Part shown: piece by piece, positions 1-64,000 of the stretch
Layout: every line of letters begins with the position of its first letter
Position numbering within the stretch: position 1 is the stretch's first letter
DNA from: Algimonas porphyrae
Lineage (GTDB): Bacteria; Pseudomonadota; Alphaproteobacteria; Caulobacterales; Maricaulaceae
Length of the DNA: 64,000 nt
Reading direction: 5' to 3'
Assembly: GCF_041429795.1 (NCBI RefSeq)
Contig: NZ_CP163424.1
Location: 2,482,001 to 2,546,000, forward strand
Program-made: the position numbers and the translations under genes
The notes under the pieces: model-generated
What the model was told of the DNA's origin: nothing
Database searches by the model: none
The model's input: only the letters and a program-made list of their open reading frames with translations

Positions 1-32
1 GCCCCTCCAACTGTCCGAGGGAGGGGGAGACG

Positions 33-56
33 AAAAAAACCCGCTCCGAAGAGCGG
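33..56 (-). terminator. Rho-independent terminator of panD
   Basis: Read on the minus strand, a 6-bp stem CCGCTC/GAGCGG with a TTCG loop is followed by a run of seven T (positions 39 down to 33). It lies just past the panD stop codon and matches a classical intrinsic terminator. Confidence 0.85.
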
Positions 57-66
57 CTGCTTTCAT

Positions 67-438
67 TTAGCCGTTGGCCGCCAGGGGCGGGCTGATGACC
101 TCATTATTCTCATCCAGCAGGACCACATCCGGAACGTAGGTCTTGGCGACCTCAGCGTCCATCTGGGCGTAGGTGATGATGATGACCCTGTCGCCGACCT
201 GGACCTTGCGCGCGGCTGCGCCGTTCAGGCCGAACGTCTTGGACCCGCGCGGAGCGGTGATTGCGTAGGTGGTGAACCGTTCGCCATTATCGATATTGAG
301 GATGTCCACCTGCTCGTTCGGCAGGATCCCGGCCAGATCCAGCAAGTCCTGATCGATCGAGATCGACCCTTCATAATGGAGATCGGCCTGAGTCACCGTG
401 GCACGGTGAATTTTGCCTTTCATCATGGTGAGGATCAT
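67..438 (-). CDS. panD: Aspartate 1-decarboxylase (pyruvoyl-dependent)
   Basis: Makes beta-alanine from L-aspartate in the cytoplasm for pantothenate and coenzyme A synthesis. The 123-residue length and almost the whole N-terminal half match the PanD family. The self-cleavage site is HYEGS, with Gly24-Ser25 at the same positions as in E. coli; Ser25 would become the pyruvoyl group. The TYAI and NGAAA motifs of the barrel are also present. The ATG at 438 is preceded by AAAGGA at six bases, and the start MILTMMKGK parallels that of E. coli. It is transcribed divergently from the asparaginase-like gene and ends in an intrinsic terminator, so it is probably a single-gene unit. Confidence 0.96.
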
Positions 439-567
439 AAATTGTCCTTTCGGGGGTCCCGGTTACTGCAAAATCCATATAGGGTGTGGCAGAGGCGCGC
501 AAAAGGAGAAGCCGCGAATTTGCATAGCAGGTCCGCAAGGCGTTTATCTGGCGTTCAGGAGGCAAGA

Positions 568-1047
568 TTGGATATCCTCATCCTCACGACGGGCGGAACG
601 ATCGACAAGGTGCATGATGTGCGCACGGAGCGGCTCGTTTTCGATGGCAGCACGGCGGTTTCCGACATTCTGAAATATGGGCGGACGGACTTTCCGCGCG
701 TGCAGAGCCTGATGTCGATCGACAGTCTGGACATGTCCGAAGATCATCGCGATGCGATCCTGCAGGCCGTCATCAATGCGCCTGAAAACCATATCGTTGT
801 TACCCACGGCACCGGTACGATGGAACAGACCGCGCATCATCTGAACGGCAATATCGGACAGAAAACCGTCGTCCTGTCAGGCGCGATGCGCCCGCAATCG
901 CTCTGGCGCTCCGATGCGGAATTCAATCTGGGCGGCGCCGTCATCGCCGCGCAAACCCTGCCCGCCGGCGTTTATGCCGTGATGAATGGCCGCGTCATCA
1001 AGGCCCGCAACGTGCGCAAGGATTTGGAAACCGGGCGGTTCGTCTAA
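568..1047 (+). CDS. Short asparaginase-like domain protein, lacking the usual motif-2 Asp
   Basis: A 159-residue protein equal to only the N-terminal half of a type I/II L-asparaginase (full enzymes are about 330 residues). Motif 1 (TTGGTID) is intact near residue 8. Motif 2 reads HGTGTM, with Gly83 where active asparaginases have the substrate-binding Asp of HGTDTM. I start it at TTG 568 because AGGAGG sits five bases upstream; a longer reading to ATG 376 would run through the panD leader. Its 3' end overlaps the convergent oligopeptidase gene by four bases. Stand-alone half-asparaginase proteins are known as a family but their role is not established. Whether this one is an enzyme is doubtful. 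Confidence 0.8.
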   Translation: MDILILTTGGTIDKVHDVRTERLVFDGSTAVSDILKYGRTDFPRVQSLMSIDSLDMSEDHRDAILQAVINAPENHIVVTHGTGTMEQTAHHLNGNIGQKTVVLSGAMRPQSLWRSDAEFNLGGAVIAAQTLPAGVYAVMNGRVIKARNVRKDLETGRFV

Positions 1048-3140
1048 GCCTTCCCCACGGCCCAGAGGGCGAAGGCGTAGTCGGTCGCCGTTTCCTTCAG
1101 CGACTTGTAGCGCCCGCTTTCGCCCTGATGCCCCGCTTCCATGTTCATCTTCAGCAGGATCGGCGCCGTGCCCCTCTGGTGATCGCGTAATGTCGCCGCC
1201 CATTTGGCCGGTTCCCAATAGGTGACCCGCGGATCGGTCAGACCGCCCGTGATCAGGACAGGCGGATAATCGGCTTCTCGCACATTTTCATAGGGGCTGT
1301 AGGACAGGATCGTCCGGAAGGCCGCTTCGTCTTCTAGCGGGTTACCCCATTCCGGCCACTCCGGCGGGGTCAGGGGCAGGTCCGCATCGCTCATCGTGTT
1401 GAGCACATCGACGAAGGGCACGGCCCCGATCACGGCCCCGAACAGACCAGGGTCCTGATTGAGCGCAGCCCCGACCAATAGCCCGCCTGCCGATCCGCCA
1501 TGCGCGACAATCTGGCCGCGCGAAGTCCATCCCAGCTCGGTGAGCACCCGCCCGGCATCAACGAAGTCATTGAATGTATTGACTTTTCTATCCAACTTTC
1601 CGGCCTCGTACCAGTCATAGCCCTTGGCCATGCCGCCGCGAATATGGGCGATCGCATAGACAAATCCGCGGTCGACGAGGCTGAGGCGAGCGGTGCGAAA
1701 ATCAGCCGGAATGGTGTGCCCGTAGGAGCCGTATCCGTAGAGCAGCAACGGGTTGGTGCCGTCCGGCTTGACGCCTTGTCTGTAGAGCAGCGTCACAGGC
1801 ACGCGCTCCCCGTCTCGCGCCGCGATCTCGATCCGCTCGGTGACATAGTCGTCTGGATCGTGGCCGCTCGGGACCGTCTGCTGCCGTACGAGTTCACGCG
1901 CGCGCGTGACCATATCATAAGCATAGACGGAGGCCGGTGTGGTCGGGCTGCTATAGCTGTAATAGAGCGTCGTCGTATCATACTCATAGCCACTGACCAG
2001 ACCCAGCGAGTAGGCCGCCTCGTCCATCTCGATGGCGTGTTCCGTCGCGGTGGCCATGTCGCGAATGACAATGCGTGGCAGGGCGTTTTCGCGCTCCAGC
2101 CGCACCATATGACCCGCATAGGTCTCCAGTCCCAGGATCAGCCGACCGGGCTTGTGATCGATATAGGATTGCCAGGACGCCGGGTCGCTTTCCTCACCCA
2201 GCGGTGTGTCGGATCGGAAGACCGCGAAGTCGATCGCTCCCTGATCGTTCGACAGAATGTAGGTCGCGTCGCCCTGCGGAGCGGGCGCATATTCCACGCC
2301 GTTGCGGCGCGGTGCGTAGCAGACGGGCGGCACTTGCGGTGAGACCATCGGCACGGCCCAGACCTCACTCGTCGTGTGATCATGCGCCGAAATCAGAATG
2401 TGGCGATCATCATCCGAAGACCCCAGACCGACGAAGAAACCGGAATCGGCCTCTTCATAAGTCAGATCGCCTTCGCCTTCCGCATGGACGGATCTGAACC
2501 GCACTTTGGAGGGTCGTTGATTGACGTCGCGCTCGACCCAGAACAATATGTCGCTGTCTGCGGCCCAGACCAGCGCACCGGCTGCCGTGTCGATGCCCGT
2601 ATCATGGACGTCATCGCCGCCGATGGGTTTGACGAAGACCTGATTGTTCTCGGACCCCTTCAGGTCCAGCCCATAGGCAACGCGCGCATGGTCCGGACTG
2701 TGGCTGACATCGCCAATATCGAAAAAGCCATCGGCAGCATCCGCCAGCGCTTCCGCGTCGAGCATCATGGTTGCCGGGCCGCCCTCACGCGGCTCGCGCA
2801 TATAGGCCCCCTGCTCCTGCCCCGGTTCGAAGCGGTGATAATAGCGATAAGGTCCATCCGGCAGTTTGGTCGACGATCGCGCGGGCTCCAGCCGGGCTTT
2901 CATCTCTTCGAACAGGGTTTCTTCCAACCCGCCGAGCGGGTCCAGAATAGACGCCGTATAGCGGTTTTCCGCCTCCAGATGGGCGCGAATGTCGGCTGAC
3001 AGCGCATCAGGTTCGCGCAGAACGGTTTGCCAGTCCCTGTCCTTCAGCCATGCATAATCATCGGTCCATTCATGTCCGAACCGGCTTTGCCTGAACGGTC
3101 TTTTTTCGGTTTCCGGCGGGGTCGGGCGTGGTTGCGTCAT
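1044..3140 (-). CDS. ptrB: Oligopeptidase B-type serine peptidase (S9A)
   Basis: Cleaves short peptides after basic residues; family members are cytoplasmic. The 698-residue protein has an N-terminal beta-propeller half and a C-terminal alpha/beta-hydrolase half. The nucleophile is in GGSAGG (Ser550; E. coli PtrB uses Ser532). The later GGLTDPRV and AGHQGESGR segments hold the likely Asp and His. The DYAWLKD stretch near the start is typical of the family. I prefer ATG 3140 (MTQPRP) over ATG 3149, since neither has a strong ribosome site but GGGCGG precedes 3140. No signal peptide is visible. Confidence 0.92.
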   Translation of the reverse strand: MTQPRPTPPETEKRPFRQSRFGHEWTDDYAWLKDRDWQTVLREPDALSADIRAHLEAENRYTASILDPLGGLEETLFEEMKARLEPARSSTKLPDGPYRYYHRFEPGQEQGAYMREPREGGPATMMLDAEALADAADGFFDIGDVSHSPDHARVAYGLDLKGSENNQVFVKPIGGDDVHDTGIDTAAGALVWAADSDILFWVERDVNQRPSKVRFRSVHAEGEGDLTYEEADSGFFVGLGSSDDDRHILISAHDHTTSEVWAVPMVSPQVPPVCYAPRRNGVEYAPAPQGDATYILSNDQGAIDFAVFRSDTPLGEESDPASWQSYIDHKPGRLILGLETYAGHMVRLERENALPRIVIRDMATATEHAIEMDEAAYSLGLVSGYEYDTTTLYYSYSSPTTPASVYAYDMVTRARELVRQQTVPSGHDPDDYVTERIEIAARDGERVPVTLLYRQGVKPDGTNPLLLYGYGSYGHTIPADFRTARLSLVDRGFVYAIAHIRGGMAKGYDWYEAGKLDRKVNTFNDFVDAGRVLTELGWTSRGQIVAHGGSAGGLLVGAALNQDPGLFGAVIGAVPFVDVLNTMSDADLPLTPPEWPEWGNPLEDEAAFRTILSYSPYENVREADYPPVLITGGLTDPRVTYWEPAKWAATLRDHQRGTAPILLKMNMEAGHQGESGRYKSLKETATDYAFALWAVGKA

Positions 3141-3224
3141 GCCGCCCATCTAGGGGGGTAGTCATGCTCTGTTAAGGGCTTCCGATTACCGTTTTCGCAT
3201 CAGGCCTGTCTTTCGTCCTGGCCA

Positions 3225-4463
3225 ATGACCGGATCCTCTATGGCAATTGCCGCACAGACATTGGAATTGGCGCCTGCGCAGCAGGTCGAGACCCAGTCCT
3301 ATATGGTGCGCCGTCAACTGGTGAAACGTCTGGCTGATTCGATCTGCCTGCCTGAGTCCAAGTTGACACCGCAGGAACGCCACATGGCCGGCGACGTGCT
3401 GGTCGAACTGTTGCGATCGGCCGATGCGGATACGCGTGAAGCGGTCGCCAAACGGCTCGTCATGCTCAATGAAGCGCCGCGGACCATCCTGATCATTCTG
3501 GCCAAGGACGAGATCGACATCGCGCGTCACGTACTGGAAAATTCCAAGAGCCTGACCGATTCTGATCTGATCCACATCGCACGCAAGGTCCGGATGGAAC
3601 ACCGCGTCATGATCGCCCAGCGGCGACATCTGTCCGACGCGGTCGTCGACGTGCTGGTCGAATTCATGGAAGAAGATGTCGTCGAGACGATTTTGAAGAA
3701 TAAGGGCAGCAACCTGTCGGAAACGGCGATCCAACGCATTCTGGTCGTCTCGCGGTCGCACCAGCCCTATGTCGAATTGCTGGCCAAACGTGACGAAACG
3801 CGACCAAGCCACGGGCTGACCATGTTCTGGTGGGCGAATTCGTCCAATCGTCGCCGTATTCTGCAACGGTTTGCCGTCACCCGACATGTGCTGCAGGACA
3901 GCACGGCCGATCTCTACCCGCTGGCGGCGGCTGACAAGTGGCAGGACGCTGGCGTTCGAAAGGCTCTGCAATTCATCGAACGGCGGCAACGCAACCGTGT
4001 CGCGACGGAGCGATCCATTTATAGCAGCCTCGAAGAAGCAATCGAGGACGTCGCCCGGACCGGTCTGACCAAGACGCTGGCCGCCGAAATTTCCTATATG
4101 GCCGGGATCAAGCCTGCGACGGGCGCGCAGATCCTGACTGATAAGGGCGGCCACCCGCTTGCCATCCTTTGCAAGGCGCCCGGCCTGAAACGGCCCTATC
4201 TCGAAAAACTCTGGCAGGGTCTCGGACGCGCCGTCGTGACGCCAGACGGAAAAGAAGACCCGGCCTTCGCCCGCGTCATGGAAACATATGACACCATTTC
4301 CACCGATAAGGCCCAGACCGTCCTACGCTACTGGAACTGGTCGCTGACCGCGTCGCTTAGCCCGGAAGTGCTGAAGCATATCAAGAACGGGGTCATCCCG
4401 CGGGAAGAGGAATTCGGTGCCGCCGCAATTTCTGCGGCGCTCGTCTTTTCGAACCGGAACTAA
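3225..4463 (+). CDS. DUF2336 domain protein
   Basis: A 412-residue, all-helical, soluble protein of the DUF2336 family found mainly in alphaproteobacteria. There is no signal peptide or membrane segment. Charged heptad-like helices fill residues 30-190, including repeated elements such as LSDAVVDVLVE and LSETAIQRIL that resemble HEAT-like repeats. The function of the family is unknown. ATG 3240 (MAIAAQT) is an equally possible start, with GGATCC just upstream. It ends five bases from the convergent TonB-like gene. Confidence 0.8.
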   Translation: MTGSSMAIAAQTLELAPAQQVETQSYMVRRQLVKRLADSICLPESKLTPQERHMAGDVLVELLRSADADTREAVAKRLVMLNEAPRTILIILAKDEIDIARHVLENSKSLTDSDLIHIARKVRMEHRVMIAQRRHLSDAVVDVLVEFMEEDVVETILKNKGSNLSETAIQRILVVSRSHQPYVELLAKRDETRPSHGLTMFWWANSSNRRRILQRFAVTRHVLQDSTADLYPLAAADKWQDAGVRKALQFIERRQRNRVATERSIYSSLEEAIEDVARTGLTKTLAAEISYMAGIKPATGAQILTDKGGHPLAILCKAPGLKRPYLEKLWQGLGRAVVTPDGKEDPAFARVMETYDTISTDKAQTVLRYWNWSLTASLSPEVLKHIKNGVIPREEEFGAAAISAALVFSNRN

Positions 4464-4468
4464 GCCCC

Positions 4469-5194
4469 CTATTCCGGGATAAGCCGTCCCTGTTCATCCG
4501 TCAGATTGAAAACGATCCGCGTCCGGAGTCCCGTTCGGGCGACAGGTCGGCCCTCGACCAGTTCTGGCCGATAGGTCCAGCGACTGACCGCCTGCACGGC
4601 AGCACGCCTGAACAGCGTCTGTGAACAGGACTGCGCCGCCACATTATAGGGTTTTCCATCCCCGCTAATATCGAAGGTGATAAGACAATGTCCGGAACGA
4701 TCCGCCAGCCCCGGCATAGCCGGTGGTATTCGGACAATCGGTTCGGGGTCGCGGTCAATCGGGCTTAGCGTCGTCGGAAAGTCGAATGTGAGTTGCGGTA
4801 CGTGAACAGGTGTATGTGTCACGGGCACAAGCGTTTCCTGGGGGCGTCCGGTCTCAGGGACTCCGATCATCGGAGGGGCGGGCGGAATTTCGACTTGCTT
4901 CAAAGGATCGGGTCGTCGCCGATCCAGACGGAGTGGCGGATCGATGATTATGGGATTGATGTCATAGGCCACGCGAGCCGACTTATCCTGCGGCCGGAAG
5001 TCCTCCGATATCAAGGTCTGCATCGTGATGAACAATCCCGCCGTTATGATTGCGGCCCCCGTCAGAACGGGGAGAAAGGCTGCGTGAGAGCCGTGCCGCG
5101 ACATGGCGGCCGATAGCGTCTCATGGGAGCGAGTTGCGGCTTTATACGGCCGGATATGTTGACCCATTTGTAAAACCAGAGGCGCTGCGCTCAT
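4469..5194 (-). CDS. TonB-family protein, second paralogue
   Basis: A 241-residue single-pass protein. About 38 cytoplasmic residues precede one transmembrane helix (residues 38-62), then a proline-rich periplasmic linker and a TonB-type C-terminal domain. That C-terminal domain closely parallels the TonB at 6997-7620. Shared features are SGHC, FDIS versus FDVS, a CSQTLFRR versus CTQDLFRR element, an RW-Y-P motif and the last residues IPE. The two genes are therefore paralogues. Its own GGGAG ribosome site and the terminator at 5277-5300 separate it from the big operon. It probably couples inner-membrane proton-motive force to outer-membrane receptors. Confidence 0.82.
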   Translation of the reverse strand: MSAAPLVLQMGQHIRPYKAATRSHETLSAAMSRHGSHAAFLPVLTGAAIITAGLFITMQTLISEDFRPQDKSARVAYDINPIIIDPPLRLDRRRPDPLKQVEIPPAPPMIGVPETGRPQETLVPVTHTPVHVPQLTFDFPTTLSPIDRDPEPIVRIPPAMPGLADRSGHCLITFDISGDGKPYNVAAQSCSQTLFRRAAVQAVSRWTYRPELVEGRPVARTGLRTRIVFNLTDEQGRLIPE

Positions 5195-5276
5195 AATGTC
5201 ACTCCCTTATATAGTTACTGTATAACATAACTACGCAAGAGATGCAAACGGCTCACGGTGGCCCATATCCGGCAAT

Positions 5277-5300
5277 AAAAAACCCAGCCCGAAGGCTGGG
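5277..5300 (-). terminator. Rho-independent terminator of the exb/tonB operon
   Basis: On the minus strand a 7-bp stem CCCAGCC/GGCTGGG with a TTCG loop is followed by TTTTTT. It lies 29 bases after the stop of the TPR gene and before the second TonB gene. Confidence 0.88.
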
Positions 5301-5328
5301 TGATTATCCTGATAATCGGCGCTAGGCG

Positions 5329-6822
5329 TTAGCCGGTCGTCGTCCGGACATAGAGCCTGTCATAGTCAGGCTTGAATTTCAGGCAATTCTCATCTTCCAG
5401 ATCAAACTCGCCACCGGCAAAGACGATATTGTCATATTCAAGCTTGATTTTGGAGTAGCAGAGCTCGCGTTCGACATTGCGCTCGAACTCGCAACGCGCT
5501 TCAACCGCCTGACGCTCTTCCGTGATAAACTTGATCCAGCGACGTGCATTGCGGGCTTCGCGCGATGTCGACGGAACTTTCTGGAAGGTCTGAATGGCTT
5601 TAGCCCGGATTTGCGTGATCGGTGCGCTATCCATCTGTGCATCCGTCATCTCGCAATCGAGACGTGAGGCTTTCTGCGTTGAATCATAGATACAGTTCGC
5701 AACCTGCATCCAGGATTTGCCGGCATCATAGCCGCGATCGATCGCCTGGCGGAATGCGGTTTCGGCTTTGTCGCACTGCCCTTCATTAAAGAAGGCTTCG
5801 CCCAGATCGGCGTAGAGCTTGGCGCTGCTCGACGACTTGGCCGCTTCTTCGAGAACCGGGATTGCACGGCCATATTCACGCGCCGCGCGCCAGTAGTTGG
5901 AAAGTTCCTTGAGATTGTCGGCACTGCGCGACACGCGCCCTGCATTCATCTCGCGGTCCATGATCACGGCAGCCTGATAAGGCATGTCGTAATAGGAATA
6001 GTAGGAAATCACCTTCTTGATGTCGGGCTCGCTCGTCAGCGCGCCACCGAGATAGAGCATCTTATTGACTTCGAACGCGTCTTTTTCACGTCCGCCGCTG
6101 GCCAGAAGCGAAATCCAGTTGTTCCAGTTAGTCTGATCTTCGGGCCAGCGCTGGATCATTTCCTTGACGATATCCGCCTGACGTTCGGGCATGCCGAGAT
6201 CATTGTAGAGGAAATTCAGCAGGTCGAAATGCTTCTTCTCTTTTGGGTTGGCGCGGTTGAACCAGCGTTCGGCCCATGGCAGCGCGCGCTGATATTCCTC
6301 GGCGCTGACCCAGGCCGATACGAGCAGATCGACATAGCTCGGCTTTTCCTGAACGCCGCGCGCCAGCAAGGCTTCCAGCTTCAACGCGCCTTCGCGATAC
6401 TGCTCATTGGCGATCAGGAGCTGGGCGATCGCCAGTTCGATCTGCTCGGCTTCCGCCGGCAGGAGGCCGCCGGAGTCGATCGCGCTCTGGAACGATTGCA
6501 GCGACATCGACATATTATTGACGTCATTATAACTCTGACCAAGCATCTGATAGATGATCGACCGCTCATAAGGGATGAGCTCGGAATTGGTTGACAGAAG
6601 ACCGTTGAGAATGTTGATCGCCGTCTGAGGATCATCGGCGTTGATCGCTTGTAGCGCCTCATTCACTTTTTCACCAGCGGCCGCACTGAACTGTCGCGCT
6701 TCTTCGGGAGCGGGCTCCTGCGCGAAGGCCGGCGCGATCACGCCGGACAGGCTCACTGTCGCAACAGCCATCAGGCTCGCGCCAAGCAGGCTGGCTGTTC
6801 TGAACTTAAGGGCGTTCATCAT
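5329..6822 (-). CDS. Periplasmic TPR-repeat protein of the exb/tonB operon
   Basis: A 497-residue exported protein. The signal peptide ends near the AFAQ of residues 32-35. It is then almost entirely helical repeats of TPR type, clearest around residues 320-375 (YADLGEAFFNEGQ, AETAFRQAID). Six cysteines sit in the C-terminal third, which would fit disulfides in the periplasm. AGGAG six bases before ATG 6822 supports the start. It is the last gene of the operon. TPR proteins accompany TonB2-type systems in gammaproteobacteria, where they help energy transduction; the same role is inferred here. Confidence 0.82.
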   Translation of the reverse strand: MMNALKFRTASLLGASLMAVATVSLSGVIAPAFAQEPAPEEARQFSAAAGEKVNEALQAINADDPQTAINILNGLLSTNSELIPYERSIIYQMLGQSYNDVNNMSMSLQSFQSAIDSGGLLPAEAEQIELAIAQLLIANEQYREGALKLEALLARGVQEKPSYVDLLVSAWVSAEEYQRALPWAERWFNRANPKEKKHFDLLNFLYNDLGMPERQADIVKEMIQRWPEDQTNWNNWISLLASGGREKDAFEVNKMLYLGGALTSEPDIKKVISYYSYYDMPYQAAVIMDREMNAGRVSRSADNLKELSNYWRAAREYGRAIPVLEEAAKSSSSAKLYADLGEAFFNEGQCDKAETAFRQAIDRGYDAGKSWMQVANCIYDSTQKASRLDCEMTDAQMDSAPITQIRAKAIQTFQKVPSTSREARNARRWIKFITEERQAVEARCEFERNVERELCYSKIKLEYDNIVFAGGEFDLEDENCLKFKPDYDRLYVRTTTG

Positions 6823-6962
6823 GATCGTCTCCTGTCAATCTGTCTCGGAGCCATCCGATAGACATCGTACGGCCCGTTTATTCTCGGATACCCGTATCTC
6901 AAGGCGCCGGAACGCAGCCGATAAGAGCATCATGGTCGCGGCGTATTGTCAGAAGCGCCGCA

Positions 6963-6982
6963 GGCAGGCTCGAAAGCCTGCC
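6963..6982 (-). other. Intercistronic hairpin between tonB and the TPR gene
   Basis: An 8-bp perfect stem GGCAGGCT/AGCCTGCC with a four-base loop sits between the tonB stop (6997) and the TPR start (6822). No T-run follows, so it is more likely an mRNA processing or stabilising element than a terminator. Confidence 0.5.
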
Positions 6983-6996
6983 ATGAATTGCAACCC

Positions 6997-7620
6997 CTAT
7001 TCCGGGATGACGTTCCCACGTTCATCGGCCAGCTGGAACGTGATCTTCGTTTCCACGCCCTTCCGACCGATTGGACGTCCGTCCTGAATCTTGGGGTTAT
7101 ACTTCCAGCGCTCCACGGAACGGACCGAGTTGCGGCGGAACAGATCCTGCGTGCAATAGGTTGCCTGGATGTTGAAAGGCTGTCCTTCCGGCGACACGTC
7201 GAACCGCATCCGGCAATGGCCAGACTTTTCGGCCCGGGCCGGCATTTGCGGCGGGATCCGGACGAGAGGCTGTGCGTCGCGGTCCGACACGGCAATCTGA
7301 AACTGCGAACGATCGATCGTCGGGGCTTCAAATTCGGGGATTGCACCTTCGACGACCGCGATTGGTTCAGATGGGCGGTCGGCTTTCTGACGTTCGATCT
7401 GTGGCGGTGGTGGCGGTGTTTCGATCTTTTTGATCTCGGCGATCTTGGTTTCACGCTCGAGGATCTTCAGATCTTCAACCTTCGGATTGATCTCGAACGC
7501 TTCCAGATCGAGCTTGTCTTCCGGTTTGAACTCCTCGGAGATGAGGCTCATCATGAGGACGAACAGGACGACCGTCACGAATGCCGCAGGGATAATGGCA
7601 AGCCAGCGAAGAAAACTCAT
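6997..7620 (-). CDS. tonB: TonB-family energy transducer
   Basis: A 207-residue inner-membrane-anchored periplasmic protein. One N-terminal membrane helix (residues 5-25, after MSFLRW) is followed by an acidic/basic region, a PPPPP stretch near residue 71 and a TonB C-terminal domain (residues about 130-207) ending IPE. It would link the ExbB/ExbD motor to TonB-dependent outer-membrane receptors. AAGGA six bases upstream of ATG 7620 supports the start. It follows exbD with a gap of 12 bases. A paralogue lies at 4469-5194. Confidence 0.9.
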   Translation of the reverse strand: MSFLRWLAIIPAAFVTVVLFVLMMSLISEEFKPEDKLDLEAFEINPKVEDLKILERETKIAEIKKIETPPPPPQIERQKADRPSEPIAVVEGAIPEFEAPTIDRSQFQIAVSDRDAQPLVRIPPQMPARAEKSGHCRMRFDVSPEGQPFNIQATYCTQDLFRRNSVRSVERWKYNPKIQDGRPIGRKGVETKITFQLADERGNVIPE

Positions 7621-7632
7621 GTCAAATCCTTC

Positions 7633-8028
7633 CTATTCCGTACCGACGCGAGTCTCGACACCGAGGTCCTGGAACAGTTCCTGAACCCCCATGACGGTTC
7701 CAACATCCGCATTGCGGTCTGCCTGGATGATCGCGTTGGCCTTAGGTGTTTCGTCCCGCAGCGCAGTCAGAATCGGGCGAATCTCCTCGATCCTGTAAGG
7801 ACGCTTGTCGATCCACACATTGGATGAGCTGTCGACGGCAACCAGAATGGTCGGGTTCCACTCAACATCCGTCGTCGCTTCGGGCTTGAAGGGTTCAAGA
7901 CCGGGCGTTTTGACGAAGACTGACGTCACGATGAAGAAGATCAGCAGAATGAAGACGACGTCGAGCATCGGCGTCATATTCAACTCTGTGCCTTCATCCT
8001 CGATAACGGTGCGTGAGCGACGGGCCAT
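7633..8028 (-). CDS. exbD: ExbD-type proton channel subunit (second copy)
   Basis: A 131-residue ExbD/TolR protein: a short cytoplasmic N-terminus, one membrane helix (residues 20-42) and a periplasmic domain. The proton-carrying Asp is Asp23 in NMTPMLDVVF. It is paralogous to the exbD immediately upstream (8108-8524) but lacks that protein's proline run. AAGG precedes ATG 8028. Two ExbD genes in tandem suggest that a mixed ExbD dimer assembles in the motor. Confidence 0.93.
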   Translation of the reverse strand: MARRSRTVIEDEGTELNMTPMLDVVFILLIFFIVTSVFVKTPGLEPFKPEATTDVEWNPTILVAVDSSSNVWIDKRPYRIEEIRPILTALRDETPKANAIIQADRNADVGTVMGVQELFQDLGVETRVGTE

Positions 8029-8107
8029 AATGTTACCTTATATCATTATCGGAGCATTTGCAAGGTCGACGCACAGTTCTGACGCACCCGACCCAGTCAA
8101 CACCCCT

Positions 8108-8524
8108 CTATGAAACCTCTATGATTTCGATCTTCGACTGCATGCCGCGTCCGTCCAGACCATCCTTGAGCTGCACGAGCACATTATGTTTGGCTTCGGG
8201 ATGAAGGCGAAGAATGACCGAGGCTCCGGGCTTGTCGGCGAGCTGACGCTCGACGCGGGCCATGACACCATTGCAGGTCGACCGGACCTGATCGACGGAA
8301 CACTGGCTGTTCTCATCGACATAGACCGTGATCGCGGGCGGGCTGTTAGGCGGCGGTGGCGTATCTTCCGGCGGCGGTGGCGGCTGTGTCAGATCGACAC
8401 CCGTTTCGTCCAGAAAGACAGCGGTGACGATGAAGAAGATCAACATGATGAAAACGATGTCGAGCATCGGTGTCATATCGACATCGGCTTCATCGTCATT
8501 ATTGCGGCGGCGATTGCGTCTCAT
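8108..8524 (-). CDS. exbD: ExbD-type proton channel subunit (first copy)
   Basis: A 138-residue ExbD/TolR protein with an Arg-rich cytoplasmic start, the membrane helix with Asp22 in DMTPMLDIVF, then an unusual proline-rich linker (PPPPPED, PPPPNSPP) of about 17 residues just outside the membrane. Two cysteines (near residues 76 and 83) follow and could form a disulfide. GGGAGG eight bases upstream supports ATG 8524. It lies 13 bases after the small exbB. Confidence 0.93.
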   Translation of the reverse strand: MRRNRRRNNDDEADVDMTPMLDIVFIMLIFFIVTAVFLDETGVDLTQPPPPPEDTPPPPNSPPAITVYVDENSQCSVDQVRSTCNGVMARVERQLADKPGASVILRLHPEAKHNVLVQLKDGLDGRGMQSKIEIIEVS

Positions 8525-8537
8525 GGATCAGGCCTCC

Positions 8538-9065
8538 CTAGTAGGCGCCGCGATCGACGACGAGATCGTCGGCGAAGCGGGCAGTCTCACGCGCGCTCCA
8601 GCGCGGCAGGACAGTGGAGAAGTAAAGCCCCGACAGAGCCGCCATCATGCCGGCCATAGTCGGAATTGTGGCGCGGAACACGCCCCCAGCCATCAGGCGA
8701 GCCGAACTGGACCCGGAGTAAGCCAGCACATCGAATACGTCGATCATACCGGTCACGGTACCGAGCAGGCCAAGCAGCGGGGCAAGTGCAACCAGTGTCT
8801 TGATCAGGGCGACGTTGGAAATGGTCCGCTCCTTGACCTGGCTGATCATTTCATCGCGAATTGCGAGGGCGCGCCAAGATGAGCGGTCAGTACGGGCATC
8901 CCATTCCGCCTTCAGACGATTTTTCATCGGCTTATGGGCGATCAGATAATAGGCGATGCGCTCGAGAATGAAGGTCCACATCGCGAAAATAACGATCGCG
9001 ATCGGGATCAGGACGGGTCCGCCCTGCTGGAGGAAGCTCTGAAGGCCGCCGATGATGTTGCCCAT
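8538..9065 (-). CDS. exbB: Small ExbB-type proton channel subunit
   Basis: A 175-residue MotA/TolQ/ExbB family membrane protein with three membrane helices and the family core LLGLLGTVTGM followed by LMAGGV. It is shorter than E. coli ExbB (244) and matches the ExbB2 type found with TonB2 systems. AAAGGA precedes ATG 9065. It is flanked by the large ExbB upstream and two ExbD genes downstream, so it likely forms the proton channel pentamer or a mixed pentamer with the larger protein. Confidence 0.92.
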   Translation of the reverse strand: MGNIIGGLQSFLQQGGPVLIPIAIVIFAMWTFILERIAYYLIAHKPMKNRLKAEWDARTDRSSWRALAIRDEMISQVKERTISNVALIKTLVALAPLLGLLGTVTGMIDVFDVLAYSGSSSARLMAGGVFRATIPTMAGMMAALSGLYFSTVLPRWSARETARFADDLVVDRGAY

Positions 9066-9149
9066 TGGGATATCCTTTCGGGGTCGTCGTTTCGGGGTCG
9101 TCTATCGAGGCCGCCGGACGCCAAGGCCCGATGGCAGACGGGATAGTCG

Positions 9150-9176
9150 CCACCGCCCGGTCGAGCCGGACGGTGG
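9150..9176 (-). other. Intercistronic hairpin between the two exbB genes
   Basis: Arms CCACCG/CGGTGG enclose a second stem CCGG/CCGG with loop TCGAG. No T-run follows. It lies in the 121-base gap between the large and small exbB genes and could set the stoichiometry of the two subunits by mRNA processing. Its 13-base core CCGGTCGAGCCGG recurs at 44968-44980. Confidence 0.5.
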
Positions 9177-9186
9177 CTGAAAAACC

Positions 9187-10578
9187 CTAGATATTGGTGA
9201 CCGGGGCACCACCGACGCCGCGCGATTCGACGTGACGTGCCACGATACCGGCGGATTGCTCTTCCAGTGTCGCCTGGACCGAGCGAGCCATAGAGGCTGC
9301 GAAGCTGTGAATGATCAGCAGCGGGATCGCAACGATCAGACCCAACATCGTGGTCACAAGAGCGACCGAGATACCACCAGCCATCAGCTGCGGATCACCT
9401 GCACCATAGATCATCATGGCTTGGAAGGTCTGGATCATACCGGTCACGGTACCCAGCAGACCCATCAGCGGCGCGATACCGGCGATCAGCTTGATGAAGT
9501 TGAGGCCGAATTCGAGTTTCGGGCTTTCCTGAAGAATGGCTTCGTCCAGCTTCAGCTCAACAGTGTCGGCATCGGCATTGCGAGCACCTTCATAGGCGAG
9601 CATGACACGACCCAGTGCGTTCGACTTGGATGGCTGCGACTTCCGCTTCTGTCCGGCAACCGCCATGCGGATCAGGAACAGACGGACGATCAACAGAATG
9701 CCGAGGACCGCGGTGATAGCACCGAGCAGCATGATGATGTTACCGATAACGCCACCCTGCTGAGCGCGCTCCCATGGCCCAGGACGCAGGTCGAAGGTCT
9801 TGAGCAGCTCACCACGTGTCGGATCGATCGGCGCATAGATGACCTCTCCGGAACCCGCACCGAGCAGACGATCAGCTGCAGACTGGATCGCACCGCCAGG
9901 CTGAGCCGGCAGAAGCGCCAGAAGCGGCAGGTCTTCGCCATCGGCGACAGGCGGGTTATATTGCAGGAACTCGCCGCCATTGGTCGTGAAAGCCACGAAC
10001 GGACCGACGCGCGTCACGGATGTCTGACCGTCAAGACCGGCAACCTGAGCATCGAACGCTTCGACTTCGCGCTGCTCGCGGATTTCTTCGAGCATGGTCT
10101 GCCAGATAGCATTGAGGTCGGACGTCGATGGCAGAGCGTCGGAGTTGGCGACATCACCGAGAACGCGTGTGCGGTTCGGCATTTGCGCCGTGATCAGCGA
10201 ACGATCCAGCGTCGACTTGAATTCACCAGCCATGGAGCGGGCGAGACCAAAGACTTCGCCGAACTCACCTTGAGCGGCAGTCAGCTGCGCTTTCAGCGCA
10301 TCGATCTGGTTCTGGTTGGCCTGGAAGCGCTGTTCGACGCGGCGAGCTTCGGCCTCGAGATTGCTGAGCTCCGTGCGGGCCCGGTTCAGTTCGGCCGTCT
10401 GCTGTGAAGCATTGGATTCGAAGTCGCGGATCCGCTGCTGATTGATCTGCTCCTGTTGAGCGGAATCAGCCCGGACCTGGTTCAGCAGGTCCTGGATTGA
10501 GTTGATCTGCGCCGAAGCCGGTGCAGCGAGAAGAGCCGATCCCATCAGGGCGGCCATGGTGGATTTGAAGAATTTCAT
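9187..10578 (-). CDS. Large ExbB (TtpC-like) with periplasmic coiled-coil extension
   Basis: A 463-residue inner-membrane protein. A signal peptide (to about residue 23, ending PASAQ) is followed by a Gln/Glu/Arg-rich coiled coil (residues about 25-125) resembling DUF3450. A periplasmic domain comes next, then a membrane helix near residue 275. The C-terminal MotA/TolQ/ExbB core (about 345-445) carries LMGLLGTVTGM and LMAGGIS. This layout matches TtpC, the extra ExbB-like subunit of Vibrio TonB2 systems. The coiled coil probably reaches toward the cell wall or outer membrane and meets the DUF3450 proteins encoded upstream. Confidence 0.9.
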   Translation of the reverse strand: MKFFKSTMAALMGSALLAAPASAQINSIQDLLNQVRADSAQQEQINQQRIRDFESNASQQTAELNRARTELSNLEAEARRVEQRFQANQNQIDALKAQLTAAQGEFGEVFGLARSMAGEFKSTLDRSLITAQMPNRTRVLGDVANSDALPSTSDLNAIWQTMLEEIREQREVEAFDAQVAGLDGQTSVTRVGPFVAFTTNGGEFLQYNPPVADGEDLPLLALLPAQPGGAIQSAADRLLGAGSGEVIYAPIDPTRGELLKTFDLRPGPWERAQQGGVIGNIIMLLGAITAVLGILLIVRLFLIRMAVAGQKRKSQPSKSNALGRVMLAYEGARNADADTVELKLDEAILQESPKLEFGLNFIKLIAGIAPLMGLLGTVTGMIQTFQAMMIYGAGDPQLMAGGISVALVTTMLGLIVAIPLLIIHSFAASMARSVQATLEEQSAGIVARHVESRGVGGAPVTNI

Positions 10579-10597
10579 GGTCTTGTTTCCCTGTCGA

Positions 10598-11368
10598 TTA
10601 GTTGGCGGCCATTACAGGCGCATAGATGACTTCCGGAGCCGCCTGCTCCCGGGCGACGCGGATCGTCTGACGCAGCTGACGGGTATCGACCTCGTCGAGC
10701 TGAACCCAGGACCCGCTTCCCATGTCATAACGCTTCGCAGAGTCATCACGCTTGTCGAGGAAGATGTAGGAGGTCCGGCCAAAGCGGATGAAATCGACGA
10801 CATTTCCGGGCTCTTCCGGGTGCACACCCTGATAGCTTTCCGTTGAATAGCCATAAGTCGCTTCGATCTTGTAAGCATTCAGAACCTGACGATATTGCTC
10901 TGCAGGCGATACGGCCGGATTGGCGAGCGCGGCCTGAACCCGCTGAACCCGCGCCAGGCGCTCTGTCAGGCGGAACGGCACATCCGCTCGGATCGAATCT
11001 TCGAGCTCGACCGTCATGCGCAACATCATCGGGCTCATGCCCTGCTTGATCTGCTCGACCGTGCCGAGCTGGTTGCGCACCGAGTTGATCTCGGATGTCT
11101 GACTATCGAGGAAAATCTGCTGCTGGGCCACAAACAGCTTCGTATTGTCGAGCTGCTGAAGAACGGCGCGATATTCACGCACCGCAGAGCCAGCGACATC
11201 ATCCGCTTCGTTTACCTGACGTTGCGCCGCCGCGGACGAAGCCGTGGACTGGCGCGCCGCAGAGAGGGCAGATTCGAGCTGGGCCTGAGCCGGCATCGCT
11301 GCCGTTACGGCTAATGCCGCGGCAGCGCAGGCAAGCATGGCCCGCCTGGCGTTGGATTTGATCAGCAT
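10598..11368 (-). CDS. DUF3450 periplasmic coiled-coil protein (second copy)
   Basis: A 256-residue exported DUF3450 family protein. I start it at ATG 11368 (MLIKSNARR), where AAGGA lies four bases upstream and the next residues form a clean signal peptide ending AQAQ. Longer in-frame starts up to 11428 would put 20 charged residues before the signal. A long coiled coil follows (residues about 35-110), then a globular part with the family stretch FGRTSYIFLDKRDDSAKRYD. DUF3450 genes usually precede TtpC-type exbB genes. The direct role is unknown, probably a periplasmic partner of the motor. Confidence 0.86.
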   Translation of the reverse strand: MLIKSNARRAMLACAAAALAVTAAMPAQAQLESALSAARQSTASSAAAQRQVNEADDVAGSAVREYRAVLQQLDNTKLFVAQQQIFLDSQTSEINSVRNQLGTVEQIKQGMSPMMLRMTVELEDSIRADVPFRLTERLARVQRVQAALANPAVSPAEQYRQVLNAYKIEATYGYSTESYQGVHPEEPGNVVDFIRFGRTSYIFLDKRDDSAKRYDMGSGSWVQLDEVDTRQLRQTIRVAREQAAPEVIYAPVMAAN

Positions 11369-11436
11369 GGTGTCCTTCCAGGTCTGGTTCATATTATTGT
11401 CCCGATTTTTGCGTTTCACCTTCATCACGAGCGCGC

Positions 11437-12279
11437 CTAACTGGCGTCCGCGGCACGTTCACCCTTGCGGATGGGCGCCGTCATCGTGCTGATGGCCGAC
11501 TCACCCCGGGCGATGCGTACATTCTGACGCAGTCCCAGAAGTTCCGAGTTGGACAGAGCGTCCCACTCCTTGGTGTCTTCATTGTAGCGATAACCTTCGG
11601 AGCTATCCCGCTCCAGATAGAGCAACGCCATGCGGCCATAATGAATGAAGTTGCCATCATAGATCTGGTCACGCAGGTCGAACAGCACGGCCCCGCTTTC
11701 AAGCGCCTGCTCCTGTTCGTCGGAGAGATCGCATTCAGCCGATTCGACGTTCTGTTCGCAGGCCGCGAAACGGGTGCCGGGATTGATCGGATTATTGCCC
11801 GTATAGGAACCGACTTGAAGGCCATATTCGACCTCGGTCCCGATCAACTCCATGGCGCGACGATAGATGTCACTGGCCAGCAGACCGTCGCCCTGAAGGT
11901 CTTCGCGGAGTGAATCCAGCAATCCAAAACGACGCTCGATCCGGAAGGGAAGGCCATCGACCATTTCCTTTTCGAGCTCGGCGACCATGGTACGAACCAG
12001 CGGGATCAGCTCTTCGGACGCGTCATTATTCTGCGCGGCCTCGATCCGCTGCGTCAGGCTCGCAATCTCGGCCTGCTGCTGCGTGAGGTAATATTCTCTG
12101 AGGGCAAGGTTGGAACGACGAGCTGTAATCTCCTCCAGAACCGATTCATATTCGGCTACGGAGACCGGGACTGTCTGATCCTGAGCTTGGGCGGGTACAC
12201 CCATAATCGCACTCAGGGAGACTCCCAGACAGGCAACTGTGCACAGGGCAAGTTGCCGGGCAGGTTGAGATAGCACCAC
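11437..12279 (-). CDS. DUF3450 periplasmic coiled-coil protein (first copy)
   Basis: A 280-residue exported protein and the first gene of the operon. It begins at GTG 12279 with GGAGGA five bases upstream. The signal peptide ends PAQAQ near residue 33. It shares with its neighbour the sequence order coiled coil, LVRTMVAELE, RIERR, then HYGRMALLYLERDSSEGYRYN. An insertion holding two cysteines near residues 180-190 is absent from the second copy. Tandem duplication followed by divergence is inferred. Confidence 0.84.
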   Translation of the reverse strand: MVLSQPARQLALCTVACLGVSLSAIMGVPAQAQDQTVPVSVAEYESVLEEITARRSNLALREYYLTQQQAEIASLTQRIEAAQNNDASEELIPLVRTMVAELEKEMVDGLPFRIERRFGLLDSLREDLQGDGLLASDIYRRAMELIGTEVEYGLQVGSYTGNNPINPGTRFAACEQNVESAECDLSDEQEQALESGAVLFDLRDQIYDGNFIHYGRMALLYLERDSSEGYRYNEDTKEWDALSNSELLGLRQNVRIARGESAISTMTAPIRKGERAADAS

Positions 12280-12625
12280 TCACGTCCTCCAATATCTCTC
12301 GGCTTCTGACGAGCCTTAACGAGCGGTCGCCTACACGGGCGACCTTTCTTAATCAATCACTACCTCGCACTCGTCTCAAGCTTTTTCCATAGGTTTTTCA
12401 CAGGAATGTGTTGGGACGCGGTTTGAAAGGTTGAATGCTGGCGCGCTCACACGCGTCAGGCGGGATTAATCATAAAGTAGGAAAGCGCGAGTCGTCAGAT
12501 CAGTTCCAAGAAAGTTATCGAGTCTTTAAGACAGACAGGTTGGGAAACCGACCGGTCACGGCTGTGCGGCGCGAAACGACTCGAAGCAAAAGACTGAAAA
12601 TGGCGTGGTTTTCAGAGAGAGGGGA
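12280..12625. other. Intergenic region before the DUF3450/exb operon
   Basis: I see no gene here. A 7-bp inverted repeat GGTCGCC/GGCGACC (12325-12331 and 12338-12344) lies about 46 bases upstream of the first DUF3450 start and probably falls in its 5' leader. The promoter of the operon should be here but I could not pick a clear -35/-10 pair. Confidence 0.5.
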
Positions 12626-12701
12626 TGGCTGGGGTGGCTGGACTCGAACCAGCGGTACACGCTACCAAAAAGCGTTGCCTTACCAACTTGGCTACACCCC
12701 A
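12626..12701 (-). tRNA. tRNA-Gln (anticodon TTG)
   Basis: On the minus strand the acceptor TGGGGTG pairs with CACCCCA, followed by discriminator G and an encoded CCA. The anticodon stem ACGCT/AGCGT encloses the loop TTTTGGT (anticodon TTG), and the T arm GCTGG-TTCGAGT-CCAGC is intact. The TGGGG start and G discriminator are glutamine tRNA identity features. Confidence 0.97.
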
Positions 12702-13008
12702 TCGATCCGTGAGTGAGATCGGCCTTTCGGCCCTCACCCGTCTCTGGTGAGCGCGGCTTTTATGAGCGCGATCCGAAAAAGGCAACGCCAAATTCCGACC
12801 GAATGCAGACCTGTTACACCCCAGCTACACAAGCCCCATTCTGACGATGGGTGTGCAGACGAAAACCACGCAGACTCTGATAACAGCCTTGTGTGCGTCA
12901 TCCCCTTTGCAAATGGGATCAATCATGCGACATATCGTTTAACGGTAAACATCTTGCCTCGAGCGTTCTTCCTGTCGGGAAAAGCGCTTCGGCCGAAAGC
13001 GAGCATAC
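12702..13008. promoter_or_regulatory. sppA upstream region with two operator-like elements
   Basis: No gene is visible. It holds CTCACC/GGTGAG (near 12735-12754). A 20-bp palindrome with one mismatched pair is at 12900-12919 (ATCCC-TTTGCAAA-GGGAT). The motif ATATCGTTTAACGGTAA is at 12932-12948; it matches 15 of 17 bases of the perfect palindrome at 23633-23649. These lie 60-110 bases before sppA. Confidence 0.45.
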
Positions 13009-14814
13009 GTGAACACGCCAGCGACCTACACACCACCACAGCGACGACTTAGTGGGACCAAAGTGTTCTTCATTTCGATCGCAGCGGTCGTGATCGGGCT
13101 GTTCGTGTTCTTCTTCCTGCTGGTTATCCTGATTTCCGGTCTCGCCGCTGCAGCCGGTTCGTCGCCGCCTGACACGCGGGCGACCGTGCTGGAGATCGAT
13201 CTGAGACTGTCTCTGCTGGATGCGCCTGTCGCACCGACCCTGTTTTCCGACAGCCCCGCATCCGTGGTGGGTATCGTCAGAGCCCTCGACCGCGCGAAGA
13301 CCGACAAGCGTGTCAAAGGCGTCTTCATTCGCGGGGAAACGGGCGGGCTTGCGCCAGCCAGCGCCGAAGAATTGCGACTGGCCCTGATCGACTTCAAGAC
13401 ATCCGATAAATTCGTCATCACTCATGCGCAGGGTCTCAGCAGCACCTCCGTGATTCCCTACCAGGCGATCAGTGCATCCGATGAAATCTGGCTACAGGCC
13501 AGCACGTCGATTGCAACGGCTGGTCTCTATTCGCAGTCTGAATTCCTCGGCGGCACGATGGAGCTGCTCGGCGCGCAGCCGCAATTCATTCGTCACGGTG
13601 CCTATAAGAATGCCGTGAACAGCTACACGGAAGAAGGCTTCACGCCCGAACATCGCGAAGCGATGGAAAGCCTGCTCACCTCGATCTTCGATGAGAGCGT
13701 CGACAATATCGCGACCGATCGCAGCCTCGACCGCGCAACCTTGCTGCAACTTTTCGAGACCGCGCCCCACAATGCGTCCGACGCCAAGACCGCCGGTCTG
13801 ATCGACCGTCTCGGCTATCTGGAAGAAGCACGCGACAGCATTCGCGAACGTGTCGGAGACGATGATATCACCTTCACGCCGATCGCAGACTATGATCCGA
13901 AAGGTAATTTCGGCAAGCCCGTCATCGCACTGATCGAGGCGCAGGGCTCGATCCTGCCCGGAAAGAGCGGCGGCGACGGCCTGTTCTCCGCGGCGACCAG
14001 CATTGGCGGCGAAACCTATGCGGCGGCGCTCGACGCGGCTCTTGACGATGATGATGTCAAAGCCGTTCTGTTCCGGATCAGTTCGGGCGGCGGGTCAGCT
14101 GCCGCGTCGGATCAGATCATGGCTGCCGTCCGGCGCGTGCAGGATGCGGACAAACCGGTCATTATCAGCATGGGTCAATATGCGGCCAGCGGCGGCTATT
14201 ATATTGCCGCCCCGGCCGATCATATCGTGGCCATGCCGCAGACCATTACCGGTTCGATCGGTGTCTTCGGCGGCAAGATCGCCTTTGAAGAGACATTCGC
14301 CAAGGCGGGCTACAATCTGGAAGCGATCCAGATCGGCGGTGATTTTGCGGGCGCCTACAATATAGACACGCCCTTCACGGAGTCACAGCTGGCCGGGTAC
14401 CAGGCCGAAATGGACCAGATCTATGAGGACTTTGTCGGCGTAGTCGCGTCCGGCCGCAATATGAGCCGTGAAGCCGTGATCGAGATTGCTGAAGGCCGCG
14501 TCTGGACCGGACAGCAGGCGTTCGAGCGCGGTCTGGTCGACGAACTCGGCGGGTTCGATACAGCCTTGCGCGCAACCCGTCGCCTGGCCGGACTGGACGA
14601 GGATGCCGCCGTCCGTCTGGAACGCTTTCCGCGACCCAAATCGCGCGAAGAGCTGTTCAACGAACTGCTCTCCGGTACGGCCTCGACGGGACAGGACCTC
14701 GAAGCCCTTTCCGCTCTGATGCAACGCCCGGAAGTGCAAGCCCTGATCGCGATCCGACAGGACGCCCAGGCGCGCGGCGCGGAATTGAAGGCCCCGTTAC
14801 CCAAGGTCCGTTAA
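13009..14814 (+). CDS. sppA: Signal peptide peptidase SppA, 67 kDa type
   Basis: Digests leftover signal peptides in the inner membrane. The 601-residue protein has an N-terminal membrane anchor (residues 18-48) and two tandem S49 domains. The catalytic Lys200 (HGAYKNAVN) lies in the first and the nucleophile Ser394 (QYAASGGYY) in the second, as in E. coli SppA (Lys209/Ser409). The start is GTG 13009. The stop overlaps the start of the next gene (TAATG), so the two are co-transcribed. Confidence 0.95.
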
Positions 14815-15719
14815 TGGCGTCCATCCCCTTCATTCGCGACTTTGACTTCGATTACGGCGTTCCGGCGCAGTTGAGCGAGCGGGTCGTGCGGGTCATCGCC
14901 GACAATCCCGGACCCTTTACCTTTACGGGTACGGGCGTCTTCATCATCGGTGCCAGCGATACGGTCTGCGTGATCGACCCCGGCCCCGAGACGCCGAAAC
15001 ACATGGCGGCATTGGACGCAGCGCTGGCGGGCAAGACCGTCAGCCATGTCTTCGTGACCCATCACCATCTCGACCATAGTCCCCTCGCCGCACCGCTGGC
15101 GGCCCGGCATGGCTGCAAAGTCTATGGCTATTCCGTACACCCCGCTGCCGGTGACGGCGCACATATGCCACTCGAAGCGGGCGATGACCTGTCGTTCAAA
15201 CCGGATGTCGAAATCCGTGATGGCTACACGGTCGAAGGTCCCGACTGGACGCTGAGCGCCGTCCACACGCCGGGCCACACATCCAACCATCTCTGCTATG
15301 CCTTGAAAGAGGAAAATACGCTTTTTTCAGGGGATCACATTATGGGCTGGAGCACCTCGGTCGTGTCGCCGCCGGATGGGGATATGGGCGACTATCTGGC
15401 ATCGCTCCGGCGCATTCTCGACATGGATTTCGACACGATCCTGCCCACCCATGGCCCCGCTATCACGGCGGTGGGGCCCTTCGTTAAGGCCTATATCGAC
15501 CACCGGCTTGCACGAGAGGCGCAGATCATGGGCGCGATCCAGTCCGGCCTGACCGAAATCGGACCCATTGTGGCGGAACTCTACAAGGCAGTGGACAAGC
15601 GGCTGCATCCGGCGGCGGCGCATAGCGTGCTGTCCCACCTCATTCATATGCGCAAGACCGGTCGCGTCGAAGCGTCCGGCCCGGACGGGTTGCGCCAAAG
15701 CTACAGGGTGGCCGCCTAG
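14814..15719 (+). CDS. MBL-fold metallo-hydrolase (LACTB2-like)
   Basis: A 301-residue cytoplasmic metallo-beta-lactamase-fold hydrolase. The zinc motif THHHLDHS (near residue 80), HTPGHTSNHL, FSGDH and the late THGP are all present. The C-terminal helical extension (AELYKAVDKRLHPAAAHSVLSHLIHM) is typical of the LACTB2/CPSF-like RNase group. The substrate is not established for bacterial members. It overlaps sppA by one base and its 3' end overlaps the convergent DUF1499 gene by four. Confidence 0.88.
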   Translation: MASIPFIRDFDFDYGVPAQLSERVVRVIADNPGPFTFTGTGVFIIGASDTVCVIDPGPETPKHMAALDAALAGKTVSHVFVTHHHLDHSPLAAPLAARHGCKVYGYSVHPAAGDGAHMPLEAGDDLSFKPDVEIRDGYTVEGPDWTLSAVHTPGHTSNHLCYALKEENTLFSGDHIMGWSTSVVSPPDGDMGDYLASLRRILDMDFDTILPTHGPAITAVGPFVKAYIDHRLAREAQIMGAIQSGLTEIGPIVAELYKAVDKRLHPAAAHSVLSHLIHMRKTGRVEASGPDGLRQSYRVAA

Positions 15720-16633
15720 CCCTCCGTCATCGCATCGAGAAACTTGCCGATCCGCTCGGCATTAGCTCCGAGATCCGAACCGCCGACGCGGCTGGTCGAG
15801 CGGATATCGACACGCGTTCCATCGCCTTGCGCAGGCCGCAGACGGATGGTGACGTCATCCTTGAAGCCATACCAGAAGGTTTCCGCCGTGGCGTCGATGC
15901 GTCCGCCTGCCGGATCCGTCTCCTTGATGGTCCAGCCCATATTGCGCGCGACCTGCTCGGCCCGTCCGAAGGCCACGTCCGGCGCTTCGCTCAGCACCAG
16001 AGTCCGGATTTCGGGATAGGCCTGCGTCTGCAGGGCGGAGACGAGCTTCATTACGGGCTCGCCATTGGAATCGCGCTCCGACGTGCGGGCGCGCTTCCCT
16101 GCATAATCCACCGTGTTGACACCGTCCGTTGCGTCGCGTTCCGCCATGATGACAGACCCGAAGACCGGTGGGTCCTGCGTATCGGTCGTAATGTCATGGA
16201 TGAAGGGCAAGCTGGCGACTTTGGCGCGGGTCGCACTTAGCTGGGCAAAGGCAATGACAGGTATGATCAGGGCGAAAATCGCGATAATCAATCCTTTGCG
16301 GGGCTTGATCAGCAATCCCGCCAGCAAGGCGATCAGGCCCATGACGGCTGTCGCAATCAGAAGGATCGGTCCGACCTCGCGGGTCAGGGTTCCGAGACCG
16401 AATTGCCACGACCAGAGGCCGATCTTTGCCCCGAGCCCGGCCAGGATGAAGACAAGCGGCGACAGAATTGTCAACGCCAGCGTGATCCGCAAAATCCAAC
16501 GGCGAATGAGATGTAGTTTGGGCTCAGTCGGGGCTTTGTCATAGACGGTCGGGTCGGCGGTTTCCGTGACGATCGGCTCATGATCGGGGTCAGGTGGCGT
16601 ATTGGCGGGTTTATCGTGCGGTGTTTGTGTCAT
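15716..16633 (-). CDS. DUF1499 membrane protein
   Basis: A 305-residue protein with about 45 hydrophilic N-terminal residues, three membrane helices (roughly residues 47-68, 85-108, 112-130) and a C-terminal DUF1499 domain (about residues 180-300, including NMGWTIKETDPAGGRIDATAET). The function of DUF1499 is unknown. It lies 19 bases downstream of pdxH on the same strand. Confidence 0.82.
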   Translation of the reverse strand: MTQTPHDKPANTPPDPDHEPIVTETADPTVYDKAPTEPKLHLIRRWILRITLALTILSPLVFILAGLGAKIGLWSWQFGLGTLTREVGPILLIATAVMGLIALLAGLLIKPRKGLIIAIFALIIPVIAFAQLSATRAKVASLPFIHDITTDTQDPPVFGSVIMAERDATDGVNTVDYAGKRARTSERDSNGEPVMKLVSALQTQAYPEIRTLVLSEAPDVAFGRAEQVARNMGWTIKETDPAGGRIDATAETFWYGFKDDVTIRLRPAQGDGTRVDIRSTSRVGGSDLGANAERIGKFLDAMTEG

Positions 16634-16652
16634 GCGCGCGCTTTAACCCCGC

Positions 16653-17309
16653 TTAAGGATAAAGACGAGTTTTCTCCCACGTATCGCCATTTCTTTTGAA
16701 CAGGATCCGGTCATGCAGGCGGAAAGCGCCGTCCTGCCAGAATTCGATAGCGCGCGGGACGAGCCGGTAACCGAACCAGTGCTCGGGTCGCGGCACGGCC
16801 TGTCCTTTGAAGCGCGCTTCCGTTGCATCCATTTCAGCGATCAACGTATCGCGGTCCTCGACGGGGCGTGACTGATCCGAGGCCCAGGCCGAGATCTGCG
16901 ATCCACGCGCTCGGCTCTGAAAATAGTCGTCCGACCCTTCGGGGCCGACCCGTTCGACATGACCCCGCACCCGGACCTGCCGACGCAGGCTCTTCCAGTG
17001 AAAGCAGAGCGCCGCGCGGGGAACCTCGGCCAGTTGCTGGCCTTTGGCCGATTCCGAGTTGGAATAGAAGTCGAACCCTTGCGTGGTCAGGCCTTTCAGC
17101 AGAACGATCCGCACATCCGGTTGCCCGTCCGCATCGACGGTCGCTACCGACATGGCATGCGGATCATGCGGTTCGGTCTGCCCGGCCCGCGCGAGCCAAT
17201 GCTCGAATAGAGCGATCGGATCATCCGCATCGATCCAGCCCAAGTCCCGGTCGGTATCGTCATTCAGATAATCGGTCGCGGATGGTGATGCGGGAATGGA
17301 TTTGGACAT
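16653..17309 (-). CDS. pdxH: Pyridoxamine 5'-phosphate oxidase
   Basis: Oxidises pyridoxine/pyridoxamine phosphate to pyridoxal 5'-phosphate with FMN. Recognisable blocks in order are RIVLLKG, YSNSESAKGQQL, CFHWKSLRRQVRVRG, FQSRARGSQISAWAS and the C-terminal RLYP. I start it at ATG 17309 (MSKSIP). An upstream TTG at 17324 is in frame but unlikely. The 218-residue length agrees with the family. Confidence 0.95.
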   Translation of the reverse strand: MSKSIPASPSATDYLNDDTDRDLGWIDADDPIALFEHWLARAGQTEPHDPHAMSVATVDADGQPDVRIVLLKGLTTQGFDFYSNSESAKGQQLAEVPRAALCFHWKSLRRQVRVRGHVERVGPEGSDDYFQSRARGSQISAWASDQSRPVEDRDTLIAEMDATEARFKGQAVPRPEHWFGYRLVPRAIEFWQDGAFRLHDRILFKRNGDTWEKTRLYP

Positions 17310-17431
17310 ATTCTTGCTCACCAATCGCTTGTTAACGACGTTCCTTGACGGGTCGTTGACTCTCTTCAGGCAGATTTAGACAGGGTTCACCCTGAATGCA
17401 CAGACTTTATCAACGTGGGATCGAAAGATTT

Positions 17432-17647
17432 ATGACTCGCCAGAAAGCGCTTCTCATTCTCGGCTGCCCTATGAATGCCCGCGAAGCGGACATCCGGGCT
17501 GCATGGCGTAAGAAGGCGAAGTTTTTTCACCCCGACAGTCCCTACGCCAATATCGGCGCATTCATGCAGGCCAAGTCAGCCTTCGAAACACTTATCCCGC
17601 CCGCACCGCAATCCATGCGCGTCCGCGCCGGGGGCCGCCGCTTCTAG
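17432..17647 (+). CDS. Minimal J-domain protein
   Basis: A 71-residue protein consisting of little more than a J domain, the segment that stimulates DnaK ATPase. Helix II carries basic residues (WRKKAKFF) and is followed by HPD at residues 33-35, then a helix with FMQAKSAFETL. There is no Gly/Phe or zinc region. GAAAG lies six bases before ATG 17432; an upstream ATG at 17396 has no ribosome site. The DnaK-partner role is inferred from the HPD motif alone. Confidence 0.72.
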   Translation: MTRQKALLILGCPMNAREADIRAAWRKKAKFFHPDSPYANIGAFMQAKSAFETLIPPAPQSMRVRAGGRRF

Positions 17648-17680
17648 TCGCACAGCCGGGTCATTGATTCTGTAAACGCG

Positions 17681-17701
17681 AAAAGCGGGCCAACGGCCCG
17701 C
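17681..17701 (-). terminator. Terminator of the OmpA-lipoprotein gene
   Basis: On the minus strand GCGGGCC/GGCCCGC forms a 7-bp stem with a 3-base loop, followed by TTTT. The short T-run makes it moderately convincing. It may serve both converging genes. Confidence 0.65.
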
Positions 17702-17727
17702 CTTCCAGTGTTTGCAATGCCGGACCT

Positions 17728-18153
17728 TTATTCCGGGATCAGCGTCACGACGACGCGACGTTCGAACGCATCCGGTTCTTCATCATCCAGAATGGTCCGT
17801 TCGCCCATCGGCACGATGGCCACACGGTCGGCCATGACGCCGCGATCATTCAGTTCGGCCAGAACAGCATCTGCACGCCTGTCGGACAGGGCCAGATTGG
17901 CTTCGCTCTCGCCTACACTGTCGGCGTAACCGACCACTTCCAGACGGAACAGATCGCAATCATCATAGGCGCTCGATACGGCGCTAAGTGTCGCCTCAGC
18001 ATCATTGTCGAGATCTGACGATCCCGTTTCGAAAAAGACGGCGAAGGAACGCGCCTCGCACAGTTCCGACAGTCGCATGTCGTCGGCCTTGTTCATCGTT
18101 GTACAGGCCGTAACGCCCAGACCCAGTGCGGTCATAATCAACAGTTTACGCAT
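17728..18153 (-). CDS. OmpA-family lipoprotein
   Basis: A 141-residue lipoprotein: the signal peptide ends with the lipobox VTAC (Cys20), followed by an OmpA/Pal peptidoglycan-binding domain. The binding residues are seen in GYADSVGE and NLALSDRRADAV. It would anchor the outer membrane to the cell wall. It begins at ATG 18153, with GAGGAG six bases upstream; a longer reading to 18183 is not needed. It is smaller than Pal and stands alone, away from tol genes. Confidence 0.88.
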   Translation of the reverse strand: MRKLLIMTALGLGVTACTTMNKADDMRLSELCEARSFAVFFETGSSDLDNDAEATLSAVSSAYDDCDLFRLEVVGYADSVGESEANLALSDRRADAVLAELNDRGVMADRVAIVPMGERTILDDEEPDAFERRVVVTLIPE

Positions 18154-18280
18154 AAGTTTCTCCTCGATTGACTGTAAGAACAACTGATGGCCGGTGAGAT
18201 GGTTCCTGATGCAGCGATCCCATCCATAATTCCGGTCGCCATCGCTGGCCCTTGCAGAATGAAGCCGCTAAGCGTGGTGT

Positions 18281-19357
18281 ATGTCATTCAACACCTATGG
18301 CCGCCTGTTTCGCGTAACCACCTGGGGAGAATCCCATGGTCCGGCGATCGGCTGCGTCATCGATGGCTGCCCGCCGCGCATTCCGCTCAGCGAAGCCGAC
18401 ATCCAGCCTTACCTCGATGCGCGCCGCCCGGGAACATCGCGCTTCGTGACGCAGCGCCGAGAACCGGACCGGGTCCGTATTCTGTCCGGCGTCTTTGAAG
18501 GCCTGACGACCGGAACGCCGATCAGCCTGATGATCGACAATATGGATCAGCGCTCAAAGGATTATTCCGAAATCAAGGACCGCTACCGACCCGGTCATGC
18601 CGACTATACCTATGATGCCAAGTATGGACATCGCGACTATCGCGGCGGTGGGCGATCCAGTGCACGCGAAACCGCAACGCGGGTCGCCGCCGGCGCGATT
18701 GCGCGAAAGATCATTGACGGCGTCACGGTTCGCGGCGCCGTCATCTCGATCGGCGATCAGGATATTGATCGGGATCGCTGGGATTGGAACAGCGTTACAG
18801 ACAATCCGCTCTGGTGCCCCGACCCGGTCGCGGCAAAGGACTGGGAGCGCTATCTCGACAGCATCCGCAAGGACGGCAATTCCGTCGGAGCCATCGTTGA
18901 AGTCCAGGCTGACGATGTGCCGCCCGGTTGGGGCTCACCTGTCTATGCCAAACTCGACACGGAGCTCGCCGCAGGCCTGATGAGCATCAACGCCGTCAAG
19001 GGCGTCGAGATCGGCGATGGCTTCGCCGCCGGACGCGCCAAGGGCACGTATAATGCAGACGAAATGCGTCTGGATGACGATGGCCGGATCATGTTTCTGG
19101 CCAATCATTCGGGCGGTATTCTCGGCGGAATCAGTAATGGCAACACCATCGTCGCGCGCCTCGCGATCAAACCAACTTCCTCCATGCTCACGCCGACCCG
19201 GTCAGTGAATGCAAAGGGCGAGGAGGTCGACGTCTCGACCCGCGGCCGCCATGATCCCTGCGTCGGCATCCGCGCTGTCCCTGTCGCCGAAGCCATGCTT
19301 GCCTGTACCCTGGCGGATGCTTTCCTGATGCACCGCGCTCAAATCGGAGCTAATTAA
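18281..19357 (+). CDS. aroC: Chorismate synthase
   Basis: Last step of the shikimate pathway: converts EPSP to chorismate with reduced FMN. All three family signatures are present: [16 protein letters not shown] near residue 17, [20 protein letters not shown] near 120, and [19 protein letters not shown] near 320. Length is 358. It is the first gene of a three-gene operon in which each stop overlaps the next start. Confidence 0.97.
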
Positions 19358-20463
19358 TGTTTCCAGTTATCCTTGGAACGGCGGCCCTAATGGGCGGCTC
19401 CGTCTTCCTGATCCGCAAGCGGCTATCAGGACCATCGCTGAAAAAATATGATGCGCCACCCCCCTTGTTTCGTGATCCGGACCCGGCCTCACCCGGCATC
19501 GCGAAGGTGAATGACTATCTGGTCGAAAACTTCATCAAGCCGGCTCAAGCCGAACGCACCAGGCTTGGATCCATGAATGGATGGGAAGGCAAGCGCGAAC
19601 GGTTTGATGAGGCCGGACTGGCCCGGACCGATCTGAAGGCCGACTATCGCGATGACTGGATCGAAGTCGAAGGACGCAAAATTCATGGCCGCTGGACATT
19701 GGTGGATGGTTGCGACCCGGATCGCCGCATTCTCTATTATCACGGCGGGGCGTTTACGGTTGGATCGGATATCAGTCACAGACCCCTGACCGTCAATCTT
19801 GCAAAGCGGACGGGCTGTGCCGTTTTCGCACCAAATTACCGTCTCATGCCTGAAAACTCGCGCCGTGATGCCATTTCCGATTCGCGCGCCGCCTATCACT
19901 GGATTCTGGACAATGGCCCGGACGGACCAGCCCCCGTCAAAGCACTGGGCGTGGCCGGCGATAGTGCGGGCGGTAATCTGACCCTGATGATCAGCAACTA
20001 TGCGCGCGACAATGCTCTGCGTGAACCCGATGCGATTTTTGCATTATCTCCGAGTACGGACACCACGGCAGCCTCTCCGACATTCAAGGACAACCTTGAA
20101 ACGGATCTGATGCTGCAACCGCTGCTTCGCCCCCTGCTGAAAATACCGCGTACACTGCTTCTTCTTGCATTGAAGAAGTCGATCCAGATGAATCCGTCTG
20201 ACACGGATGTCAGTCCGGTGTTCGCCGATCTGTCAGACCTTCCGCCAACACTCGTTCAGGCTAGTTCGACAGAAATGCTTTACGGCGACGCTGTGCGCTA
20301 TGTGAACAAGGCTCTGGCGGCAGGCAGCCCGGTGACGCTTCAAGCCTGGTCGCATACGCCACATGTGTTTCAAATCTTCGATGACGTGCTGCCCGAAGCA
20401 CGCGAAGCGCTGGATCACGCGGCGGACTTCTTCAAAGCGCATGGGGTCGCGAAACCCAAATGA
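19357..20463 (+). CDS. Alpha/beta-hydrolase, hormone-sensitive-lipase-like esterase
   Basis: A 368-residue hydrolase of the HSL family. The oxyanion motif HGG is in YYHGGAFTVGS, the nucleophile elbow is GDSAGGN, and a C-terminal SHTPHVF provides the likely catalytic His. An N-terminal hydrophobic stretch (residues 1-19) could be a membrane anchor. It overlaps aroC by one base and the next gene by four. The substrate is probably a short-chain ester; nothing links it to chorismate. Confidence 0.85.
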   Translation: MFPVILGTAALMGGSVFLIRKRLSGPSLKKYDAPPPLFRDPDPASPGIAKVNDYLVENFIKPAQAERTRLGSMNGWEGKRERFDEAGLARTDLKADYRDDWIEVEGRKIHGRWTLVDGCDPDRRILYYHGGAFTVGSDISHRPLTVNLAKRTGCAVFAPNYRLMPENSRRDAISDSRAAYHWILDNGPDGPAPVKALGVAGDSAGGNLTLMISNYARDNALREPDAIFALSPSTDTTAASPTFKDNLETDLMLQPLLRPLLKIPRTLLLLALKKSIQMNPSDTDVSPVFADLSDLPPTLVQASSTEMLYGDAVRYVNKALAAGSPVTLQAWSHTPHVFQIFDDVLPEAREALDHAADFFKAHGVAKPK

Positions 20464-20960
20464 TGGGTCTGCGACGCATCGCGGCCTATCTGGTCGATTA
20501 TATTGTCATCCTGCTGTGGCTGGGACTGATCTTCAGCGCCGCCATGCTGGGCCTTATCGGAATCAATGATCCGGATGTCTGGACGGGCGCGGATCGGTGG
20601 ATCGCGCAAGCGCAGGCCTTCCTGATGGTGACCCTGCCCGTCTATCTTTATTTTACTATATCGGAATCGCGCGGGCGGAAAGCGACGCCCGGTAAACGGT
20701 TGCTGGGCCTCACGGTGGACGGCACGCCATTGCAAATCATGCAGCGCAACCTTGTGAAGTTTCTACCGTGGGAGGTCGCTCATACCGCGATCTGGCACGG
20801 CATGCCGCTGCCCGCAGCCAGCGAACCGACACCGCTCGGCCTCACGCTCATGTGTCTATCGATGGCCGCCGCAGGCCTTTATATCATCAGCCTGTTCATC
20901 GGTTCGGGCCGCACGCCCTATGACCGGATCAGCGGCACGCAGGTCGTCCGCGCGACCTGA
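20460..20960 (+). CDS. RDD-family membrane protein
   Basis: A 166-residue inner-membrane protein with three or four helices. It has the RDD hallmark residues: Arg in RRIAAYLVDY, Asp in that same first helix, and a later Asp in PYDRISGTQVV. TPGKRLLGL between helices is also characteristic. Some RDD proteins are Na+/H+ antiporters, but most have no known function. It overlaps the esterase by ATGA. Confidence 0.85.
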   Translation: MMGLRRIAAYLVDYIVILLWLGLIFSAAMLGLIGINDPDVWTGADRWIAQAQAFLMVTLPVYLYFTISESRGRKATPGKRLLGLTVDGTPLQIMQRNLVKFLPWEVAHTAIWHGMPLPAASEPTPLGLTLMCLSMAAAGLYIISLFIGSGRTPYDRISGTQVVRAT

Positions 20961-20967
20961 CAGGCCG

Positions 20968-20982
20968 TTAAGTTTTATTGAA
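20968..20982. promoter_or_regulatory. Weak CtrA-like box upstream of glycine-zipper gene 1
   Basis: TTAA-GTTTTAT-TGAA differs from the CtrA consensus TTAA-N7-TTAA at one base. It lies 106 bases before the start at 21088. A stronger version is upstream of the related gene at 22027. Confidence 0.35.
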
Positions 20983-21087
20983 CCGATCATGAACGTCAGG
21001 CTCAGCATCGCTTCAAAGGCCGCCCCCTAGAGACATCTCATCGGCCCGGGAATCACCCCGACCCGAGCAAACCAGGAGATGTTTCGC

Positions 21088-21777
21088 ATGACACAGTCAT
21101 TCAAGAAAACCCTGGCTGCCGTCACTGTGGCCGCAGCCGCTTTCGCCCTTCCGACCGCCGCGTTCGCGGGCGACTATCGCAAATGTAAAGACACGGAAGC
21201 GGCCATCGCCGGTGGTCTGATCGGTGGCTCGCTCGGGACCATTGTCGGCGAAGAAATCGCTGGTCGTGGCGACAAGACCGAAGGCGCGATCGCCGGAGCC
21301 GTCATTGGCGGCATCATCGGTGCGGCTATCGGCGACGGTGCCAGCGACTGCGAAAAAGATGGGCGCATCTATCGTGATGGACGCCTGATCGGATCGGCGC
21401 CTGTCGTCGGCTACGGACAGCCCGGCTATCAGGATGTTCAGTATCGCAGCCATCGGGATCGGGGCTATCGCGACCGGGATTATCGCCATCGCGACCGGAA
21501 CTACCGGGATCGGGATCGTCGCGACAGGGGCTATTCGTCCCGCCAGCATGATCGCGATCTGCGCCGGATTGATCGCCGCATCAACCGGCTGCGCAATGAA
21601 CGGCGCGACCTGAAACATCGCGCCCGCTATGAGCGGGGTCGGTGGATCAACCGCCGCCTGAACGAGATCAGCTATGAGCTGGACTATCTGAAGGATGAGC
21701 GCCGCCGTGTGAAACGGGCGTGGAACAATCGCCGTCAGCCTTATTCGCGACCCCGCCATCAGGACCGTCGCTGGTAG
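21088..21777 (+). CDS. Glycine-zipper 2TM-domain envelope protein with Arg-rich tail
   Basis: A 229-residue exported protein. The signal peptide ends AAFAG. The glycine-zipper block at about residues 40-80 has two hydrophobic Gly-rich helices separated by RGDKTEG, as in the 17-kDa antigen/2TM family of outer-membrane proteins. After this come Arg/Asp/Tyr-rich repeats (RDRGYRDRDY, RHRDRNYRDRDR) and a basic coiled coil (residues 155-215). AGGAG nine bases upstream favours ATG 21088 over ATG 21079. The basic tail could bind peptidoglycan or lipopolysaccharide; that is a guess. Confidence 0.8.
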   Translation: MTQSFKKTLAAVTVAAAAFALPTAAFAGDYRKCKDTEAAIAGGLIGGSLGTIVGEEIAGRGDKTEGAIAGAVIGGIIGAAIGDGASDCEKDGRIYRDGRLIGSAPVVGYGQPGYQDVQYRSHRDRGYRDRDYRHRDRNYRDRDRRDRGYSSRQHDRDLRRIDRRINRLRNERRDLKHRARYERGRWINRRLNEISYELDYLKDERRRVKRAWNNRRQPYSRPRHQDRRW

Positions 21778-21838
21778 GAAGCGCGAGACAGGTCGAGTTG
21801 GCAGCCTGCCCCATCGGGTTGCCGGATCGGCTCATGAA

Positions 21839-21865
21839 GCCCTGATCTCCGGATCAGGGCTTTTT
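21839..21865 (+). terminator. Rho-independent terminator after glycine-zipper gene 1
   Basis: A 9-bp perfect stem GCCCTGATC/GATCAGGGC with loop TCCG, followed by TTTTT. Confidence 0.93.
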
Positions 21866-21937
21866 GCTATCGGCAAAGCTTAATGGTGGGTTCAGACTTC
21901 GTTCATTTCACATCGGCTTATGGAACGATGACGGGTT

Positions 21938-21952
21938 TTAACGGTTTGTTAA
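21938..21952. promoter_or_regulatory. CtrA-type box (TTAA-N7-TTAA)
   Basis: TTAA-CGGTTTG-TTAA matches the full binding consensus of the cell-cycle regulator CtrA. It lies 75 bases upstream of the glycine-zipper gene at 22027, a normal position for CtrA control of a promoter. Confidence 0.55.
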
Positions 21953-22026
21953 GATCAATCATCAGGCTCAGTGCCAGGCGCGATTGCGAACGGCAGGTTT
22001 TTGAAACAGCAAGAGGGATAGGACCC

Positions 22027-22860
22027 ATGATCAAGACTTTCGCAACGGCGCTCGCCGCCCTCAGCGCTGTGGCGCTTCTTCCGGCTTCGGCTCAGGCGCA
22101 TAATACCGGCTATACGCACTACCATCAGAATTCGAATAATAATCAGGTCGTCAGCGGCCTGGTTGGCGCAGGCGTCGGCGCCGTCATCGGCAGTCAGGTC
22201 GCCGGCAGTGGCGCCCGTACGGAAGGCTCGGTTCTGGGCGCGGTCGTCGGCGGTGTCGCCGGGGCTGCGATTGCCGGCCGTAGTAATAATCGCGGCTACC
22301 ATTCCGGGTCATATTATCAGCCGCAGCGGACCTATCATCAGCCGCGCACCTATTATCAGCCACGCACGTACCAGCAGCCGCGCTATCACCGCACATATCA
22401 CCAGCCGCGTTACGTACAGCCGCGCTATCATCAGCCACGCTACGTCCAGCCGCGCTATCACCAGCCCCGCTATGTCCAGCCGACCTATTACCGCCAGCCG
22501 CAGGTTCGCTATTCGCAGCCGCGCTATGTCCAGCCCCGTAACAATACCGGGCTCGTGGTCGGCGGCCTTGTTGGCGGCACGCTCGGGTCGGCTGTAGGTC
22601 GTGAAATTGCGGGCAGCGGCAACCGAACGGAAGGGGCAGTCATTGGCGGTCTGGTCGGCGGCACGATCGGGTCCGTAATCGGCGACCGCCGCTCCAACCG
22701 CACCTATTCTCAGCCTCGCTACAGCCAACCTTATTATGGCCAGTCGACAGGATCGACGACCTATGTCGGCGGCAGCAGCTATGGCAACGCCAACTGCCCG
22801 GCTGGGACGGTTCCGTCGCGTGACCCTTATTCCGGTGCCACAACCTGCATGATCCGCTAG
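22027..22860 (+). CDS. Envelope protein with two glycine-zipper domains and YxQPR repeats
   Basis: A 277-residue exported protein. The signal peptide ends ASAQAH. The first glycine zipper (about residues 40-80) and a second (about 178-220) flank a low-complexity spacer of YHQPR/YVQPR units rich in Tyr, Gln, Pro and Arg. The C-terminus ends with two Cys (NCPAGTVPS, TTCMIR) that could pair. AGGGATAGGA precedes ATG 22027. Each zipper has the same GSGxRTEG turn, so the protein looks internally duplicated. Location is probably the outer membrane. The function of the spacer is unknown. Confidence 0.8.
   Translation: MIKTFATALAALSAVALLPASAQAHNTGYTHYHQNSNNNQVVSGLVGAGVGAVIGSQVAGSGARTEGSVLGAVVGGVAGAAIAGRSNNRGYHSGSYYQPQRTYHQPRTYYQPRTYQQPRYHRTYHQPRYVQPRYHQPRYVQPRYHQPRYVQPTYYRQPQVRYSQPRYVQPRNNTGLVVGGLVGGTLGSAVGREIAGSGNRTEGAVIGGLVGGTIGSVIGDRRSNRTYSQPRYSQPYYGQSTGSTTYVGGSSYGNANCPAGTVPSRDPYSGATTCMIR
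22408..22482 (+). repeat. 30-bp tandem repeat inside the glycine-zipper gene
   Basis: Two and a half direct copies (22408-22437, 22438-22467, 22468-22482) encode RYVQP-RYHQP. The copies differ only at a few third-codon positions, which points to recent slippage or selection on the protein sequence. Confidence 0.75.
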
Positions 22861-22880
22861 TCGGCCAGGACAGAACACAC

Positions 22881-22909
22881 AAAAAGGCCCGGCTTCCACC
22901 GGGCCTTTT
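22881..22909. terminator. Bidirectional terminator between converging genes
   Basis: GGCCCGG/CCGGGCC 7-bp stem with a 6-base loop, A5 on the left and T4 on the right. It can end the rightward glycine-zipper transcript and the leftward GIN-domain transcript. Confidence 0.9.
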
Positions 22910-22946
22910 CTTATGCCTGATCTCCCCTCTTGGGAGAGTTGCGCGG

Positions 22947-23621
22947 TTAGCGGAATCTGACTTTCGCCAGGAAAGTGTCGTCCGTGTCGCGCGTCTTCGG
23001 ATCACCGTAGACTTCGATCGAACCCATGCCCTCCGCATCTGCTTCGATGCTCTCAGAGGCATAGACCGACATCTCGCCCATCCCGCCCATATCGGCTTCA
23101 ACGTGGCGGCATTTCAGCTCACGTGCATCCAGCTCTCCCATCCCGGCGAGATCGACGGTGAGCGTGTCGCACGTCCCGCGCAACGATACGCTGGAAATAC
23201 CTGACACGTCGACATCGATATCTCCGCCCGAGAAGGCTGAGACCTCACCGGACACGATCCCGGCGACGTCCAGCTCTTCGAGCTGCGGCATGGTGATGAT
23301 CACTTCGACGCCGTTATTGTTGTTGCCGCCCCAGCCTCGAGAACCCTTCTCATTATCCGTTTCGAGATAGAGCGTGTTGTTGCGAACCCGGATTTCCATC
23401 CGGTCAGCCTCTTTCTTGGTCGATCGCGTCTGGACAGAAAACCTGTCGCCTTGCGTCACCTTCAGCTCATAGACACCCGAAATATCGATGGCTGTGAAAC
23501 CGGACAGATCATGGTCAATGACCACATCGCGTTTCTGTTTTTTGTCATAGTCGTCTTCGTGCGCGAGCGCGGCACCGCTGGCGAGAAGAGCTATCGTGGC
23601 CGCAGCCAGTAAATGTTTCAT
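22947..23621 (-). CDS. Exported head-GIN-domain (DUF2807) protein
   Basis: A 224-residue exported protein: signal peptide ending GAALAH, then a DUF2807 (putative adhesin head GIN) right-handed beta fold. Repeats include DIDVDVSGISSVSL, LTVDLAGMGELDA, VEADMGGMGEMSV and IEADAEGMGSIEV. I start it at ATG 23621, where AAGGAG is seven bases upstream; a longer in-frame reading to 23807 would run into pyrC. Family members are found in the cell envelope and have no fixed function. Its ribosome site abuts a perfect palindrome, so expression is probably controlled by a repressor. Confidence 0.85.
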   Translation of the reverse strand: MKHLLAAATIALLASGAALAHEDDYDKKQKRDVVIDHDLSGFTAIDISGVYELKVTQGDRFSVQTRSTKKEADRMEIRVRNNTLYLETDNEKGSRGWGGNNNNGVEVIITMPQLEELDVAGIVSGEVSAFSGGDIDVDVSGISSVSLRGTCDTLTVDLAGMGELDARELKCRHVEADMGGMGEMSVYASESIEADAEGMGSIEVYGDPKTRDTDDTFLAKVRFR

Positions 23622-23632
23622 GATACGTCTCC

Positions 23633-23649
23633 TTATCGTTAAACGATAA
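23633..23649. promoter_or_regulatory. Perfect 17-bp palindrome, operator-like
   Basis: TTATCGTT-A-AACGATAA has 8-bp perfect arms around one base. It lies immediately upstream of the ribosome site of the GIN-domain gene and 34 bases past the pyrC stop. The shape suits a dimeric repressor of the PadR or TetR kind (inference). A 15/17 match lies upstream of sppA at 12932-12948. Confidence 0.6.
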
Positions 23650-23682
23650 TTGACGACAGCTGTCGTGTCAAGCCGATCCAGC

Positions 23683-25026
23683 TCAGAGACTTTCGTGAAA
23701 ACGGTAGGCTTGTCCTTGCGCATCGCCGATGATCGTGTCGTCCTGCATGACGATCCGTCCGTCGATGATCGTATGGGTTGGCCAGCCTTGCACTTCGCGC
23801 CCGTCATAGGGCGTCCAGCCGGAGCGATTGGCCTGATCGGAGTCGCGGATCACACGCTTTTCCTTCATGTCGACGATGGTGATATCCGCATCATAGCCGA
23901 CGGCCAGCCGGCCCTTGCCGATCACGCCCCAGACGCGGTTGACGCCGTGGCTGGTCAAATCGACAAAACGTTCCAGGCTCAGCGCGCCCTTATTGACCCA
24001 ATCCAGCATGAGCGGGACGAAAGTCTGCACACCCGGCATGCCCGAAGGCGACGCCGGATAAGGCATGGATTTCTCTTCCAGCGTATGCGGCGCATGGTCC
24101 GTGCCCATCACGTCGAACGTGCCGTTTCGGACTCCTTCCCACAAGCCTTGGGCATTTTCATAGTCACGGATCGGCGGGTTCTGTTGCACTCGACCCTCAA
24201 GCTGCTCATATGCTTCGGGCCCGTAAATTGAGAGGTGGTTCGGCAGGATCTCGCAGGTTACAAGATCCTTGTTCGCAGCCAGCAGTGGCACCTCTTCCGC
24301 CGTCGAAATATGCAGCACGTGAATGCGCTTATTGGCTTCGCGCGCCATACGGATCAAACGCTCGGTCGAAATAATCGCCGACTGCTTGTCGCGCACATCC
24401 GTATGTGACGTCCAGTCGCCGTCCCGCGCCAGATGACGACGTTCGCTCATCCGGGCTTCGTCCTCAGAATGAAAGCTGGCGCGACGGTTGATGCTTTTCA
24501 GAACGCGACGCAGCCCTTCGTCGTCGGCAATCAGCAGATCACCCGTCGATGCTCCCATGAAGACCTTCACCCCGCAACAGCCCGGCAGGCGTTCCAGCTC
24601 ATGCAGGTGATCAGCATTGGCGTGTGTGCCTCCGACATAGAAGGCGTAATTGCAAAACATGCCGCCATGGTCCTTCTTGCCCGCGGCCCGGTCGAGCTTG
24701 TCCTGCAGCATGGCCGCCGTAGAGGTGGTCGGATTGGTGTTGGGCATTTCGAAAACGCCCGTCACACCGCCCAGCACGGCCCCCATCGACCCCGACCGCA
24801 GATCTTCCTTATGCGTCGGACCCGGCTCCCGAAAATGAACCTGACTGTCGATCACGCCGGGCAGCACATGCAGCCCGGTCGCATCGACGACTTTACCACC
24901 ACTGGCCTGGCCCAGCGCGCCGATGGCAACGATCTTGCCGTCTGTGATGCCGACATCGGCCTGCAGGCGTCCGGACTGATTGACGACCGTGCCGCCGCGA
25001 ATGATGAGATCGAAAGTCTGGGTCAT
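23683..25026 (-). CDS. pyrC: Dihydroorotase (class I)
   Basis: Third step of pyrimidine synthesis: cyclises carbamoyl-aspartate to dihydroorotate. The 447-residue amidohydrolase has the metal ligands HFR in VIDSQVHFREPG, the carbamylated Lys in GVKVFMGAS and the late Asp in GTDHAPH. The GVTGVFEMPNTNP block is characteristic of class I dihydroorotases. No aspartate transcarbamoylase gene is adjacent. Confidence 0.93.
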   Translation of the reverse strand: MTQTFDLIIRGGTVVNQSGRLQADVGITDGKIVAIGALGQASGGKVVDATGLHVLPGVIDSQVHFREPGPTHKEDLRSGSMGAVLGGVTGVFEMPNTNPTTSTAAMLQDKLDRAAGKKDHGGMFCNYAFYVGGTHANADHLHELERLPGCCGVKVFMGASTGDLLIADDEGLRRVLKSINRRASFHSEDEARMSERRHLARDGDWTSHTDVRDKQSAIISTERLIRMAREANKRIHVLHISTAEEVPLLAANKDLVTCEILPNHLSIYGPEAYEQLEGRVQQNPPIRDYENAQGLWEGVRNGTFDVMGTDHAPHTLEEKSMPYPASPSGMPGVQTFVPLMLDWVNKGALSLERFVDLTSHGVNRVWGVIGKGRLAVGYDADITIVDMKEKRVIRDSDQANRSGWTPYDGREVQGWPTHTIIDGRIVMQDDTIIGDAQGQAYRFHESL

Positions 25027-25096
25027 GCGGATAGTCTAGCGGGCGAGACGCCATGTCGCGACTCCAATCCGGCGGAATTTCGCGTATAAGACGCTC

Positions 25097-25492
25097 ATGA
25101 GTCCCGAAAGTCTCTCCAATCGCTGGCTCAGTCTGCGATGCTGGCTCCTGCGCAGCGTGCTGCCCGCAGCGAGTGCGCTGCTGGCCATGCTTCTGCTGCT
25201 GCGCGTGATCAGCCCCGATCCGGTGACGCTCGACCACACCGCCGTTATGGTCGGTTTTGCTGCGCTCTATTTCAGCCTGTTCCGGGGCTGTCATATTCTG
25301 ATGATTCGCAGTCTTCACGCCGACATGATGCGGCGCCATCCTGACGCCTACAGGGCCAAGCTGCTGGCGCTTGCCGATGGGACGTTGCGACGGCGCAATC
25401 TGGGCTTCACCCTTGCGCGAGTGAAACGCGACATTCTGGTCGAAGCCAAGGCCGAGACCGACCGGAAGCGCCGTGATCTGTTTCCGCGCTAG
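25097..25492 (+). CDS. Small two-helix membrane protein, unknown
   Basis: A 131-residue protein that I do not recognise. Two hydrophobic helices (about residues 15-38 and 46-68) are followed by a very basic cytoplasmic tail ending RKRRDLFPR. The start is ATG 25097. The 3' end overlaps the convergent VOC gene by four bases. Codon use is like its neighbours, so it is probably real. Confidence 0.65.
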   Translation: MSPESLSNRWLSLRCWLLRSVLPAASALLAMLLLLRVISPDPVTLDHTAVMVGFAALYFSLFRGCHILMIRSLHADMMRRHPDAYRAKLLALADGTLRRRNLGFTLARVKRDILVEAKAETDRKRRDLFPR

Positions 25493-26055
25493 TCCAGGAC
25501 CTCATAGATCACGATCATGTGGCCATCCGGATCGACGAAACGCCCTTCCTTGAAGGTGAACTCCGTTCCGCCGGACACTTTCGGCTCCGTCATGTCGAGA
25601 CCCAGGGCCGCGAGTTTTTCATAGATTGCGTCAAACCCGGTAATGCCGATCACGACCGTGCTCATATAAGGGCGGTCCGCCGGGCGCGGCAGGTCGACAT
25701 TGCTGACTTCGGTCAAGCCCAGCACCCGGTCTTCCCCCGGCTCGCCCAGATAGGTGTAACGCATGCGCGCCTCCCGCGGAATATTGAAGACAGGATAGGA
25801 ATAGCTATCGAGGCCACTGGTCCCGATTGGCGCATCCTCGAAACCGAGAATATCGCGGTAGATGACGAGCGACCGCTCCAGATCGGCGACCAGAAGATTG
25901 GGCCGTTTAACGTGAGGATAGGCGAAATCCGTCTGTTTGACGGGGACCGTCTGCGCCGTGGCAGAGGTGACCCCGGGCGCGTTCACCGTGGCGACACAGG
26001 CAGAGAGTGAGAGAGCAGACAGACAGAGGGCGGACGCCAGGATCAGATGTTTCAT
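25489..26055 (-). CDS. VOC-fold (glyoxalase-like) lipoprotein
   Basis: A 188-residue protein. An N-terminal lipoprotein signal ends LSAC (Cys20), and a vicinal-oxygen-chelate domain begins near residue 50 with RPNLLVADLERSLVIYRDILGF. The second half ends VDPDGHMIVIYEV, where the metal-ligand Glu is found. Exported glyoxalase-like lipoproteins are uncommon; the substrate is unknown. I start it at ATG 26055, with no good ribosome site visible. Confidence 0.78.
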   Translation of the reverse strand: MKHLILASALCLSALSLSACVATVNAPGVTSATAQTVPVKQTDFAYPHVKRPNLLVADLERSLVIYRDILGFEDAPIGTSGLDSYSYPVFNIPREARMRYTYLGEPGEDRVLGLTEVSNVDLPRPADRPYMSTVVIGITGFDAIYEKLAALGLDMTEPKVSGGTEFTFKEGRFVDPDGHMIVIYEVLD

Positions 26056-26123
26056 AGGCGTATCATAGGGCAATCCCGCATCGCGGCTTTGACCTGTGTC
26101 CAGCCCTATGGCAGCGATCACCC

Positions 26124-26669
26124 ATGACGGACGCAACGGCCAGAGCGGACTGGGACGCAATCCAGTCTCTGTTTCCAATCCGCAGGCTGAGCCTTGGGCC
26201 GAGCTGGAATATCGGCATCAGTTCGCGCTTGTCGCGACACAGGATCATGACGCTCCTCCAGCGCTCCGGCGCCGGCAACCTGGACCGGCTCCTCGCGGAC
26301 CGGTCCCTGTCGCGCATCAAGACGCTCCGCACCTTCGCCGTCGTCAATCAGGAACAGGCCAGCGCCGCCTTCCGCATCACGGTCGTCGCGAATGTGACGA
26401 TCCCTGTGGTCATCATTACAGTGTTGAATCTGATCTTTCCCGGATCGCCGGCCGATATGTTCCGCAGCCTGTTCGCCCTGAACGAGGGCGGCACGGTGTT
26501 CGTTTGGTTGCTCGTCGTGGCCTATCTGAGCCTGCTCGCAGGCGGTCTCGGCTTCGGGATCGCGAACCTGTCCAACGCGCGGGATATCCGCCATCTGATC
26601 GATCTGCATGCGGCCGAGCGCGGGATCTTCTTCGGGCTGGAGGATGAAGACGCTTTACAGAGCGGCTAA
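26124..26669 (+). CDS. Two-helix membrane protein, unknown
   Basis: A 181-residue protein that I do not recognise. A soluble N-terminal part of about 85 residues is followed by two membrane helices (about 85-106 and 124-149) and a short acidic end (LEDEDALQSG). It stands between the divergent VOC gene and ileS. No motif suggests a role. Confidence 0.6.
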   Translation: MTDATARADWDAIQSLFPIRRLSLGPSWNIGISSRLSRHRIMTLLQRSGAGNLDRLLADRSLSRIKTLRTFAVVNQEQASAAFRITVVANVTIPVVIITVLNLIFPGSPADMFRSLFALNEGGTVFVWLLVVAYLSLLAGGLGFGIANLSNARDIRHLIDLHAAERGIFFGLEDEDALQSG

Positions 26670-26731
26670 CTTGCTTTCGTCCACCGGCGGCGCTAACCGC
26701 GTGCCATGTTGAGGATCATTCGAATTACTGG

Positions 26732-26768
26732 CCCGATACGCGCCTGACATCCGGCGCCGCGTATCGGG
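26732..26768 (+). promoter_or_regulatory. Strong hairpin in the ileS leader
   Basis: Perfect 11-bp arms CCCGATACGCG/CGCGTATCGGG enclose 15 bases and end 37 bases before the ileS start. There is no T-run, so it is not a terminator. It could be a 5' leader control element. GC content makes chance stems common, but 11 perfect pairs are unusual. Confidence 0.5.
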
Positions 26769-26805
26769 ATTCGCCGCCTCGACAATTCAGACCAAAGACA
26801 CTCTC

Positions 26806-29730
26806 ATGACCGACTCACCCCGCGCCCCAGAAACCAGGGATTATCGCGACACGCTCTTCCTCCCGAAGACCGATTTTCCCATGCGCGCCGGCCTGCCCAA
26901 GGCGGAGCCGGAATGGCTGAAACAGTGGCAGGCGATGAACCTCTATGCGGCGCTGCGCAAGCGTTCCAAGGGCCGCCCGCAATACTGCCTGCATGACGGT
27001 CCGCCCTATGCCAACGGCCACATCCATATGGGCACGGCGCTGAACAAGATCCACAAGGACATGGTCAACCGGTCCCACCAGATGGCTGGCTATGACGCCA
27101 ATTACGTGCCGGGCTGGGACTGTCACGGCCTGCCGATCGAATGGAAGGTCGAAGAGGAATTCCGGAGCAAGGGCCGCAGCAAGGACGACGTCCCCGCATC
27201 CGAATTCCGCGCCCGTTGCCGCGAATACGCCCAGGAATGGCTCGACGTGCAGCGCGAGGAGTTCAAGCGCCTCGGCGTGGTCGGCGACTGGGACAATCCT
27301 TACGTCACCATGAAGCCGGAGTCCGAGGCCGACATCTGCGCCGAACTGCTCAAGATCGCAGGCACCGGACAACTCTATCGCGGCAGCAAACCGATCATGT
27401 GGAGCCCAGTGGAACAGACTGCGCTGGCTGAAGCGGAGGTGGAGTATCACGACAAGAAGGGGACACAGATTTATGTGCGGTTTCCTGTGCGGGGGTTTAA
27501 GTATACCTCTCAAACTGGAACGCGACCTGCCCTTGATCTGGCATCAGCTTCAATTGCCATCTGGACCACCACGCCTTGGACCATCCCGGCCAACCGTGCG
27601 GTCTCGTATTCCGATACAATTTCCTATGACCTTTACGAGATTACCGAACTCGGCGATCCGGGCTTTCCGCTCGGCCAAGCCGTCGGCGACCGCCTCATCG
27701 TCGCGGACAAGCTCTGGGATGACCTCGCGAAGGCCAGCCATATCACGAGTAGCAAACGCCTGCGCGCGGTTGAGGCTGACGAGCTGAGCGCAATCATCCT
27801 CTCTCACCCCCTAGCCGGAACCGTGGACAGCTTCGACTACCCCATCCCCCTCCTCCCCGGCGACCATGTCACGGACGATGCCGGCACTGGCTTCGTTCAC
27901 ACCGCTCCGTCTCACGGTGAAGACGACTTCAATGTCTGGATGAGCAATACGGACAAGATCGAGGCGCTCGGCGCGGACTCGACCGTTCCCATGACGCTCG
28001 ACGATGCGGGCTGCTACACATCCGTCGTTGGCCCTCGCTTTGAAGGGCTCGACGTCATCCGCACGTCCGGCAAGAAGCGCGGGCAGGACGGCAAGGCGAA
28101 CGCAGAAGTCATCAAGGCGCTAGTCGAGGCGGGCAATTTGCTGGCCCGCGCGCCGATCACGGTGCGCGACGCGCATAGCTGGCGATCCAAAGCCCCCGTG
28201 CTGCGCCGCGCCACGCCGCAATGGTTCATCTCCATGTCGAAGGGGAACTTGCGCGAAACGGCCTTGGCCGAGATCGACAAGACCACCTTCTATCCCGAAC
28301 GCGGGCGCAACCGCCTGCGCACTATGGTGGAGGATCGCCCTGACTGGCTGGTCAGCCGTCAGCGCGCTTGGGGCGTGCCGATCACGATACTTGTCGACGC
28401 GGACGGCAATCTTCACACGGACCGCGATGATGCGGACGCGATCAACGCCCGCATCCTCGCCGCCGTGCGTAAGCAGGGCGTCGATGGCTGGTTCGACACG
28501 CCCGCCGAGAACTTCATGGGCGGCGAAGCAGGCTGGACCAAGGTCACCGACATTCTCGACGTCTGGTTCGACAGTGGTTGCACCCACGCCTTCTGCCTGA
28601 AGCAGCGCGACGACCTGCCGGACCGCGCGGACCTCTATCTCGAAGGCTCGGACCAGCATCGTGGCTGGTTCCAATCGAGCCTGCTGGAGAGCTGCGCCGT
28701 TTATGGCGAAGCACCCTATAAGGCGGTGATGACGGACGGGTTCGTGGTCGATGAAAAGGGCCTGAAAATGTCCAAATCACTCGGCAATACGGTCAGCCCT
28801 CAGGATATTGCCAAACAGTTCGGCGTCGACATTCTCCGCCTCTGGGTCGCGTCATCCGACGTCCATAACGATCTGAAGATCGGCAAGGATATCATCCAGA
28901 CCAATGTCGATGCCTATCGCAAGCTGCGCAACACGCTGCGGTATCTGGTCGGTGCGCTGGACGGGTATGACGCGGCCGATGCCGTGTCCTATGATGACAT
29001 GCCGGCGCTGGAACGCTGGGTCCTGCACCAGCTACACGCGATCACGGGCAAGCATAAGGACTGGGTGGCAAACCACGAACATCGTCGCATCTATTCCGAG
29101 TTGTTCAATTTCTGCACCAACGACCTGTCGGCCTTCTATTTCGATATCCGAAAGGACGCGCTCTATTGCGATCCGCTCGACAGCACGCGGCGGCGCGCCT
29201 GCCGCACGGTAATGGCGGCGATCTTCGAACGGCTCACGACCTGGCTCGCCCCTATCCTGGCCTTCACCATGGAAGAAGTCTGGCAGACCCGGCATGACTC
29301 CAGCGTCCATCTGGAGGACTTCCGCAACGCACCGGAACGGTGGGAAAACGCCGCCCTCGCCCATCACATGGATCAGGTTCGATCTTTCCGCGACAGCGTG
29401 AATGAAGCCATCGAACCGCTGCGCCGGGACAAGGTCATCAAGTCTTCTCTGGAAGCGCGGGTCATTGCGCCGACGGGCGATCTGGTTGCAACGCTCGACG
29501 CGCTCGGTGTCAGCCGTAACGATGTCTATGCCGATCCGACCGACCCATCCGACGTGCTGGCCGATTATCTGATCGTCTCTGAAGCCGATCTTGCGGGTGA
29601 CAGTGTCGTCGTGGAAGATCTAAAAGACAGCGCCGCCACCAAATGCGCCCGCAGCTGGAAATATTTCCGCGGCGAGGGCGAGATTACGCCGAGGGACGCG
29701 GCGGCGGTGGCAGCGCTGGACACCCAATAA
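26806..29730 (+). CDS. ileS: Isoleucyl-tRNA synthetase
   Basis: Charges tRNA-Ile. The 974-residue class I enzyme has its HIGH-type motif in PYANGHIHMG (near residue 67), the CP1 editing domain (TTTPWTIP and GTGFVHTAPSHGEDDF) and KMSKS in GLKMSKSLGN (near 648). The C-terminal zinc ribbon is degenerate: KCARSWKYF keeps one Cys and no CxxC pair. A stretch around 27470-27560 uses AT-richer codons than the rest of the gene. The start is ATG 26806. Confidence 0.97.
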   Translation: MTDSPRAPETRDYRDTLFLPKTDFPMRAGLPKAEPEWLKQWQAMNLYAALRKRSKGRPQYCLHDGPPYANGHIHMGTALNKIHKDMVNRSHQMAGYDANYVPGWDCHGLPIEWKVEEEFRSKGRSKDDVPASEFRARCREYAQEWLDVQREEFKRLGVVGDWDNPYVTMKPESEADICAELLKIAGTGQLYRGSKPIMWSPVEQTALAEAEVEYHDKKGTQIYVRFPVRGFKYTSQTGTRPALDLASASIAIWTTTPWTIPANRAVSYSDTISYDLYEITELGDPGFPLGQAVGDRLIVADKLWDDLAKASHITSSKRLRAVEADELSAIILSHPLAGTVDSFDYPIPLLPGDHVTDDAGTGFVHTAPSHGEDDFNVWMSNTDKIEALGADSTVPMTLDDAGCYTSVVGPRFEGLDVIRTSGKKRGQDGKANAEVIKALVEAGNLLARAPITVRDAHSWRSKAPVLRRATPQWFISMSKGNLRETALAEIDKTTFYPERGRNRLRTMVEDRPDWLVSRQRAWGVPITILVDADGNLHTDRDDADAINARILAAVRKQGVDGWFDTPAENFMGGEAGWTKVTDILDVWFDSGCTHAFCLKQRDDLPDRADLYLEGSDQHRGWFQSSLLESCAVYGEAPYKAVMTDGFVVDEKGLKMSKSLGNTVSPQDIAKQFGVDILRLWVASSDVHNDLKIGKDIIQTNVDAYRKLRNTLRYLVGALDGYDAADAVSYDDMPALERWVLHQLHAITGKHKDWVANHEHRRIYSELFNFCTNDLSAFYFDIRKDALYCDPLDSTRRRACRTVMAAIFERLTTWLAPILAFTMEEVWQTRHDSSVHLEDFRNAPERWENAALAHHMDQVRSFRDSVNEAIEPLRRDKVIKSSLEARVIAPTGDLVATLDALGVSRNDVYADPTDPSDVLADYLIVSEADLAGDSVVVEDLKDSAATKCARSWKYFRGEGEITPRDAAAVAALDTQ

Positions 29731-29735
29731 ACCCG

Positions 29736-29762
29736 CTCAGGCCGGCTTGACAGGCCTGTCCA
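29736..29762. repeat. REP-like palindromic element, copy A
   Basis: A 27-base palindromic element beginning CTCAGGCCGGCTTGAC. It matches 24 of 27 bases of the reverse complement of 44960-44986. It starts six bases after the ileS stop. Confidence 0.5.
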
Positions 29763-29831
29763 TCCCGCCCTCTCGTCTAGCCGACATAGTTGGGTGATGG
29801 GCTCGCCGATCGAGTTGGCGAGAGTAGTGAA

Positions 29832-30959
29832 TTAGAGATCGGGCGTCCCCTTCCCACTGTGGCGAACAGCTCCCGGCGTCTTGCTGAGCTTCGGGAACAC
29901 GCCTGGCATGGGCACTTGGCCGTAGCGGTCGCTCTGAACCGTCACCACAGCCTCCCGCGCCGCATAATGCGGATCGGTCAGCATGTCCGCCGCCCGGTAG
30001 AGCTTGCTGCACGGAACGCCGTGATCGTCCATGATCGCCTGCACCGCATCAGCGGAACGTTGCGACGTCCAGTCCGTAATGCGCGCATCCAGCTCGATCT
30101 GGTTCTCACCGCGCGCCACATGATCGCCGTAGCGCGGATCGCTGGCCAGCTCCGGCGCGCCCATCGCCTCGGCCAGTCGCGCGAACACCGTATCCTGATT
30201 GGCGCCGATCACGACCTGCCCGTCGGCGCAGTCATAGATGTTGGACGGCGCAATGCCGGGCAGATAGCTGCCGCTGCGCTGCCGGGTGAACCCTTCGATC
30301 GCGTGCTCCGGGATGGTCGCCTCGGTCAGCGCCAGCACGGATTCGTAAATGCTGGCATCGACGACCTGACCTTCGCCCGTGCGGTCCCGGTGATGCAGCG
30401 CCGTGAGCGCGCCGATCGTCGCGAACATGCCGGCCAGGCTGTCACCCAGGCTGATGCCAGCGCGCGCCGGCTTCCGGTCCGGGTCACCCATCAGCGCACG
30501 CAAGCCCCCCATCGCTTCGCCGACCGCCGCATAGCCCGCGCGTTTTGCATAGGGCCCGGTCTGGCCATAGCCCGAAACGCGGACCATAATCAGTGCGGGA
30601 TTGATCGCAGACAGGGTTTCATAACTGAGGCCCCATTTCTCCATCGTGCCGGGCCGGAAATTCTCGATCAGAATGTCGGCTTCCGCGACCAGGGCTTTCA
30701 ACGCGGTCTGCCCGTCTGCGTCTCGCAGATTCAGAAACACGCTTTCCTTGTTACGCGCGAGGATTTCCCAGCTCAGTGGAAAGCCGTCGCGCCCCCATGT
30801 CCGCATTGGATCGCCGACGCCGGGCTGTTCCACCTTGATCACCTGCGCGCCATGATCAGCCAGCAATTGCCCACAAAACGGCCCCGCAATGAGCTGCGCA
30901 CATTCAATGACTTTCAGGTCGGTCAGAGCCCCTTGGCGGCGTTGCGACATATCCGTCAT
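29832..30959 (-). CDS. Family III CoA-transferase (CaiB/BaiF)
   Basis: Transfers CoA between organic acids. The 375-residue protein has the family N-terminus (LKVIECAQLIAGPFCGQLLADHGAQVIKVE), a Asn-Phe-Arg-Pro-Gly block (NFRPGTMEKWGL) and the region GDSLAGMFA that holds the family's catalytic Asp. GAGAGGGG precedes ATG 30959. No neighbouring gene indicates the acid; alpha-methylacyl-CoA racemases share this fold and cannot be excluded. Confidence 0.88.
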   Translation of the reverse strand: MTDMSQRRQGALTDLKVIECAQLIAGPFCGQLLADHGAQVIKVEQPGVGDPMRTWGRDGFPLSWEILARNKESVFLNLRDADGQTALKALVAEADILIENFRPGTMEKWGLSYETLSAINPALIMVRVSGYGQTGPYAKRAGYAAVGEAMGGLRALMGDPDRKPARAGISLGDSLAGMFATIGALTALHHRDRTGEGQVVDASIYESVLALTEATIPEHAIEGFTRQRSGSYLPGIAPSNIYDCADGQVVIGANQDTVFARLAEAMGAPELASDPRYGDHVARGENQIELDARITDWTSQRSADAVQAIMDDHGVPCSKLYRAADMLTDPHYAAREAVVTVQSDRYGQVPMPGVFPKLSKTPGAVRHSGKGTPDL

Positions 30960-31025
30960 GACACCCCTCTCGGATCGCAGGTAGTAAATAACGCCAAGGC
31001 GCAGGCGCGCCGGTTTCGATGGCGA

Positions 31026-31466
31026 TCAGCGCAGCCCGTTTGGGTTTGCGGTATCGGGGTCCGGTGTGACGCAGCCGATCACCCAGACATCATAGACGCG
31101 GTGATCGAGGGCGCTGATGGCGGGACGGGACGCGAACATCCAGCCGGAAAAAAGCCGTGCGCCCTCCTCGGCTTCTTCGCCGTCCTCCGTCAGTTGACGG
31201 TCATCGATCTGCAGAAAGGCATAGGTTTCCGGCAGTTCCGTCGGCGGCGTCTTTTCGCAATGGCGCGCATGGATGGTCAGGCTGCCAAAGTCGACCGTCT
31301 CGCCGATCGGCACCGTATAGTCGAATGTCCGCGCCGTAACCTTGTCCAGCGCGCGAAGCTCTACCGCCGAACCGATCAGATTGGTCTCTGTCGACTGCGC
31401 CCATGCCCATCCCGTCAGGGACAGCATCGCAGCGATCAGGGAAACGATCAGGGCGGCGCGGACCAT
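31026..31466 (-). CDS. DUF2155 exported protein
   Basis: A 146-residue exported protein of the alphaproteobacterial DUF2155 family. The signal peptide (MVRAALIVS to GWAWAQ) comes first; then RALDKVTARTFDYTVPIGE, HARHCEKTPP and a C-terminal SGWMFASRPAISALDHRVYDVWVIGC, all typical of the family. The ATG at 31466 is one base after the stop of the NDUFA12 gene. The pairing of DUF2155 with NDUFA12 is conserved in alphaproteobacteria. Function is unknown. Confidence 0.87.
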   Translation of the reverse strand: MVRAALIVSLIAAMLSLTGWAWAQSTETNLIGSAVELRALDKVTARTFDYTVPIGETVDFGSLTIHARHCEKTPPTELPETYAFLQIDDRQLTEDGEEAEEGARLFSGWMFASRPAISALDHRVYDVWVIGCVTPDPDTANPNGLR

Positions 31467-31467
31467 A

Positions 31468-31872
31468 TCAGTCGCCCGGCGACCAGGCTTCGTAATCAGC
31501 GGCCACCTCATCGCGGCGCGCACCCCGGTCCAGCGAGCCCTTGGGCTTATAGGCCAGCGGCGTCCCTGTCAGATTGGGCTGATGCGGCAATTGCCAGTCA
31601 TGGCGCTTGATCCCGAGTTCATCCGGTTTTTCGTCGTAAGTGTGGTGCAACCAGCCATGCCATTCGGGCGACACAGTCGTCGGATCGGCATAGCCTTTAT
31701 AGATCACCCAGCGGCGCTTGCGGCCTTCATATTCCGGGCTGGTTTTCTTGGCCTCGAAATAGCGATTGCCGAAATCATCCTCGCCAACCTGCGCAAAGCC
31801 GCGACTGACGGAGAAGAGTGTGCCCAGCGTCGCGCCGTTCCACCAGGTAAAAAGCCGTTTGAAAAATGCCAT
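31468..31872 (-). CDS. NADH:ubiquinone oxidoreductase NDUFA12-type subunit
   Basis: A 134-residue homologue of the 17.2-kDa (NDUFA12) accessory subunit of complex I. Recognisable blocks are FFKRLFTWWNG, VGEDDFGNRYFE, RRWVIYKGYADPTTVSPEWHGWLHH and the C-terminal YEAWSPGD. It sits on the matrix-equivalent (cytoplasmic) side of the complex and helps its assembly or stability. It is separate from the nuo operon, as usual in alphaproteobacteria. Confidence 0.94.
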   Translation of the reverse strand: MAFFKRLFTWWNGATLGTLFSVSRGFAQVGEDDFGNRYFEAKKTSPEYEGRKRRWVIYKGYADPTTVSPEWHGWLHHTYDEKPDELGIKRHDWQLPHQPNLTGTPLAYKPKGSLDRGARRDEVAADYEAWSPGD

Positions 31873-32037
31873 CTGCGTCAGTCCAAAGGTCCGGATCGGA
31901 GTCGGGGCGCTTATGCCCCTCCCTTGGCGGTGCGTAAAGCGCCCGCGTGACAGGAATATGGCGATATGCAGTGATCCGTATCAGTAAGGATTCATCAACC
32001 TTCACTGACAAAAGGTTGCTTTCTTACAACTCCGTAA

Positions 32038-33027
32038 GTGGAGACTCCGGAAAAGGCCGCGCATAACCCTCTCGTGCGCTACTACTCCCAAGCCACATCG
32101 GTCCGCGTCTTGCTAGGCGTCACGCTGCTCGCTCTGCCCCTCATCACTTTTCCGATGGCGGCAAGCGGGCAGCTGCGCGTTGATACGCGTATCTATGCCT
32201 CATCCAGCTCCTGCGCGCAGTGCGATCTGTCGGGCAAGCGGATGAACGGCATGACCTTGAAAAATGCCAATTTCGCCGGATCTCTGTTCAATAATTCCAA
32301 CTTGTCGGGCGGAAAACTGCACGGGTCGGACCTTACTGGCGCCCATTTCCGCAAAGCCATGCTTTATGGTGTTCAGGGCGAACAGGTCATCATGCGCGGC
32401 GCCGTTCTCGAAGATGCGACCCTGACCGAAGCCAACCTGTCCCATTCCACCATGCGCCAGGCCAATCTGCACCGTGCAGAACTGACGCGCGGCACTTTCA
32501 CGGATAATGATTTCCAGTCGGCCAATCTGATGAGCGCGAGCGCATCATCCGTCGACTTCACCCGCTCCAACTTCGACCGCGCCCGGCTCGACAATGCCGA
32601 TCTGTCCAGCGCAACGCTGGATGGCGGGCAGTTTACCGGCGTTCGCTTCGGCTTTGCCAATCTCGAAAAGGCCTCGCTCGATCAGACCAATCTGTCCGAC
32701 GCGGATCTGACCCATGTGGTCGGCCTGACGCAGGAACAGTTGGATCAGGCCTGCGGCAATATGAACACGCGCCTGCCCGACGGGCTGAATCTCGGTTATT
32801 GCGAAGGTGCGATGAGCGCCCCGACGCGCCCGCAACCGCCCCATCATCCGCGCCGGATGCGCGAAGCGATGCAGGGTATGGACCGCGCCATCCTCGACAT
32901 CGAAACCCTTCTCGCTGTGGAAACGGACGGCCCGACCCGGTCCCGCCTGCAGCGCGTGCACCGCGATTTGACACAGTCGCGCGAAGCTATGGACGCTCCG
33001 CGCCCTGCCCGACCGCCACGGCGCTAG
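32038..33027 (+). CDS. Exported pentapeptide-repeat protein
   Basis: A 329-residue protein. An N-terminal hydrophobic segment (about residues 20-44, ending MAASG) is a signal peptide or anchor. Two Cys (SSCAQCDLSG) lead into about 30 A(D/N)LxX pentapeptide units (residues 60-235) that form a square beta-helix. A Pro/His/Arg-rich linker and a charged helix finish the protein. The start GTG 32038 lacks a good ribosome site; GTG 32074 is an alternative. The function is unknown. Exported members may be structural, unlike the cytoplasmic gyrase-protecting ones. Confidence 0.8.
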   Translation: METPEKAAHNPLVRYYSQATSVRVLLGVTLLALPLITFPMAASGQLRVDTRIYASSSSCAQCDLSGKRMNGMTLKNANFAGSLFNNSNLSGGKLHGSDLTGAHFRKAMLYGVQGEQVIMRGAVLEDATLTEANLSHSTMRQANLHRAELTRGTFTDNDFQSANLMSASASSVDFTRSNFDRARLDNADLSSATLDGGQFTGVRFGFANLEKASLDQTNLSDADLTHVVGLTQEQLDQACGNMNTRLPDGLNLGYCEGAMSAPTRPQPPHHPRRMREAMQGMDRAILDIETLLAVETDGPTRSRLQRVHRDLTQSREAMDAPRPARPPRR

Positions 33028-33058
33028 GCTCGCAAGCCCTCTGAATTTGCTCCCAAGC

Positions 33059-33087
33059 AAAAGGCCGCCTCACCGGACGGCCTTTTT
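33059..33087. terminator. Bidirectional terminator
   Basis: AAAAGGCCG/CGGCCTTTTT inverted repeat around a 10-base loop. It serves the rightward pentapeptide gene and the leftward aspS gene. Confidence 0.87.
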
Positions 33088-33160
33088 CATCTCTCAAGTC
33101 AGCGTTTTGAAGTCCGTCAGACCTGTCCTTTATACGTCGCGTGTTATCGATCGGAGTCGC

Positions 33161-34978
33161 TCACGCGTCCTTTTCGACCGGCACGAGTTTCAGGTGCAGT
33201 TCCTTGAGCTGCTCCTTTGAGACTTCGGCAGGGGCGTTCATCATCAGATCCTGCGCCTGACCGTTCATCGGGAACAGGATGACATCGCGAATCGTGTCGA
33301 CACCGGCGAGCAGCATGACGATGCGGTCGACACCCGGTGCGATCCCGCCATGCGGCGGCGCGCCATATTTGAACGCATTGATCATGCCGGCAAATTCCGT
33401 ATCGACGACGGACTTGTCGTAACCGGCCAACTCGAATGCCTTATACATGATGTCCGGCTTGTGGTTCCGGATCGCGCCTGAGCTGAGCTCGACGCCGTTG
33501 CAGACGATGTCATACTGCCAGGCCAGCAGATCCAGCTGTTTCTCGACCGTATCCGCCGCTTCCAGCGCCGCCATCCCGCCTTGGGGCATGGAGAACGGGT
33601 TATGGGAGAATTCGACCTTTTTATTGTCCTCGTCCCACTCATACATGGGGAAATCGACGATCCAGCAGAATTTGAAGATGCCCTCTTCGATCAGGCCAAG
33701 ATCATGACCGATCTTGTCGCGGGCCGCGCCTGCCAACTTGTAGGCCGCGTCCTTTTTCCCTGCCGAGAAGAAGACGCCGTCGCCCGCTTTCAACCCCATA
33801 TCGTCGAGCAGGGCCTTGAGGTGTGCGGGATCGAAATTCTTGAGCGCCGGATCCTGACTGACGACGGCGCCGTCTTCCTCACGCAGGCGCGCATAGCCGA
33901 GACCGGGCGCCTGCATTTCCTTCTTCGCCCACTTGTCCAGGCTGTCGAAGAATTTGCGCGACTGGCTGTCCGTCGCACCGGGTGCCGGAATGGCGATAAC
34001 CTTGCCGCCGGAACCGGTGATCTTGGCGAAGATACCGAAACCCGTCTTGCTCTCATCCGTGAAATAGTCTGACACGTCCTTGAGCAAGATCGGATTGCGC
34101 AGGTCAGGCTTGTCAGAGCCGTATTTGGACATGGCTTCGCGGTACGGAATGCGCGGGAACGGCGTTTCGACCTTACGACCATCGGCAAATTCCTCGAATA
34201 CGCCTGCCATGACGGGCTCGATCGCGCCGAAGACATCTTCCTGCGTGACGAAACTCATCTCCACATCGAGCTGGTAGAACTCACCGGGGGAACGGTCGGC
34301 ACGGGCATCTTCGTCACGGAAACAGGGAGCGATCTGGAAGTAGCGGTCGAAACCCGCCACCATGATCAGCTGTTTGAACTGCTGCGGGGCTTGCGGCAGG
34401 GCGTAGAATTTGCCGGGATTCAGGCGGCTCGGAACGAGGAAATCGCGTGCGCCTTCCGGGCTGGACGCGGTCAGGATCGGAGTCTGGAACTCGGTAAAGC
34501 CCTGATCGATCATGCGACGACGCAGGCTGTTGATGACCTGCCCGCGCAGCAGGATGTTCTTGTGCAGCGTCTCCCGACGCAGGTCGAGATAGCGGTGCGT
34601 CAGGCGGATATCTTCAGGATAGTCCGGCTCGCCGAAGACAGGCAGCGGCAGGGATTCGGCCGCGCTTTCCACAACGAAAACATCCGCATGCAACTCGATA
34701 TCGCCCGTGGCCAGCTTGTCATTCTGCGCGTCGGCGTCGCGCGCGACGACTGTGCCCGTCACCGTGATGACGCTCTCGCTCGGGACGCGCTTGGCGGTCT
34801 CGTAGAAATCAGCGTCCGCGTGCACGATGACCTGCGTGATTCCGTAATGGTCGCGCAGGTCGATGAATAACGCATTGGCGTGCTCGCGCTTGCGGTGAAC
34901 CCAGCCCGACAGGCGGGCGGTCAGCCCCACATGGTCGGAGCGAAGGGCGTTGCAGGTATGGCTGCGATAATCGTGCAT
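33161..34978 (-). CDS. aspS: Aspartyl-tRNA synthetase
   Basis: Charges tRNA-Asp. The 605-residue class IIb enzyme begins with an OB anticodon-binding domain ([22 protein letters not shown]). Motif 1 is around [13 protein letters not shown], motif 2 is [19 protein letters not shown], and motif 3 is [15 protein letters not shown]. The bacterial GAD insertion is present (residues about 300-430). I choose ATG 34978 (MHDYRSHTC), the usual family start; ATG 34984 is also possible. Confidence 0.96.
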
Positions 34979-35113
34979 GGTCATGAACCGGACAAAGTGT
35001 CTGAAAACGTCGCGCGCCCTTAACGCCATGACTGCATGGCTTCAAGCGAGAGGCTCGGTTTGTCTGCGATCCCTGTTCACCCGCCCAGTGGAAAGGACTA
35101 GGCTTCCATCGTC

Positions 35114-35287
35114 ATGAAACAAAACGCTCTCCCTCTCGCCCTGTCAGGCCTTGCGCTGGTTTTGATCCTGCTGAGCCTGAAACGCTGGCTCGATGGCGGC
35201 GGCGTGGACGCATTCAGCGTGGTCATCGCCCTCGTGACGCTTGGACTGGCCGCCCTGACCCTGACGCAGACAGGCTCAGACGATTGA
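35114..35287 (+). CDS. Small membrane protein (57 aa), unknown
   Basis: A short open frame ATG 35114 to TGA 35287. It encodes two hydrophobic helices (LPLALSGLALVLILLSL and FSVVIALVTLGLAALTL) separated by KRWLDGGGVDA, ending TQTGSDD. It sits in the divergent space between aspS and the 3' end of tlyA. The hydrophobic pattern and GC-rich third positions support coding; the ribosome site is weak. Confidence 0.5.
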   Translation: MKQNALPLALSGLALVLILLSLKRWLDGGGVDAFSVVIALVTLGLAALTLTQTGSDD

Positions 35288-35295
35288 GCGCGTGA

Positions 35296-36015
35296 TCAAC
35301 GCCGAACCGCGTGCAGCAGATATTCCGCATTGCCGGACCCGCCTTTGACCGGACTGTCCGTCACGGCCAGGACGCGCCAGCCTTCGCCGCGCAGCCAGCG
35401 TTTGACCGCCTCCAACGCCTCATCCGCGCCGCTGCGAACAATCCCGCCCTTGCCGATATTCGAACGCCCGACTTCGAATTGCGGCTTGATCAGCAGCACT
35501 GCCTCCCGGGTGAGCGTCAGGGCCGGGCCGAGCACTTTGGTGATGGAAATGAAAGATGCGTCGCAGACCAGCAGGTCGAGCGCCTGATCCTGTCCGGCCT
35601 CGAATAAGTCCGCGCGCAATTCCCGTGCATCCTGCCCCTCCATGGAGACGACCCGATCGTCCTGTCGCAATGAAACGTGCAACTGATCCCGCCCGACATC
35701 GACCGCGTAAACCCGCACCGCCCCGCGCCGGAGCAGCACATCGGTAAATCCGCCCGTTGAACTCCCTACATCCAGACACACCCGGCCCGACGGATCGACA
35801 TCAAAAACATCCAGCGCGTGCGCCAGTTTCAACCCGCCGCGCGACACATAGGGATGCAGATCGCCAGCCATCACGGTCGCACCGTCCGCAATCGTTGCCG
35901 ACGGCTTTTTCAGAACGCGTCCATTGACCGAGACCAGCCCAGCCCTGATCGCTGCCTGCGCCCGGGCCCGGCTATCGAAATGACCTTGTTGGACGAGGTA
36001 GAGATCGGCACGCAT
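35296..36015 (-). CDS. tlyA: TlyA-family rRNA 2'-O-methyltransferase
   Basis: The 239-residue protein has an N-terminal S4 RNA-binding domain (RADLYLVQQGHFDSRARAQAAIRAGLVSVNG) and an FtsJ-like methyltransferase domain (VCLDVGSSTGGFTDVLLRRGA). In other bacteria TlyA methylates 16S and 23S rRNA cytidines; older databases call it hemolysin A. In alphaproteobacteria tlyA often follows dxs. Here a lipoprotein gene and a LysR gene lie between them. Confidence 0.93.
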   Translation of the reverse strand: MRADLYLVQQGHFDSRARAQAAIRAGLVSVNGRVLKKPSATIADGATVMAGDLHPYVSRGGLKLAHALDVFDVDPSGRVCLDVGSSTGGFTDVLLRRGAVRVYAVDVGRDQLHVSLRQDDRVVSMEGQDARELRADLFEAGQDQALDLLVCDASFISITKVLGPALTLTREAVLLIKPQFEVGRSNIGKGGIVRSGADEALEAVKRWLRGEGWRVLAVTDSPVKGGSGNAEYLLHAVRR

Positions 36016-36063
36016 TCCGAACTCTTAGATGAGACGGCAATCCTTGTCGAAGGCAGCGCGCCA

Positions 36064-36843
36064 TTAGGCGTCGGGGACGGTGATCCAGTAGAGATCGAAG
36101 CGCGATATGGCGGTCTGAAAGTCAGACGCATGATCCTTATATCCCTGCGTGCGCTGCAATCCCGGCAGGTCAGGTCCGTCCGACCATTCGACGATTGTCA
36201 GCTGCGACGGATCTCCGGCCGCGTCGGTCTGCGACTGAAGGGTCACCTGATTGAGCTGCGCCACATATCGGGCGCCGATCATGTCGAAGTCCGCTTCGAT
36301 CCCGTCCAGATAGGCCTGATAATCCGCCATGGTGTCGGGCCGTGTCCAAGCGGCAGCCAGCGTGTAATCCCTGGCCGGATCAAATGTCAGCTGCATATCG
36401 GACGGAATGGTTGCCGAGAACACATGCAGTTCCGCCCAACCTTCGCGGCGCATCCGCTGATAATCGTCCCAGTCGGGACTGTTCTGGAACGCTTGCTGAG
36501 AGGCTGCGTCCGGAAAGGCGTACAGCGCAATGCCGCGCGGCGTATTCTCGCCCAGCATCGTGCGTTTGACCCTCAGATTGCCAAGATACTCATCCCCAAG
36601 GCTCTGCGCGTAAGGAATTGCCGTCTGGAAGTAACGCGCTCTGACGGCCTTGGCCGCATCACCCTCGCGCGGGCGGATCATGGCAAATTGCAAAATCTGC
36701 CCGGCTTTCAGGTCAAGCGTCACGGGCTGAGCCTGGACCGACTGGATCGCTGGATCGCTGGCTGGACCGTTTGCGCACGCTGAGAGGGCAAGAGTCATTG
36801 CCCCGCAGGCGGAAGCCAGGAGGCAGTTTATAGGCTTAATCAT
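36064..36843 (-). CDS. Lipoprotein with ferredoxin-like (DUF1330-type) repeats, unknown
   Basis: A 259-residue lipoprotein: signal ending LSAC (Cys23). The mature part seems to hold two dimeric alpha/beta-barrel-like segments. One is around ALYAFPDAASQQAFQNSPDWDDYQ, reminiscent of DUF1330; the second is around AAWTRPDTMADYQAYLDGIEADFD. AGAGGA precedes ATG 36843. It is transcribed divergently from the LysR gene, a common arrangement for regulator and target. The role is unknown; export of such a fold is unusual. Confidence 0.65.
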   Translation of the reverse strand: MIKPINCLLASACGAMTLALSACANGPASDPAIQSVQAQPVTLDLKAGQILQFAMIRPREGDAAKAVRARYFQTAIPYAQSLGDEYLGNLRVKRTMLGENTPRGIALYAFPDAASQQAFQNSPDWDDYQRMRREGWAELHVFSATIPSDMQLTFDPARDYTLAAAWTRPDTMADYQAYLDGIEADFDMIGARYVAQLNQVTLQSQTDAAGDPSQLTIVEWSDGPDLPGLQRTQGYKDHASDFQTAISRFDLYWITVPDA

Positions 36844-36952
36844 GGGGTATCCTCTGGAATGTTTTTGATCTGAATACAGGTCTATTCCAAGGACTTTCAG
36901 CCTGATACGCGAATTTTGCTGTTCCGTTGGTGCAAAATCGTTACAAGTGCGT

Positions 36953-37807
36953 ATGCGCGACTGGGATGATCACAGGCTTGTCCTGACGTTGCACCGACAG
37001 GGGACCCTGCGGGCATCGGGCGATGCGCTGGGCGTGACGCACACGACAATTGCAAGGCGGTTGGCAGCCATCGAGGCCAAAGAACCGACTCCGCTCTTTA
37101 CGCGGCTGGGGCGCGCATATCAGGCGACCGAATACGGCTTGGAACGTGTTGCCGTCGCAAAGCAGATGGAAGCGCTGGATCATGCCGCAACGCGGCTGCA
37201 ACGTCGCTCCGGCGACACCTTGTCAGGGCCGCTCAGTCTGTCGATCCCGCAGGCAGTCCTGCAATATCTGCTACTGCGCGACATTGGCGACTTTGCGCAA
37301 CGCTACCCCCATATCGAACTGACGATCGTCGGGACGGACCAACTGGCCGATCTGGACAGGGGAGACGCGGATGTGGTGATCCGGGGACAGGCCAATCCGC
37401 CCGGACATCTGGTGGGACGCAAAATATGCGATGTCACGACCCATCATTATGCCCATCGGGATTATCTTGATACGACGCGTCCCGAAGACCGCAAGTGGAT
37501 CGCAGCTGACAAGCAGTCGGACTGGATCGCCAACTCCCCGTTTCCGGACTGTCCCGTCGGGATCATCATGCCGGATATTCAATCAAGATTTCTGGCGCTC
37601 GCCAGTGGTCAGGGCCTGTCACGCGCCGCCTGTTTCATGGCCGAACCGCACCCGGATCTCGTCAGGCTCGACAGCCGGCCCGGCATGCCTCTCTACGGGC
37701 TTTGGGTACTGACCCATCCGGACCTGAAAGCCAGCCCGAAAGTCAAAGCGCTCATGCGCGCCATGACGGACGCCCTTTCCAGACAGAAGGCACTGATCGC
37801 AGCTTAA
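36953..37807 (+). CDS. LysR-family transcriptional regulator
   Basis: A 284-residue regulator. The N-terminal winged helix ([26 protein letters not shown]) is followed by a LysR substrate-binding domain (residues about 90-280, [18 protein letters not shown]). I use ATG 36953 (MRDWDDHRL); GTG 36947 is in frame. It is divergent from the lipoprotein gene with a 109-base shared promoter region and may control it. The 3' end overlaps dxs by four bases. Confidence 0.88.
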
Positions 37808-39708
37808 GCCCGCTTCTCCACGCCGGCGCGGCCCAGCGCGGCGAAAACGCGTTCAACGATGGCGTCCGCGTCCAGACCGGCTTGCTGGTACATTTTTTCC
37901 GGCGTGTCCTGATCGATGAAAATATCAGGCAAGGTCATGGTGCGGATTTTCACGCCATTATCGAGCGCACCGCTGGCTGAGAGCGTATGCAGGCAGAAAG
38001 CGCCGAAGCCCCCGACGGAGCCCTCTTCGATAGTAATCAGCACCTCATGCTCTCGCGCCAATCGATGCAGCAGATCGCTATCCAGCGGTTTGGCGAAACG
38101 GGCATCGGCAACCGTTGTCGAGAGGCCGTGACTGTCGAGTTTTTCAGCTGCCAGCAAGGCTTCACCGAGGCGTGTGCCATAGGAGAAGATCGCGACCTGA
38201 GAGCCTTCGCGCAAGATCCGGCCTTTGCCGATTTCAAGCGGTTGCGGATCATCCGGAATTTCGATGCCGGTCGCCTCGCCGCGCGCATAACGAAAGCCGG
38301 TCGGGCCATCATCACGCGCCACGGCTGTCGCCACCATCCGCGCCAGCTCCGCTTCGTCGGCAGCGGCCATCAGTACCATGTTGGGCAGACAGCCCAGATA
38401 AGCGATGTCGAACGCGCCTGCATGAGTCGGTCCGTCCGCCCCAACCAGTCCGGCCCGGTCCATCGCGAACCGCACGGGCAGGTTCTGAATACAGATATCG
38501 TGGACGACCTGATCATAGCCCCGCTGCAGGAAGGTCGAATAGATCGCGCAGAACGGCTTGTAGCCGTCCGCCGCCAGCCCGCCCGCAAAGGTCACGGCGT
38601 GCTGTTCGGCAATACCGACATCGAACATGCGCTCCGGGAAGACCTGTCCGAATTCCTTCATGCCCGTGCCGCCCGGCATGGCCGCCGTTATGCCAACGAT
38701 GCGGTCGTCCTTGCGGGCTTCGTGGATCAGGCTGTTGGCAAAGACCTTGGTGTAGCTGGGCGCATTGGGAATGGATTTGGACTGTTCGCCCGTGACCACA
38801 TTGAACTTGGACACGCCGTGATATTTGTCAGCAGAGTTTTCGGCTGGCGCGTAACCCTTGCCTTTCTGTGTGACCACATGGATCAGGACGGGCCCAGTTT
38901 TCATATCGCGGACATTTTCCAGAACCGGGATCAGCGCGTCGAGGTCATGGCCGTCGACCGGGCCGATATACTGAAAGCCCAGCTCTTCGAACCAGGTGCC
39001 GCCCATAAACATGCCGCGCGTATATTCTTCGGCCTTTTTTGCCGTATTCTTGATCGGGCGCGGGGCATCCTTGACCAGTGCCTTGGCCGCGCCGCGCAGG
39101 GCTTGGTAGCCGCCTGACGACACGGTGCGGGACAAGAGATGGCTCATCGCGCCGACGGGCGGAGCAATCGACATGTCATTATCGTTCAGGATCACGATCT
39201 GGCGCGAATCCGACGCGCCCGCATTGTTCATCGCCTCATAGGCCATGCCCGCCGTGATCGACCCGTCACCGATAACGGAAATCACGCTGTTTTCGCGCCC
39301 GTCCAGATCGCGCGCCACGGCAAAGCCCATGCCGGCGGAAATGGAGGTGGAACTATGTGCCGCGCCGAACGGATCATAGTCGCTCTCGGCGCGCTTGGTG
39401 AAGCCCGACAGGCCGCCGCCTTTGCGCAGGGTCCGGATGCGGTCCCGCCGCCCGGTCAGCACCTTATGCGGATAGCACTGATGACCGACATCCCAGATCA
39501 GCTTGTCGTCAGGCGTATTGAACACATGGTGGATCGCCACGGTCAGTTCGACCACGCCGAGACCCGCGCCCAGATGGCCGCCCGTCACCGAAACAGCGTC
39601 GATGACCTCACTGCGGACTTCGTCAGCCAGTTGCTTGATCTGATCCCTGGAAAATTCGCGAATATCGGCTGGCAGGTGAACCGTATCCAGCAGCGGCGTG
39701 TCGACCAT
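37804..39708 (-). CDS. dxs: 1-deoxy-D-xylulose-5-phosphate synthase
   Basis: First step of the MEP isoprenoid pathway: condenses pyruvate and glyceraldehyde 3-phosphate with thiamine diphosphate. The 634-residue transketolase-like enzyme has [14 protein letters not shown], the TPP-binding [18 protein letters not shown] and the pyrimidine-domain [22 protein letters not shown] start it at ATG 39708 (MVDTPLL). It is 21 bases downstream of ispA and belongs to the lepB-phosphatase-xseB-ispA-dxs transcription unit. Confidence 0.97.
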
Positions 39709-39729
39709 CAATTCCAACCCAATGCGCGC

Positions 39730-40617
39730 CTAGTGACGGCGCTCTAAAACAAAATCCACGGTCCCTAACAGCGTTTGCGCCTTTTCCCCATAGGGCGCAA
39801 GAGCCGCACCTGCGGTTTGACCAAGTTCACGCGCTTTCTGTTTCGCGCCGTCAAGTCCCAGTGTGGATACGAATGTGGCCTTTCCAAGGTTCGCATCTTT
39901 TCCCACCGCCTTGCCGACCGTCTCCATGTCGCCTTCGACATCCAAAATGTCGTCTTGGATCTGGAAGGCGAGTCCCAGTGCTGAAGCGTAGCGATCCAGC
40001 GCCATGAGGTCATGCGGCTCCGCCGCCGCGATCAGACCGCCCGCTTTTGTCGCAAAGCGGATTAAAGCACCCGTTTTCATGGCCTGCAGACGCGTGATCA
40101 GTGCCGTGTCACGCGCATCTTCGGCGACCGTGATGTCTGTGACTTGTCCGCCGATCATGCCGTCGGTCCCCGACGCGGCCGCCAGTTCCGCAACCAGGCG
40201 CAGGCGCAGGGCCGGGTCCGGATGAACGCGGGCATCCGCCATCAGCGCGAAGGCATGGGTCAGCAATCCGTCCCCGGCCAGCACAGCGATCGCTTCGTCA
40301 TAGGCCTTGTGAACCGTCGGCTTCCCCCGGCGCAGATCGTCATCATCCATACAGGGCAGATCATCATGGATCAGGCTGTAGACATGTATGCACTCCAGCG
40401 CGCATCCCGCCAGCAACGCCCCGTCCGTGTCTCCACCCAGCATTCGGGCCGCCTCGACCAGCAGAAAGGGGCGCAATCGCTTGCCGCCGCCCAGCGCCGC
40501 ATATCGCATGGCTTTCGTAACCACGGCATGGTCGCCTGCCGGTCTGGGCAGATGCTGAGCGAGTGCCTGCTCGACCGCATGCGCGACCCCGGCCAGTTCT
40601 GTCTTGAAATCCGTCAC
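39730..40617 (-). CDS. ispA: Farnesyl diphosphate synthase (polyprenyl synthetase)
   Basis: Condenses IPP and DMAPP to farnesyl diphosphate. The 295-residue enzyme has the first Asp-rich motif in HDDLPCMDDDDLRRG, the second in FQIQDDILDVEGD, and KTGALI. The start is GTG 40617. It is flanked by xseB and dxs, the common alphaproteobacterial order. Confidence 0.96.
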   Translation of the reverse strand: MTDFKTELAGVAHAVEQALAQHLPRPAGDHAVVTKAMRYAALGGGKRLRPFLLVEAARMLGGDTDGALLAGCALECIHVYSLIHDDLPCMDDDDLRRGKPTVHKAYDEAIAVLAGDGLLTHAFALMADARVHPDPALRLRLVAELAAASGTDGMIGGQVTDITVAEDARDTALITRLQAMKTGALIRFATKAGGLIAAAEPHDLMALDRYASALGLAFQIQDDILDVEGDMETVGKAVGKDANLGKATFVSTLGLDGAKQKARELGQTAGAALAPYGEKAQTLLGTVDFVLERRH

Positions 40618-40638
40618 GAGGGATGCGTCCGATGTCGC

Positions 40639-40878
40639 TTAATCGGCGTCAAAGGCTTCAGTGCCCGCGCTCCCATCGCTGGCCAGAACGATTTTCTCGA
40701 CCTTGAGCTGCGCGGATTTCAGCTTACCTTCGCAATGCGCCTTCAGCTTTGCGCCGCGCTGATAGATTGTGATGCTTTCTTCCAGCGGGGCGTCGCCCCG
40801 TTCGAGGCGGGCGACGATCTGTTCCAACTCCGACAATGCATCCTCGAAGCTCATATCCTTGATCGGTGTGTCGCTCAC
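40639..40878 (-). CDS. xseB: Exonuclease VII small subunit
   Basis: A 79-residue helical protein with the family core SFEDALSELEQIVARLERGDAPLEESI. It pairs with XseA (not in this window) to degrade single-stranded DNA. The GTG start overlaps the upstream stop (GTGA). Confidence 0.95.
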   Translation of the reverse strand: MSDTPIKDMSFEDALSELEQIVARLERGDAPLEESITIYQRGAKLKAHCEGKLKSAQLKVEKIVLASDGSAGTEAFDAD

Positions 40879-41546
40879 GCTGTGTCCTTTTCATTAGGCT
40901 CTGGGCCTGTCGCTTGGGGGGCGCCGTTATCAGTCCGGCTGGGCCTGACCATCTGTCGGCGGCTCCAGTGAAGATCGCCGTTCTGGCTCTTGCAGCGCCA
41001 GCCACGCGCCATCAGACTGCCCTTGAGCATGCGGTTAAACCATCCGTGACCCTGAACATAGACGATATGTCCGCCCGCAGCACGCGCTGAGAGCGTATCA
41101 GAGGCGGCATTGGCCCGGGCGCGGGCTTCCGCATGTGTCTCCATCCCGTCACTATAGCCGATAAACCAGAGAATGCGGGCCAGTGTGCCCCAACTCTTGG
41201 GCCGCATCCGCAAGGGTCCCAAGGGCGGCGATGGCAATGCCGCCTCGACCAGTGCGGGCATCAGTTCATCCGGGTCGCGCCCGGCAGCCAGCCTGGCGCT
41301 TTCTATGGCCCGCGGGAGCGGGCTGGTCACGACGATATCCGCCCGCTCCGCCCATTTCCGAACTTTCTTGGGCGGTAATTGACCGGGTTTGATACCGCCC
41401 GCATCATAGTCGATCCACCAGTCGCGAAATTCCTGCCAGGTCAGCCTGACCTTGCGTGAAAGCGCCGGTTTGCCATGGCGCACAAGGATGATCGTATCGA
41501 CGGCGGCTTCGCGACCCGCAGCGGAATCCTGCCGGGCCGGACTCAC
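40875..41546 (-). CDS. Histidine-phosphatase-family protein
   Basis: A 223-residue member of the phosphoglycerate-mutase-like superfamily. The catalytic LVRHGKP is near residue 22 and the second His in VQGHGWFNRML near 170. The Arg and Glu positions are plausible (TSPLPRAIESARLAAG). Substrate is unknown. It overlaps both xseB and lepB by GTGA, so it belongs to the same transcript. Confidence 0.85.
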   Translation of the reverse strand: MSPARQDSAAGREAAVDTIILVRHGKPALSRKVRLTWQEFRDWWIDYDAGGIKPGQLPPKKVRKWAERADIVVTSPLPRAIESARLAAGRDPDELMPALVEAALPSPPLGPLRMRPKSWGTLARILWFIGYSDGMETHAEARARANAASDTLSARAAGGHIVYVQGHGWFNRMLKGSLMARGWRCKSQNGDLHWSRRQMVRPSRTDNGAPQATGPEPNEKDTA

Positions 41547-42376
41547 AGTCGTGACGGGGCGCGGCCACGCTCCGGACAGCGCAGCCCTTCACTGCGATCG
41601 CAGCGATTGAGCGTGAACATCAGAATATCGGCACGGCCGATCACATGGTCGAGCGGCACGAAACCCGGCCCGAAATCCTTGGCCCGGAGTGGATTGCCTC
41701 GCATATCCGTGCGCGACAGGCGAGAATCCGTCGAACGTTCGCGATTATCGCCCATGAAAAACAGATGTCCCTGCGGCACAACATAGACAGATGTATTGTC
41801 GACCTCGCTCATATCCGTGCGCTCCCAGATACGATGGGGGGCATCGTCGCCCGGCAGGTATTCATCATATTCGGACGATCCGATCACATCCCGGAACGTC
41901 CCGTTCATGCGATACATCAGGTCCCCACGCGGTTCGCGCGGGATCAGAGCACCATTGATATAGAGACGGCCGCTCAGCAGCTGGACTTCGTCACCTGGCA
42001 GACCGATGGCGCGCTTGATCATGACCACGCCATTATTGGGATTGCGAAAGACGACAATGTCGCCGCGTTTGGGAAGGCGCGACAGAAACTTACCGTCCGG
42101 CAGCGGCAGATTGTGCAGTCCCAAGGGCAGGCTGTGCCGCGAATAGCCATAGGCGAACTTCGAGACATAGAGATGGTCGCCCACTTCCAGTGTCGGCTGC
42201 ATCGATTCGGAGGGGATCTTGTAATGGCCCCAGACGAAGGTCAGCAGTGCCAGCATGACGATGGCGAGCTTGGTAAAGAAGCGGATTTCTTCGATCAGGC
42301 GCGCAAGCAGGCTCTTGCCCGTTTCGGGCGAAGACGGCGCCATGGCAGCTTGCGTCTGTGAGCGGGTCCCTGACAT
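41543..42376 (-). CDS. lepB: Signal peptidase I
   Basis: Removes Sec/Tat signal peptides at the periplasmic face. The 277-residue protein has a membrane anchor (about residues 28-48), the catalytic Ser in PSESMQPT, the catalytic Lys in VVMIKRAIGLPGDEV and the later GDNRERSTDSR block. Start codons at 42376, 42388 (ATG) and 42412 (TTG) are in frame; I use 42376, preceded by GGGCGAG. It begins the leftward unit with xseB-ispA-dxs. Confidence 0.95.
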   Translation of the reverse strand: MSGTRSQTQAAMAPSSPETGKSLLARLIEEIRFFTKLAIVMLALLTFVWGHYKIPSESMQPTLEVGDHLYVSKFAYGYSRHSLPLGLHNLPLPDGKFLSRLPKRGDIVVFRNPNNGVVMIKRAIGLPGDEVQLLSGRLYINGALIPREPRGDLMYRMNGTFRDVIGSSEYDEYLPGDDAPHRIWERTDMSEVDNTSVYVVPQGHLFFMGDNRERSTDSRLSRTDMRGNPLRAKDFGPGFVPLDHVIGRADILMFTLNRCDRSEGLRCPERGRAPSRL

Positions 42377-42468
42377 CAGCTCGCCCATGGCAAGGCGGCG
42401 AATGGTTGGCAAGCCATGGCCGTGCTATTCTCTGTCAATCGACCGCCCGAATCTGTATCGCAAACGCC

Positions 42469-43404
42469 ATGACTGCCCTGATCATGCCTGACGGCCCTGA
42501 GGCCTATCTGCGCGCTGCGGAGGTGCTGCGCGCGGGCGGTCTGGTCGCGCTGCCAACGGAAACGGTCTACGGCCTGGCAGGCGATGCGCGGTCCGAGGCG
42601 GCGATTGCCGCAATCTATGCCGCCAAGGGCCGCCCATCGAACAACCCGCTGATCACCCATTTGCTGAGCCCGGAAAGCGCAGCCGCTTATGCGGACATAT
42701 CCGATCTGGCGACCACGTTGATGGTGAATTTCTGGCCGGGGCCGCTAACGCTCGTCCTGCCGCGCCGGCGCAGCGATCTGGCGGAACGGGCCTCTGCCGG
42801 GCTGGACACGCTTGCCCTGCGTTGCCCGGACGCTGCCTGGCGACAGGGTCTGCTTGCGGCGGGCTGGACGGCCCCGCTGGTCATGCCGAGCGCCAATCTG
42901 TCCGGCCATGTCAGTCCAACGGAGGCCTCCCATGTCGCCGCCGATCTGGGCGAGCGGATCGATCTGATCATCGATGGTGGGCCCTGTCGGCGAGGCTTGG
43001 AATCGACTGTCCTGCGGATCGATCACGATCAGGCGACACTGCTGCGACACGGCGCTGTCGCCGAAGCGGAGATCGTTGCCGTGACGGGTCCACTCGGGCA
43101 GCCCAACCCGGACGGACCGCTGGCATCACCTGGCATGCTGGCGCGTCACTATGCGCCCGAAGCTGCGCTGCGGCTCAATGCCACGCAGGCCCGCGACGGC
43201 GAAATTCTGATCGGATTCGGACCGCAATACCCGGCCCCCAATCTCTCACCCAGCGGCAATCTGGCTGAGGCGGCGCGCAATCTTTTCAAGGCTTTACGGG
43301 AATGGGACGGTGCGGATCGAAAGCTCGCCGTCGCGCCTATCCCCGAAGACGGTCTTGGCGCCGCGGTCAACGACCGCTTGCGCCGGGCCGCGCTGGGTCG
43401 CTAG
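42469..43404 (+). CDS. tsaC: Sua5-type threonylcarbamoyl-AMP synthase
   Basis: Makes threonylcarbamoyl-AMP for the t6A modification of tRNA. The 311-residue protein has the YrdC domain (GLVALPTETVYGLAGDA, AKGRPSNNPLITH) followed by the SPGMLARHYAP linker and a Sua5 C-terminal domain, so it is the long Sua5 form rather than short TsaC. The start is ATG 42469. It is divergent from lepB. Confidence 0.95.
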   Translation: MTALIMPDGPEAYLRAAEVLRAGGLVALPTETVYGLAGDARSEAAIAAIYAAKGRPSNNPLITHLLSPESAAAYADISDLATTLMVNFWPGPLTLVLPRRRSDLAERASAGLDTLALRCPDAAWRQGLLAAGWTAPLVMPSANLSGHVSPTEASHVAADLGERIDLIIDGGPCRRGLESTVLRIDHDQATLLRHGAVAEAEIVAVTGPLGQPNPDGPLASPGMLARHYAPEAALRLNATQARDGEILIGFGPQYPAPNLSPSGNLAEAARNLFKALREWDGADRKLAVAPIPEDGLGAAVNDRLRRAALGR

Positions 43405-43413
43405 GTCGGTCGC

Positions 43414-44829
43414 ATGACAGCCTCCGGTATCGACGCGCTGAAAGCCGCCCTGCCCGCCAAGGCCTGGACCCAGGACGCGGATGTGATTACGCCACTCCTG
43501 CGCGAATGGCGCGACAAATATTTCGGCCAGACGCCGATCCTGCTGACCCCCGGCGCGACGGACGAGGTCGCCCGGGCCGTCGCCATCTGTGCCGAACACG
43601 GACTGCCGATCGTTCCGCAGGGCGGCAATACCGGCCTGGTCGGCGGACAGACACCGCAAGGCGAAGTGTTGCTCAGCCTGAAACGCATGACGGCCATCCG
43701 CGAGGTCAATCCGGTCGCGAATGCGATGACGGTCGAGGCGGGCGCAACCCTGCACACGGTTCACGAGGCCGCCCGGTCGGAGAACCGCAAATTTCCACTC
43801 ACTCTCTCCTCTGAAGGCAGCTGTACGGTTGGCGGCGTGCTCTCGACCAATGCAGGCGGCAATCATGTGCTGAAATACGGAACGACGAAGGAGCTGGTCT
43901 TTGGCGTCGAAGCCGTGCTCGCCGACGGCTCGGTTTTCAACGGGCTCTCGTCACTGCGCAAGGACAATACCGGCTATGATCTGTCGCGGCTGTTCCTCGG
44001 GGCAGAAGGCACGCTCGGCATCATCACCGCGGCGACGTTGAAGCTGTTCCCCCAGCCCGGCCATGTGGCGCGCGCCCTGATAGGGGTCGGCTCAGTTGCC
44101 GACGCCGTGGCACTGCTCACGCGCTTTCGCGGGCCAGCCCTAGCCATGTTCGAAGTCATGCCGCGAATCGGGCTGAAGGCCGTGACCGACAATTTCGAGG
44201 CTCTGCGAGATCCCTTCACCGATGCGCATCCTTGGTATGTCCTGACCGATTTCGAAGTCGACAGTGCTGATCAGGGCGCGGCCCTGCTGACCGGGCTACT
44301 GCAATCCGCCATGGAGGCCGATCTGATCCGTGACGCCGTGCTGGCGCAAAACGACACGCAGTTTCAGGCGCTCGGTGCGATCCGCGAACATATGAGCGCC
44401 GGGCAGAAATTCCTCGGCGGCTCGATCAAGCAGGACATCACCGTCCCGATCGACCGGATTGCCGAGTTTTTCGACCGCGCAGATCGGCGCGTCCAGACGA
44501 TCGTTCCGAATTGCCGCCCCGTCGGGTTCGGCCATTTCGGCGACGGCAATATCCACTACAATATCGCGCAGCCCGCAAGCGACGATATGGCCGGTGATCG
44601 CCCTGCCTTTCTGGCACACTGGGACGCCGTCTCGGAAGCTGTCTTCGATATTGTCGATGATCTGGGCGGCTCGATCAGCGCGGAACATGGGATCGGCATA
44701 ATGAAGCGCGACACGCTCGCTCGCCGCGCCGATCCGGTCAAGCTGGCCCTGATGCGTCGGGTGAAATACGCTCTGGACCCCGCCAACATCATGAACCCGC
44801 GGGTGATGATACAGGATTTCAAAGGGTGA
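43414..44829 (+). CDS. FAD-linked D-2-hydroxyacid dehydrogenase
   Basis: A 471-residue vanillyl-alcohol-oxidase-fold flavoprotein. The FAD-binding PCMH domain holds PQGGNTGLVGGQTP (near residue 70) and GSCTVGGVLSTNAGG. The C-terminal domain has the metal/substrate motif GHFGDGNIHYN and EHGIGIMKRD. The closest families are D-lactate dehydrogenase (cytochrome) and D-2-hydroxyglutarate dehydrogenase. The latter would recycle the 2-hydroxyglutarate formed by SerA, encoded 2 kb away; that link is inference. It starts nine bases after the Sua5 gene. Confidence 0.9.
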   Translation: MTASGIDALKAALPAKAWTQDADVITPLLREWRDKYFGQTPILLTPGATDEVARAVAICAEHGLPIVPQGGNTGLVGGQTPQGEVLLSLKRMTAIREVNPVANAMTVEAGATLHTVHEAARSENRKFPLTLSSEGSCTVGGVLSTNAGGNHVLKYGTTKELVFGVEAVLADGSVFNGLSSLRKDNTGYDLSRLFLGAEGTLGIITAATLKLFPQPGHVARALIGVGSVADAVALLTRFRGPALAMFEVMPRIGLKAVTDNFEALRDPFTDAHPWYVLTDFEVDSADQGAALLTGLLQSAMEADLIRDAVLAQNDTQFQALGAIREHMSAGQKFLGGSIKQDITVPIDRIAEFFDRADRRVQTIVPNCRPVGFGHFGDGNIHYNIAQPASDDMAGDRPAFLAHWDAVSEAVFDIVDDLGGSISAEHGIGIMKRDTLARRADPVKLALMRRVKYALDPANIMNPRVMIQDFKG

Positions 44830-44959
44830 GCGCGAACAAACTCGCGGCCCCTTCTCGCTTTCGCCGACCCTCCGCGTCGATCTGTCTCCCCGGACTGATC
44901 TCTGGCTCCGACGGCGAGCCTGTCACCCAACCCTCTCTGCCAGTCGCGACAGCAGGATA

Positions 44960-44986
44960 TGGGCAGGCCGGTCGAGCCGGCCTGAG
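44960..44986. repeat. REP-like palindromic element, copy B
   Basis: CAGGCCGG-TCGAG-CCGGCCTG, an 8-bp stem. Its reverse complement matches 24 of 27 bases of 29736-29762, and its 13-base core is identical to the hairpin between the exbB genes at 9157-9169. Confidence 0.5.
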
Positions 44987-45248
44987 TGGAAGAATTGGAT
45001 GGGGTTGGACCATTCAATCCCCGTCAATGGCCTAAGCGTTATGCCACCCCTTCAACGCCTTGCTGCCATTTCCCACAATCCAATCCACCGCCCTTTGCGC
45101 CCCCGTCATACTCACGCCGTCCGCAGTTGACACGAGGGGAGCCTGATCTCGGTGCTGCGGGCGGTGGAGTGCGGCTTTGGGATGGGACGAACGATCCATC
45201 AGGCCGCGCCGGGGTCGGGGAAGGTCCGACACGGCGTCGTCTGCAACA

Positions 45249-45447
45249 TTCCGGGGCGGAACGCGGGCAGCCGCAGGCTGGCTGTCAGGGTTCCCAAGCC
45301 GCGCGCCGCAGCGAGACTGGCAGGGCGACCTGTCGGCAGAGCGCGCGCCTTTGAGCGGGTCGCCCGGCGTTACGGGCTGTTCGTGAGACCGTTCCAGCCG
45401 ACACACCGATCCTGAACAGACCCGCCTGCGAGCGTGCCAGCACGCTC
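45249..45447. other. Possible structured RNA region
   Basis: Successive hairpins are: TTCCG/CGGAA (45249-45261); CAGCC/GGCTG (45268-45280); CTGGCAGG/CCTGTCGG with a GCGA tetraloop (45317-45336), enclosed by GCGCGC on both sides; GCCCG/CGGGC (45362-45377); CTGTTC/GAACAG (45377-45419); and GAGCGTG/CACGCTC (45430-45447). This could be a non-coding RNA or merely GC-rich DNA. I cannot match it to SRP RNA, RNase P RNA or 6S RNA. Confidence 0.3.
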
Positions 45448-45626
45448 CACCCGCGCGGGCTTGGCCTTGCGACGAAACGGTATTTCTCTTTTGCTCCGGT
45501 CACGGGGCAGAGCCCGCGCCTCGTGTCACCTTTGACATGCAGGGATCAGATCCAGTCTGATGCCGGAAACCGCCTCCGGTTGGAGAAAGGCGGCTGCCTG
45601 CAAACCAAACCGTCAAAGCCACCGTC

Positions 45627-45654
45627 TTGACACTCGTCTCCCAGACGCTATCGC
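45627..45654 (+). promoter_or_regulatory. Candidate serC promoter
   Basis: TTGACA at 45627-45632 with a 16-base spacer to TATCGC at 45649-45654. A start near 45661 would give a leader of about 68 bases. Confidence 0.4.
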
Positions 45655-45660
45655 GCCCGT

Positions 45661-45728
45661 GGGCCCCCTCTCCCCACTGAGAGGCACTTCGACGGTCGTA
45701 CAAAAACGCGACTGATGGAGACATTGTG
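45661..45728 (+). promoter_or_regulatory. Candidate serC leader RNA
   Basis: A perfect stem CCTCTC/GAGAGG (45667-45684, loop CCCACT) is followed by CACTTCGAC, a possible second stem GTCG/CGAC and the ribosome site GGAG. A conserved serC leader motif is known upstream of serC-serA in alphaproteobacteria; position and layout agree, but I cannot verify it by alignment. Confidence 0.45.
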
Positions 45729-46901
45729 ATGACTATTTCCCGTCCGGCTGTGAAGCCGGCTGATCCGCGTTTTTCTGCGGGTCCCACGCGCAAACGTCCC
45801 GGCTGGACGCTAGAGGCGCTTTCTGACGCGGCTCTGGGCCGCTCCCACCGCTCCGCGATCGGTAAATCCAAGCTCAAACAGGTCATCGACCTGACGCGCG
45901 AAGTGCTGCAGGTTCCCGATGATCACCGCATCGGCATCGTGCCCGCGTCTGACACGGGCGCGGTCGAAATGGCCATGTGGACCATGCTCGGCCCAAAACC
46001 CGTCATCGTCGCGGCTTGGGAAAACTTCGGACAGGCATGGATCGTAGATGCCGACAAGCAGCTGCCGCTCGACGAGCTGACCCTGCTGAGCGCCGACTAT
46101 GGCAAGCTGCCCGACTTCACCGCCTATGATGGCTCGCAGGATCTCGTCTTCACGGCCAATGGGACCACATCGGGCGTCAAGGTCGCAGATTACGGCTTCA
46201 TTCCGGATGACCGCAAGGGCGTGACGATCTGCGACGCCACCTCCGCCGTCTACGCGCAGGACCTGCCATGGGAGAAGCTCGATGTCGTGACCTATAGTTG
46301 GCAGAAAGTCATGGGCGGCGAGGCCGCGCATGGCATGCTGATCCTGTCGCCCAAAGCCGTCAAACGGCTGGAAAGCTACACCCCGCCTTGGCCTCTGCCG
46401 AAAATCTTCCGCCTCACCAAAGGCGCCCCGGGTCGACAGCGCCTGATCGAGGGCATTTTCGAGGGCGCGACCATCAACACGCCGTCCCTGCTCTGCGCCG
46501 AAGACCATCTCGATGCGCTGAAGTGGGTGAAGGCCAATGGCGGACTGCAAGGCATGCATGACCGCGCCGACCGCAATGCCAGGACCATCTGGGACTGGGT
46601 GGAGAAGCGCGACTGGATCGCCAACCTGTGCGAGGACGATGAAAGACGCTCCAACACAGGCGTCTGTCTGAAAATCGTGGACCCGCGCATTGCGGCATTA
46701 CCAGCGGGCGAACAGGCGGTCTTCGCCAAATCCATCGTCAATCTGCTCGCCGATGAAGGTGTCGCCCTCGACTTCGGGGCGTACCGCACCGCGCCACCAG
46801 GCTTCCGCCTGTGGGTGTCCGGCCTGTGCGAACACGCCGACGTTGAGGCGATCCTGCCCTGGCTCGACTGGGCGTTCGAGACCAAGATTGCGGAGCTGTA
46901 A
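45729..46901 (+). CDS. serC: Phosphoserine aminotransferase
   Basis: Converts 3-phosphohydroxypyruvate and glutamate to phosphoserine with PLP. The 390-residue protein belongs to the alphaproteobacterial SerC subtype: DPRFSAGPTRKRPGW at the start, ASDTGAVEMAMWTMLG, and the PLP Lys in TYSWQKVMGGEAAHG. I start it at ATG 45729 (GGAG eight bases upstream); GTG 45726 is adjacent. It is one base from serA, so the pair forms an operon. Confidence 0.96.
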   Translation: MTISRPAVKPADPRFSAGPTRKRPGWTLEALSDAALGRSHRSAIGKSKLKQVIDLTREVLQVPDDHRIGIVPASDTGAVEMAMWTMLGPKPVIVAAWENFGQAWIVDADKQLPLDELTLLSADYGKLPDFTAYDGSQDLVFTANGTTSGVKVADYGFIPDDRKGVTICDATSAVYAQDLPWEKLDVVTYSWQKVMGGEAAHGMLILSPKAVKRLESYTPPWPLPKIFRLTKGAPGRQRLIEGIFEGATINTPSLLCAEDHLDALKWVKANGGLQGMHDRADRNARTIWDWVEKRDWIANLCEDDERRSNTGVCLKIVDPRIAALPAGEQAVFAKSIVNLLADEGVALDFGAYRTAPPGFRLWVSGLCEHADVEAILPWLDWAFETKIAEL

Positions 46902-46902
46902 A

Positions 46903-48477
46903 ATGCCTAAAGTACTCATCAGTGATAAAATGAGCCCGCGCGCCATGGAGGTCTTCAAGGCCCGTGGCGTCGATGTCGATGTCATCACCGGCCTGTCCAA
47001 GGACGAGCTGATGCAGATCATCGGTGATTATGACGGCCTCGCGGTCCGCTCCTCGACCAGGCCTGATGCGGAAATCATCGGTCAGGCCACCAACCTCAAA
47101 GTGATTGGGCGCGCCGGGATCGGGGTCGACAATATCGATATCAAAGCGGCGACGGATCGCGGCGTCGTCGTCATGAACACGCCGTTCGGCAACGCCATTA
47201 CGACGGCGGAGCATGCGATTGCCATGCTGTTTGCCGCCGCCCGGCAAATCCCGAAAGCCTCTGAGCGCACACAGAATGGCGAGTGGCCGAAATCCGATTA
47301 CAAAGGTACGGAACTTTTCAACAAGACACTGGGCGTCATTGGCTGCGGCAATATCGGCGCGCTCGTCGCGGAGCGAGCCCTGGGACTGAAGATGAAGGTC
47401 ATCGCGTTTGACCCCTATCTGACGGATGAGCGAGCCGTCGAACTGGGCGTGCAAAAGGTCGAACTGGACGCGCTGTTCCAGCGCGCAGACGCCATCACGC
47501 TGCATACGCCGCTGGTCGAAAGCACACGCAATATCGTCAACCGCGCACGGCTCGGCATGACCAAGCCGGGAGTCATTCTGGTCAATTGCGCCCGCGGCGG
47601 ATTGGTTGATGAAGAGGCGCTGAAAGATGCGCTGCAGGCCGGGCATGTCCGCGCGGCTGCGCTGGACGTGTTCGCCGTGGAACCAGCCAAGCAGCATGCA
47701 CTGTTCGGCACGCCAGGATTCGTAGCGACGCCGCATCTGGGCGCATCGACCAATGAGGCGCAGGAAAATGTCGCCGTGCAGGTCGCGGAGCAGATGGCCG
47801 ACTATCTGCTGACCGGCGCGATCAGCAATGCTATCAACACGCCGTCCATCTCGGCGGAAGAAGCGCCGCGTCTGAAGCCCTGGGTCGATCTGGCCGACAA
47901 GCTCGGCACCATGATGGGGCAGCTCCTGCATGAACCGGCGCAGGCGATCCAGATCACCTACAAAGGATCGATCACGGCGCTGAACACCAATCCGATGAGC
48001 GCCGCCGCCCTCGCCGGACTGCTCAAGGCCGCCATGCCGGAGGTCAATATGGTTTCCGCGCCCGTCTTGGCCAAGGAACGCGGCATTACGCTGACCGAAA
48101 GCTATGTCGACGAGGCCGAACGCGCTGAATCCCTGATCCGGCTGACGGTGGAAACGGCGCAGCGTAAGTTCGCCATTGTCGGCACCATCTATCGGGGCGA
48201 ACCCCGGATTGTCCGCCTGTTCGGCGTGCCGATGGACGCCGCCTTCAGCCCATCCATGCTCTATATCCGCAATGACGACAAACCGGGCTTTATTGGCGAA
48301 GTGGGGCGCATTCTCGGCGATGCCAAGGTCAATATCGCGACCTTCTCGCTCGGTCGGATGGATCAGGGCGGCGAAGCCGTCTGCCTGATCAGTGTCGATG
48401 GTGACGTCAGCGACGAAACGGCCGCCGCAATTACCGCGATTGATCAGGTGAAGATCGTGGACCGGGTTCGGATGTAG
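46903..48477 (+). CDS. serA: D-3-phosphoglycerate dehydrogenase
   Basis: First step of serine synthesis: NAD-dependent oxidation of 3-phosphoglycerate. The 524-residue long-form enzyme has a split substrate domain, the NAD fold (GVIGCGNIGALVAERA), the catalytic region GFVATPHLGASTNEAQ, an intervening allosteric domain and a C-terminal ACT domain (MLYIRNDDKPGFIGEVGRIL) that probably senses serine. It starts at ATG 46903, one base after the serC stop; an upstream in-frame reading inside serC is spurious. Confidence 0.97.
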   Translation: MPKVLISDKMSPRAMEVFKARGVDVDVITGLSKDELMQIIGDYDGLAVRSSTRPDAEIIGQATNLKVIGRAGIGVDNIDIKAATDRGVVVMNTPFGNAITTAEHAIAMLFAAARQIPKASERTQNGEWPKSDYKGTELFNKTLGVIGCGNIGALVAERALGLKMKVIAFDPYLTDERAVELGVQKVELDALFQRADAITLHTPLVESTRNIVNRARLGMTKPGVILVNCARGGLVDEEALKDALQAGHVRAAALDVFAVEPAKQHALFGTPGFVATPHLGASTNEAQENVAVQVAEQMADYLLTGAISNAINTPSISAEEAPRLKPWVDLADKLGTMMGQLLHEPAQAIQITYKGSITALNTNPMSAAALAGLLKAAMPEVNMVSAPVLAKERGITLTESYVDEAERAESLIRLTVETAQRKFAIVGTIYRGEPRIVRLFGVPMDAAFSPSMLYIRNDDKPGFIGEVGRILGDAKVNIATFSLGRMDQGGEAVCLISVDGDVSDETAAAITAIDQVKIVDRVRM

Positions 48478-48553
48478 GGCCTGAGCTGAGTTCCTCCCCC
48501 TCGCAAGGGTGAGGTGTCATGCGTATCAGCGAATGACGGAAGGGGGTATGCTG

Positions 48554-48576
48554 AAAAAAGCCGCGCGAAGCGCGTC
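48554..48576 (-). terminator. Rho-independent terminator of the argE-NAGS-M14 operon
   Basis: On the minus strand CGCGC/GCGCG (5 bp, loop TTC) leads through a short GC extension into TTTTTT. It begins four bases after the M14 stop. Confidence 0.75.
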
Positions 48577-48580
48577 CGGA

Positions 48581-49702
48581 CTATAACCTGTCGATCACCG
48601 CCGCCATCGCGTCGAGCGTGTCGCTGCCGAGTTGGGCGGAGCGGTTGCAGTCCCAGCCGCGGTCTGCATCCGGCGCATTGGCATTGTCCTTGAACGGCAT
48701 TTCGAGGGTCATGGCGAGGCAGTCGAATCGCGCGGCCAGCGCGTTGGTGCAGATCGACAGATTGGCTTTACCGGGCGCCGTCAGTGGATAGCCGACCTTG
48801 GTCTGGAAGTCCGGACTGGCGTCCAGATAGGCGTCGAGAAAAGCTGCCAGATCAGCCGCCTGCTTCTCCGTATAGTCGGGAATGCCCTCGGCCCCGGCGA
48901 TGAAATTATAGGGCAGCGCTTCGTCGCCATGGACATCGAAGCAGAGCACGGGACGGTCCGCATCCATCGCGTTGCGGACGAGCTTGACTTCAGGCGCGCG
49001 CTCCATCGTCGGCGTATCCCATTCGCGGTTCAGGTTGGCCCCGACTGCGTTAGTCCGCAGATGACCGCGGAAGGAGCCATCGGGGTTCATGTTCGGCACG
49101 ATGCGGAAACGCACCTTGCGGCGCATCGCCTGCGCGACCTCGTCTTCCGGATCGGTCAAACGGGCAAGGAAGCCTTCCATCCACCATTCGGCCATGCTCT
49201 CACCGGGATGCTGGCGCGCAATGACCCAGATCGTCTTGTCGCCTTCGCCGATGCTCAGACAGTCCATGTCGCGCCCGTCGATCGTCTGGCCCAGCACGCG
49301 CAGCGAGACGCCGTCATGGGCCAGCGCATCGGCGATCAGATTGAGATGGCGTTCCTGCGAATAGGGCGCGAAATAGGCGTAATAGACGGCATCGGCTTCG
49401 GGCGTATGCTCGATCACCAGCTTGCCTTCATCATAGCGGGTCGGTACGCGCGTCCAGTCTTCGCGGTCGACGCTCATGCAGGCCTTGTAATCCGTCCATC
49501 CGTCCGGATAGGCCGACCCGCCAGCGTTCTCGATCACCAGACGAACAGGCACGCCCTTCGCGCCGGACAGACGAAAGTGAAACCACTGGTAAAAGTCGCT
49601 CTGATGATCCTGGCGAATACGCAGACGTATATCTTGCGGGTCGGTAGCCTCGACCACGTCGATATTTCCGGAATCAAAGGCGGCATTGATGGACAGGGTC
49701 AT
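48581..49702 (-). CDS. M14 zinc carboxypeptidase, cytosolic (CCP-like)
   Basis: A 373-residue protein without signal peptide. An N-terminal beta domain (residues 1-115) is followed by a metallocarboxypeptidase domain: zinc ligands in RQHPGESMAEW, the substrate Arg/Asn region ANLNREWDTP, the third ligand in CFDVHGDEALPYNF, and a catalytic Glu in LEMPFKDN. This is the cytosolic-carboxypeptidase subgroup (M14D), which removes C-terminal Glu or similar residues in eukaryotes. It lies three bases after the NAGS-like gene. A link to arginine or glutamate metabolism is suggested only by position. Confidence 0.88.
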   Translation of the reverse strand: MTLSINAAFDSGNIDVVEATDPQDIRLRIRQDHQSDFYQWFHFRLSGAKGVPVRLVIENAGGSAYPDGWTDYKACMSVDREDWTRVPTRYDEGKLVIEHTPEADAVYYAYFAPYSQERHLNLIADALAHDGVSLRVLGQTIDGRDMDCLSIGEGDKTIWVIARQHPGESMAEWWMEGFLARLTDPEDEVAQAMRRKVRFRIVPNMNPDGSFRGHLRTNAVGANLNREWDTPTMERAPEVKLVRNAMDADRPVLCFDVHGDEALPYNFIAGAEGIPDYTEKQAADLAAFLDAYLDASPDFQTKVGYPLTAPGKANLSICTNALAARFDCLAMTLEMPFKDNANAPDADRGWDCNRSAQLGSDTLDAMAAVIDRL

Positions 49703-49705
49703 GAT

Positions 49706-50863
49706 CTACTCACTCTGGGAAGAAGCGGTGGCGTTGAAATCGTCAGGCGCGTCCGATGCGGACTGAATCGCCTGCGGCAGCTCGGACGCCTCTAGACCTT
49801 TCCAGAACACGCGCCAATCCCCGGAAAGCTGCATGCCGTCACAGGCACTCACATACCAGTCGTTGAAAGGATTGGCCTTGCGCGAGCGCCAGAAAAAAGC
49901 CGGAACATCGTCGAGAATCCGCTCCCACACATCGCGGGCCAGCCCTTCGCCCTGCGCTTCCGGGACGACCCAGAACTTGGACAGATAGGCCTGTTCATTC
50001 AGGCGCGTGAAAATCGCCCCGGCCCGGAAATCCGGCTCCAGAAAGGCGGACATGACCGGCTGTCCGAAAAAAGCCGGATCTATGTCGCGCCGAAAGGCCC
50101 GATTGATTGCCCTTTCCAGCGCCGCATGATCAAGGTCGCTCAGATCCTCGCGGCGGGCAATGGCCGCGCCGCGCCGGATAAAGGTGCCGGACCCCTTGGT
50201 CGTGAACAGCTCTGATAGCAGATTGAGAGGCGACGCCAGAACATAGGCACGACGCCCTTCATTGGCATCCTGCTCGATCCGCTGCACAGTGCGCAGGAAA
50301 ACTTGCTGACCGGGTGTGATGTCGTGACGGTCGATAATGGTGTCGATTTCCCGCAGCCGCAGATTGCGCCGACGATTGCCATTCAGATTCAATCCGCCCG
50401 ATGGCTGTAAGGACACGATCTTGATCGGCCGCAAGTCATTGATCAGCTTGGTCAGGCTCGCCGGACCGCGGCGCTCCGTCATTTCCAGAATCGGAATGAT
50501 GCCCGCTTGCGCGCGCTTGCGAATATCCGCGATCAGCCCATAGGTCGCCGTGTCCAGCTTGGCGACCTTGACGCCGGAACTGTCAAGGTCCCGCATAAGC
50601 CGCTGCGCCTGGAAGCGGATCGAGGTCCGGTCATCATCAAGCGCCCCGATCAGCAATGTCGGCGTCAGGCCGAGATTGGACAGTATCTGCAGATTTGAGG
50701 TCAGCGATTCGAGCAGCGGGTTCTTCAGAACACGCGGGTCGAGCAGGATCAGCGCAAATCGTTCGGGATCTTCCTTGGCGAAGAGCTCGGCGTAAAATTT
50801 GGCTTCCTGCGTCGCGCCCACAGCGGACAGAGATGACAGGACGATCTGACGGACGACCGTCAT
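49706..50863 (-). CDS. N-acetylglutamate synthase/kinase homologue with degenerate kinase motifs
   Basis: A 385-residue protein built like the bifunctional N-acetylglutamate synthase/kinase of Maricaulis and Xanthomonas: an amino-acid-kinase domain (residues about 30-240) followed by a GNAT acetyltransferase domain (about 245-370, with KFWVVPEAQGEGLARDVWE and SGDWRVFWKGLE). In the kinase half the usual K-x-GG strand is replaced by ALILLDPRV and the GGGP-type loop by LIGALDDD, so ATP/NAG phosphorylation looks lost. It may act only as N-acetylglutamate synthase, as in vertebrates. The start overlaps the argE-like stop by four bases. Confidence 0.78.
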   Translation of the reverse strand: MTVVRQIVLSSLSAVGATQEAKFYAELFAKEDPERFALILLDPRVLKNPLLESLTSNLQILSNLGLTPTLLIGALDDDRTSIRFQAQRLMRDLDSSGVKVAKLDTATYGLIADIRKRAQAGIIPILEMTERRGPASLTKLINDLRPIKIVSLQPSGGLNLNGNRRRNLRLREIDTIIDRHDITPGQQVFLRTVQRIEQDANEGRRAYVLASPLNLLSELFTTKGSGTFIRRGAAIARREDLSDLDHAALERAINRAFRRDIDPAFFGQPVMSAFLEPDFRAGAIFTRLNEQAYLSKFWVVPEAQGEGLARDVWERILDDVPAFFWRSRKANPFNDWYVSACDGMQLSGDWRVFWKGLEASELPQAIQSASDAPDDFNATASSQSE

Positions 50864-51942
50864 GACAGCGCCCCGCCCAGCACTTGGGCATAGCGCGCCT
50901 GTGCGGCGTAGAGCTGGTCCAGCGCAACATATTCGTCGGGACGGTGCGCCTGTTCGAGATTGCCGGGTCCGTAAACAATCGCATTGATCCCGGCCTGACT
51001 CAGCATGGAAGCCTCCGTCCAGTAGGGCAGATCGACGACAGCTTCGTCGAACATCCCTGTGAAGGCCGATATATCTCGCGTAGCAAAGGGCGCGAAAGCG
51101 ACGATCGTATCGATCTCTGCGTCCGGAGAGGCGGATCGCGCTATCGCTACCATATCGGCCTCACGGGCAGCGACATGATCGCCGGGTGGCGGCCGCATAG
51201 ACACCTTGGCCGAGGCCGTCGTTGGGATCACATTATAGGCCCCATCCGAAGTGACCTCGCCAATATTGACGCATAGCCCCTTGAACGGATCCACACCGAA
51301 ATCGAGATGATCCTGACGATAATCGCCCAATCGCGCACAGAATTGCGTCGCGCTCAACAGCGGGGCTGCGACCGTGTCCGACAGGCTCGAATGTCCGCCC
51401 GGCCCGGTGTAACGCACATGCATGGCCAGCATGCCGCGATGGGCGCGACCGACGCGGCAGGATGTTGGCTCGCAGACGACGGCCCGCTCGATACCGTCCA
51501 GATATCCACTGCGGATGATAGCCGGCATCACCTCCGACCCGGCCTCCTCATCACCTGACAGAAGGACAGCGACATTCCGGGGAGTCGCTGTCCCAAGCGC
51601 GCCGAGGATCGCGGCAGCCGCACCCTTAATGTCGGATGTGCCTAGCCCGTGCACTCGGTCCTCACGCTCGACGAGTTCCAGCGGATCGGCAGTCCAGCCT
51701 TCGCCGCTCGGGACAGTGTCGATGTGGACATTGAGCAAGGCTTTGGGCGCTCCCCAGATTGCCAAGACATAGGCGCTATCCGGCTTGCCACGCGAACGTG
51801 GGACCGTCTTAATGATCAGCTGATCGGGCGCGAATCGAGACAGGGCCTCTGCCAACCAGGCGACGCAGGCCACTTCATCTCCAGTCCCGTTGCGGGTATC
51901 GAAGGCGACGAGGTCTCGCAGATAGTCGAGAGTCGATCTCAT
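50860..51942 (-). CDS. argE: Acetylornithine deacetylase / M20 peptidase
   Basis: Likely removes acetyl from N-acetylornithine in arginine synthesis. The 360-residue M20 metalloenzyme has HIDT in NVHIDTVPSGEGW, GLGTSDIKGAAAA, the catalytic SGDEEAGS and a lid-dimerisation domain (RGMLAMHVRYTGPGGHSS). I start it at ATG 51942 (MRSTLDYLRDLVAFDTRNGTG); the open frame upstream is not coding. The adjacent NAGS-like gene supports the arginine assignment over succinyl-diaminopimelate desuccinylase. Confidence 0.85.
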   Translation of the reverse strand: MRSTLDYLRDLVAFDTRNGTGDEVACVAWLAEALSRFAPDQLIIKTVPRSRGKPDSAYVLAIWGAPKALLNVHIDTVPSGEGWTADPLELVEREDRVHGLGTSDIKGAAAAILGALGTATPRNVAVLLSGDEEAGSEVMPAIIRSGYLDGIERAVVCEPTSCRVGRAHRGMLAMHVRYTGPGGHSSLSDTVAAPLLSATQFCARLGDYRQDHLDFGVDPFKGLCVNIGEVTSDGAYNVIPTTASAKVSMRPPPGDHVAAREADMVAIARSASPDAEIDTIVAFAPFATRDISAFTGMFDEAVVDLPYWTEASMLSQAGINAIVYGPGNLEQAHRPDEYVALDQLYAAQARYAQVLGGALS

Positions 51943-52071
51943 AAACTCTGCTATGACAAGCACATGCGCGCCTTTCAACGCAGGAACCGATGGTGAGACC
52001 AACTTTATTTGCATTGAAATCAGCTCAAGGCTGTTGTTAACCGGAGATATCAAGCAATTTGGGAGACCCTT

Positions 52072-52398
52072 ATGGCCGACACATGGGAATTTTATGAAGA
52101 CAAGGCAGGCGAGCATCGCTGGCGCTGCACAGCCTCCAACGGCAATATCATCGGTGCCGCGACGGAAGGCTACAAAGCCAAACGTGATTGCGAAGCCAAT
52201 GCTGAACGGCATGGCTATAATGGCAATCCGAACAGTCTTGGCGCCAAGGACAAGTGGGAATTCTACGAAGACAAGGCAGGCGAGCATCGCTGGCGTCGCA
52301 CCGCTTCCAATGGCGAGCCTGTTGGTCGCAGCACGGAAGGCTACAAGGCCAAGCGTGATTGCGAAGCCAATGCGACCCGCATGGGCTGGACCGGCTAG
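52072..52398 (+). CDS. Double DUF1508 (YegP-like) protein
   Basis: A 108-residue protein made of two nearly identical DUF1508 units (residues about 4-50 and 61-107). Each has WEFYEDKAGEHRWR, TASNG, EGYKAKRDCEANA. GGGAGA lies five bases before the ATG and an intrinsic terminator follows, so it is a free-standing gene. Family function is unknown; the repeats are short beta-hairpin units, sometimes linked to stress. Confidence 0.9.
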   Translation: MADTWEFYEDKAGEHRWRCTASNGNIIGAATEGYKAKRDCEANAERHGYNGNPNSLGAKDKWEFYEDKAGEHRWRRTASNGEPVGRSTEGYKAKRDCEANATRMGWTG

Positions 52399-52439
52399 AG
52401 CCTAAGTATCAGGCTAAACTCATCATAACGATTACGAGA

Positions 52440-52465
52440 AGCCGCCCTTTCGGGGCGGCTTTTTT
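52440..52465 (+). terminator. Rho-independent terminator after the DUF1508 gene
   Basis: AGCCGCCC/GGGCGGCT 8-bp stem with a 5-base loop and a T6 run. Confidence 0.94.
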
Positions 52466-52519
52466 CATGGGGACTGGAAATCCGGCCCCGTTCCGCTTAT
52501 ATAGTTATGGCTGGCTTGC

Positions 52520-52842
52520 CAGATATGACGATAAAGGCGCGTGCAATAAGCGGACTGGACCCGGGGGCGGTACCCGGCGGCTCCACCATAAGCGCTCACT
52601 ATTCTCCACGGAATAGAGAGCGCTTTTCATGGGGCCGACATAGTTTCGACAGACGCCCAAAGACGTTAGCTTTCGTTCGTGTGGACTCCGTCAAAAGTCC
52701 GGCAACAGTAATTGCTAATGACAATTATGCTGAGGATTTTGCCCTGGCTGCGTAAGCAGTCCGGATAATTTCCGACTTAACTCCTAGGGCTTCAGCGCCC
52801 TAGGCGGGCTCCGGGGAGTAGCTGGCAACAGAAACTCCCCAC
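52520..52842 (+). ncRNA. ssrA: tmRNA, circularly permuted two-piece form
   Basis: Rescues stalled ribosomes and tags the peptide for proteolysis. The acceptor piece comes first and ends at 52588 with CTCCACCA; its T arm is CCGGG-GGCGGTA-CCCGG (52561-52577). A linker hairpin (AAGCGCTC/GAGCGCTT) follows and would be cut out. The coding piece begins at 52631 with GGGGCCGAC, whose GGGGCC pairs with the acceptor GGCTCC. The tag frame, resume codon GCT 52714 to TAA 52755, reads ANDNYAEDFALAA. Pseudoknot stem GGGGAG/CTCCCC closes near 52840. The 5' end of the acceptor piece and the 3' end of the coding piece are approximate. Confidence 0.95.
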
Positions 52843-52912
52843 TTATTCAATGACTTGCAAATTATATTAACTTTTCAGGAACCTTTTCGATCGCCGCCGC
52901 GTTGAAGAGCGG

Positions 52913-53905
52913 ATGAAATCATTTATGCACTCGATCGCCGTCAAAGCGGACAATATTCTCGATAGCATTCAGGACAACGACCCACCCGAAGATCTGCATC
53001 TACAGCCCTATTTCGGCTATTCGACTCCCGACAAGATCATCATTCGCGGTCGCGCGCTTGCAGCTGACACAAGTCGGGCTTCCAACGACACCCCATCACT
53101 TGTCGACAATCTGGCGGCGATGGCAGCCTTGTTCATGACTCGTGAGGTCGAAGGCGAAACCGTGCGTTTGGGCGACTATTCCGCCGAAACGGACGATGAG
53201 GGCTATTACCGGATCGAACTCCCGCGCAAAAATCCACCCGCCGGGTGGACGGAGGCGGCCGTCAAGGCGGAGCGCACAGGCGAGACGATCAGCCATCCCG
53301 TTCTGATCACCTCGCCCAAAGCCGAGTATGGCATCATTTCAGATATTGACGACACGGTCATGCAGACCAAAGCCTGGTCCACGCGCAAGAACCTCTGGAC
53401 CAGTGTTACGGGTTCGGTCGGCAGTCGGTACATCTATCCCGATACGGCGACGCTGCTGAAGCTGATGGCCGGATCCATGGCCGGAACAAAGAACCCTGTC
53501 TTCTATGTCAGCTCTTCACCCTGGAATCTGCACGGCTTTCTGGAAGCCGTCTTCATGGCCAATGGCGTCGTTCGCGGTCCGAAATTTCTGCGTGATTTCG
53601 GTATCGATCCGACCAAGATGATCGTCGGGACGCACGGCAATCATAAGGGCAATGCCATCGACACGGTTCTGGCGGCCAATCCCGATCTGCCATTCTATCT
53701 GATCGGCGATAGCGGGCAGCATGACCCGGTCGTTTACCGCGATGCCGTCCTGCGCCACCCGGGACGCATAAAGGGTGTCTTCATCAGGACACCGGGTCCG
53801 GGCATGGGCGAAGAAGACCGACTGCCGTTGAAAGACATCGAAGCGCAAGGCGTCCAGATCTTTGCTGGAGAAACGTTTGAGCCTCTACTCGACAACGCGT
53901 TCTAG
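52913..53905 (+). CDS. App1-type phosphatase (DUF2183)
   Basis: A 330-residue protein with an N-terminal beta region (residues 25-130) and a HAD-like DUF2183 domain. The nucleophile motif is ISDIDDTVMQT (near residue 145), followed by YVSSSPWNL and IGDSGQHDPVVY. Yeast App1 is a phosphatidate phosphatase, so a lipid phosphate substrate is possible. GAAGAGCGG precedes the start. Its last 21 bases overlap the convergent P450 gene. Confidence 0.85.
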   Translation: MKSFMHSIAVKADNILDSIQDNDPPEDLHLQPYFGYSTPDKIIIRGRALAADTSRASNDTPSLVDNLAAMAALFMTREVEGETVRLGDYSAETDDEGYYRIELPRKNPPAGWTEAAVKAERTGETISHPVLITSPKAEYGIISDIDDTVMQTKAWSTRKNLWTSVTGSVGSRYIYPDTATLLKLMAGSMAGTKNPVFYVSSSPWNLHGFLEAVFMANGVVRGPKFLRDFGIDPTKMIVGTHGNHKGNAIDTVLAANPDLPFYLIGDSGQHDPVVYRDAVLRHPGRIKGVFIRTPGPGMGEEDRLPLKDIEAQGVQIFAGETFEPLLDNAF

Positions 53906-55222
53906 GCGCGCCGGAACACCGCCTTCCGGTCGAAGCGTGACCGTCATAAGGGGGCGCGGATAGACATTGTCGTCTACGCGAATGTCGAAGTCGCGCGCCA
54001 GCGTCGCCAGCACCATGAGCGCTTCCATCGTCGCAAAAGCTGCGCCGACACAGATGCGCGGCCCGGCTCCGAACGGCATGTAGGGTGCACCTTTGGCCTT
54101 GAGCGAGGGATCGCGCAGAAAACGGTCGGGATCGAATAATAAGGGTTGATCCCAAAGCCGCTCTGTGCGGTGCATGACGTAATTATTCAGCAGAACGGCG
54201 TGGCCCGGTTCGAGCGTCCGTCCGAGAACATTCACGACTTCACGTGGTTCCCGATTGAGCAAGGGGGCCGGCGGATAGAGCCGCATTGTCTCGTCGATTA
54301 TCGCCTGTGTAAACGGCAGGTCGGCCAGTTGATCGAAACGAACGTCACCCGTTCCACAGACCTGACGAACTTCGTTCCGTACGCGCTCAGCCGTCGGTCG
54401 ATGTCGCCCCAGCAAATATAGCGCCCAGGTCAGGGTCAGCGCCGTGGTCTCGTGTCCGGCAATGAAGAACCCGATCAGATTATCGCGGCGCTCACGCGGG
54501 CTCAGCGTATCGGCGCCGATCAGGAGTCCGACTAGATCATCATCGGGATTCTGCGCCCGTTCGGCCAGCAGATCATCGGCCGCGCGCTTCAAACGCCGCA
54601 GCGCGCCCGATCCTGTCGGCGTCATGGGGCGCGGCACCCAGCGCGGCCATGGCAGCAGATCGTCAGGGCGCAAGGTCCCTGCCCCCGTAACGACTGCGCG
54701 TGTGGCACGTTTCAACCGGGTACGATCCAGACCCTTCGGGCCCCCCAACAGGGCCTTGGCCAGGACGTCGAACGTCAGATCGGCCATCGCCCGCGACAGA
54801 TCGAGCCTTGATCGCTGGTCCAGCCGCGCGGTGAAATCGGACAGGGCGTCAGTAATCAAGGGGGCCAGGCTTTCCACGTGGCGCTTGCGAAAGATCGGCG
54901 CGACGGCCTTGCGCTGACGCTTCCATTGCTCGCCATGTACGGACAGCAAGCCCTCCTTCGTCGCAGGTCCCAGAATGCGGGCATCGATCGCCGTTTTGGT
55001 AAACTTGTCGGCATGCCGAACCAGCACGTCGGTCATCCCGACCGGATCGGAAATCACATGAAGGGTCTGACCAAATGTTTTCGCTGTCACGATCGGCTGC
55101 CGGTACGCTAGCGGGCCGAACCCTTCGACCGGGTTGCGGATGAAACGCCATGTCGCCTCAAGAAAGCTCTCATCACCCGTCAGAGGTTGAGCATGTGGGG
55201 GCTGGAACAGCGTATCGGTCAT
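53885..55222 (-). CDS. Cytochrome P450
   Basis: A 445-residue soluble P450. The oxygen-binding I helix is FIAGHETTALTLTW, the K helix is DETMRLYPP (ExxR), and the haem loop is FGAGPRICVGAAF with the Cys ligand. It resembles CYP102/CYP4-like fatty-acid hydroxylases in the PERF-type region (LFDPDRFL). No ferredoxin or reductase gene is adjacent and no fused reductase is present, so redox partners must be elsewhere. Confidence 0.92.
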   Translation of the reverse strand: MTDTLFQPPHAQPLTGDESFLEATWRFIRNPVEGFGPLAYRQPIVTAKTFGQTLHVISDPVGMTDVLVRHADKFTKTAIDARILGPATKEGLLSVHGEQWKRQRKAVAPIFRKRHVESLAPLITDALSDFTARLDQRSRLDLSRAMADLTFDVLAKALLGGPKGLDRTRLKRATRAVVTGAGTLRPDDLLPWPRWVPRPMTPTGSGALRRLKRAADDLLAERAQNPDDDLVGLLIGADTLSPRERRDNLIGFFIAGHETTALTLTWALYLLGRHRPTAERVRNEVRQVCGTGDVRFDQLADLPFTQAIIDETMRLYPPAPLLNREPREVVNVLGRTLEPGHAVLLNNYVMHRTERLWDQPLLFDPDRFLRDPSLKAKGAPYMPFGAGPRICVGAAFATMEALMVLATLARDFDIRVDDNVYPRPLMTVTLRPEGGVPARLERVVE

Positions 55223-55336
55223 CCTGTCAGTCTACGGTTCGGTGTCCGATTTGTCTTGCGACGTCTTGGCAGGCGCTTTGACAGCGGATTCACTCTTGGC
55301 GGTTGACCCGCTAGACCCCCGCTCTAATGTGAGCCC

Positions 55337-55888
55337 ATGAGCCAGGACCTGATGAACTACGAACAGATGCGAAGCCTTGCGCTACGCGGAGTCGTTCGTG
55401 ACGCCATTAGGCGCGTCATTCGCGAAGACGGGCTGCCGGGTGCGCACCATTTCTACATCACCTTCATGACGCGTTTTCCCGGTGTGGAAATCGACGACAC
55501 GCTGGCCGCCAAATATCCGGAAGAAATCACCATTGTGCTGGAGCATCAGTTCTGGGATCTGGCCGCCAATTCCGACGATTTCGAGGTTACGCTGAAATTT
55601 GGCGGAATTCCCAAATATCTGCGTGTCCCCTATCATGCGATCACCCGTTTCCATGATCCAAGCGTCGGTTTCTCCCTCGCTTTTGATACGCCTCCTGATG
55701 CGAGTGCCAGCAGCCCAATAATTGGGCTCGCCTCCGGCACGGCACTCGGCGCGCCGGCCATGACAGCACCTGCCTTGGGTAAAAGCGAGGGGCCGACCGA
55801 GATGGATGATGACGAGCCGGATACGCCGACCGACGGCGATGATGACGGACCGAAAGTCGTCAGCCTCGACAGCTTCCGGAAAAAATGA
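55337..55888 (+). CDS. sspB: ClpXP adaptor SspB, alphaproteobacterial type
   Basis: Delivers ssrA-tagged proteins to ClpXP. The 183-residue protein has the ssrA-binding domain (residues 1-125, with GAHHFYITFMTRFPGV and EITIVLEHQFWDL), an Ala/Pro/Asp-rich linker and the C-terminal ClpX-binding tail VVSLDSFRKK. The tmRNA gene that makes the tag is only 2.5 kb upstream. It overlaps the next gene by ATGA. Confidence 0.95.
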   Translation: MSQDLMNYEQMRSLALRGVVRDAIRRVIREDGLPGAHHFYITFMTRFPGVEIDDTLAAKYPEEITIVLEHQFWDLAANSDDFEVTLKFGGIPKYLRVPYHAITRFHDPSVGFSLAFDTPPDASASSPIIGLASGTALGAPAMTAPALGKSEGPTEMDDDEPDTPTDGDDDGPKVVSLDSFRKK

Positions 55889-56142
55889 ACGGTCCGCATT
55901 TCCAGATCCACCGCTACTCCCGACGGGTGAAAGGGGTTCCGATCACACTGGTCGGCTGGGTTCTGTTTCTGATCTATCTCGGCATCACATTGAGCGGCTT
56001 TGTCTTCATCGCCAAAACAGCCGAACTGGCGGCTCTGCCCTTGGTCCAGTTCCTGTTCATCGTCATCATTCTGATCGCGATTATCGTGGCGGGACTTCTG
56101 TTCATGATGTGGACATTGGGAGAGATCGTCGATCATCGCTAA
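55885..56142 (+). CDS. Two-helix membrane protein, unknown
   Basis: An 85-residue protein with two membrane helices (about residues 19-43 and 51-76), a basic N-terminus and the ending GEIVDHR. It overlaps sspB by four bases and precedes fumC, so it is probably co-expressed with sspB. I do not recognise a family. Confidence 0.72.
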   Translation: MNGPHFQIHRYSRRVKGVPITLVGWVLFLIYLGITLSGFVFIAKTAELAALPLVQFLFIVIILIAIIVAGLLFMMWTLGEIVDHR

Positions 56143-56225
56143 ACGGCGCTGACCTACCGGGATTTCTGCAAGCACCGGCATTCGTCTGATTGCTCTTGCG
56201 GCAGCGCACTGCTAACCGCCCGGCC

Positions 56226-57617
56226 ATGACAGATTATCGTATCGAATCCGACTCCTTCGGCGAGTTGAAAGTCCCTTCCGACAAATATTTCGGCGCACAG
56301 ACGGCGCGGTCTCTAATCAACTTTCCGATTGGCATTGAGACCATGCCGCCGGCCCTTATCCGCGCGCTCGGCATTATCAAGCGCTCTGCCGCCATCGCCA
56401 ACCACAAGGCAGACAATCTCAATGGCCGGATCAAGGATGCAATCGTCCAAGCCGCGTCAGACGTTGCAGAAGGCAAGCTGGACGATAACTTCCCCCTCTC
56501 CGTCTGGCAGACCGGATCCGGCACCCAATCGAATATGAACGCCAATGAAGTGGTTTCCAACAAGGCCATCGACATTCTGGGCGGCACAATCGGGTCCAAG
56601 GATCCGGTCCATCCCAATGATCACGTCAATCGCAGCCAGAGTTCCAACGACACCTTCCCGACCGCCATGCATATCAGCGCCGCCGAGCAGATCGTGCACC
56701 GGCTTCTGCCGGAATTGCAGGTTCTACGGAACGCACTCAACGACAAGGCGGAAGAATTCGCCGGTATCATCAAGATCGGGCGGACCCATACGCAGGACGC
56801 CACACCGATCACGCTCGGTCAGGAATTCTCCGGCTATGTCGCGCAACTTGATCTAGGTGTCGAGCGCATCAAACGCGGACTTGAAGAGCTGTTTCCACTC
56901 GCGCAGGGCGGTACAGCCGTAGGCACGGGACTGAATGCCAAACCGGGTTTTGCCGAAGATTTCGCCGCCGAAGTCGCCAGCTATACCGGACTGCCCTTCC
57001 GCACTGCGGACAACAAGTTCGAAGCGCTGGCCGCGCATGATGCCTTCGTGTCTGCGCACGGCGCGCTCAATACGGTGGCCACGTCGCTGTTCAAGATCGC
57101 CAACGATATTCGCTTCCTCGCCTCCGGGCCGCGGTCAGGTCTCGGCGAAATCAGCCTGCCGGCGAATGAACCGGGCAGTTCCATCATGCCAGGCAAGGTC
57201 AACCCGACACAGGTCGAAGCGCTGACAATGGTCTGCGCACAGGTGATGGGCAACAATACGACGATGAGCCTGTCGGGCAGTCAGGGCCATTTCGAACTCA
57301 ACGTCTACAAGCCCGTCATGGCCTATAATATGCTGCAATCGATCACGCTGCTGGCCGACGCATCGCGCAGTTTTGCGGATCGATGCGTCGTCGGCATCAC
57401 GGCCAATGAAGACCGCATTGCCGAGCTGATGGGCCGCTCGCTTATGCTGGTCACGGCGCTGGCGCCGACGATCGGCTACGACAATGCGACGACGGTGGCG
57501 AAGACGGCACACAAGAACGGCACGACATTGCGTGAAGAAGCTGTCGGGCTGGGCTTCGTGACCGAGGCTGAATTCGATGAAATCGTCCGCCCGGAACTGA
57601 TGATTTCGCCGCGCTGA
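56226..57617 (+). CDS. fumC: Fumarate hydratase, class II
   Basis: Interconverts fumarate and malate in the TCA cycle. The 463-residue enzyme has the superfamily signature [13 protein letters not shown], the [15 protein letters not shown] block and [16 protein letters not shown]. It starts at ATG 56226 ([12 protein letters not shown]), the usual family start. One base separates its stop from the next gene. Confidence 0.97.
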
Positions 57618-57618
57618 T

Positions 57619-57828
57619 ATGGACGGCCCGGTTATCAATCTGCGACAGGACCGCAAACGCAGAGTGCGGGCCAATGCCTCGGAACGGGCGGATCTGAACC
57701 GCATTGCGCACGGTCGCAGTGCAGGCGAGCGCCGGCAAACGAAAGCCGACCGCGATGCGCTGACACGGACGGTGGATGTGCATATGCGTGAGCAGAAAAA
57801 CTCACAGCCGAAGCCACCGATATCATGA
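57619..57828 (+). CDS. DUF4169 family protein
   Basis: A 69-residue basic helical protein: VINLRQDRKRRVRANASERADLNRIAHGRSAGERRQTKADRDAL fits the DUF4169 pattern. It follows fumC with one base between, as in many alphaproteobacteria. It overlaps the next gene by four bases. Function is unknown; the charge suggests nucleic-acid binding. Confidence 0.85.
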   Translation: MDGPVINLRQDRKRRVRANASERADLNRIAHGRSAGERRQTKADRDALTRTVDVHMREQKNSQPKPPIS

Positions 57829-58208
57829 AGTTCCTCTCCCGACGCCTGGTCATGCCTGCCGATCTGAATAGTCGCGGCACGCTGTTCGGCGGGCGGTTGC
57901 TGGCCTGGGTCGATGAAGAGGCGTCGGTCTATGCAGCCATCGAAAGCGGCGCGGATCTGGTCGCAACCAAGTTCATTTCGGAGATGGATTTCCAGGCGCC
58001 GGCCTATCTCGGCGACGTCATCGAGCTCGGCATGGAAATCATCGATACTACGCGCGTATCGATCACATTGAAATGCTCGGTCCGCGAACTGCGGTCCAAA
58101 CGCAATATTGTCAGGATCGAGCGGATGGTCTTCATCGCCATCGACAAGAACGGACGCCCTATTCGACACGCCGCAGGCCCCGGGCTCAGCCAGTCGGACT
58201 CAGCATGA
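57825..58208 (+). CDS. Acyl-CoA thioesterase (hotdog fold, YciA-like)
   Basis: A 127-residue hotdog protein. The catalytic region is LNSRGTLFGGRLLAWVDEEASVYA, and SEMDFQAPAYLGDVIELGMEII is typical of the BFIT/YciA group that hydrolyses acyl-CoA. It overlaps DUF4169 and the RHH gene by ATGA at each end, so all three are translated from the fumC transcript. Confidence 0.88.
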   Translation: MKFLSRRLVMPADLNSRGTLFGGRLLAWVDEEASVYAAIESGADLVATKFISEMDFQAPAYLGDVIELGMEIIDTTRVSITLKCSVRELRSKRNIVRIERMVFIAIDKNGRPIRHAAGPGLSQSDSA

Positions 58209-58438
58209 AAAAACGTTCCGTTTCGATTCACGGACATCCCACCTCGGTCGCGCTCGAACCGGAATTCTGGGCAGAAATCGATCGCGCCGCGACGGAACGG
58301 AACAGTTCGGTCTCACGATTGATCCGGACGCTTGACGATGAACGACTGGAAACCAGACCGGATCAGGGGCTAGCAAGCTATATACGCGTCTGGGTCCTCA
58401 ACCGTGCCAGAGCCGACACGCCGGATCAGAGCTGTTGA
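58205..58438 (+). CDS. Ribbon-helix-helix domain protein
   Basis: A 77-residue protein with an RHH fold: the strand KKRSVSIHGHPTSVALEPEFW is followed by helices with SVSRLIRTLDDER. RHH proteins bind DNA as dimers. No toxin-like partner is adjacent, so it may be a regulator rather than an antitoxin. Its end overlaps the convergent amidase gene by 13 bases. Confidence 0.82.
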   Translation: MKKRSVSIHGHPTSVALEPEFWAEIDRAATERNSSVSRLIRTLDDERLETRPDQGLASYIRVWVLNRARADTPDQSC

Positions 58439-59148
58439 GCTAGTCGGCCGACCAGATCGAACGTCTCCATATCAACGTGGCCATCAATCTGGTCCGGCCG
58501 GTAGCGGCGCTGAAAAGCCTGCACGACGTTAACGCTCAAAGGGCTCATAACGCCGTCAATCTCGATACAGTAGCCGATCCCGGCCAGACCTCTTTGCAAC
58601 AGAGCGACACCCCGATCCCGGTCATCGGGTCCAAACAGAATACGGCGATCGCCATTGCCCTCACCTGGCCAGAGACCGATCCCAGCAGCCGCCAGTCCGG
58701 CCCATGGAAAACGCTCGCCGGGGTCATCCTTGCGATCAGGTGCAATGTCGGAATGCCCGACAATATTTTGGGGCCGTATGTCGAAACGCCTGATCAGTCG
58801 CTTGCAGAGCGGAATCAGCGCATTGATCTGTACGTCCGGGTAAGCCGGCAACCCGTAATCATGCCCGCCATTGACGATCTCGATGCCGATACTGGCGGAA
58901 TTGACATTGCTGATCCCGTTCCACGCCGACACGCCTGCATGCCAGGCCCGCCGATCATCTTCGACCAATTGAAAGACGCGGCCATCCTCTTCGACCAGAT
59001 AATGCGCGCTGACCTTCGCCGCGCTTTCCGTGAGACGCTCGAGCGCCGCCGCGCCCGTCTCCATGCCGGTATAATGCAGCACCAGCATCGATATGGGCAG
59101 CGTTCTTTCGTCGTGATTGGGTGACGGCGCGGCGATCAACTGGCTCAT
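58426..59148 (-). CDS. N-acetylmuramoyl-L-alanine amidase with peptidoglycan-binding domain
   Basis: A 240-residue zinc amidase (amidase_2). The zinc ligands are in MLVLHYTGM, AWHAGVS and GHSDIAPDRKDDPGERFPW. A C-terminal PG_binding_1 domain (residues about 175-235) follows. There is no signal peptide, so it is probably cytoplasmic and acts in muropeptide recycling like AmpD. It overlaps the DUF1801 stop by four bases. Confidence 0.9.
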   Translation of the reverse strand: MSQLIAAPSPNHDERTLPISMLVLHYTGMETGAAALERLTESAAKVSAHYLVEEDGRVFQLVEDDRRAWHAGVSAWNGISNVNSASIGIEIVNGGHDYGLPAYPDVQINALIPLCKRLIRRFDIRPQNIVGHSDIAPDRKDDPGERFPWAGLAAAGIGLWPGEGNGDRRILFGPDDRDRGVALLQRGLAGIGYCIEIDGVMSPLSVNVVQAFQRRYRPDQIDGHVDMETFDLVGRLAQQL

Positions 59149-59573
59149 TCCGGGTAGCGCTCCGCCATGATCGCGACATCCTTGCGGATAATGTCTTTCA
59201 GAACATCCCTGTCCACATCGGAGAGCCGCTTGATGTAGAGGCAGGATTTCCCCGTCTTGTGCTTGCCGAGCCGGGAGAGTTCGTCGCCCAGACTTTCATA
59301 GCCCGGTATGATATAGAGCGAGATGTTCTGCGCGCGGTTGGCAAAGCCAAGCCGCATGAAATCCCCTTCCCGGCCGCTTTCATACTTATAATGATAGGTT
59401 CCGAAGCCGACGATCGCGCTCTTGAGGCTTGCCCCCCAGAGCGTCGGTTCATAGCCGGATATGTCCTGCATGGTTTCCAGCAGCCATTGGCAATCTTCAC
59501 GACGCTGCGAGTTTGTGATGCTGCTGATATAGTCACCGATCTTAAGATCAGTCGGCACCGTCTTGTTCGTCAT
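59145..59573 (-). CDS. DUF1801 domain protein
   Basis: A 142-residue protein of the DUF1801 (YdhG/frataxin-like fold) family: RREDCQWLLETMQDISGYEPTLWGASLKSAIVGFGTYHYKYESG and the C-terminal GKSCLYIKRLSDVD are characteristic. It begins at ATG 59573, two bases from the EamA stop. Function is unknown. Confidence 0.85.
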   Translation of the reverse strand: MTNKTVPTDLKIGDYISSITNSQRREDCQWLLETMQDISGYEPTLWGASLKSAIVGFGTYHYKYESGREGDFMRLGFANRAQNISLYIIPGYESLGDELSRLGKHKTGKSCLYIKRLSDVDRDVLKDIIRKDVAIMAERYPE

Positions 59574-59575
59574 AC

Positions 59576-60451
59576 TCAGTCCTCCTGCACGGGCGGAACC
59601 GCGCCCCGCCTGGCGATTATCCAGACGCAGGGCAGGATCAGTGCAGCCCCGATCATGTAACGTAGATAGAGCTTCTCGTTGAGAAAGACTACGCCCAGCA
59701 GACATGCCCACAGGGTTGTCATGAGCGTGAGGGGAATGACTTGGCTGACCTCATAGGTCTGCATCAGGCGGAAATACTGACCATGCGCGAAGATGGAGAC
59801 GAGCAAGGCGGAGTAAAGTGCGGCGACAATCAGCTTCCAGCCCGCCTGCTCCCAAGCCGCGACTTGCCCGGTTTCGAACAGCGATGTTGCAACCAGTGAC
59901 AGAGCGAACAGGAGCAAGGCGGTCCAGGCAACATATTGTCGCCAATCAACCTCAGGCATGGTGCGCATCAGCACCGATCCGACCGCCATCGCGACATAGG
60001 CCAGCAACAGATAGATCATTCCGATATCGAAGCGCAGCGCTTCGGGTTCATAGACCATGATCAAGACGCCCGTCAGCGCGATACCGATCGCCAGGGCGCG
60101 AACCCATCCAATACGTTCGCGCAGGAACAGTACGGATAGCAGGGTCGACATCGGGATCAGCGATTGACTGACGATGGAACTGGCCGAAGCCGGGGCGGTC
60201 TGCAGTCCAGAATAAAGCAGGCCCAGATGGAGCGGCCCAACGCAGAGGCCGACAATCAGCAACCGACCAAACCGCTTCGGCAGCGGCCTGAACAGAAACA
60301 GCCCCATGAATGCGAGGACAAAGCCGGCCCGGAACAGCGCCAGCATAAATGGAGGAACAGGGTTTATGCCGACGACCCAGGCCGTCATGACGAAATTACC
60401 GCCCCAGCCGAGGCAGCAAAGCATCAGAATGATGAAGTCCCGGCCCGTCAT
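59576..60451 (-). CDS. EamA-family (DMT) transporter
   Basis: A 291-residue inner-membrane protein with about ten helices in two EamA repeats (residues 5-135 and 145-285). The end of the first repeat has SIVSQSLIPMSTLLSVLFLRERI and the second ends with FLNEKLYLRYMIGAALILPCVWI. Members export amino acids or metabolites. No substrate can be assigned. Confidence 0.9.
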   Translation of the reverse strand: MTGRDFIILMLCCLGWGGNFVMTAWVVGINPVPPFMLALFRAGFVLAFMGLFLFRPLPKRFGRLLIVGLCVGPLHLGLLYSGLQTAPASASSIVSQSLIPMSTLLSVLFLRERIGWVRALAIGIALTGVLIMVYEPEALRFDIGMIYLLLAYVAMAVGSVLMRTMPEVDWRQYVAWTALLLFALSLVATSLFETGQVAAWEQAGWKLIVAALYSALLVSIFAHGQYFRLMQTYEVSQVIPLTLMTTLWACLLGVVFLNEKLYLRYMIGAALILPCVWIIARRGAVPPVQED

Positions 60452-60469
60452 GGACGGGCGCGTAGGCGT

Positions 60470-60874
60470 TTAGCGTTCGACCGTCCAGCCTTCCGGAGTT
60501 TCGGTGGCGTCGATAATCGGACCGTTCGATCCGTGCATGCCTGTGCGGGAACGCTGCGTACGGCGTGGGTCCTGTCTTGGTCCCTGTCTGGCGTCCTGAC
60601 CCATCTGAACATCCATGCCCATCTGTCGGCGGATTTCAGCCATATGCGCCTTGGGACCGAAGGGCCGACCCGTCAGCTTGGCCCGGATCCAGAAAACACT
60701 GATGGCGATCAGAGCGATGATGGCGATCACGCCGACCAGAACCAGCGCGAAGGCAGCCGAGAAAAACAGCATGAAGGCGGCAGCGATGGTCACGCCCGCC
60801 AAAGTAAGCCAGCGTGCGACCTGTCCCAGAAAGCCCGGTGTGCCCGGGCCGGAAAGGTGATGCGTTCCTGTCAT
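60470..60874 (-). CDS. Membrane protein with basic C-terminal tail, unknown
   Basis: A 134-residue protein with two close membrane helices (about residues 20-66) and a hydrophilic tail rich in Gln, Arg and Asp (GPRQDPRRTQRSR). It lies 18 bases upstream of the EamA gene on the same strand. I recognise no family. Confidence 0.65.
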   Translation of the reverse strand: MTGTHHLSGPGTPGFLGQVARWLTLAGVTIAAAFMLFFSAAFALVLVGVIAIIALIAISVFWIRAKLTGRPFGPKAHMAEIRRQMGMDVQMGQDARQGPRQDPRRTQRSRTGMHGSNGPIIDATETPEGWTVER

Positions 60875-60974
60875 CGTTCTTCTCCTACATGCCTATAGAT
60901 CGGGATAATCACGCTGTGGGTCAAGGGCGTTAGCATTGCCTTATCGTCACATGACCACAAAATGGCGCTTCGGG

Positions 60975-61667
60975 TTAGAGACGAATGGCGCGTCCCTGCT
61001 TGCGTTGAGCCTGTATGCGCGCATAGGCCCGATTGATCATAGCCATCTTCTGTGTCGACAAAGCCGTCATTTCGGGCGGAAGACCCCGGGCGACGATCCG
61101 GTCCGGGTGATTGGCAGCGGCGGCCCGGCGATAGGCTTTTTTCAGATCGTCGTCGCTGATCGTTTCATCGACGCCGAGCAGCAGATAAGGATCATCGGAG
61201 TCGCGTCCCACATGGGTCGCCCGCAGACGCGCAAACTCCGCATCCGAAAAGCCGAAGATTTCCGCCACCCGCGCCAGATAGGTCTCCTCGTCTTCCGTGA
61301 GGATCCCGTCCGCCAGCGCGATGTGAAACAGGCCGTCCATGACGTCTTCCAGCGCCGCCGGGCGAGCCCGGAAATGCCGGGCGATCCGCCGCGCATAGCG
61401 CTCATAACCATGTGTCGTCTGACGCGCGAGCCGGAAGAAACGCTCGACCATCTCTCGCGAACCCGGCTCGGGTTTGAAGACCTGCTCGAAGGCCGCAATA
61501 TCTTCACGGCGCACTTCGCCATCGGCCTTAGCCATTTTTGCGCCCAGCGCAATCAGACCGGCCACAACCGGACCGTCCTCGACCGATCCCGCCTGTCCGC
61601 GCCCATCAGGGCGTTCAGGCGGACCGAAGAGCTGCGCCGCGGCGGTGAACAAGCGTGTCCAGATCAT
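60975..61667 (-). CDS. DjlA-like protein: TerB domain plus C-terminal J domain
   Basis: A 230-residue protein. The TerB-like domain (residues about 30-150, ALGAKMAKADGEV and FHIALADGILTEDEE) is followed by a J domain (about 160-225) with HPD in AAANHPDRIVARGLPPE. It would recruit DnaK. Unlike E. coli DjlA it has no convincing membrane helix, only a slightly hydrophobic N-terminus. Confidence 0.9.
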   Translation of the reverse strand: MIWTRLFTAAAQLFGPPERPDGRGQAGSVEDGPVVAGLIALGAKMAKADGEVRREDIAAFEQVFKPEPGSREMVERFFRLARQTTHGYERYARRIARHFRARPAALEDVMDGLFHIALADGILTEDEETYLARVAEIFGFSDAEFARLRATHVGRDSDDPYLLLGVDETISDDDLKKAYRRAAAANHPDRIVARGLPPEMTALSTQKMAMINRAYARIQAQRKQGRAIRL

Positions 61668-61694
61668 GGATGTGCGAGCCTTGGCAGCGACATC

Positions 61695-62645
61695 TCAGAC
61701 GGCATGCGGTCGACGATGCAGACCCAGCACACGCGCGACCGCACTGGCGATTTCGGCCCGGTTGAGGGTGTAGAGGTGATAATGGCGAACACCGCGCGCA
61801 TAGAGTTCTGCGGTCAATTCCGACATGAGCGACGCCGTGAGCATGTCCCGCGTCAGCGGATCGTTTTCCAACCCTTCGAACAGTTCGACATACCAGTTCG
61901 GGACAGCGACACCGCAAAGTGCCGACATACGTTGCAGACCTTTGACATTGGGCTGCAACATCAGGCCTGGCACGATTGGAATGTTGATCCCGGCATCCAG
62001 AACGCGGTCTTGAAAGCGCCAGAAAACATCTGGCGAAAAGAAAAACTGCGTAATCGCGCGCGTTGCGCCCGCATCGATCTTGCGCTTCAGATTATCGATC
62101 TCAGCCGACCAGTCGGCGCTTTCCGGATGGAGTTCCGGATAGGCAGCGACGGAGACTTCGAAATCGCCGATCCGTTTGACGCCTTCGACCAGATCGGCGG
62201 CATAGGCATAGCCCTCAGGATGCGGCTGATAGGCGGCGCCGATACCCGAAGGCGAGTCGCCACGTAACGCGACGATGTGGCGGACGCCGGCATCCCAGTA
62301 ATCCTGTGCAATTGCATCAATTTCCGCCCGCGAGGCGTCAACGCAGGTCAGATGCGCCGCAGGCGCAAACCGCGTTTCCTGCGCCATGCGCGCGACTGTC
62401 CTGTGCGTTCGCTCACGCGTCGACCCGCCTGCGCCATATGTGACCGAAACGAAATCAGGCTCGAGCGGTTCGAGCTTCTGAATGGCATCCCACAGGCGGT
62501 CTTCCGCGACGGACGTCTTTGGTGGAAAGAATTCGAAGCTGACGCTGACACCTGTCTGCGACCGCGGCGCGGACAATTCCGATGAAGTTCGGGCGATCGC
62601 GCCGACCGGCGCATTCGGGTCCCGACCGGGCATGGACGCACTCAT
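61695..62645 (-). CDS. metF: Methylenetetrahydrofolate reductase
   Basis: Makes 5-methyl-THF for methionine synthesis with FAD. The 316-residue TIM barrel starts SFEFFPPKT near residue 40. It has VSVTYGAGGSTRERTH, HIVALRGDSP and ITQFFFSPDVFWRF, all family blocks. About 35 additional N-terminal residues precede the barrel. ATG 62645 overlaps the stop of the upstream regulator gene (ATGA), so both are made from one transcript. Confidence 0.95.
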   Translation of the reverse strand: MSASMPGRDPNAPVGAIARTSSELSAPRSQTGVSVSFEFFPPKTSVAEDRLWDAIQKLEPLEPDFVSVTYGAGGSTRERTHRTVARMAQETRFAPAAHLTCVDASRAEIDAIAQDYWDAGVRHIVALRGDSPSGIGAAYQPHPEGYAYAADLVEGVKRIGDFEVSVAAYPELHPESADWSAEIDNLKRKIDAGATRAITQFFFSPDVFWRFQDRVLDAGINIPIVPGLMLQPNVKGLQRMSALCGVAVPNWYVELFEGLENDPLTRDMLTASLMSELTAELYARGVRHYHLYTLNRAEIASAVARVLGLHRRPHAV

Positions 62646-63607
62646 GATGCCAGCTCCATCTCCGCGCTGCATACCCGCACGGCCTGCCAGACAAGCAGGT
62701 CCGGACGGTCAGCCTCACCGGAATCGACACGGTGGCAGACAGAATTTCTGAATCCCAGCGGTTCCAGCGCAGTCAGAATCTCGTCCGCGCTGAAGCCCAG
62801 CCGACGATGCGCGTAGCGATCCCGGAATTCATCCCGGTCATGTTCGGCAAAATCCACGATCAGCAGCACGCCATCAGCGCGAAGCAGACGCGCGGCTTCG
62901 CGTAGCGCATCCGCCGGTCGGTCCAGATGATGCAGGACCTGATGCAATGTCACCAGATCAGCGCTACGGTCCGGCAGTTCTGTTTGCGTCAGGTCGGATT
63001 GCTGCACCAGCAGGTGACCGAAGCGGGGCTCGGACAGCGTGTGACGCGCGACTCGGAGCATGTCCGGCGACAGGTCGACCCCTGTCCCGCGTGACACATG
63101 CTCGGCCAGCAATGCCAGCATTCGCCCGGACCCGGTGCCCAGATCGACCATCGCATCAAAGTGGCGGTCTCCGATTGCATCGAGCAGAACCGCTTCGGTT
63201 CTGGATTGCGGGAGATATTCATGGCTCAGCTGGCCGCGATTATTGGCCACATCGGCGAAAAACTGTTCGCTCTGCTGGGCCCGGCGCGCTCGGACGGATC
63301 CCAATCGCGACAGATCCGCCTGCAGCACCGGATCGTCCTGCGGTAGCGCCGACAGAACGCTCGACAATAGCGGTGACTGCCCGTCGCACTCCGGGCGTAG
63401 CCTTGAAAACGTCCAGGACCCTTCCCGCAAACGATCGATAATGCCCGCCTCTTCAAGCGAGCGAATATATTGCGTCACCCGGGGCTGCGACAATTCCAGT
63501 ACGGAGACGAGCTCCGATACGGTCAGCTCACCCCGACTGAGCAAGGCGACGATCCGGAGCCGATCCGGATGACCCAGAAGCTTCAATATGCGGGCAACAC
63601 GATCCAC
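62642..63607 (-). CDS. ArsR-type regulator fused to a SAM-dependent methyltransferase domain
   Basis: A 321-residue fusion. An ArsR winged helix (residues 1-80, LKLLGHPDRLRIVALLSRGELTVSELVSVLELSQPRVTQYIRSLEEAGII) precedes a class I methyltransferase fold (about 150-290, VDLGTGSGRMLALLAEHV, then DLVTLHQVLHHLDRPADALREAARLL). I start it at GTG 63607 because the perfect palindrome at 63637-63664 would otherwise lie inside the gene. GTG 63682 is in frame with an AGGTAGG site and cannot be excluded. Linked to metF, it resembles SahR-type regulators of the SAM/methionine cycle; the second domain may sense SAM or SAH rather than methylate. Confidence 0.85.
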   Translation of the reverse strand: MDRVARILKLLGHPDRLRIVALLSRGELTVSELVSVLELSQPRVTQYIRSLEEAGIIDRLREGSWTFSRLRPECDGQSPLLSSVLSALPQDDPVLQADLSRLGSVRARRAQQSEQFFADVANNRGQLSHEYLPQSRTEAVLLDAIGDRHFDAMVDLGTGSGRMLALLAEHVSRGTGVDLSPDMLRVARHTLSEPRFGHLLVQQSDLTQTELPDRSADLVTLHQVLHHLDRPADALREAARLLRADGVLLIVDFAEHDRDEFRDRYAHRRLGFSADEILTALEPLGFRNSVCHRVDSGEADRPDLLVWQAVRVCSAEMELAS

Positions 63608-63636
63608 GGAGCGGGCGTTAGCATGGGCCAGACGGA

Positions 63637-63664
63637 TTGCATATAAAAATTTCTTTATATGCAA
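63637..63664. promoter_or_regulatory. Perfect 28-bp operator-like palindrome upstream of the ArsR-metF operon
   Basis: TTGCATATAAA-N6-TTTATATGCAA, 11-bp perfect arms, ends 29 bases before the preferred start. The AT-rich ATATAAA/TTTATAT half-sites are like those of ArsR-family SahR operators. Autoregulation of this operon is inferred. Confidence 0.7.
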
Positions 63665-63718
63665 TGCCGGCCGTAAAAACACGGCCTACCTACCTATTGT
63701 GAGCGGCAGGATAATGTG

Positions 63719-63755
63719 ATCGGTTCATCGGCGGAGAACGACCCGCCGGACCGAT
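63719..63755. other. Long hairpin downstream of ettA
   Basis: ATCGGT/ACCGAT outer arms and CGGCGG/CCGCCG inner arms. No T-run on either side, so termination is uncertain; it may stabilise the ettA 3' end. Confidence 0.4.
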
Positions 63756-63776
63756 ATCCGTTTCGCAATTGCTGAA

Positions 63777-64000
63777 TCAGCGCTCGAATTTAACGAATTT
63801 CAGCTTTTTCGGAATATCGGCATCCTCACCCAGGCGACGCTTCTTGTCTTCGATATAATCCGCAAAATTGCCTTCGAACCACTCGACGTGGCTATTACCT
63901 TCATAGGCTAGGATGTGCGTCGCGACACGGTCGAGGAAGAAACGATCGTGCGAAATCACCACGGCGCAGCCTGGGAACTTCTCGAGCGCGACTTCCAATG
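63777..64000 (-). CDS. ettA: Energy-dependent translational throttle EttA, 3' part (cut by window edge)
   Basis: Only the last 74 residues are present; the 5' part lies beyond 64000. The ABC-F hallmark H-switch region FPGCAVVISHDRFFLDRVATHILAYEG, then FEGNFADYIEDKKRRLGEDADIPKK, matches the C-terminus of EttA. EttA gates ribosomes entering elongation according to energy charge. Confidence 0.9.
   Translation of the reverse strand, partial: LEVALEKFPGCAVVISHDRFFLDRVATHILAYEGNSHVEWFEGNFADYIEDKKRRLGEDADIPKKLKFVKFER

Follow-up and report, generated by a model that had tools for sequence, protein, structure and literature searches.

A clade-wide variant of the TonB2-type Ton motor operon with two ExbD and two DUF3450 genes in Algimonas porphyrae and its relatives

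Introduction

An energising operon located in a 64,000-nucleotide stretch of the genome of the marine bacterium Algimonas porphyrae (hereafter the window) raises the question of whether a known Ton motor has been enlarged locally in this bacterium or whether the operon belongs to a wider variant, and of what two ExbD proteins could do in a single motor. In the TonB2 system of Vibrio vulnificus (ttpB2-ttpC2-exbB2-exbD2-tonB2-ttpD2), genes of the same families are found in the same order, and both ttpB2 (DUF3450) and ttpD2 (TPR) are indispensable to the system (PMC6957404). However, that operon has one ExbD and one DUF3450, whereas the window has two of each and a second TonB located past a terminator. 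The initial annotation of this DNA had described three component types duplicated side by side, and had proposed either a hetero-oligomeric motor or one motor serving two TonB outputs. A literature search has retrieved no description of this locus type in the Maricaulaceae.

Results

Gene content and identity of the operon

The gene content, conservation, phylogeny and selection described below have been computed from the window and from related genomes. All nine open reading frames of the initial annotation are present in the minus strand, with the families and places assigned to them, and the terminator ahead of the second TonB gene is also present. The features are the following (window positions):

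11437-12279, minus strand: DUF3450 copy b (DUF3450b), TtpB-like, exported, with a Cys-X8-Cys insert (PF11932, 100.6 bits, in two stretches)
10598-11428, minus strand: DUF3450 copy a (DUF3450a), TtpB2 orthologue (PF11932, 192 bits)
9187-10578, minus strand: long ExbB, TtpC-like, with an N-terminal coiled coil, a periplasmic domain and a C-terminal MotA/ExbB domain (PF01618 at residues 332-439, and alignment)
8538-9065, minus strand: short ExbB (PF01618)
8108-8524, minus strand: ExbDa, diverged ExbD with a proline-rich linker and Cys-X8-Cys, membrane Asp intact (PF02472, trees, structure matches of the model)
7633-8028, minus strand: ExbDb, less diverged ExbD whose predicted dimer-swapped strand contains a proline, membrane Asp intact (PF02472, trees)
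6997-7620, minus strand: operon TonB (TonB_C), its membrane helix followed by the candidate D-box KPEDKLDLEAFEINP (PF03544, N-terminal comparison)
5329-6822, minus strand: exported TPR protein, TtpD-like (TPR_16, 28 bits, and position and homology across loci)
5282-5301, minus strand: intrinsic terminator in the gap between the TPR and second TonB genes (stem 5301-5282, then TTTTT)
4469-5194, minus strand: second TonB (TonB_C), separate unit, fast-evolving (PF03544)

A significant Pfam match was obtained for eight of the nine genes, the best repeat match of the TPR protein lying just below or at the cut-off, and both DUF3450 copies exceeded the PF11932 gathering score of 32.6 bits. A Tol-Pal (TolQR) identity was rejected by the TolR scores (44.8 and 31.5, cut-off 127.3) and by the TolQ scores (60.3 and 28.9, cut-off 221). 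The gene order is that of TonB2/TtpBCD-type operons, that is DUF3450, long ExbB, short ExbB, ExbD, TonB and the TPR gene in last place, and the locus can be assigned almost with certainty to this type of Ton motor. It departs from the one copy of each component of that type by its two DUF3450 and two ExbD genes. The claimed duplication of three component types was thus right for ExbD and DUF3450 and wrong for ExbB, since a long (TtpC) and a short ExbB are the standard pair of TonB2-type operons.

The surroundings of the genes were also inspected. A tRNA-Gln gene is located upstream of the operon (12626-12701). At the other end, a DUF2336 protein gene (3225-4463, plus strand) is convergent and ends 5 bases from the second TonB stop; its product has weak similarity to SpbR, below the cut-off. 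A strong hairpin without T run is placed directly 3' of the long ExbB stop (9149-9177, minus strand; gap fold z -1.98), and hairpins with differing sequences occur in the same gap in about ten related genomes. This hairpin between the long and the short ExbB genes possibly sets the ratio of the two proteins.

The order of the genes is the same as in the window in 40 of 40 relatives examined within the order Caulobacterales, except for the presence of DUF3450b and of extra TonBs, and every locus of this type surveyed there has DUF3450a. Among 80 named long-ExbB loci, the cassette was found in nearly all those of sufficient length to judge. The operon is therefore a known motor in a variant form shared across the clade, and not a one-off enlargement, and it is filed as a variant instead of a plain member because the ExbD and DUF3450 copy number differs clade-wide.

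Distribution, phylogeny and selection of the ExbD pair

The ExbDa-ExbDb pair was found in fixed 1:1 order in all 41 loci, which belong to the Maricaulaceae, Hyphomonadaceae and Parvularculaceae (families f1, f2 and f5), so that the synteny comparison suggested by the initial annotation has confirmed the pair and removed the novelty of a local enlargement. The window itself belongs to the Maricaulaceae and not to the Hyphomonadaceae, the family for which that comparison had been suggested. Named carriers of two ExbD genes include Glycocaulis and Oceanicaulis (Maricaulaceae), Henriciella and Ponticaulis (Hyphomonadaceae) and members of the Parvularculaceae; outside those three families, Rhodothalassium also has two. 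A single ExbD is present in nearly all gammaproteobacterial cassettes, in those of the Myxococcota and in some alphaproteobacterial ones, with two ExbD genes in a few gammaproteobacterial MAGs. In one named alphaproteobacterial locus (L162) one ExbD is visible, and the sequence stretch stops there. Tandem ExbD duplications also occur in unrelated lineages (for example L192, L212 and G167).

Both copies have the features of the ExbD/TolR family, a single N-terminal membrane helix with Asp and a periplasmic alpha/beta domain, and the proton-carrying Asp of this helix is kept in ExbDa and ExbDb of every locus. In the tree that includes Rhodothalassium, the first copies (ExbDa) and the second copies (ExbDb) of the order are separated with supports of 93/93 and 96/81. 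The other ExbD tree shows the same separation with two exceptions, as two single ExbDs from gammaproteobacteria are placed among the ExbDb copies and an orphan ExbD within ExbDa. As first and second copies separate across three families, the ExbD split is older than the families. A common origin of ExbDa with family f27 appeared in one tree, was not recovered in the tree including Rhodothalassium and is not claimed.

According to the trees and the dN/dS values, ExbDa is the diverged and faster-evolving copy, and ExbDb is placed near the single ExbDs. The dN/dS values were about 0.05-0.10 for ExbDa and 0.015-0.15 for ExbDb, all omegas being approximate because dS is saturated, with values above 2, in part of the pairwise comparisons. 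The initial annotation had considered that the locus would be no new variant if close relatives all carried this set as an ordinary one or if the second ExbD, TonB or DUF3450 copies were under relaxed selection. Close relatives do all carry the set; the ExbD and DUF3450 copies are under purifying selection instead (omega about 0.02-0.2), and relaxed or decaying copies were therefore rejected. A recent local expansion of the operon was likewise rejected by the conservation in relatives and by the ExbD and DUF3450 trees.

The AlphaFold2 model of ExbDa (pLDDT 84.9) matched the ExbD periplasmic structures 8pek, 8vgd and 8p9r, including D-box complexes, and also TolR structures; by its match with ExbD structures, the diverged copy retains the fold. 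The proline-rich linker noticed in one ExbD is conserved in relatives, and it is weak evidence for a hetero-oligomeric motor.

Other arrangements were seen in the surveyed loci. Family f4 of the same order (L237, L238 and L241) has no DUF3450 and carries in its place a TonB-ExbB-ExbD-ExbD set like those of Xanthomonas and Sphingobium, so that one order contains two different Ton operons with tandem ExbDs. In family f27 (L140:8041-9059), the TPR gene has downstream of it a second TonB, straight after which a third ExbD follows. In two gammaproteobacterial MAGs, one of them Arenicella (L187:12463-15192 and L202:12413-15189), the full cassette is followed by a partial second one with DUF3450, a long ExbB and an ExbD with proline-rich linker, lacking the short ExbB.

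The second DUF3450 and coincident changes in both ExbD proteins

DUF3450b, the upstream copy, was found in every one of the 18 genomes belonging to the genus of the window and in seven other Maricaulaceae genera, that is, in 25 of 25 genomes of the clade, and it is absent from 11 further Maricaulaceae genera and from the other families with the operon. All DUF3450b sequences group together in a single clade (SH-aLRT 99), next to the DUF3450a sequences from these genomes, and one change suffices to explain the trait on the tree of the other operon proteins. DUF3450b has a single origin, within the Maricaulaceae. Its rate of evolution is roughly two to three times that of DUF3450a, under purifying selection (omega 0.07-0.19, approximate values with partly saturated dS). 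The Cys-bearing insert that had been noticed in this copy was identified as a Cys-X8-Cys motif, conserved in 23 of the 25 genomes. No DUF3450 counterpart was found in the PDB by sequence search, nor by Foldseek search with the DUF3450b model (pLDDT 84.8).

Two changes in the ExbD pair coincide with DUF3450b. A periplasmic Cys-X8-Cys in ExbDa was found in 25/25 DUF3450b genomes and in 0/16 of the remaining loci of the order; in L066, which lies outside the clade, a Cys-X5-Cys occupies a comparable position. The second change, with the same distribution (25/25 and 0/16), is the presence of proline within the segment of ExbDb that matches, in an alignment made by eye, the intermolecular strand (NIBS) defined for the ExbD dimer (PMC10771500). 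These coincident sequence changes suggest a contact between DUF3450b and ExbD that may be taken as a lead, not as proof, because a single event on one long branch gives no proof of a functional link.

TonB proteins and other motors of the genome

In 20 of the 28 scorable Maricaulaceae loci, with or without DUF3450b, the TPR gene is followed downstream by a TonB gene at a distance of no more than 3 kb. The second TonB of the window has the membrane helix and the post-membrane motif in common with the operon TonB (N-terminal comparison), and it is the fastest-evolving part (omega 0.17-0.32, approximate). The post-membrane stretch of the operon TonB, KPEDKLDLEAFEINP, fits the E. coli TonB D-box pattern (PMC10907165) when matched by eye. 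A dedicated role of the second TonB, for example with a particular receptor set, could be the reason for the enlarged motor, and both the shared N-terminal features and its recurrence in relatives would agree with this. Nevertheless, this explanation is improbable, as the gene is missing in 8 of the 28 loci and evolves fastest, does not track the composition of the motor, and ten further TonB_C matches are located elsewhere in the genome.

Four ExbD matches were found in the genome, corresponding to the operon pair, a TolR-like gene and an orphan most similar to ExbDa; in the order, the usual number of ExbD genes per genome is three or four. The five MotA/ExbB matches are the operon pair, TolQ and two MotA-like genes. 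TolQ and the TolR-like gene form an adjacent pair (G000:C1:2198107-2198995) with the top ExbD and ExbB scores of the genome. The orphan (G000:C1:1673326-1673727, L145:9327-9728) has the Asp intact and no ExbB or TonB beside it, and in one tree it joins the ExbDa copies through a long branch.

No other Ton-type ExbB-ExbD set was found among these ExbD and ExbB matches, and the operon most likely encodes the only Ton motor of the genome. Since the genome has nevertheless 12 TonB_C and 25 plug domains, one motor probably drives many TonBs. The proposal of one motor for several TonB outputs is supported in this way, the sharing itself being something that we infer.

Discussion

The explanation slightly favoured here is that the operon encodes a housekeeping Ton motor of the TonB2 type, with a heterodimeric ExbD axle and with several TonBs. 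According to the literature on such motors, a pentameric ring of short ExbB, partnered by the TtpC-like long ExbB, would surround two ExbD axle helices; protons would bind at the ExbD Asp, and their flow would move ExbD. ExbD would in turn grip TonB close to its N-terminus, and TonB would exert a pull on the receptors of the outer membrane. The accessory parts would be DUF3450 (TtpB) and the TPR protein (TtpD), which are required in Vibrio. In the window-type motor, the axle would consist of one ExbDa and one ExbDb, replacing the ExbD homodimer, and several TonBs would be driven by it. DUF3450b would be a clade-specific accessory elaboration, whose fixation falls on the long stem branch that also bears both ExbD changes.

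The ExbDa-ExbDb heterodimer, which we infer, is an evenly balanced proposal. Because the pair is kept 1:1 in every genome, the simplest reading would be that each ExbD fills one of two unequal positions. In the E. coli ExbB-ExbD-TonB motor, the ExbD fold and the coupling to TonB are as in the window; however, a single ExbD forms a homodimer, and TtpB, TtpC and TtpD are lacking. Two identical ExbDs are located there in the ExbB pentamer with one TonB D-box strand between them, parallel to one and antiparallel to the other (PMC10907165), and the two Asps of the dimer point in opposite directions (PMC12905483). Encoding ExbDa and ExbDb in separate genes would fix this asymmetry. A stricter form, with an obligate heterodimer (five ExbB and one of each ExbD) and with DUF3450b docked on the ExbDa that carries the Cys pair, is put forward more tentatively, as its probability is below even.

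The alternative that survives best, although rather unlikely, is that two homodimeric motors are assembled on the same ExbB ring, with two ExbDb for general uptake or two ExbDa for a special task. Tandem exbD genes in a Ton operon, like those of the window, are known in Xanthomonas (tonB-exbB-exbD1-exbD2, PMC3551730) and in Sphingobium SYK-6 (tonB1-exbB1-exbD1-exbD2, PMC8599685), although these operons as described begin with TonB and have no DUF3450, TtpC or TPR gene. Xanthomonas exbD2 is dispensable for iron uptake and needed for the pectin response (PMC3551730), and such separable roles are more easily reconciled with two alternative motors than with an obligate heterodimer. The faster evolution of ExbDa and the persistence of the orphan ExbDa-like gene alone elsewhere in the genome point in the same direction. 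On the other hand, both copies are present in every locus of three families, where they are mostly the only non-TolR ExbDs of the genome, and this retention without exception argues against a dispensable specialist copy. Duplications without distinct role, kept by dosage or drift, would agree with the recurrence of tandem ExbDs in unrelated lineages but are very improbable given the deep divergence, strong purifying selection and complete retention of the copies.

The heterodimeric axle proposed here would have a parallel in the Myxococcus AglRQS motor, in which one ring protein is combined with two different Asp-bearing axle proteins, as in the window; AglRQS drives gliding, whereas the motor type of the window serves TonB-dependent transport. 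Whether the AglRQS axle is a heterodimer or a homodimer has been stated to be unknown (PMC9389320), and the choice between a heterodimer and swapped homodimers is thus a question common to 5:2 motors with two axle proteins. In the operon described here, the two axle positions would be encoded by separate genes, each of which can be mutated alone, so that the role of asymmetry in the motor would become directly testable.
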